Assembly (NCBI GenBank): GCA_015493585.1
Contig: WGCW01000124.1
Span: 1-37,621, forward strand
From: Acidobacteriota bacterium
Lineage (GTDB): Bacteria > Acidobacteriota > Thermoanaerobaculia > Thermoanaerobaculales > Sulfomarinibacteraceae
DNA: 37,621 nucleotides
Direction of reading: 5' to 3'
A program made the position numbers and the translations under genes. Positions 1 to 37,621 of this stretch are shown here, one piece after another. Under the pieces are notes generated by a model. The model did not search any database, was not told the origin of the DNA, and was given only the letters and a program-made list of their open reading frames with translations. Position 1 is the first letter of the stretch. The number at the start of each line of letters is the position of its first letter.

Positions 1-118
1 CGTTTATCAGAAACGGAGATCAGCGCATGTTTCGCCATGACAGCCCCCCGGGGTTCGTTCACCGCCGCGTGACAGTGTAGCCCGAATCGTCCAGAAGTGT
101 TCGTGCCCGTCACGGTGA
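1..118. other. left edge, no supported gene
   Basis: No gene can be supported here. Two plus-strand frames are open from the window edge, one to a TGA at about 70-72 and one to a TAG at about 78-80. Either could be the last 23-25 codons of a gene starting outside the window, but neither tail is recognisable. The minus-strand open frame that crosses the region runs through the repeat that follows and looks spurious. Confidence 0.3.
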
Positions 119-337
119 GGTTGTTGCGCTGTGGGGAACTGGTGTGATCCCAGCGGATACGACCACGATGGAAGCACGCTCACCCCAACGCCAAGGCAAC
201 CGGTCGCGGGGAGAGCGCCCGAGGGACCGCGGACTTCAGTCCGCATCGTACGCTCAACGCGTTCTGGTACAAAAAGATGCGGACTGAAGTCCGCGCTCCA
301 AAGCTGCCTCCGGCCGACGGGGCACAGCGCAACAACC
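119..337. mobile_element. MITE-like element with terminal inverted repeats
   Basis: The two ends are perfect 15-bp inverted repeats: GGTTGTTGCGCTGTG at 119-133 and its complement at 323-337. They are abutted outside by a near-perfect 9-bp direct repeat, TCACGGTGA at 110-118 and TGACGGTGA at 338-346 (8 of 9 identical), which looks like a target-site duplication. There is no transposase. Inside lies a 135-bp unit that recurs at 35542-35676. These facts are read directly from the sequence. Calling it a non-autonomous element is inference. The alternative is two copies of one repeat end lying head to head by chance. Confidence 0.5.
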
Positions 338-338
338 T
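204..338 (-). repeat. 135-bp palindromic dispersed repeat, copy 1
   Basis: This is identical to 35542-35676 at 131 of 135 positions with no gaps. It carries a 24-bp inverted repeat, arms 224-247 and 276-299 around a 28-base loop, with core GCGGACTTCAGTCCGCAT. One arm mismatch is present here and a different single mismatch is present in copy 2, so the consensus arms would be perfect. It should fold into a long stem and may be a REP-type element. Short open frames read through it are probably spurious. Confidence 0.85.
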
Positions 339-470
339 GACGGTGAAGACCGCCGGCGTGGTCACACCTGGGGACTGTTTCTGGCTGAGAGGTCGAGGAT
401 CGAGGACTCTGGGTGTGGCAATTGCATTCCAGGTGGCCTTGTGAAAAAATGCGCACGTGAGGAAGCTGTC

Positions 471-1694
471 ATGAGTTTGAGCGTTGCCAACGAAGTCGAT
501 TCAAAGATATTGAAGCTGGCCTCCGGCCAGCTGGAGGGGTGCACCAACTTTCTCCGCAACCTCGTTGCCGTTCCTTCACCCTCCGGCGGTGAGCGGTTGG
601 CGTGTGAGCTTGTGATGCGGGAGATGGAAGACCTCGGATTCGAGGAGATCGTTCTGGACGACATGGGAAACGTCGCTGGCCGCATCGGCTCCGGACCGCG
701 GGTGATCGCGTTTGATGCACATGTCGACACGGTCGGGATCAGCAATCCTTCCCGGTGGAAGGTGGATCCATTCAAGGGTGTTGTGGAGGACGGAATCCTG
801 TACGGGCGCGGCGCATCGGATCAAAAGGGCGGGCTGGCAGCGGTCGTTCATGGTGCGGCGCTCGCGGCGCGGGCGGGCCATCTCGACGGCGTCACATTGT
901 GGGTGACGGCAACGGTCAGCGAGGAGGACTGTGTCGGTTTGGCGTGGCAGTACCTGATCAAGGAACGGGGCCTGGACCCGGAGGTTGTCGTGATTGCCAT
1001 GCCATCGGGGCTGGAGGTGTGCCGGGGGCAACGCGGGAGGATGGAGATCCGCATTGATACGCATGGGATCTCTGCGCACGGCTCGCAGCCGGCGCGTGGG
1101 GACAACGCCATCTACTCGATGGCGCCGATTGTGATGGCCGTATCAAAGCTTCACCGCAGCCTAGCTGTCGAACATCCGATGCTGGGACGTGGCTCGATTG
1201 CCGTGACTGGGATCCGTTCGCGCTCGGCCTCATTGACCGCAATCCCTGATGCATGCACGATCGATATCGACCGGCGGATCACGATCGGTGAAACGCGGGA
1301 GTCGGCCCTCGAACAACTCGAACAGCTTCCCGAAGTCCGGGCGGCCGGGGCGACCGTTGAGCTCAAACGGTACGCCGAACCCTCGTGGCGTGGTCTGGTC
1401 TACCCAACGGACAAGTTTTTCCCCGCCTGGGAAACGCCGCAGGACAGCCGTGCGGTTGCTGCGGCGCTCGAGGCCGCCCGGCATGTGCTGGGCGGTCAAC
1501 CGAAAATGCATCATTCGAACTTCTCGTCGAACGGGTGTGCGACGGCCGGCATGTTTCAGATCCCGACAATCGGGTTCGGCCCGGCGAACGAAATGTACTC
1601 CCACTCGGTCAACGATCAGATCGAGATTGCTCAGCTCGTCCCGGCGATGGCGTTTTACGCGCTCTTCCCGAAGATATACGTCAGCCTGACCTAA
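471..1694 (+). CDS. M20 family metallopeptidase, YgeY-like
   Basis: This 407-residue protein resembles the ArgE/DapE/YgeY group of di-zinc amidohydrolases, which hydrolyse amide bonds in small N-acylated or dipeptide-like substrates in the cytoplasm. Visible motifs are AHVDTVG (His84, Asp86), YGRGASDQKGG (Asp117), VSEEDCVG (Glu151-Glu152), RGQRGRMEI followed by SAHGSQPARGDNA (dimerisation-domain His203), and YSHSVND near the end (His378). The usual metal-binding Glu of the family's GEPT/GEPS motif is replaced: the protein reads IAMPSG, with Met177 at that place. The ATG at 471 is preferred because GAGG lies a few bases upstream. A GTG at 441 would add ten residues. It is monocistronic and convergent with rsgA. 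Substrate unknown. The YgeY assignment rests on the RGQRGRMEI region and overall length. Confidence 0.85.
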   Translation: MSLSVANEVDSKILKLASGQLEGCTNFLRNLVAVPSPSGGERLACELVMREMEDLGFEEIVLDDMGNVAGRIGSGPRVIAFDAHVDTVGISNPSRWKVDPFKGVVEDGILYGRGASDQKGGLAAVVHGAALAARAGHLDGVTLWVTATVSEEDCVGLAWQYLIKERGLDPEVVVIAMPSGLEVCRGQRGRMEIRIDTHGISAHGSQPARGDNAIYSMAPIVMAVSKLHRSLAVEHPMLGRGSIAVTGIRSRSASLTAIPDACTIDIDRRITIGETRESALEQLEQLPEVRAAGATVELKRYAEPSWRGLVYPTDKFFPAWETPQDSRAVAAALEAARHVLGGQPKMHHSNFSSNGCATAGMFQIPTIGFGPANEMYSHSVNDQIEIAQLVPAMAFYALFPKIYVSLT

Positions 1695-1766
1695 GCCAAG
1701 CGATTCTCTCAGGCAAGCTGCACATGCCCACGCCGCCTCCTGCGAAGGCAGAGCCTGATGGCTCAG

Positions 1767-1781
1767 CCGGCCTGCGGCCGG
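1767..1781. terminator. GC hairpin between convergent genes
   Basis: CCGGCC-TGC-GGCCGG is a perfect 6-bp stem with a 3-base loop in the 214-base gap between the convergent M20 peptidase and rsgA ends. No T-tract follows on either strand, so a terminator role is only suggested by position. Confidence 0.3.
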
Positions 1782-1908
1782 GGCGCCGGCTCCGAGCTCG
1801 TGCGCTGTTTGCACGTGCGCCGATGCCCGGCAGACCTCCGGGTAGCCTGACGCTCATGGCAAGCACCAGCGCATCAAGATCTTGGCAGATCTCATCCGCC
1901 AGAATCGC

Positions 1909-2841
1909 TCACGTGAGGTCTGAGTTGATCCGGTCCGCTTCCAAGATGCCGGTAGCCAGGACGCGATAGCTGCGGAATCGTTCCGGGTCGATCTCTCCCG
2001 CTTCGGCGGCCGCTTGAACGGCGCAGTCGGGCTCATGGAGATGGGTGCAGTCTTGAAAACGGCACAAGCCAGCCCGGCTGGCGATCTCGGGGAAAGCTGC
2101 CTGGAGATCGGGAAGCGTGAGGTTCCAGAGCCCGAATTCCTTGAGCCCCGGCGTGTCGACGACGAACCCCCCGCCGGGAAGCGGCAGCAGCTCGGCCCGG
2201 CTCGTCGTATGACGGCCCTTGCCCGTGGCCTCGGAGATCGTGCCGACGCGGAGCCGGAAACCCGGGTAGACGGCGTTGAGCAACGAGGACTTTCCAACGC
2301 CCGATGGACCACAGAAGAGGGTCGTCTGTCCAGAAAGCGTTCGCGTGATCTCACCGAGACCGCGCCCCGTTCGCGCGGACGCCAGCATGACGGTGATCCC
2401 GAGATCCCGGTAGAGCGCGATCCAGGGTTGGACGGCGTCCGATCCAAGATCGGCCTTGTTGAAGACCAATGTAGGGTCGATCCCGGCGTGATGACAGGCC
2501 ACCAGAAAACGGTCTATCAGGCCTCGCTTCGGCTCTGGACGCTGACACGCAAAGACAATCAGCGCCTGATCGACATTTGCCGCGAGGACCTGGGCCCGCC
2601 GCCCGTGCGTGGCTTGCCGGTACAGGGCCGTCCGCCTCTGACGCACCCCCTCGATGACGCCTTCACCGCGCCGCATCTCGATGATGACGCGATCCCCGAC
2701 CACGAGGCGGGGCACTTCGGGCATGCCGCCTTCCCAGCGCAATCGTCTCCTGGCAGCGACGACCAGCGTTCGGCCTTGGACCTGGACCCGCACCAGGGGG
2801 CCATGGGTCGCGATGACGGTGCCTTCGACCGTTCCAGTCAT
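1909..2841 (-). CDS. rsgA: ribosome small-subunit-dependent GTPase A
   Basis: This is RsgA/YjeQ, a circularly permuted GTPase that acts in late maturation of the 30S subunit. The 310-residue protein has an N-terminal OB-fold (about 1-65). The GTPase motifs come in the permuted order: G4 NKAD at 128-131, G1 GPSGVGKSS at 178-186, G3 DTPG at 229-232. A C-terminal zinc knuckle uses Cys260, Cys265, His267 and Cys273. All key residues are present. It is the last gene of a four-gene minus-strand operon. An ATG at 2865, one base after the upstream stop, would add eight residues. The ATG at 2841 is preferred because MTGTVEG is the natural family start and a TATACT hexamer lies six bases before it. Confidence 0.96.
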   Translation of the reverse strand: MTGTVEGTVIATHGPLVRVQVQGRTLVVAARRRLRWEGGMPEVPRLVVGDRVIIEMRRGEGVIEGVRQRRTALYRQATHGRRAQVLAANVDQALIVFACQRPEPKRGLIDRFLVACHHAGIDPTLVFNKADLGSDAVQPWIALYRDLGITVMLASARTGRGLGEITRTLSGQTTLFCGPSGVGKSSLLNAVYPGFRLRVGTISEATGKGRHTTSRAELLPLPGGGFVVDTPGLKEFGLWNLTLPDLQAAFPEIASRAGLCRFQDCTHLHEPDCAVQAAAEAGEIDPERFRSYRVLATGILEADRINSDLT

Positions 2842-2847
2842 GGGATC

Positions 2848-2853
2848 AGTATA
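2848..2853 (-). promoter_or_regulatory. -10-like TATACT, leaderless start of rsgA
   Basis: Read on the minus strand, TATACT is followed by GATCCC and then the ATG at 2841. A -10 hexamer six bases before the start codon would place the transcript start at the ATG itself. No convincing -35 is seen. It would give rsgA expression independent of the long envelope operon upstream. Confidence 0.45.
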
Positions 2854-2866
2854 CCGTTCGGCCATC

Positions 2867-5800
2867 TCAATGACCCCGGTGGCCCCGTGGAATCAACCGG
2901 GGCGGCTGCGTCGTGATCTGATCGACGCTGTGGCAGAAGCGCACGAAATCCTGATACTTTGCCGCCGGAACGACGCACGCGGGGATGTGGAGCGTGGTCA
3001 CCGAGCTGACCGCCGGCCCCTTCGCCGTGACGATGCGGCTGACCCGGCCCCAGTCGCCTGCAAACGTCCGGGACCTCATGTTGACCACCCATCCGGGCGG
3101 CGGCGTCAGCTCGACATCGATCCGTTGCTCGACCGGGAGCTGGAGCACCAGCGGGTATTTGCGGGAGGGGAGCGAGGCGAGGCGGGGGGAGAGCGGCCGG
3201 GCCATGATGAGCGCCCGGCATTCCATGGCATCGCCGGATGGTGTGCAGGCCTGCGGCAGCTGGAGATCGAGGCCGAGTGCCACGCCGCCGTCCTTGTGCT
3301 CGATCGTGCCGTTGACCTCCTCGGCACCGGGGAAGAGCCTTGCAGCCACCTGATCGTAGATCATGTTGACCCGGTCGATCGGTACGGAGCTAACCATCTT
3401 GTACATCCGTTCCCCCTGGGCGCCACGAAGCAGGATCTGGTAGGTGATGTGGGCCGCGCCCGATATACCGATACGGGCTCGGAGGCTGACGTCCTCCTCA
3501 AGCCCTGGGTTGGGAAAGCGGGGGAGCCTCTCAAGGTAGCGGACCGGGAGAGTGGGCGACGTCAACGGCAGCACGTACCCGTCGCTGCCCTGCAGGATCG
3601 GGCGGATGTGTCCAACCCCATTGCGGCCCTCATTGATGTCGATCCAGATGGAGGTGCCGCGGTGGCTGACGCGGAGCACCGGGATCACAAAGGTATCGAA
3701 ATTGGGGACCTTCAACTGGGTGTGGGCGAACGCGAGCGGCCGGGTCATGACGAGGTCAACATCCCAGCCAGCATGCTTGAGGACGGCGATCAGGATCCCA
3801 AGCCGGTTTCCCTTGGCGAGCGAGAAGCTTTCCCCGGCGGTTTGACGGACGTTGAGGTTGCTGTCACCGGTATCGACCTTCTCGACGAGCGCTTTGACCA
3901 GCCGGGTGAGCGCGGCATGTGGATCTTCGCCTTTGAGCAACCCTGCGGCCCAGCGCCACAGCTCGGGGCTGCCCGTGAGGGCGCCCAGGACGCGATTCCG
4001 GATCGCGTCCCCAATGTCCTGCCAGCTCACGCCGAAGCCGTAGGTCACCCACGGCAGGAGCTGTTGGCTCGGCGGTGAGAACGGCTCTGAAACCACCGGT
4101 GGAACCTGCGTCGCTTTCCAGCTGAGCACATGGAGGCCATGAAGGATCGTGTCCGTGTGCTGCAATCCGGTGAAGTTGCCATCGATGTTGAGCTTGAGAT
4201 TGGGGGGTACGAGCAGCGTGTACTCGGATCGTACGAACGTCCGTGTCGCGCCGGAGAACCGGTAGATATACGGTGAGACGTGCCCCCGGTGAGATGAGCC
4301 GGTCGCCGCGATCGGCGCGACGTACTCGTGCTCGACCATGTCGCCTGGATCGACGTTCTTCAAGACGACCTGGGCGTTGTCAGCGCTGATACCGGGTGGG
4401 ACGATGATGGAGCCATCGGCCTTGATAATCCGGACCTTGAGGAGGACCGCCCCGGGGAGAAGCGGAATCGTCGCCGCATCCTTGACGCCTGCCGGCGTGA
4501 GCGCCTTGGTCAGCCCGTGGTAGTAGTACAGGCTCGATCCGTCCCCGAACACGCGCTCGACCGCCTGATCGAGAATCAGTGCGGAGTCGACACCGTCTGT
4601 GGGGACGGGGTGCGTTGCGGCAAAGGCCAACGCGTCGATCTGGAATGGCTTGAAAAACGGCGTCAGGCGCTGGCGCCAGGCGAGCGATCTCAGCTCGAGA
4701 TCGGAGGGGTGCCGGCCGAGGGTGGCTAGGACGCTCTTGGCGAGGGCGTCTTGGCCCTGCTCCGCCGCAAGGACGACGCCGAGCTGATCCGTGCCGTCCC
4801 AGCGGCCCCACGCGGCGATCGTCGACCGTAACTGCGCTTCGGCTTCGCCGGTTTTGCCAAGCCGGTTCAGGAGCCGGGCGATCCCAAGATCGAGCTTCGG
4901 GTCGTCCATCAGCGTTTTCTGCCGGCGCAGCACGTCGAGCGCGAGATCCTCACGCCCTGCGGCAACGAGCAGATCGACGGTGTCTGGGGCGAGCTGGTCC
5001 GACGCAGCGAGCCCCTCGATCACACGGTTGCGATCGGCCCACCGTTCTAAAGCCCGGTCCACGTTGAGCCGGAGCCGGGCAACCCAGCGTGATCCGGGGA
5101 GCGCTGACTGGAGTTTCTGCAGGGCCCGGCTCGCCTCGCGAACCCAACCCCTCCGCACGGCGGCTCGAATCCACAGGCGAAGCACCCGCGGATCGTTCGC
5201 GTGCCGGTCGACGAGCGTGTCGAGAACCGTTTCTGCATCCTGACTCCGGCGTTGACGGCGGTCTAAAGCGTGGGCGATCAGAAGGCTCTTCGGGAGCGTC
5301 GCGCACGCAGCGAGCTGCTTCTGGCACCGGCGGTAGTCGACTTCGGCCGCAGCCCCCGTCGGCTCATCAAGAAAATACTCGGCCAGCGCCAGGTGGACCT
5401 CGGGCCCAGGCGCGGGGGCGGCTTGCGCCATGTCGAGCCATTTCCGCGTGGCGAGAGGATCGCGGCGGATGCCGGCGAGCTCGGCTGCAAGGAGTGCCCC
5501 CTGAACGCCGCCAGCCGTCCGTGCCTTCCGGTCGAACAGGGACTCGGCCGGTGGCAATGATGGTTCGGTCTCTGAGGATGCCAACGGCCCGCCGGACGGC
5601 TTAGACAGGACGTGCACAGGGATCCCGCGGCCTTCACGATCGAGCAGGGAGACGCGCACCTCGGGCATATCGGGCGACGCCATCTCGATGCGGAGACGGT
5701 GCTCCCCCGCCCCGAGCCGCAGCCGGTACCAGTGAATGCCGGCCCCCAGGTTGCCGCAATCGCTGGCCATTCCTCTCGCCTTCCCATCGAGCTCGAGCCG

Positions 5801-6454
5801 GTATGTGCCGGTCGCCTCGACAACGAGCCAGCCGTTGGAGACCTCCGGCGCGGTGAAACTCCACGCTGCCAGATAGACGCCCGGCGCTGCGAACGGTTCA
5901 GGCGGGCGGGCCGCGCCGTCGGGCGTCCGGATGATCAGCCGGAATGGGTGTTCCGGGCCGTCCCAACGGCTTCCAAGGGGGGGCAGGGCGCGGTCTGCAG
6001 GGGCGGCGTTTCGCAGGATGTCGAGGGTGTCATAGCTGCCGAATGGCCCCGAGAGCTCAACCGGCCGCACAACCCCGCGCGGGGGCCTGCGGAGGAGCGC
6101 CGCCTCAATGCGGTCGATGAGGAAGCTAACCTCGGGGTCCCGGCTGCCCGTGGCGGCGCCGAGGATCTCGTCCGGCTCGGGGATCACCTGAATATTGGCG
6201 AGCCACCACCCCGCTGCGGCGACGGCGGCCGCCGAGTGTGGACGCATCTTGACGATCCCAAGGGCGGTCCGCCGGGCGGCCCGGAGGTCGAGGTTCGCGT
6301 CGGCACGTACGAGGGCGCTCCAGCGTGCACCAGCCTCGGGATGGGATGCCGTGGGGGCCTTTGCGGCTTTGGCGGCCGGTATCGAACCCGCGAAGACCCC
6401 ACCGGTGATGCTGAGAGCGACGACGAGGAAGCAGGAGGACCAACGCCGCATCAT
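2867..6454 (-). CDS. DUF3857-type protein with dead transglutaminase fold
   Basis: This 1195-residue protein has a signal-peptide-like N-terminus (MMRRWSS then a hydrophobic stretch to about 30). A beta-rich segment follows (about 130-275), then helical TPR-like repeats (about 310-600), a DUF3857-like beta domain (about 610-790) and a transglutaminase-like fold (about 850-950). Against the upstream paralogue, the catalytic Cys position holds Lys881 (FSLAKGNRLG) and the His position holds Thr921 (NFDTFVI). Only the Asp (WIDI, Asp939) remains, so cysteine chemistry is not expected. It overlaps the upstream gene by 4 bases (ATGA) and ends one base before the alternative rsgA start, so co-expression is likely. 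A binding or scaffolding role in the periplasm is inferred. Function unknown. Confidence 0.85.
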   Translation of the reverse strand: MMRRWSSCFLVVALSITGGVFAGSIPAAKAAKAPTASHPEAGARWSALVRADANLDLRAARRTALGIVKMRPHSAAAVAAAGWWLANIQVIPEPDEILGAATGSRDPEVSFLIDRIEAALLRRPPRGVVRPVELSGPFGSYDTLDILRNAAPADRALPPLGSRWDGPEHPFRLIIRTPDGAARPPEPFAAPGVYLAAWSFTAPEVSNGWLVVEATGTYRLELDGKARGMASDCGNLGAGIHWYRLRLGAGEHRLRIEMASPDMPEVRVSLLDREGRGIPVHVLSKPSGGPLASSETEPSLPPAESLFDRKARTAGGVQGALLAAELAGIRRDPLATRKWLDMAQAAPAPGPEVHLALAEYFLDEPTGAAAEVDYRRCQKQLAACATLPKSLLIAHALDRRQRRSQDAETVLDTLVDRHANDPRVLRLWIRAAVRRGWVREASRALQKLQSALPGSRWVARLRLNVDRALERWADRNRVIEGLAASDQLAPDTVDLLVAAGREDLALDVLRRQKTLMDDPKLDLGIARLLNRLGKTGEAEAQLRSTIAAWGRWDGTDQLGVVLAAEQGQDALAKSVLATLGRHPSDLELRSLAWRQRLTPFFKPFQIDALAFAATHPVPTDGVDSALILDQAVERVFGDGSSLYYYHGLTKALTPAGVKDAATIPLLPGAVLLKVRIIKADGSIIVPPGISADNAQVVLKNVDPGDMVEHEYVAPIAATGSSHRGHVSPYIYRFSGATRTFVRSEYTLLVPPNLKLNIDGNFTGLQHTDTILHGLHVLSWKATQVPPVVSEPFSPPSQQLLPWVTYGFGVSWQDIGDAIRNRVLGALTGSPELWRWAAGLLKGEDPHAALTRLVKALVEKVDTGDSNLNVRQTAGESFSLAKGNRLGILIAVLKHAGWDVDLVMTRPLAFAHTQLKVPNFDTFVIPVLRVSHRGTSIWIDINEGRNGVGHIRPILQGSDGYVLPLTSPTLPVRYLERLPRFPNPGLEEDVSLRARIGISGAAHITYQILLRGAQGERMYKMVSSVPIDRVNMIYDQVAARLFPGAEEVNGTIEHKDGGVALGLDLQLPQACTPSGDAMECRALIMARPLSPRLASLPSRKYPLVLQLPVEQRIDVELTPPPGWVVNMRSRTFAGDWGRVSRIVTAKGPAVSSVTTLHIPACVVPAAKYQDFVRFCHSVDQITTQPPRLIPRGHRGH

Positions 6455-9400
6455 GGGGCCTCCAGCCGCTGGGAGAATGCCCGCTGAGCTCGTAACAAGA
6501 AGGCGCGAAACGCGGCGATGCGATCGACCGTCAGCAGCCCGGATGTCATATGGAAGCGGCCGGAGATCCGGTACCCGCCCGGCGTCGCGTCGACCGTGAC
6601 GTGGAGCGTTCCAAAGGGACCAGCTTGCTCAACCGGCGCCGGGAGCGGTCCGGGCGCGCGCCCAAGGTTGACCGTCGTTGTCCATACAAGATCCGGACGG
6701 AGCGGCACGAGCAGCGGCGAATGCCGCGTTTGGGCGGGCGCCAAGCGTGACAGCAGCGAGAGCTTCCCAGGGAACACGTGGACGCCCCCATCGCCGGCGA
6801 CCGCGGCCCGTGGCACGACACCGTTCAGCGTCATGGAGGCGGGATCCTGTCCGGGCGAGATCGAAACCTCCGGTTTGCCCGTCAAGCTCGCTCCGGGGAA
6901 GAGCCCCTGGAGCCAGCGGGCGAAGCGGATCCGGTCCTGACTGCCGCCGAATTTTGAACGGAGGGCAGCGGCGGCATCGCCGGTCGCCGTCACGTGAACA
7001 GAGATTTTGAGCGCGCTGGCAGCACCGGGTGCAAGCTGTATCTGCGTCTTGGAGGTTCCGGCACCGGTGACGGGCGTCGTTTCCGGAGCGCTTGATGGCC
7101 CGCGAACGACGAGGGCGAATGCCCCCTGGTCGAGCCCCGGCGGGCGGAATGGATCGTACCCGGTCGCCGTCCCGTCGAGCCAGAGGTGATCGTCCGGAAG
7201 GTAGGCGATCGCGTGGTCGAAATCGCCGAGCACGGCCAGTGTCGCCCTGACGGGGCCGAGATCGGCCGTCCGGACGAGAACCATGTGTGCCTGGATGCCG
7301 ATCGAGTGACAGAGCGCAACGAGGAGGCACGCCTTGTCCTTACAGTCGCCCATCTTGTGGGACAGCACCCAGTCGGCCGAGAACGGGCGGTAACGGTGCT
7401 CGCCGAACTCCAGCGCCACGTAGCGGATCCGGTCCGTGACGAAGTGATACAGAGCGGCGATCTTCGCACGCCTGGTTTTGAGGCCGTCGGTCAGCGCATG
7501 GGCCTTGTCCTCGACGAGCTTGGAAGGACGGATCCGGGGCGCCACGTGGCGCGCGTACCAGCTTCCCAATTGTCCCCAGCTGGGGTGATTGGAGTAGGCG
7601 AGGTACGGGACCGTCAGCATCGGGGGCGGTGCCGGGATGTCTCCGGGCGCTTCCGGCAGCTTCGTCCAGGTCCAGGTGAGGTGCACGATGTGATCGGGTC
7701 CGGTTGTCTTGACCGGTTTTCCTGAGAGGTTTGCCAGCTCCCAGCGAGGGATGGCGCCGGCGGGTCCTGAGAGCTCAATCTCTGCCCTGGCGACCGGCAT
7801 GTCGTTTGGGATCATCACGATGCCACCGGTGTACGGTCCGGTTTCATTCGACTCGGCGGTCTCCGAGAGGATGTAGGTCAGCTCGATCAGGTCGCCCCGT
7901 TGCAGGCTGGGGTACTGAAAGACCCGTAACCGCGAGTCGTAGTACATGTTGATCGCGGGATCGGCCAGACGGGGTGAGTCCGACTGATTCGCACTGATCT
8001 CGCCGCCTCCGGGTTGGAGAATCCTCGCAGCCAGCACGCGGAGCCGTTCACGTTCAGGAACGTAGGCGACCGTCATCTGGCGGAGCGCGTCGGACCTCTT
8101 GGGATCACCGACGCGGATGACGCGCTGGACCCGCTGCTCAGTCAGGTTGCCGGGCAGAAACCGGATTTCGTGGTGTTCGAGAACCGTGACCGCCCGGTCT
8201 CCCGTGAGACCGGCCGCCATCTTGCGCAGCTCGGCTGGCTTGCGCCGCCACGTATCGTCTTCCTGAGCTGCACCGAGGAGCTTTTGGAACCTCTGCGCGT
8301 TCGCGTCCTGCGGACGCAGTGAGAGGAGGCGGGCGACAAGCTTCTTGGCGCGTTGGTCGTGACCCCTGTAATGTTCGAGGCGCATCGCTTCGGCGAGGAG
8401 GTCCACCTGATCCGGGCAGCGCCTTAGCCCCTCGTTGAGGATCGAGGCGGCGTGCGACACCTTGCCTTCGGCAACGAGGAGACGGGCCAGCCTCCCGGAT
8501 CCGGCTGGCCGGTTCGGATCCTGCGCCAGCGCGAGCTCGGCGATCCGGTCGAGCGCCGCCGCATCACCGAACGTCGCCGCCCGCTTCTGTTCCAGGCCGA
8601 TGGTATCGGCGAGCCCCGGAGCGAGCGTGCCAAGGAGCGTCAGCCCCCTGGCAACATCCTTGTAACGGCCGGCATCCATCTCTCGAGAGGTCCACATCAG
8701 GACGGCATCCAGGCACCGCGGATGCGCCGTGGCCAGGGCTTCGAGCTTGGGAAGCACGACCGGTCCCCACCGGTCTGCCGCAATATCGAGATCGGCGGCC
8801 CTCAGCGCGGGCTCGTTCCCGCCGGCCGTGAGGAGCTTGTGCGCTTCCTCGTCAAGATCGTGGCCGTGGTACCAGCGGGCCAGCACCAGGCGTGCCCCGG
8901 CGAGACCGGGGTCGAGATCGAGTGCCGTTGTCATCAGCGTGTAGGTTGCTCCCGGTTCATCGGTGACGAGGGCTTCAAGCAGCCGCGCCCCGGCAGGGTC
9001 ATCGGCGCGAGCGGCCTGACAGGCCTGCCGGGCAACACCGGAATCTGCCGCATTGGGCCGATGGCGGACGAGAAAAGCCGCTTTGGCCATCAGCGCGCCG
9101 GGAGTGCCGGCTTTGACCGCAGCATCGATGACCGGCCCGAGCGACCGGATCTGGGGGGGCGCCGCACGAACCGCTGGATACTCGTGCGGAGGCGCATCGG
9201 TCTCGTGGGTTCCCTCAAGCGGTGCCCCATCGGGCTTTGTCAGCCGGACTCTCGCCCACCATCCTCCCTGTTCACAGCCTACCGCCACAACGATGAGGTT
9301 TGGTCCCCGCCTCAGCCACGCACCGGCGTTTGCCTGATCTTCGCCCCTTTCGAGCGGCTCCGGCGTTGTCAGGAGCTGCCGGCCGTTGAGCCAGACGCGC

Positions 9401-9981
9401 GCGGCCTCGGCTGCACCAAGACGCACGGCAACCGGCTGCCGGTGCTCACTGACCACGGTTGTGGCCAGGAAAATCATCTGACGATCCGTCGGCCACGCAA
9501 GCCCCGGCAATCTGACCCATCCGAATGGATCGGTGCCTGGGGTGAATCGCCAGTGGGCCTTGGGCCCGGGAAGGTGCGCCGATGTGGCAAAATCGGCCAG
9601 CTCTCCGAGCGGTTGCGGTCCCAAGACCCACCACCGGGTCAGCCCGCCCATCGTCTGGAAGAGCGCGCGCGCCTGGTCCCAGTGACCGTTGGCAACGGCG
9701 ATCCGTGCCCTGAACGACCGGACCTCGTCAGCCATCAGCGGATCGATAGGCCGCGTGGCCGTCAGACGGTCCAACGCCCCCGTCAGCCAGCCCCGGTCGG
9801 CCAGATCACGGCGCCAGAGGAATGCCAGCACGAGGTGCTGCTCGTCGAGCGGGCTCAATCCATTCTTGAGCGCTGCATCAACGTGGTGCTCAGCGTACGC
9901 CTGGAACGAGCCGGCAGTGGCACCGGCCGCCGCGAGCAGCACGGCGGCTCCAAGAGCGAAGTGTGTGAACCTATTCATCAA
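6451..9981 (-). CDS. DUF3857/transglutaminase-like secreted protein
   Basis: This 1176-residue protein has an N-terminal signal peptide (about 1-24). A beta-sandwich-like segment (about 115-255) contains VWLNG and LIVVAVG. A helical TPR-type region spans about 285-570, a DUF3857 domain about 590-790 and a transglutaminase core about 840-945. The catalytic triad is complete: Cys880 in GDCKDKA, His923 in FDHAIAYL, Asp936 in LWLDGTA. A beta-rich tail (about 985-1150) resembles the C-terminal part often following DUF3857. Family knowledge gives a papain-like fold. The reaction (amide cleavage, cross-linking or peptide transfer) and substrate are not known. Its start overlaps the end of htrA by 11 bases and its end overlaps the next paralogue by 4, so translational coupling is likely. 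Confidence 0.88.
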   Translation of the reverse strand: MMNRFTHFALGAAVLLAAAGATAGSFQAYAEHHVDAALKNGLSPLDEQHLVLAFLWRRDLADRGWLTGALDRLTATRPIDPLMADEVRSFRARIAVANGHWDQARALFQTMGGLTRWWVLGPQPLGELADFATSAHLPGPKAHWRFTPGTDPFGWVRLPGLAWPTDRQMIFLATTVVSEHRQPVAVRLGAAEAARVWLNGRQLLTTPEPLERGEDQANAGAWLRRGPNLIVVAVGCEQGGWWARVRLTKPDGAPLEGTHETDAPPHEYPAVRAAPPQIRSLGPVIDAAVKAGTPGALMAKAAFLVRHRPNAADSGVARQACQAARADDPAGARLLEALVTDEPGATYTLMTTALDLDPGLAGARLVLARWYHGHDLDEEAHKLLTAGGNEPALRAADLDIAADRWGPVVLPKLEALATAHPRCLDAVLMWTSREMDAGRYKDVARGLTLLGTLAPGLADTIGLEQKRAATFGDAAALDRIAELALAQDPNRPAGSGRLARLLVAEGKVSHAASILNEGLRRCPDQVDLLAEAMRLEHYRGHDQRAKKLVARLLSLRPQDANAQRFQKLLGAAQEDDTWRRKPAELRKMAAGLTGDRAVTVLEHHEIRFLPGNLTEQRVQRVIRVGDPKRSDALRQMTVAYVPERERLRVLAARILQPGGGEISANQSDSPRLADPAINMYYDSRLRVFQYPSLQRGDLIELTYILSETAESNETGPYTGGIVMIPNDMPVARAEIELSGPAGAIPRWELANLSGKPVKTTGPDHIVHLTWTWTKLPEAPGDIPAPPPMLTVPYLAYSNHPSWGQLGSWYARHVAPRIRPSKLVEDKAHALTDGLKTRRAKIAALYHFVTDRIRYVALEFGEHRYRPFSADWVLSHKMGDCKDKACLLVALCHSIGIQAHMVLVRTADLGPVRATLAVLGDFDHAIAYLPDDHLWLDGTATGYDPFRPPGLDQGAFALVVRGPSSAPETTPVTGAGTSKTQIQLAPGAASALKISVHVTATGDAAAALRSKFGGSQDRIRFARWLQGLFPGASLTGKPEVSISPGQDPASMTLNGVVPRAAVAGDGGVHVFPGKLSLLSRLAPAQTRHSPLLVPLRPDLVWTTTVNLGRAPGPLPAPVEQAGPFGTLHVTVDATPGGYRISGRFHMTSGLLTVDRIAAFRAFLLRAQRAFSQRLEAP

Positions 9982-11317
9982 GCGGGAATGTCAGGTTATA
10001 GGCGTACCGGCCGCGGCCGATCACGAGGAGGACCGAGCTCGCATCGGGTGCCTGGCGAAGTACCTTGTCGAGATCGGCAACCGATCCGATCTGCTGCCCG
10101 TGGACGGCGAGGACGAGGTCGCCCGGTTCAATGCCGGTCTTGGCCGCTGGGCTGCCGGGAACGACGCGCCGGACAACGACCCACTGAGCGCCATTTCCAA
10201 CGATGAGCCCAAGATACCGGCGGAGGATCTCCTGGCCGATGTCGGCGGGAGGCATAACCGGAGCGACGCCGATGTGAACCTTGCCCGCGGAGCCGAGCAC
10301 GGTCAGATGAATCGTGCCGCCAGGCGCCAGTGAGGCCATCGCCGTTCGGATCTGTGCGGGTGTGGTTGCCCTGCGGCCGTCGACGGCGACGATGAGATCC
10401 CCGCGGTGCAGACCGGCCTTCGCCGCCGGAGAGCCGGGGAACACCCGGCGCACCAGGATGCCGCGGCTCCCCGTGTCGAAGAGCCCGCCGGTATTTTCAC
10501 GGGTCGCAACCGAGCGGAGAATGGCGCCAAGCCACAGTGGTCTGACGTGCCCAAAGTGGAGCAGATCTTCGACCACCCGGTAGGCGCGCGCAGCAGGGAT
10601 GGCAAAGCCGATGCCCTGAGCTGAGGCGATGATTGCCGTATTGATCCCAGCGAGTCCGCCAGTAATGTCAACCAGAGCTCCACCGGAGTTGCCAGGATTG
10701 ATCGAGGCGTCGGTCTGGATGAAGTCGGTGTACGTCCGGCCAGACCGTGGTGACGTGACGGTCCGGTTGAGAGCCGACACGACGCCGGACGTGACGGTGG
10801 ACTGGAGCCCGAACGGGTTACCGATGGCGATCACAGTCTCGCCGACCATCAGATCGTGGCGAGGCTGGAGCTTGAGGAACGGAAGGTGCGTCGTTCCTCG
10901 CGGGAGCTTCAGCCGCAGCAGTGCCAGGTCATTCTCGACATCAGAGCCAACCAGTGTGGCCTTCAGCGCCCGGCCGTCGACCAGCGTCACCCGGATTTGC
11001 GAGGCGCCTTCGACGACGTGCTCGTTCGTCAACACGTAGCCGGAAGGCCTAATGATGACCCCCGAACCCAGCGCCTGAGTTTCCTGGACCTGGTCTCCAT
11101 CGCCCCACATGTCGGAGAAGAGCTGATCGAACAGACTCCGGCGGGGCGCTTGCACGATGCTCAGAGCGCTGATGTTGACGACGGCTGGGCGGACCTTCTG
11201 GACGACCCGCACCACCGGGCTGCGGCGAACGTCGATGCTGGACGGGGCCGCGAACGCCGTCAAAGGGATGACCACCGCCACACACGAGATGAAACGGGCA
11301 AATGCTCGATGCTTCAT
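9971..11317 (-). CDS. HtrA/DegP-family serine protease with two PDZ domains
   Basis: This 448-residue periplasmic protease/chaperone belongs to the Deg family. A signal peptide (about 1-24, ending LTAFAAP) is followed by a trypsin-like domain with triad His100 (NEHVVEG), Asp130 (ENDLALL) and Ser211 (NPGNSGGA). Two PDZ domains follow, at about 265-350 and 355-445. All catalytic residues are intact. The family degrades or refolds misfolded envelope proteins. It is first in an operon with two large secreted transglutaminase-type proteins and rsgA, suggesting envelope quality control. An in-frame start at 11368 exists, but the ATG at 11317 begins a clean signal peptide and has CATACT six bases upstream, with no Shine-Dalgarno. 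Confidence 0.95.
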   Translation of the reverse strand: MKHRAFARFISCVAVVIPLTAFAAPSSIDVRRSPVVRVVQKVRPAVVNISALSIVQAPRRSLFDQLFSDMWGDGDQVQETQALGSGVIIRPSGYVLTNEHVVEGASQIRVTLVDGRALKATLVGSDVENDLALLRLKLPRGTTHLPFLKLQPRHDLMVGETVIAIGNPFGLQSTVTSGVVSALNRTVTSPRSGRTYTDFIQTDASINPGNSGGALVDITGGLAGINTAIIASAQGIGFAIPAARAYRVVEDLLHFGHVRPLWLGAILRSVATRENTGGLFDTGSRGILVRRVFPGSPAAKAGLHRGDLIVAVDGRRATTPAQIRTAMASLAPGGTIHLTVLGSAGKVHIGVAPVMPPADIGQEILRRYLGLIVGNGAQWVVVRRVVPGSPAAKTGIEPGDLVLAVHGQQIGSVADLDKVLRQAPDASSVLLVIGRGRYAYNLTFPLDE

Positions 11318-11323
11318 CCAGGC

Positions 11324-11329
11324 AGTATG
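11324..11329 (-). promoter_or_regulatory. -10-like CATACT, leaderless start of htrA
   Basis: On the minus strand CATACT, then GCCTGG, then the ATG at 11317. The spacing of six bases equals that at rsgA, the HD-GYP gene and the pentapeptide gene. There is no Shine-Dalgarno and no good -35. Predicted transcription start at the A of ATG. Confidence 0.4.
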
Positions 11330-11375
11330 CCAGATTTCGCCGCGCAGTGGGAGCCGCATCAGCCGCACAGCCGCG

Positions 11376-11392
11376 AGGTTGTTGCGCTGTGC
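11376..11392 (+). repeat. solo terminus of the palindromic repeat
   Basis: AGGTTGTTGCGCTGTGC is identical to the complement of the right end of the 135-bp repeat (322-338 and 35660-35676) and to the left terminal repeat near 118-133 over 16 bases. The sequence beyond it does not match the repeat, so only the end is present. Confidence 0.6.
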
Positions 11393-11457
11393 GCCGCTTG
11401 TTTGCGGGACAGGTGGGAAGAGGAGTGAAACGCAGAGGCGGAAGGGGGCGGAGCCGC

Positions 11458-11543
11458 AGCCATCCCTCTCGTGTCATCCTGAGTCGCATGCCGGAGATGA
11501 AGCCATCCCTTCCTTGTCATCCTGAGCCGAAGGCGAAGGATCT
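11458..11543 (+). repeat. 43-bp imperfect tandem duplication
   Basis: The unit starting AGCCATCCCT at 11458 recurs at 11501. The first 26 bases of each, ending in TGTCATCCTGAG, are nearly identical, and the remainder diverges. The second unit continues CCGAAGGCGAAGGATCT. The GTCATCCTGAG...AAGGATCT phrase resembles a dispersed intergenic repeat I recall from several high-GC phyla. That resemblance is from memory only. Confidence 0.55.
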
Positions 11544-12157
11544 GGGCGGGGGTGGGCCAGTCCTACGCCTTTCACGCCATCCGGCCCCCCAAGACCTTCA
11601 CGACCGCTCACGCACGAACAGTCCCTCCGCGCTCCCCACGTTCTCCTGGGTGGGCGAGGAAAAAAGACACGGCAGCCACACGGTGATATTCAACACTGTC
11701 CTCATCTCATGAAGATCCATCTGGAGAACCTCACCGGGGAGATCGCGGCAGCGCAGAGAGAAGAGGAGGACAGAGGCACAAGGGGGTAGAGACGGTTTGC
11801 CTGGTCGTGCGGGTCGCTCCGCGTGGGGTGAAAGTCGCCATCTCGCCCACCTTCTGGGACAAAACGTGCAGTTCCGGCCATTTCTTGGGGTGAAGCCGAA
11901 GCTGCCGCCTTCGGATCTCTGGATCCTCGTTGGCCCTCGCGGCAGCGCAACGCCCTTGCCGCTGATCATCTCTACCCATGTCGTTGATCATCCGGTTTGT
12001 GACGTCGCAGGCGGAGTACGCTTGCTGGAGTGTGGTGATGCCACGTGGCAAGGATTGATGACGTCCACCACGGTGTTTGTTTCCTTCCATGCCTCCGGCA
12101 CCCTGAATGTCATCGCGGGGTGCTGACCCTGCATGCGCCGGTGGCCAGACACAAAGT

Positions 12158-12177
12158 GGCGGGCCTTACGGCCCGCC
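12158..12177 (-). terminator. hairpin downstream of hsp20
   Basis: GGCGGGCC-TTAC-GGCCCGCC forms a perfect 8-bp stem with a 4-base loop, 32 bases past the hsp20 stop. On the minus strand it is followed by ACTTTGTG, a weak T-run, so it is a plausible but not ideal intrinsic terminator. Confidence 0.55.
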
Positions 12178-12209
12178 GATTCGCAAGGAGTCAGTTCCGC
12201 TTCGCGTGT

Positions 12210-12677
12210 TTACTTCGACTCAACCTGGATCTTGATCGGTTTTGGCTTGGCCTCTTCGCGCTTCGGAATCGTCAGGGTCAACAGGCCATTCTTGAACTGT
12301 GCCTTGATCTTGTCAGGATCCACGGAGGTCGGAAGCGTAAAGGAGCGTTCGAACGTCCCGTAGACGCGCTCCACCCGATGGTACGTCTCACCTTCAGCGG
12401 CTTTTTCGAAGCTCCGCTCACCGCGGAGTGCAAGGACGCCATTTTCGACCGTCACCTCGACGTTCTTGGGATCAATCCCCGGAAGCTCAGCCGTCAGCTG
12501 CAGGCCATCCTTGGTCTCCAGGACATCGACAGCAGGCGCCCATGCGCCGATCATGGCGCCTTCTTCCTCCGCACCGCGGCGGAGCGGACGGCCCCACACC
12601 TCGTCGAAGAGGCGGTTCATCCGGTCGGTCAAGGTTGCCATCTCACGGAGCGGTTCCCAACGAGTGATCTGTGACAT
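12210..12677 (-). CDS. small heat shock protein, Hsp20/alpha-crystallin
   Basis: This is a 155-residue ATP-independent holdase of the Hsp20 family. The N-terminal arm contains RWEPLREM and MNRLFDEVW. The alpha-crystallin domain (about 47-140) includes AELPGI and the signature FKNGLLTLTIPK, and the C-terminal tail carries the I-x-I type anchor IKIQV. The ATG at 12677 has a strong AAAGGAGGA (12685-12693) eight bases upstream. The longer TTG-initiated frame would swallow that ribosome site and is rejected. It is monocistronic, with a strong sigma70-type promoter and a downstream hairpin. No CIRCE element is present. Confidence 0.96.
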   Translation of the reverse strand: MSQITRWEPLREMATLTDRMNRLFDEVWGRPLRRGAEEEGAMIGAWAPAVDVLETKDGLQLTAELPGIDPKNVEVTVENGVLALRGERSFEKAAEGETYHRVERVYGTFERSFTLPTSVDPDKIKAQFKNGLLTLTIPKREEAKPKPIKIQVESK

Positions 12678-12714
12678 TTTCTGGTCCTCCTTTCTCAAAT
12701 CTCCAGACGCTCAT

Positions 12715-12743
12715 AATATAAAACCTGAGTTTTAATATGTCAA
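12715..12743 (-). promoter_or_regulatory. sigma70-type promoter of hsp20 with AT-rich dyad
   Basis: On the minus strand a perfect -35 TTGACA (12738-12743), a 17-base spacer and -10 TATATT (12715-12720) give an expected start near 12708 and a leader of about 30 bases. The spacer carries an imperfect dyad centred on AAAAC-CTGA-GTTTT with AT-rich flanks, which could be a repressor site. The stretch is strikingly AT-rich for the window. Confidence 0.8.
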
Positions 12744-12855
12744 GTCCTGTTTTTGAAGAAAACCAGATCTTATGTGTTCCTTATCAATGTTGAAGAAACA
12801 TCCATGTCAGCGCTCCCGTGGAGAAACGAAGCAGGAAACGGTAAGCTCAGCGTGT

Positions 12856-13956
12856 ATGGCGCCACGCAACGAACCCGCACAGGCGTTGACCCCGCCACTG
12901 ATTGTGCATCTTTCGACGGAGCACGGGTGGCGCGGCGGCGAGCGGCAGATATGGTTTCTCACCAGGGGCCTTGCGGCACGGGGGTGGCGGCAACTGATCA
13001 TGGCACCTCAGGGATCACCGCTCGCCCAGCGTGTCGGGCAAGCCGGTCTCCCGTTCAGGCCGTTGCGCCAGGGCCCGGCCTACCATCCGGCTCACCTGAT
13101 CAAGCTTGCTGCGCTGGCCAGCGGAGAGCAACGCGTCATCGTGCACGCTCACACCTCGCCCGCCCTGACCCTCGCCTCTCTGGCCGCCAGACTCCGTCCT
13201 CACATCAGGATCGTTCACACCCGGAGAGTTGCATTCCCCGTTCGTCATAGTGCCAAGTACCGTCGCGCCGCGGCTGCCTACGTTGCCATCTCGCATGCGA
13301 TCGCCGCTGAGCTCAGCGCTGCCGGTACGCCGCCCGATCGGCTCCATGTCATCCCCAGCGCCGTCGATCTCGACATGCTCGATCGGGCAACGGCCGTTGA
13401 CCTGGGCGGGTACGGGCTTCACCAACCGATCGTTGGATGCGTCGCTCAGCTGAGCCCCGAAAAGGGAATTGAAGTCCTCCTTCACGCGTGGAACGCCGTG
13501 CTGCAGGAACAACCGAACGCAACGCTCGTCCTGGTCGGAGATGGCCCCGAACGGCCGCGCCTCGAGAAGATCGCCTCCGGTCTGCCTCCTGGATCGGTGT
13601 TCTTCGCGGGTTTCCAGAACAATGTCGCCGGCTGGATCAAGGCGTGTGATCTTTACGTCCAGCCCTCGCGTGCAGAAGGTCTCGGAACCTCGGTGCTCGA
13701 CGCGATGGCCTGCCGTTTGGCCGTCGTCGCAAGCAGGACGGGAGGCCTCCCCGACGCCGTTGCTGGCGGCGTGACGGGTGTCCTGGTACCCCCGGGCGAG
13801 CCCAAACCGCTGGCCCGCGCCATCCTTGCTCTTCTCGCCGATCCCGATCGAGCTCACATCATGGGCCGCGCCGGCCGAAAACGGATCGAAACGACCTTCT
13901 CGATTCCCGCGATGATCGAGGCCTATGCCAGGCTCTACGAACGGCTCCTCCGGTAA
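12856..13956 (+). CDS. GT4-type glycosyltransferase
   Basis: This 366-residue GT-B fold protein resembles CAZy family GT4 retaining glycosyltransferases, which transfer sugars from nucleotide-sugar donors in polysaccharide or lipopolysaccharide synthesis. The N-terminal half has IVHLSTEHGWRGGER, the acceptor-side loop typical of this fold. The donor half has GCVAQLSPEKGIE, LVLVGDGPERPRLE, VQPSRAEGLGTSVLDAMACR (the EX7E-like motif, here ending in Asp) and TGGLPD. Acceptor and donor are unknown. The ATG at 12856 begins just before the conserved core. Earlier in-frame ATGs at 12772 and 12787 precede poor-quality sequence overlapping the promoter area. It runs divergently from hsp20. Confidence 0.9.
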   Translation: MAPRNEPAQALTPPLIVHLSTEHGWRGGERQIWFLTRGLAARGWRQLIMAPQGSPLAQRVGQAGLPFRPLRQGPAYHPAHLIKLAALASGEQRVIVHAHTSPALTLASLAARLRPHIRIVHTRRVAFPVRHSAKYRRAAAAYVAISHAIAAELSAAGTPPDRLHVIPSAVDLDMLDRATAVDLGGYGLHQPIVGCVAQLSPEKGIEVLLHAWNAVLQEQPNATLVLVGDGPERPRLEKIASGLPPGSVFFAGFQNNVAGWIKACDLYVQPSRAEGLGTSVLDAMACRLAVVASRTGGLPDAVAGGVTGVLVPPGEPKPLARAILALLADPDRAHIMGRAGRKRIETTFSIPAMIEAYARLYERLLR

Positions 13957-14071
13957 GGCTGAAATTGAGCCTCAGCGGGCTCGGCCAGGAGATGCGCACC
14001 CTCGGTGATCCGGGGCACCCGCTCGTCAAACGGACCTCATCCACGCACCGCTGCGCTGGGGGAGACACCAC

Positions 14072-14089
14072 GTCCTCAACGGTGAGGAC
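14072..14089. terminator. hairpin after the glycosyltransferase
   Basis: GTCCTCA-ACGG-TGAGGAC is a perfect 7-bp stem with a 4-base loop, 115 bases past the glycosyltransferase stop and 111 before the next gene. It has no T-tract. It could be a terminator or an operator for the secreted-protein gene. Confidence 0.3.
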
Positions 14090-14200
14090 AGCGCGCGACG
14101 CGGGTCACAGCGGGCCCGGTGAACCAGCGGCATCGCTGGCGCATAGCTCGTTCTTGTTCATGGTAAGATGCCGCCCGGCATCATGCCCAGGAGGCCCTCG

Positions 14201-15016
14201 ATGAAACGTTTGTGCTCAGCCCTTTTTCTGTTGATCCTCACCGGAGCGCTTGCCGTCCCGGTTCAGGCCGCAACGGATGCAAGCCACCAAGCGCTCCTCC
14301 AGAAGATGATCGCCGCCGCAACTGTGAAACCCGTCAAGCGCGGGGGGCCGGTGGTGCAGCTCAAGGTTCGTGAAGAAGAGACAACCTCGGATGGTGTCGT
14401 CCATAAGCGGGCCTTCACCGCGTGGATCAACCCTGCATCCATCCTTCAGCGCCGGCTCCAGCTCAACCCGTCGGTCATCATCGGTTTCGATGGCCGGTAC
14501 GGCTGGGCCACGATTCGCGGCAAGGAGGACAAGCGTCCCCAAACGCCAACGATGGCTGCTGGGACGCTCAACAATAAGCTCTTTGCCGAGCTGCTCCCGT
14601 TCTCGCTTCAGGAACCAGGAGTCACAATCATCTCCGTGAGCAGAACGAAATGGCGCAAGAAGCCGGTCCTCAAGCTTCAGGTCGAGGTTCCGCGCAACTT
14701 CTTCACCTCGCCGATCATGAACACGACGTGGAGCGTCCTCGTCGATCCGAAGACGTATCACGTGATCGTGGCGCAGTTCCTTCCGCCCAAGAAGTATCTT
14801 GCAATCGCCGCTGAAGGGATGCGTTACGAATTTCTCAAACACACAGTTGCTGCCGGTCTCCGTCTCCCGACCTACGTGGTCATCATCGCCCTGCAAGGCG
14901 AACGTGGCACTGAGGGGGGCCATACCGCCGTCGACCACATCACGGTGACAACGCAGCCGTACGACCCCTCGCTCTTCTTGAGCCCGAAGGAGCTCGAACG
15001 CATCAACGAGGGATAG
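14201..15016 (+). CDS. secreted protein of unknown function, possibly LolA-like
   Basis: This 271-residue protein starts with a typical signal peptide (MKRLCSALFLLIL, cleavage expected after VQAA, about 24). The mature part is rich in alternating beta-like segments: WINPASILQRRLQL, VIIGFDGRYGWATI, TWSVLVDPKTYHVIVAQFL. The order (substrate-derived parameter, residue-conversion phrases, closing beta strands) recalls LolA/LolB-like outer-membrane lipoprotein-sorting folds, but this is weak resemblance and I do not assign a function. The ATG at 14201 has AGGAGG (14189-14194) six bases upstream. It follows the glycosyltransferase in the same direction after a 244-base gap, so it may have its own promoter. 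Not a recognised named family. Confidence 0.8.
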   Translation: MKRLCSALFLLILTGALAVPVQAATDASHQALLQKMIAAATVKPVKRGGPVVQLKVREEETTSDGVVHKRAFTAWINPASILQRRLQLNPSVIIGFDGRYGWATIRGKEDKRPQTPTMAAGTLNNKLFAELLPFSLQEPGVTIISVSRTKWRKKPVLKLQVEVPRNFFTSPIMNTTWSVLVDPKTYHVIVAQFLPPKKYLAIAAEGMRYEFLKHTVAAGLRLPTYVVIIALQGERGTEGGHTAVDHITVTTQPYDPSLFLSPKELERINEG

Positions 15017-15072
15017 ATCCTCCGCGATGACCCAGTTCGTTCGAAGATGTGCTCCGGAACCGGGTCCTGTCG

Positions 15073-15091
15073 TGGCCTGCGTTTCAGGCCA
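15073..15091. terminator. hairpin between convergent genes
   Basis: TGGCCTG-CGTTT-CAGGCCA is a perfect 7-bp stem with a 5-base loop, between the secreted-protein gene and the end of uvrB. It could stop transcription from either side. No T-tract is present. Confidence 0.4.
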
Positions 15092-15103
15092 GGGGCCTAT
15101 CGA

Positions 15104-17128
15104 TCACGGATCGCTCTTGTAAATCGTCCGGTTCCTCAGCTCCGTGATCCGGTCGCGCAGGCGTGCCGCCTCCTCGAACTCCAGGTTCTTCGCTGCGGTA
15201 CGCATTCTTTTTTGCATCTCGCTGATCAGGGCGTGGAGTGAAGACGCATTTTCCGGCGTCTCACCCGGTGCAGGTTCCGCGACGAGGCTTGGTTGCCCTC
15301 CCGGTCCGGCGTAGTCGAGGTTTGACATCAGGACGAGCGGATCGGCGATGTTCTTGACGATCGTTCGCGGTTCGATGCCGTGCTCGGTGTTGTACTGAGC
15401 CTGGCGCTGGCGCCGCCGGTTCGTTTCGGAGACGGCGCGCGTGATCGATCCGGTCATCCGGTCGGCGTAGAGGATCGCCCGTCCTTCGACATTGCGGGCG
15501 GCCCGGCCGATCGTCTGGATCAACGAGGTCTCGGACCGCAGGAATCCCTCCTGGTCGGCATCGAGAATGGCAACCAGAGCGACCTCCGGCAGGTCGAGCC
15601 CTTCCCGCAGGAGGTTGATCCCGATCAGGACATCGAACTCGCCCCGCCTCAGGCTGGCGAGAATCGCGGTCCGCTCGAGGGCGCCGATCTCAGAATGGAG
15701 ATAGCGAACCCTGATCCCAACCTCGGCCATGTAGGCGGTCAGGTCTTCGGCCATCCGCTTCGTCAGCGTCGTCACGAGCACCCGTTCACCGCGGGCCGTG
15801 ACGCTGCGGACTTCGGCCAGCAGATCGTCGACCTGGCCCTTCGCGGGCCTGACCTCGACGGCTGGATCGAGCAGCCCCGTTGGCCGGATCAGTTGTTCGA
15901 CCACCTCGCCCCCGCATTGTTCCAGCTCCCACGGACCGGGGGTGGCGGAGACGAACACGGCCTGGTTGATCCGGCCGATGAACTCGTCGAAGGTGAGAGG
16001 CCGGTTGTCCAGCGCCGAGGGCAACCGGAAGCCGTGCTCGACGAGGGTCTGCTTCCGTGAACGATCGCCGTGAAACATGCCACGAACCTGTGGGATCGTG
16101 ACGTGGGACTCGTCGACGATCAGCAAGAAGTCCGCTGGGAAGTAGTCAAGCAGGGTGGGCGGCGGCTCGCCGGGGGCGCGGCCCGTCAGGTGGCGTGAGT
16201 AGTTCTCGATCCCCTGGCAATACCCGAGCTCCGTCAGCATTTCTAGATCGAACAACGTGCGTTGCGCAAGACGTTGTGCTTCGAGGAGCTTGCCCTGCGC
16301 CTTGAGTTCTCCGAGGCGTTCGTCGAGCTCGGTGCGGATGCCACGGATCGCTTTGAGAAGCTGCTCCTTCGGCGTAACGTAGTGCGTTCTCGGATAAATC
16401 GGCAGCCGCTGTGCGGGTTCAACGACGCTCCCCCGGACCGGATCGATCCGATCGATCGTTTCTACCTCGTCACCCCAGAACGAGATCCGGACTGCCGTAT
16501 CGTCGTACGGCGGGTAAATCTCGAGTGTATCGCCGCGGAGCCGGAACGTTCCCGGCGCTAGATCGAGGTTCGTCCGCTGGTACTGCATCTTGGCGAGCTG
16601 CAGGAGAATGTTCTCGAGCGGTTCCCGGTTCCCGACCTCGAAGAGCTGGATCATGCCGTAGTACGCCTCGGGGGAGCCAAGCCCGTAGATACAGCTGACC
16701 GAAGCGACAATGACGACGTCTCTCCGCTCAAAGAGCGAGCGTGTCGCGGAGAGCCGCAACCGCTCGATGTCTTCGTTGATCGACGTCTCCTTCTCGATGT
16801 AGGTGTCGCTGGACGGCAGGTACGCCTCAGGCTGGTAGTAGTCGTAGTACGAAACGAAATATTCAACGGCGTTCGATGGGAAAAAAGCTGCCAGCTCCTG
16901 GTAGAGCTGGGCCGCGAGCGTCTTGTTGTGCGACAGGATCAGCGTCGGGCGGTTGGTGGCCTCGATGACCTTTGCCATCGTGAAAGTCTTTCCCGAGCCT
17001 GTGACGCCGAGGAGTGTCTGCCAGGCAAGCCCCTCCTCGATGCCACGGACCAACCGTTTGATCGCGGCTGCCTGATCTCCAGCCGGGTCGAACGGGGACT
17101 CTAAACGAAACCGCTCAGTCATCGGCAT
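15104..17128 (-). CDS. uvrB: excinuclease ABC subunit B
   Basis: UvrB is the damage-verifying helicase-like subunit of nucleotide excision repair. It binds UvrA, loads on DNA and recruits UvrC. The 674-residue length is normal. Visible are Walker [11 protein letters not shown] (about 40-49), the damage-probing beta-hairpin [19 protein letters not shown], motif [11 protein letters not shown], motif [11 protein letters not shown] and the C-terminal UVR domain [18 protein letters not shown]. All are intact. Its first ATG (17128) lies inside the end of the upstream membrane-protein gene, a 14-base overlap. A second ATG two codons later (17122) is equally possible. It is last in an array with the HD-GYP regulator. 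Confidence 0.98.
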
Positions 17129-17522
17129 GCTCTGCTGGTAACGACCGTTCCAGGAAATGGGTCAGGGCGTGCACCTCGGGGACCGTTACCCGCCCGTCGT
17201 CGAGGATCCGCTGCACTCTTCCAAGAAACTGTCCCATCCGTTTCGTGTCATCCGGCCGGTGGCCCACGGCCGTGAAGAACCGGTTGAGATCGTTCTCCAG
17301 ACGGGCGCGGTCGGCTGCCGGCAAATCCTGCGGCAGCGACTGCTCAAGACGCGCCCGTGCCCGCCGCATCGTCCAGCGAACACCGGGATTGAGGAAGATG
17401 AAGCCAACGAACAGCATGAGCGCGAGGAGGACGACAGTCCCAATACAACCGGCCCGAGCTGGTCCACCGAACCGGTCCTTCCGGCTTGCTTGAGGCGCCA
17501 CATTCCACGGTTTTGAGGTCAT
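17115..17522 (-). CDS. small single-pass membrane protein, unknown
   Basis: This 135-residue protein has one transmembrane helix ([20 protein letters not shown], about 26-45), a short basic N-terminal part and a charged helical C-terminal domain rich in Arg, Leu and Glu ([25 protein letters not shown]). No known family is recognised. The ATG at 17522 overlaps the stop of the HD-GYP gene as ATGA, and its end overlaps uvrB by 14 bases, so all three are very likely co-translated. A longer frame from 17597 lies inside the HD-GYP gene and is rejected. The helical tail could sit in the cytoplasm. Role unknown. Confidence 0.82.
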
Positions 17523-18508
17523 TGTTGGGCGTGCACGTGCAGCTTCCCCGACTTGACGAGGTTTGTGAAGACGTGGACGATCGCCGGATCCCACCATGCC
17601 TTGTTGACGGTTTCATCGTGGATAATCTCGAGCGCCTGTGAAACCGGGAGGGCACGGCGGTAACACCTGTCGCTGGTCAGGGCGTCGAAAACGTCCGTCA
17701 CTTGGAAGACCCGGGCCAGCAGCGGAATTTCCTCGCCCCTGAGGCCGTCTGGATATCCGGAGCCGTCCCAATGCTCGTGGTGGTAACGAATGATCGGCAA
17801 TACGTGACGCAACGTCCGCAGCGGCTGGCAAATCTCGACGCCGATAATGACGTGGCGCCGCATGATTTCACGTTCTTCATCGGTCAGCGGCCCCGGCTTG
17901 AGAAGCACGGCGTCTGGGATGCCGACCTTACCGATGTCGTGGAGGTAGCCACCTCGCTCAAGTGCGACGATGGCGTCCTGATCAAGGTCGAGCGCGCGCC
18001 CCAGCTCAGAGGCCATCCGGCTGAGCCGGTCGCAGTGTTCGCCGGTGCCCTCGTCGCGGGCCTCGATGACCTTGGCGATGGAAAAAACGACGCGCTCGGC
18101 TGAATCCAGGTCCTCGGTCAGCCTGCGGAAACGAACGAGGTTCCTGACCCGGACCTCGAGCTCCGTGAGATCACACGGCTTGTGGAGGAAATCGGTGGCG
18201 CCTGCTTCCAGCCCTTTCAGGCGGCCCTCGCGGCTCGTCTCACCTGTGAGGAAGACCACAGGGATCAGCGCCGTGGCTTCCGTGTTCGTGAGACGCTGAC
18301 ACACCTCGTAGCCGTCCATTCCCGGCATGTGCACGTCGAGCAAGATAACGTCCGGCTGCCGTTCGGCAGCGAGTGTCAGGGCCGTCTCGCCATCGAGACT
18401 CTGCCAAACGTCGTACCCGAGCTCTCCAAGAGCGATGGCGAGCGCCTCGAGCGCGGCGGGGTCATCGTCGACGGCAAGAACGGATCCGCGGCTATCGTCT
18501 TGTGTCAC
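17519..18508 (-). CDS. response regulator with HD-GYP phosphodiesterase domain
   Basis: An N-terminal REC domain (about 8-125; VDDD acid cluster, phospho-acceptor Asp in ILLDVHMPGMDG at about 58, KP switch in FLHKPCDL) is joined to an HD-GYP domain (about 140-325). HD-GYP proteins hydrolyse cyclic-di-GMP, and the diagnostic YLHDIGKVGIPD and HHEHWDGSGYPDGLRG are intact. Length 329 residues from GTG 18508, or 335 from ATG 18526. I prefer GTG because TACACT lies six bases upstream of it and no ribosome site precedes either codon, but the choice is uncertain. No histidine kinase is in the window. Its end overlaps the next gene by ATGA. Confidence 0.93.
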   Translation of the reverse strand: MTQDDSRGSVLAVDDDPAALEALAIALGELGYDVWQSLDGETALTLAAERQPDVILLDVHMPGMDGYEVCQRLTNTEATALIPVVFLTGETSREGRLKGLEAGATDFLHKPCDLTELEVRVRNLVRFRRLTEDLDSAERVVFSIAKVIEARDEGTGEHCDRLSRMASELGRALDLDQDAIVALERGGYLHDIGKVGIPDAVLLKPGPLTDEEREIMRRHVIIGVEICQPLRTLRHVLPIIRYHHEHWDGSGYPDGLRGEEIPLLARVFQVTDVFDALTSDRCYRRALPVSQALEIIHDETVNKAWWDPAIVHVFTNLVKSGKLHVHAQQ

Positions 18509-18514
18509 CCAACC

Positions 18515-18520
18515 AGTGTA
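18515..18520 (-). promoter_or_regulatory. -10-like TACACT before the HD-GYP gene
   Basis: On the minus strand TACACT, then GGTTGG, then GTG at 18508. It has the same six-base spacing as at htrA, rsgA and the pentapeptide gene. It would give the HD-GYP/uvrB block its own leaderless promoter downstream of the eRF1-like gene. If the true start is ATG 18526, this hexamer is inside the gene. Confidence 0.35.
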
Positions 18521-18635
18521 ACGCATACGACAATCTCAGAAGGCGTTGCGTGTGCGGGCGGACGGCGTAGGACTGGAAAAGGGGCAGGAGCCCTCCCGCC
18601 CGCTGGCTCGTCTGCCGGCTGGGGGCACGTGGTGC

Positions 18636-19760
18636 TCAGTACCTGAGAAGGGCGGCGATTTCATCGACCTCCTTGAGCTTCTTCGCTGCCGGTCCGTCAA
18701 CGACCTCGACCTGCCCGCCCATGCCGATCGTGGCTTGGGTCAGCCGGTCGACGAGATGGTCGACCGGCTTGGTTGATGCACCGCAGAGCTGGCACTTCTG
18801 GTCAGGATGCGCGGCGATGGCACCGCAGGCAGGACACTCGGCACCGCTGGCCTCCAGCCCCTTGACATAGAAGAGCTTCCAGATCCGGCCCTGGTTTGCG
18901 GCCTCGATGACCGGTTCCATACCCGCGATCGCCTTGCCCCCTTCGTGCAGCTCGGAGAAGAGCCCTTCGACCTGTTCGAGCTCCTGTTCACGTTCGATCT
19001 CTCGCTGCGTTTCAATGGTCCGTTCAAGGACCTCCTGAGGTGCAGCGGAGACGGACATGCTCAGTGTCTTGACCAGCTTCCCGTGGAGTCGCGTGGGGAG
19101 GAGACGGGCAAGCTCCGAGGCGGCTTCCGTCGGCCCAGCTACGAGGAGCCTGTCGAAGGGCGTTCTCAGGGACAGATCGTAGAGCGCGTCGACGACACGT
19201 TTCACGTGGAGAGTGACCTCATGCTCGTGCCGGCGCTGAAAACGCTTCTGGGACCACCAGTGGTCCGTTCCGGTCGTTTGGGTTTTCATCGAGGTGGGCG
19301 AAATCAGGTCGGTATGCTCGGTGATTTCGCCCATGAAGACTGTGAAGATCCTCGCCCGGTTCTTGTCGGAGAGGACAACGGCGTACCGTTCATGCTCGTC
19401 CAGCGCTTCGACGATTGGGCGAAGATGCGCACCCCGTCTCCAGTGAACGGAGGGGGGCATCGCGACGCGGACCTGATGCACCTCGGCAAGCTCCTTCGAG
19501 GGGTTGACAACGACGAGGGCGGTCCGGCCGCTCGGTTCCATGTCTGTGATCACACGCATGGCGCGCTCGGCGGCCTCGGACAGCTCCGGATCGTCCGGGT
19601 TGGCAGACCTGAGCTCTTTGAGCATCGCCTCCGCCTGGGTTTCGAACCCGCGCCGCCGGTTCGACGCCTTATTCTGGTCGATATCCAGGTACATTGTCAG
19701 GGTCTTTGGTTCTCCTTCGGTGAGCCGGCGCAACCGCCGCAGAACAGCACGATCGATCAT
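18636..19760 (-). CDS. eRF1-like protein, baeRF/Vms1-type ribosome-rescue candidate
   Basis: This 374-residue protein has the three-part plan of archaeo-eukaryotic release factor 1 relatives found in bacteria. The N-terminal domain is at about 1-115. The middle domain (about 122-205) contains HWWSQKRFQRRHEH, where Gln171 could stand in for the Gln of the eRF1 GGQ loop. The C-terminal domain (about 205-374) carries a zinc ribbon (Cys309, Cys312, Cys323, Cys326) and the eRF1-like ending VEVVDG...DEIAALLRY. Relatives hydrolyse peptidyl-tRNA on stalled ribosomes. Whether this one does is inference. GGGAGG lies before the ATG at 19760. It follows the methylase gene by 74 bases. Confidence 0.75.
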   Translation of the reverse strand: MIDRAVLRRLRRLTEGEPKTLTMYLDIDQNKASNRRRGFETQAEAMLKELRSANPDDPELSEAAERAMRVITDMEPSGRTALVVVNPSKELAEVHQVRVAMPPSVHWRRGAHLRPIVEALDEHERYAVVLSDKNRARIFTVFMGEITEHTDLISPTSMKTQTTGTDHWWSQKRFQRRHEHEVTLHVKRVVDALYDLSLRTPFDRLLVAGPTEAASELARLLPTRLHGKLVKTLSMSVSAAPQEVLERTIETQREIEREQELEQVEGLFSELHEGGKAIAGMEPVIEAANQGRIWKLFYVKGLEASGAECPACGAIAAHPDQKCQLCGASTKPVDHLVDRLTQATIGMGGQVEVVDGPAAKKLKEVDEIAALLRY

Positions 19761-19834
19761 GTGAACCTCCCTGTCATAAGGTTAGCCTCGCGATCAGCCT
19801 CAGAGGACATACACCGTGCGAGGGCCGTTCATCT

Positions 19835-20626
19835 TCATTCCCTCATCTCCAATATAGGTTCTCCCGACCAGGTCCGCAGCAGGATCGTCTGCAGCACGAT
19901 GCCGGCGGCAACGGCGACGTTGAGAGATTCGATTCCACGTTCGAGCGGGATGCTGACCGTTCCATCCGCAAGCTCGAGCGCCTCCACGGTAAGCCCCCGG
20001 CCTTCAGAGCCGAAGAGAAGGAGACAGGGGAATCGTGGCCTCCAGGATGCGAGCTCAGTTCCTCCCGTAGCGGTCGCCCACGCACTGCCCCCCCGCTCAT
20101 GAACACGCATCCCGGCGTCCTTGGCGGTGACGTTGCGCTCGATGGGGATCCGGAATACAGCGCCTGCAGCCCCACGGACTGCAAGCGGAGAGAATGGGTC
20201 GGCGCATTGCGGAGAAAGGAGGACGGCTGATGCACCAAGCGCCGCCGCGGCACGAATGATGGCACCGGCATTGCCGGGATCTTGAACATGATCGAGGTAG
20301 ACGCCCACGCCGCGCCGGGCGGACCATCGCGCATGTTGTGGTTCGGGAACGATAGCGACCGCGCCCTGAGGGTGCCGGGTTGGCGCAAGATCTTCCATGA
20401 CGGTTGGCGCAACGGTCCAAACCGTTTTGGCCTTGCGGACCCAGGTTTCGTCAATGATCCCTTCAGCGAGATCCTCGGAAAGGAAGAGCTCCACGAGCGG
20501 AATCTCCCACCGGACGAGATCCCGGATGATCCGGAGACCATCGACGATCACAACACCTTCGGGACGCCGGCGAATCTGGGCGCGCAGCTCCTTGAGCCGT
20601 GCGCTGTGCCGGCCAAGCGGTTTCAT
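19835..20626 (-). CDS. TrmH/SpoU-family RNA 2'-O-ribose methyltransferase
   Basis: This 263-residue SPOUT methyltransferase uses SAM to methylate ribose 2'-OH in rRNA or tRNA. An L30e-like N-terminal part (about 10-85, VVIVDGLRIIRDL) is followed by the knotted catalytic domain with motif 1 DHVQDPGNAGAIIRAA, motif 2 LLFGSEGRGL and motif 3 SIPLERGIESLNVAVAAGI. All are intact. The layout fits RlmB/TrmH-like 23S rRNA enzymes; exact target unknown. ATG 20626 has AGGAGGTG six bases upstream. Longer frames (from 20701) collide with the divergent aminotransferase and are rejected. It is probably first in the array ending in uvrB. Confidence 0.93.
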   Translation of the reverse strand: MKPLGRHSARLKELRAQIRRRPEGVVIVDGLRIIRDLVRWEIPLVELFLSEDLAEGIIDETWVRKAKTVWTVAPTVMEDLAPTRHPQGAVAIVPEPQHARWSARRGVGVYLDHVQDPGNAGAIIRAAAALGASAVLLSPQCADPFSPLAVRGAAGAVFRIPIERNVTAKDAGMRVHERGGSAWATATGGTELASWRPRFPCLLLFGSEGRGLTVEALELADGTVSIPLERGIESLNVAVAAGIVLQTILLRTWSGEPILEMRE

Positions 20627-20642
20627 GGGACACCTCCTCGTA

Positions 20643-20671
20643 TTGAGCATTGTACCGGCTTCTGGCATGAT
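20643..20671 (+). promoter_or_regulatory. candidate aminotransferase promoter
   Basis: TTGAGC (20643-20648), 17-base spacer, CATGAT (20666-20671), then ATG at 20679 seven bases later. Four of six consensus bases match in each hexamer. No Shine-Dalgarno precedes any of the clustered ATGs, which fits a leaderless or near-leaderless message. Low confidence. Confidence 0.3.
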
Positions 20672-20678
20672 GCACCCT

Positions 20679-21845
20679 ATGCACATGAACCACCTTCTCA
20701 TGCAAGTTCACATGTCCCCAACCGCCGCCGTCATGGCCGAGGCCCGCCGGCTGCAACGCGCAGGCGAAACAGTGCTCGATCTTGGCGCTGGCCAGCCTGA
20801 CTTCGATACGCCACGTGAGATCCGGCAGGCCGCCGCGAGGGCCATCGAGGCCGGGCATACCCGCTACACACAAACCGAAGGCATTCCAGAGCTGCGGACG
20901 GCCGTGGCCGAACGGATGAGCCAACGCGGCGGCGTTCCGGTCGATCCTGGCCGGGTCGTGATCACCAACGGGGCGAAGCATGCTCTGGCGCTGATGTGCC
21001 TGGCGATGCTGGAACCCGGCGATGAGGTGATCGTGTTGTCGCCGTACTGGGTTTCGTTCCCCGAGATGGTGCGTCTCGCTGGGGGACATCCGGTGATCGT
21101 CCCATGTGAGGCGGGCCGGGGATTCCATCCCAATGTGGCATCCATCATGGACCAATGGGGGCCGAAGACCAGACTCCTGATCTTGAACTTCCCGAACAAC
21201 CCCTCCGGTGCTGCCCTCGTCCAGGATGAGCTGGACGCCATCGTTGAGGCTGTGGCCCAGCGCGGAGGCGTCGTTGTCTCTGACGAGACGTACGAGGATC
21301 TCGTCTTTGATGGAAGACCCCACGCCACGGCGGTCCCGTGGCTCGAGCGTGCGCCCGAACACGTCGCCATCGTTGGCTCGGCGTCGAAGTCGTACGCGAT
21401 GACCGGATGGCGAATCGGCTGGGCCGTGGGCCAGCCGGAGCTCATGAACGCCGTCACACGCTTCATGTCGCACACGACATCGAACGCATGCTCCATCTCG
21501 CAGTATGCAGCCCTGGCAGCCCTGACCGGTCCCCAGGATGCCGTCGAGGCGATGCGCAACGAGTATCAGGCGCGACGGGACCTCGTCGTTGGCGCGCTCA
21601 ATGAGATCCCCGGCGTTGCGTGCTCGATGCCGGAGGGCGCCTTCTACGCCTTTCCCCGGATTCTCTCCTCGCCCGATTCTACGTCCTTTGCACAAGAGCT
21701 CTTGCGGACGAAGCGAGTGGCAGTGGTTCCAGGAGCCGCGTTCGGTGTCGAAGGCGCCATTCGGATCAGTTTCGCCTGCAGCCGCGAGACCCTGATCGAA
21801 GCCGCCACGCGGATCGCCGAATTCGTCACGGAAAAGGGTGCGTAG
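20679..21845 (+). CDS. class I/II PLP-dependent aminotransferase
   Basis: This 388-residue fold-type I enzyme resembles the aspartate aminotransferase (AAT-I) group, moving an amino group between an amino acid and a 2-oxo acid in the cytoplasm. Visible are VLDLGAGQPDFDTP, YTQTEGIPELR, ITNGAKHAL, LNFPNNPSG, VSDETYEDL and the PLP lysine in GSASKSYAMTGWRIGW (Lys237 from this start), then the carboxylate-binding Arg in RISFACS. Candidate in-frame ATGs are 20667, 20670, 20679, 20685 and 20700. None has a ribosome site, so the exact start is open. Substrate specificity cannot be read. Divergent from the methylase gene. Confidence 0.95.
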   Translation: MHMNHLLMQVHMSPTAAVMAEARRLQRAGETVLDLGAGQPDFDTPREIRQAAARAIEAGHTRYTQTEGIPELRTAVAERMSQRGGVPVDPGRVVITNGAKHALALMCLAMLEPGDEVIVLSPYWVSFPEMVRLAGGHPVIVPCEAGRGFHPNVASIMDQWGPKTRLLILNFPNNPSGAALVQDELDAIVEAVAQRGGVVVSDETYEDLVFDGRPHATAVPWLERAPEHVAIVGSASKSYAMTGWRIGWAVGQPELMNAVTRFMSHTTSNACSISQYAALAALTGPQDAVEAMRNEYQARRDLVVGALNEIPGVACSMPEGAFYAFPRILSSPDSTSFAQELLRTKRVAVVPGAAFGVEGAIRISFACSRETLIEAATRIAEFVTEKGA

Positions 21846-21854
21846 TCTGCCAAG

Positions 21855-21873
21855 ACCCGGGAGGTTCCCGGGT
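21855..21873. terminator. bidirectional hairpin between convergent genes
   Basis: ACCCGGGA-GGT-TCCCGGGT is a perfect 8-bp stem with a 3-base loop in the 27-base gap between the aminotransferase and the membrane-protein gene, touching the stop codon of the latter. No T-tract. Its position suggests a shared terminator. Confidence 0.5.
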
Positions 21874-22808
21874 TACGCGACCGCCTCGTGTGCGTCAGCT
21901 TCGTGATCAGCGGGCTTTGGTGCGGGTGCAGGAGCTTTCTCCTCTTCCGCCTGCATGATGAGACCAGAGACGGGGGCGAATGAGAGGTAGAGCGCGACCC
22001 AGCAGAACGCGGCCAAAAGGGCGAGGAGCACGCCGGCGGCAAGTCCCCCCGGTGTTCCCCTCATTGCCTGAACGTGCAGCTTCAGGAGCACCGGTGCCAC
22101 GGTGAAAACCTCACCGGCGACACCCCACAGGAGCACCGTTCCCAGCGAGCGCACCGGCTGACGGAACACGCCACCAAAACCCCGGAGCCATGCGACGACC
22201 GCCGACCGCCGGTTGGGCCGCGCCAGCTCCCACGCCCCGCGGAGCGTGGCAGTCCAGCAGATCCAGCTGACGATGATGGCAAGGCCGATCGCCGCCAGCT
22301 CCAGGTTGACCATCCTGGTTTCGGCGAGGTGACGCCGGGCAGCGTGGGCCGCGGCGAACAGCGGAACTGTGACGCCGGTCCCGAGAAGGACGAGTCCGGC
22401 CAGCGCTGTCAGTGAGAGGCGAGCGTACCGCCACCAGCGCAGCACGCCGTACCCGGCGATCTCGCCCAGCCGCACCGGCCTCCCCGTCGCCCAGACCCCC
22501 CACGACGCGACGCCGGCATGCCAGGCGACTGTCCACGCCCACAGAGCGGCTAGAGCCGTGACGATCCATACAGCCAAGGCCGGTCCCGCGGTGTGGACCG
22601 CCTGCATCAGAATCAGCGGGAGGTCGGCCTGCGCGCCGGCTGACGTTGGAAGGGAGCCAAGAACGCGCCCCAGAAATCCGTGGGCGATCATCCATCCCGG
22701 AACGGCCAACACCAGCGGCACGATCCAAACCGCGAGCACGACGCGCCAAAGGCGCAACGCGTTGTGAAAACCCCAGGCCGGCGAAACAGTGGTGTCATGA
22801 ACGCTCAT
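21873..22808 (-). CDS. polytopic membrane protein, unknown
   Basis: This 311-residue protein has about six hydrophobic segments (VVLAVWIVPLVLAVPG, LAVWIVTALAALWAWTVAW, LTALAGLVLLGTGVTVPLF, LAAIGLAIIVSWICWTA, VLLWGVAGEVF, LAAGVLLALLAAFCWVALYL) and a hydrophilic Ala/Pro/Glu-rich tail. No conserved family motif is recognised. ATG 22808 lies one base past the stop of the peptidase gene, with GGAG upstream, so it is translated with the peptidase. It probably sits in the inner membrane. It could help export or regulate the peptidase, but that is a guess from position alone. Confidence 0.8.
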   Translation of the reverse strand: MSVHDTTVSPAWGFHNALRLWRVVLAVWIVPLVLAVPGWMIAHGFLGRVLGSLPTSAGAQADLPLILMQAVHTAGPALAVWIVTALAALWAWTVAWHAGVASWGVWATGRPVRLGEIAGYGVLRWWRYARLSLTALAGLVLLGTGVTVPLFAAAHAARRHLAETRMVNLELAAIGLAIIVSWICWTATLRGAWELARPNRRSAVVAWLRGFGGVFRQPVRSLGTVLLWGVAGEVFTVAPVLLKLHVQAMRGTPGGLAAGVLLALLAAFCWVALYLSFAPVSGLIMQAEEEKAPAPAPKPADHEADAHEAVA

Positions 22809-22809
22809 C

Positions 22810-24993
22810 TCAACTCCACGGAAGCTCAAGAAGGTTCAACAGGTGGGCTGGTGCCAGAATCGCCCAGAGGCGGTGAGAAACGGCGCCTGGCAGCCGGTGA
22901 TCACTCCAGTAGTTGTCGGTCCGGTTGGTTTCGAGGAGCCACTGATCGTCCGGATCGATGATGACCTGCTTGAGCCGCTGGGGCGACTCGATCGTCCAGA
23001 CCGTCCACCGTGTGGTGCTGTCCCATGTCCGAAAGGTCTTGGAGCCATCGGCCCAGATCATCTCGACCTTGACCGGTCCGATGAACGATCCGGGGCGGCC
23101 GAGGGACACCTTGACGTTCCAGCGGTTCTTGGGCGCCATCTTCGTGGATTTGCTGTGCGGGGACCCCGCGGCGGCCTTGGCGGGCTGAGGAGACGGTGTA
23201 GCGGGGTCCTTCTTCGTGGACGCACCGGCACTGGTTGGGGCGGCAACCCAGCCGGTTCCGGTCCACCGGTACCCCTTGAGCTTCTTGATCCGGTGCTGCC
23301 GGACACCGAGGATGCTCCAATCGGCCTTCTCCTCGGCCCGGAACGCCTGTTTGAAGAACCAGCCGTAGTCGGCGCCGGCCACCTCGTTGAACGTCTTGAA
23401 GAAATCGTCGCCGCACGGGTGGCGAAAGCGGAACCGTTCGGCATAGGTGCGCATGGCAGTTGCGAAGGTCGAGGGCCCAACGAGGTTTCTCAGCGTTTCG
23501 AGAGCAACGGCCGTTTTCTGATAACTCGCCGTGAAATAGTCCCTGCGTGCTCGAAACTTCCATGAGTACCGGTCGATTTGGACGGGAAGCTTCCGGAACA
23601 GCAGTGCCATGCGGTCGGACACCCACGGTTTGAACCACGGCACATCGGGGGCCAGGTGGTCCTTCATGACTGCCGCCTCACACGACGCTTCGGCGAAGCT
23701 GTTGAACCCCTCGTCGAGCCAGGCCTCCTCGAACTCGTTTGACGCCAACATGCCATAAAAATACTGATGACCAAACTCATGGATCGTCACGATCTCGATG
23801 AGAGGTGCCCATTTCGCCGGCGGATAGAGCATCCAGCGGCTTGCCCCGGTCGTAATGAACGTCGGATACTCCATGCCACCGGCTTCCCGGGCGGTCACCG
23901 GCGGTGAAACGATCGTCAGCTGGGGGTACGGGTAGGGACCGTAGTGCAGCCCGTACCACGCCATCGCCAGGCGCGCCGCATTGAGCATCCGGTTGGCGAG
24001 GGCGACTTGGGACCGGGGGATCAGCAGGCGCAGGCGAACTGGTGGGAGCTGGAGATCCGCCGTGCTTCTGTGGAGCAGCTTCGCGACGTTTTCCAGCCAA
24101 TCGCGCGGTACATCCCGCGTCGGATCAAATTTCTGGGTGATCACAGCCATCAACGAGGCCGGGGCCGCCGTCCAGGCAAAGTCGTGCACTCGAGGATCGC
24201 GGAAGGTGACGCGGATTTCGCGGGAAGTTCCCTCCGCGATCTTCTCGCGTCCAACCTCGACACCGCCCCCGCCAACGACCCAACCATCGGGAATGGTCAC
24301 CGAGACGTTGTACGTTCCAAAATCGGAGTAGAACTCTGAGTTGGCGTGAAACTGATGGCAGTTCCACGCTGCCGATGTTCGTCCACGGACGCCCACCCCC
24401 TCGTAGACGCCCAGTTTCGGGAACCACTGGCCGACGAGGTAGAACTGACCGGCCCAGCCGGTTCGTGCGATGACCTTCGGGAGCTGTGCGAGGAAATGGA
24501 GATGGATCGTCACCGACGCGCCAGGCTTGACGGCAAATGGCAACGTGACCTTGGCGACCGTGAAATCATCCGGATTTCCATCGTCCGGACGTTCAAACGT
24601 CAGCCGCGGCATAAGGTCGGTACCATCATCGAGCGTGAGAGCCGTGATGCGGGTCCATCCCCAGGAGTGGTGTTTGACCTTGCCGCCCCGCAGACTGTTC
24701 CCGTCCAGCTCCTTCATGAAGGTGCTCTTCGAACTGGCGAAGGCGTTGAGATAGAGGTGCCACCAGAGCTCGTTGGTCGGTGTACGTGTCCGGTTTGTCC
24801 AGTGGACGACCTCGGTGCCATCGAGACGGTGAGAGGCCGGCTCGAGCTTGACCTGAATGTCGTAATCGACCGTATCGGCCTGCTGGCCTGCCGGCGTTGT
24901 GCCCTGCGTCGCAGCCGTGCCAGTGAAGGCCGTCAGGACAGCGCACAGGAAGGCGAGTGTGGTTCTTATGACATATGCCAATCGTTTTCCCAT
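22810..24993 (-). CDS. secreted M1-type (gluzincin) metallopeptidase
   Basis: This 727-residue protein has a signal peptide (about 1-28), an M1-like N-terminal beta domain and a thermolysin-like catalytic domain. Motifs are the substrate-binding AGGMEYP (GAMEN equivalent) and zinc site HEFGHQ (about residue 405), with the third ligand Glu in EEAWLDEGFNSF, the HExxH-x18-E layout. All metal and catalytic residues are present. After about residue 600 comes a Pro/Ala/Lys-rich linker and a beta-sandwich tail (WNVKVSLGRPG). The family cleaves N-terminal residues of peptides. ATG 24993 has GGGAG upstream; frames from 25041 are rejected. Confidence 0.93.
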   Translation of the reverse strand: MGKRLAYVIRTTLAFLCAVLTAFTGTAATQGTTPAGQQADTVDYDIQVKLEPASHRLDGTEVVHWTNRTRTPTNELWWHLYLNAFASSKSTFMKELDGNSLRGGKVKHHSWGWTRITALTLDDGTDLMPRLTFERPDDGNPDDFTVAKVTLPFAVKPGASVTIHLHFLAQLPKVIARTGWAGQFYLVGQWFPKLGVYEGVGVRGRTSAAWNCHQFHANSEFYSDFGTYNVSVTIPDGWVVGGGGVEVGREKIAEGTSREIRVTFRDPRVHDFAWTAAPASLMAVITQKFDPTRDVPRDWLENVAKLLHRSTADLQLPPVRLRLLIPRSQVALANRMLNAARLAMAWYGLHYGPYPYPQLTIVSPPVTAREAGGMEYPTFITTGASRWMLYPPAKWAPLIEIVTIHEFGHQYFYGMLASNEFEEAWLDEGFNSFAEASCEAAVMKDHLAPDVPWFKPWVSDRMALLFRKLPVQIDRYSWKFRARRDYFTASYQKTAVALETLRNLVGPSTFATAMRTYAERFRFRHPCGDDFFKTFNEVAGADYGWFFKQAFRAEEKADWSILGVRQHRIKKLKGYRWTGTGWVAAPTSAGASTKKDPATPSPQPAKAAAGSPHSKSTKMAPKNRWNVKVSLGRPGSFIGPVKVEMIWADGSKTFRTWDSTTRWTVWTIESPQRLKQVIIDPDDQWLLETNRTDNYWSDHRLPGAVSHRLWAILAPAHLLNLLELPWS

Positions 24994-25002
24994 GATCACG
25001 CT

Positions 25003-25034
25003 CCCGCCACATTGTGGCATAACTCTGTGGCGGG
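25003..25034. promoter_or_regulatory. inverted repeat in divergent promoter region
   Basis: CCCGCCACA at 25003-25011 and its exact complement TGTGGCGGG at 25026-25034 are separated by 14 bases, in the 98-base gap between the divergent peptidase and small secreted-protein genes. The inner part adds CCACATTGTGG. It could be a regulator binding site shared by both promoters, or an mRNA leader hairpin for the peptidase. On the plus strand a -10-like TATATT lies downstream, near 25053. Confidence 0.45.
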
Positions 25035-25091
25035 TGAGCACCCAGGGGCATATATTGAGAATGGGGATGAGAGGAAAGGGGGGATGGCAAG

Positions 25092-25535
25092 ATGCGCAGG
25101 TTGATCGTTTTGAGCATCGTGATGGTCCTGGCGGTACCGGTCTGGGCCCAGCATCCTCACTTCAGCCTCCACCTGAACATGCTGGTTCCGGCCCATTTGG
25201 ACCCGGCGACTGAGGCCAGGCGGGCTCAATGGAATTCGCCGTTGGGCAGGGTGCAGTATCAACTGGCCGAGCTTCAGGCGTCCATCGGCGCCGGCGGGAT
25301 GCCGCACAGAGCCACCCAGGGCCTCATCGGATTGAAGGCGCAACGGGGTGTACGGACCCGGGTAATCACATCGGCGCTGCAATCCGGTGTCCCGGTCTAC
25401 TCCAGCCCAATCGCTGTTATCCATTGGCCGTGGGAGAAGGGAAAGGCGCCGCACAGCCGGGTTCTCCCGCTCGACCGGCAGCTCTCGATTCTGCTCGGCC
25501 GCCGGCTCGCACGGCAGCCGGCCGGGTCGCAGTAG
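25092..25535 (+). CDS. small secreted protein, unknown
   Basis: This 147-residue protein has a clear signal peptide (MRRLIVLSIVMVLAVPVWAQ, cleaved after about 19). The mature part is about 127 residues with no Cys, no known motif, and a basic Arg/Leu-rich end. A purine-rich ribosome site (GGAAAGGGGGG) precedes the ATG, with the last G run about 9 bases upstream. It is divergent from the M1 peptidase, across the inverted repeat, and convergent with the NtrC-type gene. It may be co-regulated with the peptidase, and could be a substrate or inhibitor, but nothing in the sequence shows that. Confidence 0.7.
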   Translation: MRRLIVLSIVMVLAVPVWAQHPHFSLHLNMLVPAHLDPATEARRAQWNSPLGRVQYQLAELQASIGAGGMPHRATQGLIGLKAQRGVRTRVITSALQSGVPVYSSPIAVIHWPWEKGKAPHSRVLPLDRQLSILLGRRLARQPAGSQ

Positions 25536-25588
25536 CCCGGGCGCTCCCACTCCACGGTGTTCCGCCTGGCGGGCATGGGGGATGTGGC

Positions 25589-30293
<4,705 letters not shown>

Positions 30294-30309
30294 CGGCCGG
30301 CCGGCCCCC

Positions 30310-31344
30310 TCACGCCGTCTCGATCGCAAGTACGATCTTCCCGAGCTGATCCCCGCCGGCGAGACGCTCATACGCCTTGCGGCCGTCCTCGAGCGCGAAG
30401 ACGGTATCGACGACCGGCTTGAGACCGCTCGCGTTGACGGCGCTGAGCATGCGCCGCCAGTCCTCATCCGAACCCATCGTCGAGCCGATCACACTGAGCT
30501 GATTCCAGAAGATCAGACGAATCTCCTCTGCCGGGTTGGGACCGGTCGTTGCACCACAGGTCAGGATTCTTCCGCCCTTGGCCGCAGCCTTGAGCGAGTG
30601 CATCCAGGTTGCCTCACCGACCGAGTCGACGACGACGTCGGCACCGCGCTTCCCAGTCAGCCCCCGGACCTCGCGCGCGACGTTGGCGCTCGATGCGATG
30701 AGCTCATCCGCACCGAGCTCCCGGGCCTTTTCGAGTTTGGCCTCGGAACGGGACGTGACGAATACGCGGGCTCCGGCCATCTTGGCGAGCTGGAGGCAGG
30801 CGAGCGCAACGCCCCCGCCGATCCCATGAATCAGCACGGTCTCTCCCGCACGCAACCGGCCACGATTGAGCAACATACGCCAGGCTGTCAGAAACGTCAA
30901 CGGGAGCGCCGCCGCTTCCTCCCAACTGAGGTGAGCCGGCTTGGGCGCGAGGTTGCCCGCGGGCACCACGACTGCCTCGGCAAAAGTACCGTCCACGTGC
31001 TCTCCCAAGATCCCGAACCGGACGCAGAGCGACTGCTCACCCTTCCGGCAGAACTCGCACCGTCCGCAGGAGAGACCGGGGTTGAAGATGACTTCATCGC
31101 CAGCCTTAATCCCCGTCACTCCGGAACCAACCGCATCGACGATACCGGCGCCGTCGGCGCCCCCGATGTGCGGGAGCGGCATTTCGATCCCCGGCATCCC
31201 GCCGAGCACCCACAGGTCCAGATGGTTGAGCGCCGCCGTCTTGAGCCGGACCCGAACCTGCCCCGGACCTGGTTCGGGGAGCGGCCTGTCGCCAACGCGA
31301 AGATTGCTCGTCTGACCATGGTTTTCGAAATACAGTGCACGCAT
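30310..31344 (-). CDS. zinc-type medium-chain dehydrogenase/reductase
   Basis: This 344-residue MDR-family oxidoreductase, probably NAD(P)H-linked, acts in the cytoplasm. The structural zinc site is complete (CGRCEFCRKGEQSLC). The catalytic-zinc Cys and the GHE motif of classical alcohol dehydrogenases are replaced by NHLDLW and HIGGADGAG, a pattern of quinone- or acyl-CoA-type reductases in this family, so catalytic zinc is doubtful. The nucleotide-binding fold is seen as GIGGGVALACLQLAK. ATG 31344 has GGGAGG and GAGGA upstream; earlier in-frame codons (31392) are rejected. Likely first gene of the operon with pcnB, ligA and the NtrC-type regulator. Confidence 0.93.
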   Translation of the reverse strand: MRALYFENHGQTSNLRVGDRPLPEPGPGQVRVRLKTAALNHLDLWVLGGMPGIEMPLPHIGGADGAGIVDAVGSGVTGIKAGDEVIFNPGLSCGRCEFCRKGEQSLCVRFGILGEHVDGTFAEAVVVPAGNLAPKPAHLSWEEAAALPLTFLTAWRMLLNRGRLRAGETVLIHGIGGGVALACLQLAKMAGARVFVTSRSEAKLEKARELGADELIASSANVAREVRGLTGKRGADVVVDSVGEATWMHSLKAAAKGGRILTCGATTGPNPAEEIRLIFWNQLSVIGSTMGSDEDWRRMLSAVNASGLKPVVDTVFALEDGRKAYERLAGGDQLGKIVLAIETA

Positions 31345-31390
31345 CTTCCTCGTCCTCCCGCTATCCAAGCCGTTCTCCGTTTGCGGCGGC

Positions 31391-31418
31391 AAAAAAGCAC
31401 CCCGCCGTAACGGGGTGC
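31391..31418 (-). terminator. intrinsic terminator of the Ig-repeat gene
   Basis: On the minus strand GCACCCCG-TTACGG-CGGGGTGC (8-bp perfect stem, 6-base loop) is followed at once by TTTTTT. It lies 42 bases after the Ig-repeat gene stop and just upstream of the dehydrogenase operon, separating the two transcripts. Confidence 0.9.
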
Positions 31419-31459
31419 GATTTTAGCAGGATTGCTCCCGGACGCTCAGGAACGCCGCC

Positions 31460-33130
31460 TCACTGGCCCGAGTTCTCGTTATCAACGACGAACGTCCTCT
31501 GACCGATGTAGTTCTTGCCCCCCCAGTAATCAACCGCCCGGATGACCAAGGTGTGCTGCCCGTCCGCCAGCTTGGTCGTATCAAGAGCATAGGTGTAGCC
31601 AACGGAGTTGACGTTGAAGGGGATCCACGGGAAGTTCTCGTGCACCTCGGGTGACGGTGTACCGTAGGTCGCCAAACCCATTAACGTGCCGTCAACGAGG
31701 ACCTGCACATTCTGAACAGAACCCATCGAGTCGGTTGCCCAGCCCGTGACCTGGTACGTGCCGCTGACCCGCTCCATGTTGGTGGGCGTGTAGATGTCGC
31801 CGAATGCCGGGATGTCCGGATCGTTGTCACAGTCGAAGATCACGGGGATCGTGGCGATGTTGGCCGTGTACCCCGCGACGTCGCCGGCGCGAACCGTCAC
31901 ATAGTGGAGCCCTTCGTTGAAACCGTGGTTGAACAACAGGTCCTTGACGTTGACGGCGAATCTGAAGCCACAGTCCTTCGCGTTTGGCACGTCGGGGAAG
32001 AGCTTGAGGATGTCGGGCCGCTCGAGGCCGTAGTAGTTCATGTCGAGGTTGAAGGGGTTCGGTGCGTAGACTTCATCTGTCTTAGTGCTCAGCAGCGGGC
32101 CGCTCCCATCGATGTAGAGCTCGAGCCACGCCACGCCGCCCGGATCGGTGCGGCTGCCAACATCGAGCGCCCAGCCGGAGACGATCATCCACTCGCTCGT
32201 GTCCTGGAAGCTTGGGCCGGACCATCCAGCGGCGCCGTTTGAACAGCCGGTGATGTAGACGTAGTGGTTGGCAATCGGCCACTCGATCCTGCCGAACGGC
32301 GGCAGGTTCCGGCCGTTGTTGAAGATCTGCACGAACCGTTGCCCGATCACCCGGGACGCGCCCTCGTCATCCCACAGCCGGACGGCGAGCGTGTGGACGC
32401 CGTTTGGGAACGTCGTTGTGTTCACCATGCGTACGAATCCGGCATCGGCGCTCCCCGGCACGGCCGGAAACCTGTTGTGGATGTCCGGACGGGGCATCCC
32501 CATGTTGGCGCCCCCAATGGTCTGCCCGTCAATCAAAACTTCGACCTTCGTCACTTTGCTGTCGTCCAGGGCCCAGCCGGTCACCGGGAAGACGCCGTTC
32601 ATCGGTTGCGCCGGACCCGGCATATCGATCTCGCCGAACGGCGACTGGTTGAGGCTCTTGTCCACGATGACTGTTCGCGTTCCAAAGTCCTCCTGATCGC
32701 CGTTGGCAAACCGGACCCGCACGAAGATGACGTGGGCGCCGTCCGTCAAACTGTCGGCATTGAACGACGTGCTGAATCCGGGGCGGGCGTTGATCGTCGC
32801 CGAAAGCCACGGATACGCCTGGAGCACGTCGTACCGCGGTTCATTGAGGTCTGCACTGGCCGTGTAGACCCCATCGACGTAGAGATCGATCTTGCTGATC
32901 CCGCGCGGATCGATGATCCAGCCCTTGACCTCCACCGCGCCGGCGACCGTTGCGTTCTCGGCGGGTGAATCGAGCCAGAACATGGCGTTGACCGTCTGAT
33001 CTGCAGGCGAGGCTACCGTTACGCCCTTGACGCCCGGCACCGAATTCCGGGCCGGTTTCGCCGCGTTCGCCGAGACCAGGGGCAAGGTCAGCAATGATAC
33101 GAGTGCCAGACCGATCGCCGTATGACGCAT
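31460..33130 (-). CDS. secreted protein with four Ig-like repeats
   Basis: This 556-residue protein has a signal peptide (about 1-23, MRHTAIGLALVSLLTLPLVS) and four tandem beta-sandwich repeats of about 100-125 residues. Each repeat has V-x-GW-x-x-D, then a short strand with V-D-G or I-D-G, then R/S-P-D/E-(I/V) and (F/Y)P, and a closing G-x-H-(T/V/Y)-(L/V/I). Repeat 3 (about 285-415) carries an insertion (STKTDEVYAPNPF). No cell-wall or autotransporter signal is visible. The ATG at 33130 has AGGAGGT eight bases upstream. Family resemblance is to bacterial Ig-like domains used for adhesion or ligand binding. Role unknown. Confidence 0.9.
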   Translation of the reverse strand: MRHTAIGLALVSLLTLPLVSANAAKPARNSVPGVKGVTVASPADQTVNAMFWLDSPAENATVAGAVEVKGWIIDPRGISKIDLYVDGVYTASADLNEPRYDVLQAYPWLSATINARPGFSTSFNADSLTDGAHVIFVRVRFANGDQEDFGTRTVIVDKSLNQSPFGEIDMPGPAQPMNGVFPVTGWALDDSKVTKVEVLIDGQTIGGANMGMPRPDIHNRFPAVPGSADAGFVRMVNTTTFPNGVHTLAVRLWDDEGASRVIGQRFVQIFNNGRNLPPFGRIEWPIANHYVYITGCSNGAAGWSGPSFQDTSEWMIVSGWALDVGSRTDPGGVAWLELYIDGSGPLLSTKTDEVYAPNPFNLDMNYYGLERPDILKLFPDVPNAKDCGFRFAVNVKDLLFNHGFNEGLHYVTVRAGDVAGYTANIATIPVIFDCDNDPDIPAFGDIYTPTNMERVSGTYQVTGWATDSMGSVQNVQVLVDGTLMGLATYGTPSPEVHENFPWIPFNVNSVGYTYALDTTKLADGQHTLVIRAVDYWGGKNYIGQRTFVVDNENSGQ

Positions 33131-33183
33131 TGTCCTACCTCCTCAAGTCGCAACCACTCCATTGAAACATCCGTCACGGCTAT

Positions 33184-33211
33184 CTTATACCACAAGGGGA
33201 AACCCGGTCAA
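33184..33211 (-). promoter_or_regulatory. candidate promoter of the Ig-repeat gene
   Basis: On the minus strand -35 TTGACC (33206-33211), 16-base spacer, -10 TATAAG (33184-33189). The -35 lies in a tandem direct repeat of 9 bp, so a second TTGACC exists 9 bases further upstream. A leader of about 45-50 bases with a strong ribosome site follows. Confidence 0.6.
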
Positions 33212-33221
33212 ACCGGTCAAA
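33204..33221. repeat. tandem 9-bp direct repeat in promoter
   Basis: CCGGTCAAA occurs twice head-to-tail (33204-33212 and 33213-33221), overlapping the -35 region of the Ig-repeat gene and lying 66 bases before the pentapeptide gene. Adjacent direct repeats of this size are common binding sites for activators, but no protein is indicated. Confidence 0.5.
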
Positions 33222-33274
33222 CTTTCAACGTGCTGTGCCATTGGTTTTTCCTCGCCTTCCCGGCGGCGAAGCGG

Positions 33275-33280
33275 CATAAT
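33275..33280 (+). promoter_or_regulatory. -10-like CATAAT, leaderless start of pentapeptide gene
   Basis: CATAAT, then AGATCC, then ATG at 33287. This is the same six-base spacing as three other genes in the window. No Shine-Dalgarno and no -35 is seen. Confidence 0.45.
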
Positions 33281-33286
33281 AGATCC

Positions 33287-34726
33287 ATGGCGAACGAGGA
33301 CCACCTGCGGCATCTCGATGACGGGACGTGGGAGACGTGGCGGGCGCAGCACCCGGCCCTTGCGCCGGATCTGATCGACGCTAACCTTGCCGGGCGTGAC
33401 CTCCGGGGGCTCGACCTGAGCAAGGCTCATCTGCGGAGTGCCAACCTTTCGCACGCCGCACTCGATGGTGCTGACCTGACCCACGCCGTTCTCGAGGGCG
33501 CCGATCTCGCCGGTGCTTCCCTCAAAGGGGCCAGGCTGGACCGCGTGCACCTGGATTTTCTCAACCTTTCCGGGCTCGACCTTTCGAACGCTTCGTTTGA
33601 GGGCGCAACGTTCCGCGGTACCGTCTTACGCGGTGCGACGTTGCGTGGTGCCAAACTGGACCGCGCCCAGCTCGATGGCGCGATTTTCGACGGCGCTGAT
33701 TTGACCGGCGCCTCGTTGCTCAGCACGGTGTTGCGCGGCGCGAGATTCGACGAAAGCGTGCTGACGCAGGTCAACGCGGAGGGAGCCATCATGGATGGCG
33801 TCGAGCTCGTTGGGCTCGACTTGAACGGGGCGATTCTGCGCGGCGCACAGGCCGACAACGTTCAACTCAGCACATCCGATCTCACCGGCGCAGACCTCTC
33901 GGGTGCTTCGCTTCACGGCGCGAACTTCCACGGTGCCCGCCTGACCGGAGCGAAGCTGACGGATGCACGGTGTCAAGGTGCAAGCTTCGATCATGCCAAC
34001 CTGGAAAAGGCTTCCCTGGTCAACACCAACCTGACCGGTGCGGATCTCAGGGGAGCGAGCCTGCTGCACGCGATCCTTGACGGCTGTACCCTGGCAGATG
34101 CCCATCTCAGCGAGCTTGACTTTCGCTCCCCACAGCTCGGCAAGCTCTCATTTGCCTCAGCTGATCTCAGTAAAGCGGTTTTCACGGGCTGTCAGCTCCG
34201 CACCTTCAACTTCCGCAGGGCCAACCTGGAGGAGGCCGACCTCAGGGAGGCCAACCTGGAGGGGGCCGATCTCAGGGAGGCACGGCTCGCCGATGCCACC
34301 TTCCGGCATGCCAACCTCAAACAGGCCAAGCTTGAAGGGGCGCTGGCCCCCGGAGTGGATCTCTCCGGCACCAACCTGATTCTTGTTCAGGCGAAGAGAG
34401 CCAACTTCGAGGGCGCCGACCTGAGATTTGCCGATGCGATCGGGATCGATCTCGAGGGCGCCAACCTGCGGTGGTCCGACTTGCGGCACGCCGATCTCAG
34501 CAAGGCCAATCTCACGCATACCCGGCTGTGGGGCGCGCGTGTCCGGGCCACCAAGCTGCCCCTTGGCATGGTGCACTGGCTCGCCATCCTCTGGTTTACC
34601 CAGCTGTTCGGCAGGTGGAAGAAACGGTCTGAACACGCCCGGCAGCTCCGCGAACGCAAACGCGTGATGGAAGTCGCCCGAATGGTCCGCAAGCGGGAAT
34701 CATCTTCTCGCCGCAGACCCCGCTGA
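33287..34726 (+). CDS. large pentapeptide-repeat protein
   Basis: This 479-residue protein is nearly all pentapeptide repeats (A(D/N)LXX; for example ADLAGASLKGARLDR, ANLEEADLREANLEGADLR) from about residue 28 to 425, enough for about 20 turns of a right-handed quadrilateral beta-helix. A break occurs near 165-195. After the helix comes a hydrophobic segment (MVHWLAILWFTQLFG, about 427-441) and a strongly basic tail (RWKKRSEHAR... to RRRPR). A membrane-anchored or nucleic-acid-touching tail is possible. Some family members mimic DNA and protect gyrase; that role is not shown here. ATG 33287 is chosen over the longer frame from 33122, which overlaps the Ig gene promoter. The next gene starts 7 bases later. 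Confidence 0.93.
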   Translation: MANEDHLRHLDDGTWETWRAQHPALAPDLIDANLAGRDLRGLDLSKAHLRSANLSHAALDGADLTHAVLEGADLAGASLKGARLDRVHLDFLNLSGLDLSNASFEGATFRGTVLRGATLRGAKLDRAQLDGAIFDGADLTGASLLSTVLRGARFDESVLTQVNAEGAIMDGVELVGLDLNGAILRGAQADNVQLSTSDLTGADLSGASLHGANFHGARLTGAKLTDARCQGASFDHANLEKASLVNTNLTGADLRGASLLHAILDGCTLADAHLSELDFRSPQLGKLSFASADLSKAVFTGCQLRTFNFRRANLEEADLREANLEGADLREARLADATFRHANLKQAKLEGALAPGVDLSGTNLILVQAKRANFEGADLRFADAIGIDLEGANLRWSDLRHADLSKANLTHTRLWGARVRATKLPLGMVHWLAILWFTQLFGRWKKRSEHARQLRERKRVMEVARMVRKRESSSRRRPR

Positions 34727-34733
34727 GCCGCCG

Positions 34734-35516
34734 ATGGGGCAGGCCGAATGGGGACGTGATCCGGAGTTCTTCGGCCCGCGGCACGCGTACCGTGAGAGGC
34801 TGATCTTGAAAGCCCTCCTGGCACCGGGCACGCCATCCCTCCACCTCGACTGTGCGGCCGGTGTCGGCTCCCTGGCCATCGCCCTCGCCCGGCGCGGCCG
34901 GACGGTCGTTGCCGCCGATCTCTCCCTGCGTTCCCTTGCCGTCACCCGGCGGCGTGCGCGCGATTCCGGGGTGTTCCGGCGGGTATTGCCGGTCGTGGCG
35001 GACATCACGGCACTCCCCTTCGCGGATGGAGTCTTCCCCTCGATCAGCACCGCCGAGACGCTCGAACACATCCCCGGAGACACTCAGGCGCTCCGTGAGC
35101 TTGGCCGCACCCTGACCCCAACCGGGCGGATTGTCGGGACCGTGCCACACGGGCCACGGCAGTGGTCACCCTGGGACGACTGGGCCGGACATCTGAGAAG
35201 GTACACGAAGGCAACGCTCCGGCACGCGCTGGCTGTGGCAGGCCTTGCAGGCCGTATCCGGCGATGGGGATGGCCCCTGATGCGGCTCTACGACGGTCTC
35301 TTCCTCAAACGGGTCAACGCGCGCAAGTTCACCCTCGATCGTCCACCGGACGAGGATCCCGCGTTACGCTCCATCAAGGGACTGGGGCGCCGGCGCTGGC
35401 TGGTCTCGATTGTGACCGCCGCCTTCTCGCTTGACCGGCTCTTTCCCGATACTCCGTGGGGTGTCGGCCTGCTCTTCACCGCGGGCAAGAAGACCCCCGG
35501 AGGCACCCTCGATTGA
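34734..35516 (+). CDS. class I SAM-dependent methyltransferase
   Basis: This 260-residue protein has the Rossmann-fold methyltransferase plan. Motif I is LHLDCAAGVGSLA, with an acidic end to strand 2 in VVAADLSLRSL. VVADITALPFADG is the motif II/III equivalent and TAETLEHIPGDTQALRELGR resembles UbiE/type 11 family proteins. LTPTGRIVGTVPHG closes the core. The C-terminal part (about 165-260) is unassigned. Substrate unknown. It starts 7 bases after the pentapeptide gene and is probably co-transcribed. The ATG at 34734 lacks a clear ribosome site, consistent with coupling. Confidence 0.88.
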   Translation: MGQAEWGRDPEFFGPRHAYRERLILKALLAPGTPSLHLDCAAGVGSLAIALARRGRTVVAADLSLRSLAVTRRRARDSGVFRRVLPVVADITALPFADGVFPSISTAETLEHIPGDTQALRELGRTLTPTGRIVGTVPHGPRQWSPWDDWAGHLRRYTKATLRHALAVAGLAGRIRRWGWPLMRLYDGLFLKRVNARKFTLDRPPDEDPALRSIKGLGRRRWLVSIVTAAFSLDRLFPDTPWGVGLLFTAGKKTPGGTLD

Positions 35517-35541
35517 CCGGTGCTCTCTGTACGGCCTCCAC

Positions 35542-35676
35542 TCGCGGGGAGAGCGCCCGAGGGAGCGCGGACTTCAGTCTGCATCGTACGCTCAACGCGT
35601 TCTGGTACAAAAAGATGCGGACTGAAGTCCGCGCTCCAAAGCTCCCTCCGGCCGACGAGGCACAGCGCAACAACCT
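35542..35676 (-). repeat. 135-bp palindromic dispersed repeat, copy 2
   Basis: Same unit as 204-338 (131 of 135 identical). Inverted arms at 35562-35585 and 35614-35637 (24 bp, one mismatch) surround a 28-base loop. It sits between the methyltransferase and the outer-membrane protein genes and could act as a terminator-like hairpin. It lacks the second terminal repeat seen in copy 1. Confidence 0.85.
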
Positions 35677-35743
35677 CTCCACGGAACCTGTCTGATCGAT
35701 CTATCCAAAAGAGGTATCATGAGAGGGATTGGCCGGGTGGATC

Positions 35744-37417
35744 ATGAGTCCTCGAGAGCGTACTGCACAAATCTCAGGCTCCACCGCACGAGGCTGTGGA
35801 GCAATCAGCGTGTATGCGTTCCGGATTGGTTTGGGGATTGTCATGCTCGCATGTGCGGCCGGGATGGCCGCCGCCAGGACCCCGCCGCCGCGTTCGCCCG
35901 TCCCAACGTCGCCTCTCGACGGCCTTCCCATCGTGTCGATCCGGTTCGTTCGCCAAAACGTCTTTGACACGTCGAACCCCAAGACCTCCTCGTGGCTCTA
36001 CCGGGCGGCCGATGCGATCCATATCGTCACGAAGGAGTCGTACCTCCGGGCCCGTCTCCTCTTCAAGGTCGGCGACCGGTACTCCGAGGACAAGGCCGAG
36101 GAAAGCGCCCGGATTCTCCGTGAGCTCGGCTGGCTCAACCCGGTCTCGATCACGGCTCACCGCAAGGGGAAGGGCGTTGAGGTCATCGTCAGGACCCACG
36201 ATCTGTGGACCTTGCAGGCGGGTGTCCAGTTCAGCATGTTTGGTTCGAAGACCCGGACCGGCGCCACGATCTGGGAAGAGAATCTCCTGGGATATGGCAA
36301 ACAGGTCAATGTGAGCTACAAGACGACCTTCACACGCCACGAATGGAATTTCTTCTACCTTGATCCAGACCTGTTGGCGACCCGGAAACAACTGTGGCTC
36401 GAGCACCTGGACACGACCGATGGGATTCACGATGAGGGCTGGCTCAAGCTGCCCTTCTATTCACTCGACAGTACACGCTCGTGGGGCGTCAGCTTTGTTC
36501 GCCAACAGATGGATGAGTACCTGTGGTCGCGCGCTTCCAAAGCCGTGATCGGCCTTCATGCCATCAACTGGATCCGGGTCTGGGGCGGGTGGCGGCTGGG
36601 CTCGCGGACGAACGCCGCCAACCGGATCATCGTTGGGTGGGACCATCAGATCGACGATTTCGACCGTTGGCACTGGATCCATCAGCCGTACGCCTATCCC
36701 AACCCTGCTAACCGACACATCGAGGGTCCCCGCTTCGGTTTTGAACATGTCGCAGACAACTACGAGGTCGTACATGGTTTTCGTGCGTGGACTTCGCAAG
36801 AAGATGTCGCGCTCGGACCGAACTACTCAGTTCACACAACCTATTCAATTCCGGGTCTTGGCGATGGCCATTGGCGTCAGCCGTTCGACGCCTCGTTCCA
36901 CCGCGGCTGGCGGCGCGGGCGTTGGCTCTTTATCAACGATGCGTGGACCTCGGGAAGGCTCGAGCAAGGCGGAGCCCAGAACTGGCGGACCGGAGCCCAG
37001 CTCATCGTCGCCCGAACCGGGTTCGAGGGCTGGCAGGGCCGCCTGATGGTCGAGAATGTCTCCAACGCCGACGGCGAGCTCCAACTTCCCCTCGGCAGCT
37101 TCACCGGCCTGCGCGGCTGGGATCCCTTCGCCTTTGATGGCACCGGCCGTGCGTTACTCAACGTCCAGTGGCGCAAGCTCGTCCGCGAAGATGTCCTTGG
37201 CCTCTTTTCCCTGGGTATGGAGACGTTCATCGATGCGGGTAACGTCTGGGGTGGACGTGTCGACCGTGGCACCGGTGGGGTTCGCACCGATTTCGGTGTC
37301 GGGCTTCTCGCCGATCTCACTCACGTCGGCCTCGCCCATCTCATTCGTGTCGAGCTCGCCTTCCCCGACGATGGCTCCGGTTTCGTCGTCACGGGAACCA
37401 CGCACTTCCTCTTTTGA
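35744..37417 (+). CDS. BamA/TamA-like outer-membrane beta-barrel protein
   Basis: This 557-residue Omp85-type protein has a signal-like segment (RIGLGIVMLACAAGMAAA, about 27-44) followed by one POTRA-like region (about 65-160; FVRQNVFDTSNPK, YLRARLLFKVGDRYSEDKAEESAR, VEVIVRTHDLW). A beta-barrel follows with strongly alternating segments and C-terminal Phe (TGTTHFLF), the outer-membrane targeting signal. Near the end GDG-containing strands (AFPDDGSG) fit the family. It may insert or secrete outer-membrane proteins. A GTG at 35810 with GTGGAG upstream would shorten the N-region to a cleaner signal peptide. A TTG at 35729 is also open. A -10-like TATCAT lies at 35715-35720. Substrate unknown. 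Confidence 0.9.
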   Translation: MSPRERTAQISGSTARGCGAISVYAFRIGLGIVMLACAAGMAAARTPPPRSPVPTSPLDGLPIVSIRFVRQNVFDTSNPKTSSWLYRAADAIHIVTKESYLRARLLFKVGDRYSEDKAEESARILRELGWLNPVSITAHRKGKGVEVIVRTHDLWTLQAGVQFSMFGSKTRTGATIWEENLLGYGKQVNVSYKTTFTRHEWNFFYLDPDLLATRKQLWLEHLDTTDGIHDEGWLKLPFYSLDSTRSWGVSFVRQQMDEYLWSRASKAVIGLHAINWIRVWGGWRLGSRTNAANRIIVGWDHQIDDFDRWHWIHQPYAYPNPANRHIEGPRFGFEHVADNYEVVHGFRAWTSQEDVALGPNYSVHTTYSIPGLGDGHWRQPFDASFHRGWRRGRWLFINDAWTSGRLEQGGAQNWRTGAQLIVARTGFEGWQGRLMVENVSNADGELQLPLGSFTGLRGWDPFAFDGTGRALLNVQWRKLVREDVLGLFSLGMETFIDAGNVWGGRVDRGTGGVRTDFGVGLLADLTHVGLAHLIRVELAFPDDGSGFVVTGTTHFLF

Positions 37418-37552
37418 GCCCCCCGCATTCCCCGCCTGAGCGCACGGCCGGAACGAATCACGATCAACGCCGCCCGTGATCGCACCGCTGCGCGCCGATG
37501 AAGAGCGCTGCAGAAGGCCCGGGCCCGTTCCACGATATCCGTCCCCTTGACC
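37418..37552. other. intergenic, no gene seen
   Basis: About 135 bases after the outer-membrane protein stop carry no supported gene. The minus-strand frame crossing it runs into the barrel gene antisense and is rejected. Confidence 0.5.
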
Positions 37553-37621
37553 TCAGATCACGCCACCCAGCGTTGGGATTCCTATTCCGCCCCCGCTCCG
37601 GTCCATGCCGGGATCCGGCAG
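37553..37621 (-). CDS. possible C-terminus of a minus-strand gene
   Basis: On the minus strand the frame from the window edge is open for 22 codons to a TGA at 37553-37555, reading a Gly-rich tail (SGGGIGIPTLGGVI). The base pattern is plausible for coding, but the piece is too short to identify. It may equally be noncoding. Confidence 0.3.
   Translation of the reverse strand: MPDPGMDRSGGGIGIPTLGGVI

Follow-up and report, generated by a model that had tools for sequence, protein, structure and literature searches.

The window, that is, the whole 37,621-nt stretch of DNA that was analysed, comes from an acidobacterial MAG of the Thermoanaerobaculales, in the family of Candidatus Sulfomarinibacter. 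Four genes on its minus strand follow one another in the transcription order HtrA, A, B and RsgA. Gene A (6451..9981, minus strand) encodes a putatively secreted TPR-DUF3857-transglutaminase-fold protein of 1176 aa carrying Cys880, His923 and Asp936, and gene B (2867..6454, minus strand) encodes a full-length paralogue of 1195 aa, a predicted pseudoenzyme whose transglutaminase-like domain has no Cys. The start of B overlaps the stop of A by 4 nt in an ATGA (6451..6454, minus strand), and a GGAGG resembling a ribosome site lies inside the last codons of A, ahead of the B start. The start codon of A is a TTG with an ATG directly after it, so that the true start may be one codon later. The preliminary description of this locus had given both reading frames with these positions, lengths and overlap, as well as a common order of segments in the two proteins (signal peptide, beta domain, TPR-like region, DUF3857 and transglutaminase fold), and all of this was borne out. 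Read by eye, both N-termini are hydrophobic and signal-peptide-like, indicating that A and B could be exported to the periplasm. Upstream lies a gene for a serine protease of HtrA/DegP type that has two PDZ domains (9971..11368, minus strand), a neighbour only, which overlaps A by 11 nt; the RsgA GTPase gene downstream of B (1909..2865, minus strand) is probably incidental. Farther along the window, a baeRF_family10 (bacterial archaeo-eukaryotic release factor family 10) protein is encoded at 18639-19760 on the minus strand, and a 534-aa protein made mostly of pentapeptide repeats at 33122-34723 on the plus strand, head to head with the gene of a Big_7 Ig-domain protein (31463-33130).

Protein A has the features expected of the catalytic member. 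In Pfam, its DUF3857 domain (PF12969) scores 64.1 bits against a gathering cut-off of 24.6, its Transglut_core domain (PF01841) scores 42.4 bits against a cut-off of 23 (E 9e-11), and TPRs are found. The transglutaminase-like domain (7099..7584, minus strand; about residues 800-961) contains the motifs GDCKDK (Cys880), FDHAIAYL (His923) and LWLDGTA (Asp936). Across the A-B pairs collected here, Cys880 is kept in 40/40, and His923 and Asp936 in all 39 readable relatives, so that the triad proposed earlier is upheld by both the Pfam match and its conservation. A would catalyse cysteine-dependent acyl transfer on a papain/transglutaminase fold, perhaps as a protease, deamidase or cross-linker, reactions among which sequence and fold do not decide.

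Protein B keeps the domain architecture and has lost the catalytic residues. Its DUF3857 domain reaches 33.1 bits in Pfam against the same gathering cut-off and its TPR match is weak; PF01841 gave no match at E<=1, so that of the two families named in the preliminary description DUF3857 is found in both proteins and Transglut_core in A alone. In the transglutaminase-like domain of B (3560..4057, minus strand; about residues 800-965), the Cys place reads SLAKGNRLGI, with Lys881 followed by Gly882-Asn883-Arg884, the His place reads FVIPVLRV (Ile924), and the Asp is kept in IWIDINE (Asp939). Lys881, Asp939 and the absence of the His had been recognized before; the His place, formerly assigned to Thr921, fits better three residues on at Ile924, because Phe921 of A, in its F-x-His, aligns with Phe922 of B. 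The same domain of B was searched for a substitute Cys, and none was found. Gap placement near the Cys place varies among alignments, but this is immaterial since 20 of the 21 family copies of B have no Cys anywhere in the domain. No B has a Cys at the catalytic place in any of the 40 pairs, the residue there being Q in 13, R in 13, E in 8, K in 3 and others in 3. The motif after it is well kept (Gly882 in 40/40, Asn883 in 32/40, Arg884 in 38/40), and Asp939 is retained in 29/40 and lost in 11. Within the family, the Cys place is occupied by K, R, Q, A or D, with Gly882 and Asp939 invariant. Judged by sequence, B shares fold and profile with the transglutaminase core without being an active member of it.

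B was compared with other family models as well. The inactive-transglutaminase Pfam model of RloB type gave no match in B, and the predicted secondary structure of its model consists of TPR-type helices and beta domains without a C-terminal seven-helix part, so that B would not belong to the inactive transglutaminase 7TM family. NCBIfam returned no family above cut-off. For DUF3858 (PF12970), the window proteins have no Pfam match, one B relative (L163) scores 40.5 against a cut-off of 27 and others are weak; the C-terminal part of PDB 3KD4 matches B 1083-1148. The N-terminal beta domain shows only weak matches, in relatives, to domains of carbohydrate proteins (CE2_N, E 0.007; RhaB_D2, E 0.03). 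In the C-terminal domain of B, Cys1070, Cys1079 and Cys1174 are invariant in the family and missing from most copies outside it; they likely form a disulfide.

Profile-profile alignment joins residues 72-1185 of B to residues 44-1173 of A in 997 columns (probability 99.3, E 7.6e-21), which makes B a full-length paralogue of A and no chance neighbour. Both proteins were modelled with AlphaFold2 (mean pLDDT 82 for A and 88 for B; pTM 0.57 and 0.83, the A model being the less certain). In the two models, helical repeats occur together with a beta-rich domain around residues 170-270, the DUF3857 domain, the transglutaminase fold and, at the C-terminus, a further beta domain. Among PDB entries, each model is matched best by 3KD4 (Foldseek E 3.3e-19 for A and 2.2e-19 for B), the DUF3857-transglutaminase-DUF3858 protein BDI_1141 of Parabacteroides distasonis, annotated as 'putative protease'; B 621-1189 aligns with it at VIA Z 20.7 and rmsd 6.3 over 465 residues. 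By this structural match, the C-terminal halves of A and B have the DUF3857-transglutaminase fold of 3KD4, whereas the 505-residue chain of 3KD4 has neither the N-terminal beta domain nor the TPR body of A and B.

The pair also occurs in other genomes. A locus search with B alone as query gave no match; a B-family profile search named the family and one Myxococcota relative. All 20 searched family genomes carry A directly followed by B, at 21 loci, one genome having two. A full-length B-type match was sought in the sister family and the rest of the class sample, and none was found there. With the B profile, the full-length pair was also found in four further Acidobacteriota families, f15, f16, f41 and f73, which belong to other classes, and with the B-family profile on one Myxococcota contig (L104). 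The total is 40 pairs (21 family loci and 19 outside the family), spread over five Acidobacteriota families and the Myxococcota contig. Named carriers are MAGs of the Thermoanaerobaculales and other Acidobacteriota, including Candidatus Sulfomarinibacter kjeldsenii, and the isolate FeB_10. The order A-B holds in 40/40, and so does a B start codon at -4, counted over 18 family junctions, three family junctions on split contigs (G001, G018, G004), for which the overlap was taken from ORF coordinates, and the 19 others, a few of which have an additional alternative start at -7 or -10. A 4-nt overlap alone is weak evidence, since other genes of the window overlap likewise (25589-26959/26956-28971 and 26956-28971/28968-30467). 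The 19 non-family pairs, with both genes readable, keep the triad in A and have no Cys in B. The Myxococcota B retains the His and lacks Cys and Asp; its gene (3991-7827) encodes, read by eye, a lipobox-like LTGC near the N-terminus, and this dead partner may be membrane-anchored. One MAG has two A-B pairs on two contigs (L064 and L081, on G019 contigs C9 and C108), which may reflect a duplication or a mixture of strains (65% complete, 3% contamination).

The flanking genes vary from family to family. Of the 17 family genomes whose upstream side can be read, four (G000, G001, G007, G009) have HtrA ahead of A; it is absent there in the other 13 and in other families. Downstream of B, 19 of the 20 family genomes have RsgA; outside the family it was sought beside the pair and not found, and f15 and f41 share another downstream gene, whose product resembles, by eye, a cyclic-nucleotide-binding protein. 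HtrA and RsgA as members of the unit were ruled out by this comparison of neighbourhoods: A and B alone travel together. The recurrence of the pair in relatives, which the preliminary description had proposed to survey next to htrA, is confirmed for A and B, and the htrA neighbourhood is limited to those four of the 17 readable family genomes.

The dead twin is an old and maintained gene. Compared with the nearest genome (dS about 1), B has a dN/dS of 0.18 and A one of 0.15 (0.14 in the C-terminal fragment); three closer pairs give 0.10-0.14 for B and 0.09-0.15 for A. Purifying selection acts on B much as it does on A, and the reading frame of B is intact in every complete copy; decay in close relatives, which would have spoken against a functional pair, was not seen. 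A maximum-likelihood tree was built from 91 rows of the DUF3857-transglutaminase region by a quick method with SH-aLRT support. It places A in one clade and B in another, each with support 100, and inner branching is alike in the two, f15 going with f41 and f16 with f1. The separate clades indicate that the duplication is old. Over 36 loci, the pairwise identities among A proteins correlate with those among B proteins at r=0.98; within the family (15 genomes), the partial correlation with RsgA removed is 0.91. The rows of the two identity matrices are related, so that the correlation supports joint inheritance and is no proof of contact.

Tandem arrays of other DUF3857 genes in Acidobacteriota show a comparable asymmetry. 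Loci read with their flanks comprised 20 tandem candidates, 20 strong matches listed as single, and L079 and L104; the loci were drawn from the top of the phylum's DUF3857 match list, and their sequences are not independent. Of the 24 arrays in which two or more members could be typed, 22 have exactly one intact Cys-His-Asp copy, and solitary DUF3857 genes are intact in 16/16 (Fisher p 6e-5, binomial p 4e-5, descriptive values for related, top-of-list sequences). The exceptions, L119 and L120, come from one genus and have two dead copies each; in arrays of this genus (g62: L119, L120 and partly L117), both members lack the catalytic Cys. Several other arrays (L106, L111, L124, L137, L143) resemble A-B in having an intact copy beside at least one Cys-less copy, but they differ in that their genes mostly encode 520-700 aa without the long N-terminal half and belong to separate clades. 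The dead members of other arrays require three state changes on the tree, of which well-supported branches force at least two. At L137 (G149:C1, 1123-9322), two adjoining 1360-aa DUF3857-transglutaminase proteins are sisters on the tree, one intact and the other with Val/Phe at the Cys/His places, which is a recent and clearly separate loss. Live and dead sisters at L137, together with the forced changes, imply that the side-by-side state arose more than once. A triple array at L142 (G244:C11, 4407-10002) has an intact enzyme followed by two Cys-less copies (S-D-D and R-D-D).

An old, adjacent dead twin that selection has kept is most economically explained as a non-catalytic subunit, comparable with M16B heterodimers and MPP. 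We consider it rather probable, from the sequence comparisons, that A and B constitute an obligate pair of enzyme and pseudoenzyme, ancient in origin, in which B binds A and holds the substrate or gates the active site, and A and B would probably form a heterocomplex. A would be the catalytic subunit, a cysteine acyl-transfer enzyme in the periplasm; B would have lost its catalytic Cys long ago, kept the whole fold and gained its own conserved Gly-Asn-Arg motif at the Cys place, and could bind A via the common TPR/DUF3857 body. Translational coupling at the 4-nt overlap would provide similar amounts of both. Against this main reading, the correlated divergence may stem from shared inheritance, and B could act alone. 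An unlikely reading, though one with evidence in its favor, takes B as a separate binding protein, co-transcribed and in one pathway with A without a stable complex, whose old cleft with Gly-Asn-Arg binds a peptide, glycan or cell-wall ligand. The conserved motif in the former active site, the TPR body and the weak likeness of the beta domain in relatives to carbohydrate-protein domains would suit such a binder, but it does not itself explain why pseudo members stand beside an intact copy in nearly all arrays while solitary genes are uniformly intact.

That B is an enzyme with other, non-cysteine chemistry in a remodelled cleft appears improbable: polar residues are indeed conserved (Q/R/E/K at the Cys place, then G-N-R, and Asp939 in most pairs), but seven different residues (Q, R, E, K, H, A, D) occur at the Cys place, the His place is variable as well, and Asp939 is missing from more than a quarter of the copies. 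More doubtful still is a single envelope quality-control machine of HtrA, A and B, to which the overlap of HtrA with A in the window and its few upstream occurrences in the family lend some color, but which is at odds with the absence of HtrA beside most family pairs and in other families. The proposal that an enzyme and a pseudo-enzyme of matched length are kept as a unit therefore stands for A and B, given the 40 pairs, the undecayed B and the lack of a replacement Cys, and fails for HtrA. A decaying duplicate hitch-hiking beside A would account for the lost catalytic residues, but this has practically no probability left, since frames are intact, purifying selection on B is near that on A and B has been retained since before the split of several families; decay is refuted by dN/dS and the intact frames.

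The pairing of an enzyme with a pseudoenzyme is familiar from eukaryotes and from a few peptidases of bacteria. Neighbouring genes encode the bacterial M16B proteins TTHA1264/TTHA1265, whose products form an active heterodimer, two subunits are needed for the active enzyme of SPH2681/SPH2682, and in mitochondrial MPP alpha/beta the homologous alpha subunit is a non-peptidase without the catalytic motif (PMC12731061). These systems have an unrelated zinc-metallopeptidase fold and serve as mechanistic analogues only. RloB, a bacterial envelope protein functionally and genetically tied to a neighbouring protease gene, resembles B in its dead transglutaminase domain, which in RloB faces the periplasm (PMC12239564). 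It differs in being a membrane protein of another family without DUF3857 or TPR, partnered by an aspartic protease and an ATP-grasp protein and by no active paralogue (PMC12239564). The DUF3857-transglutaminase family has the papain-like cysteine-enzyme fold (PMC10318531 for the superfamily). Functionally it is almost blank: among 5.39 million openly available papers searched, a single one mentions the domain by name, and no description of the A-B pair was found in this literature.

Our results raise the wider possibility, held with somewhat less than even confidence, that secreted DUF3857-transglutaminase enzymes have repeatedly entered obligate asymmetric complexes in independent lineages, in which a dead paralogue encoded next door, in the present case one with a Gly-Asn-Arg motif in its cleft, selects the substrate or switches on the catalytic subunit; this would be a widespread two-subunit system of periplasmic cysteine enzymes, undescribed in the open literature searched. 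About half of the genes in such arrays would be non-enzymes despite their DUF3857-transglutaminase appearance, which is a warning for annotation. Together, the cross-class pair and the repeated dead partners turn DUF3857 into a testable two-component system.
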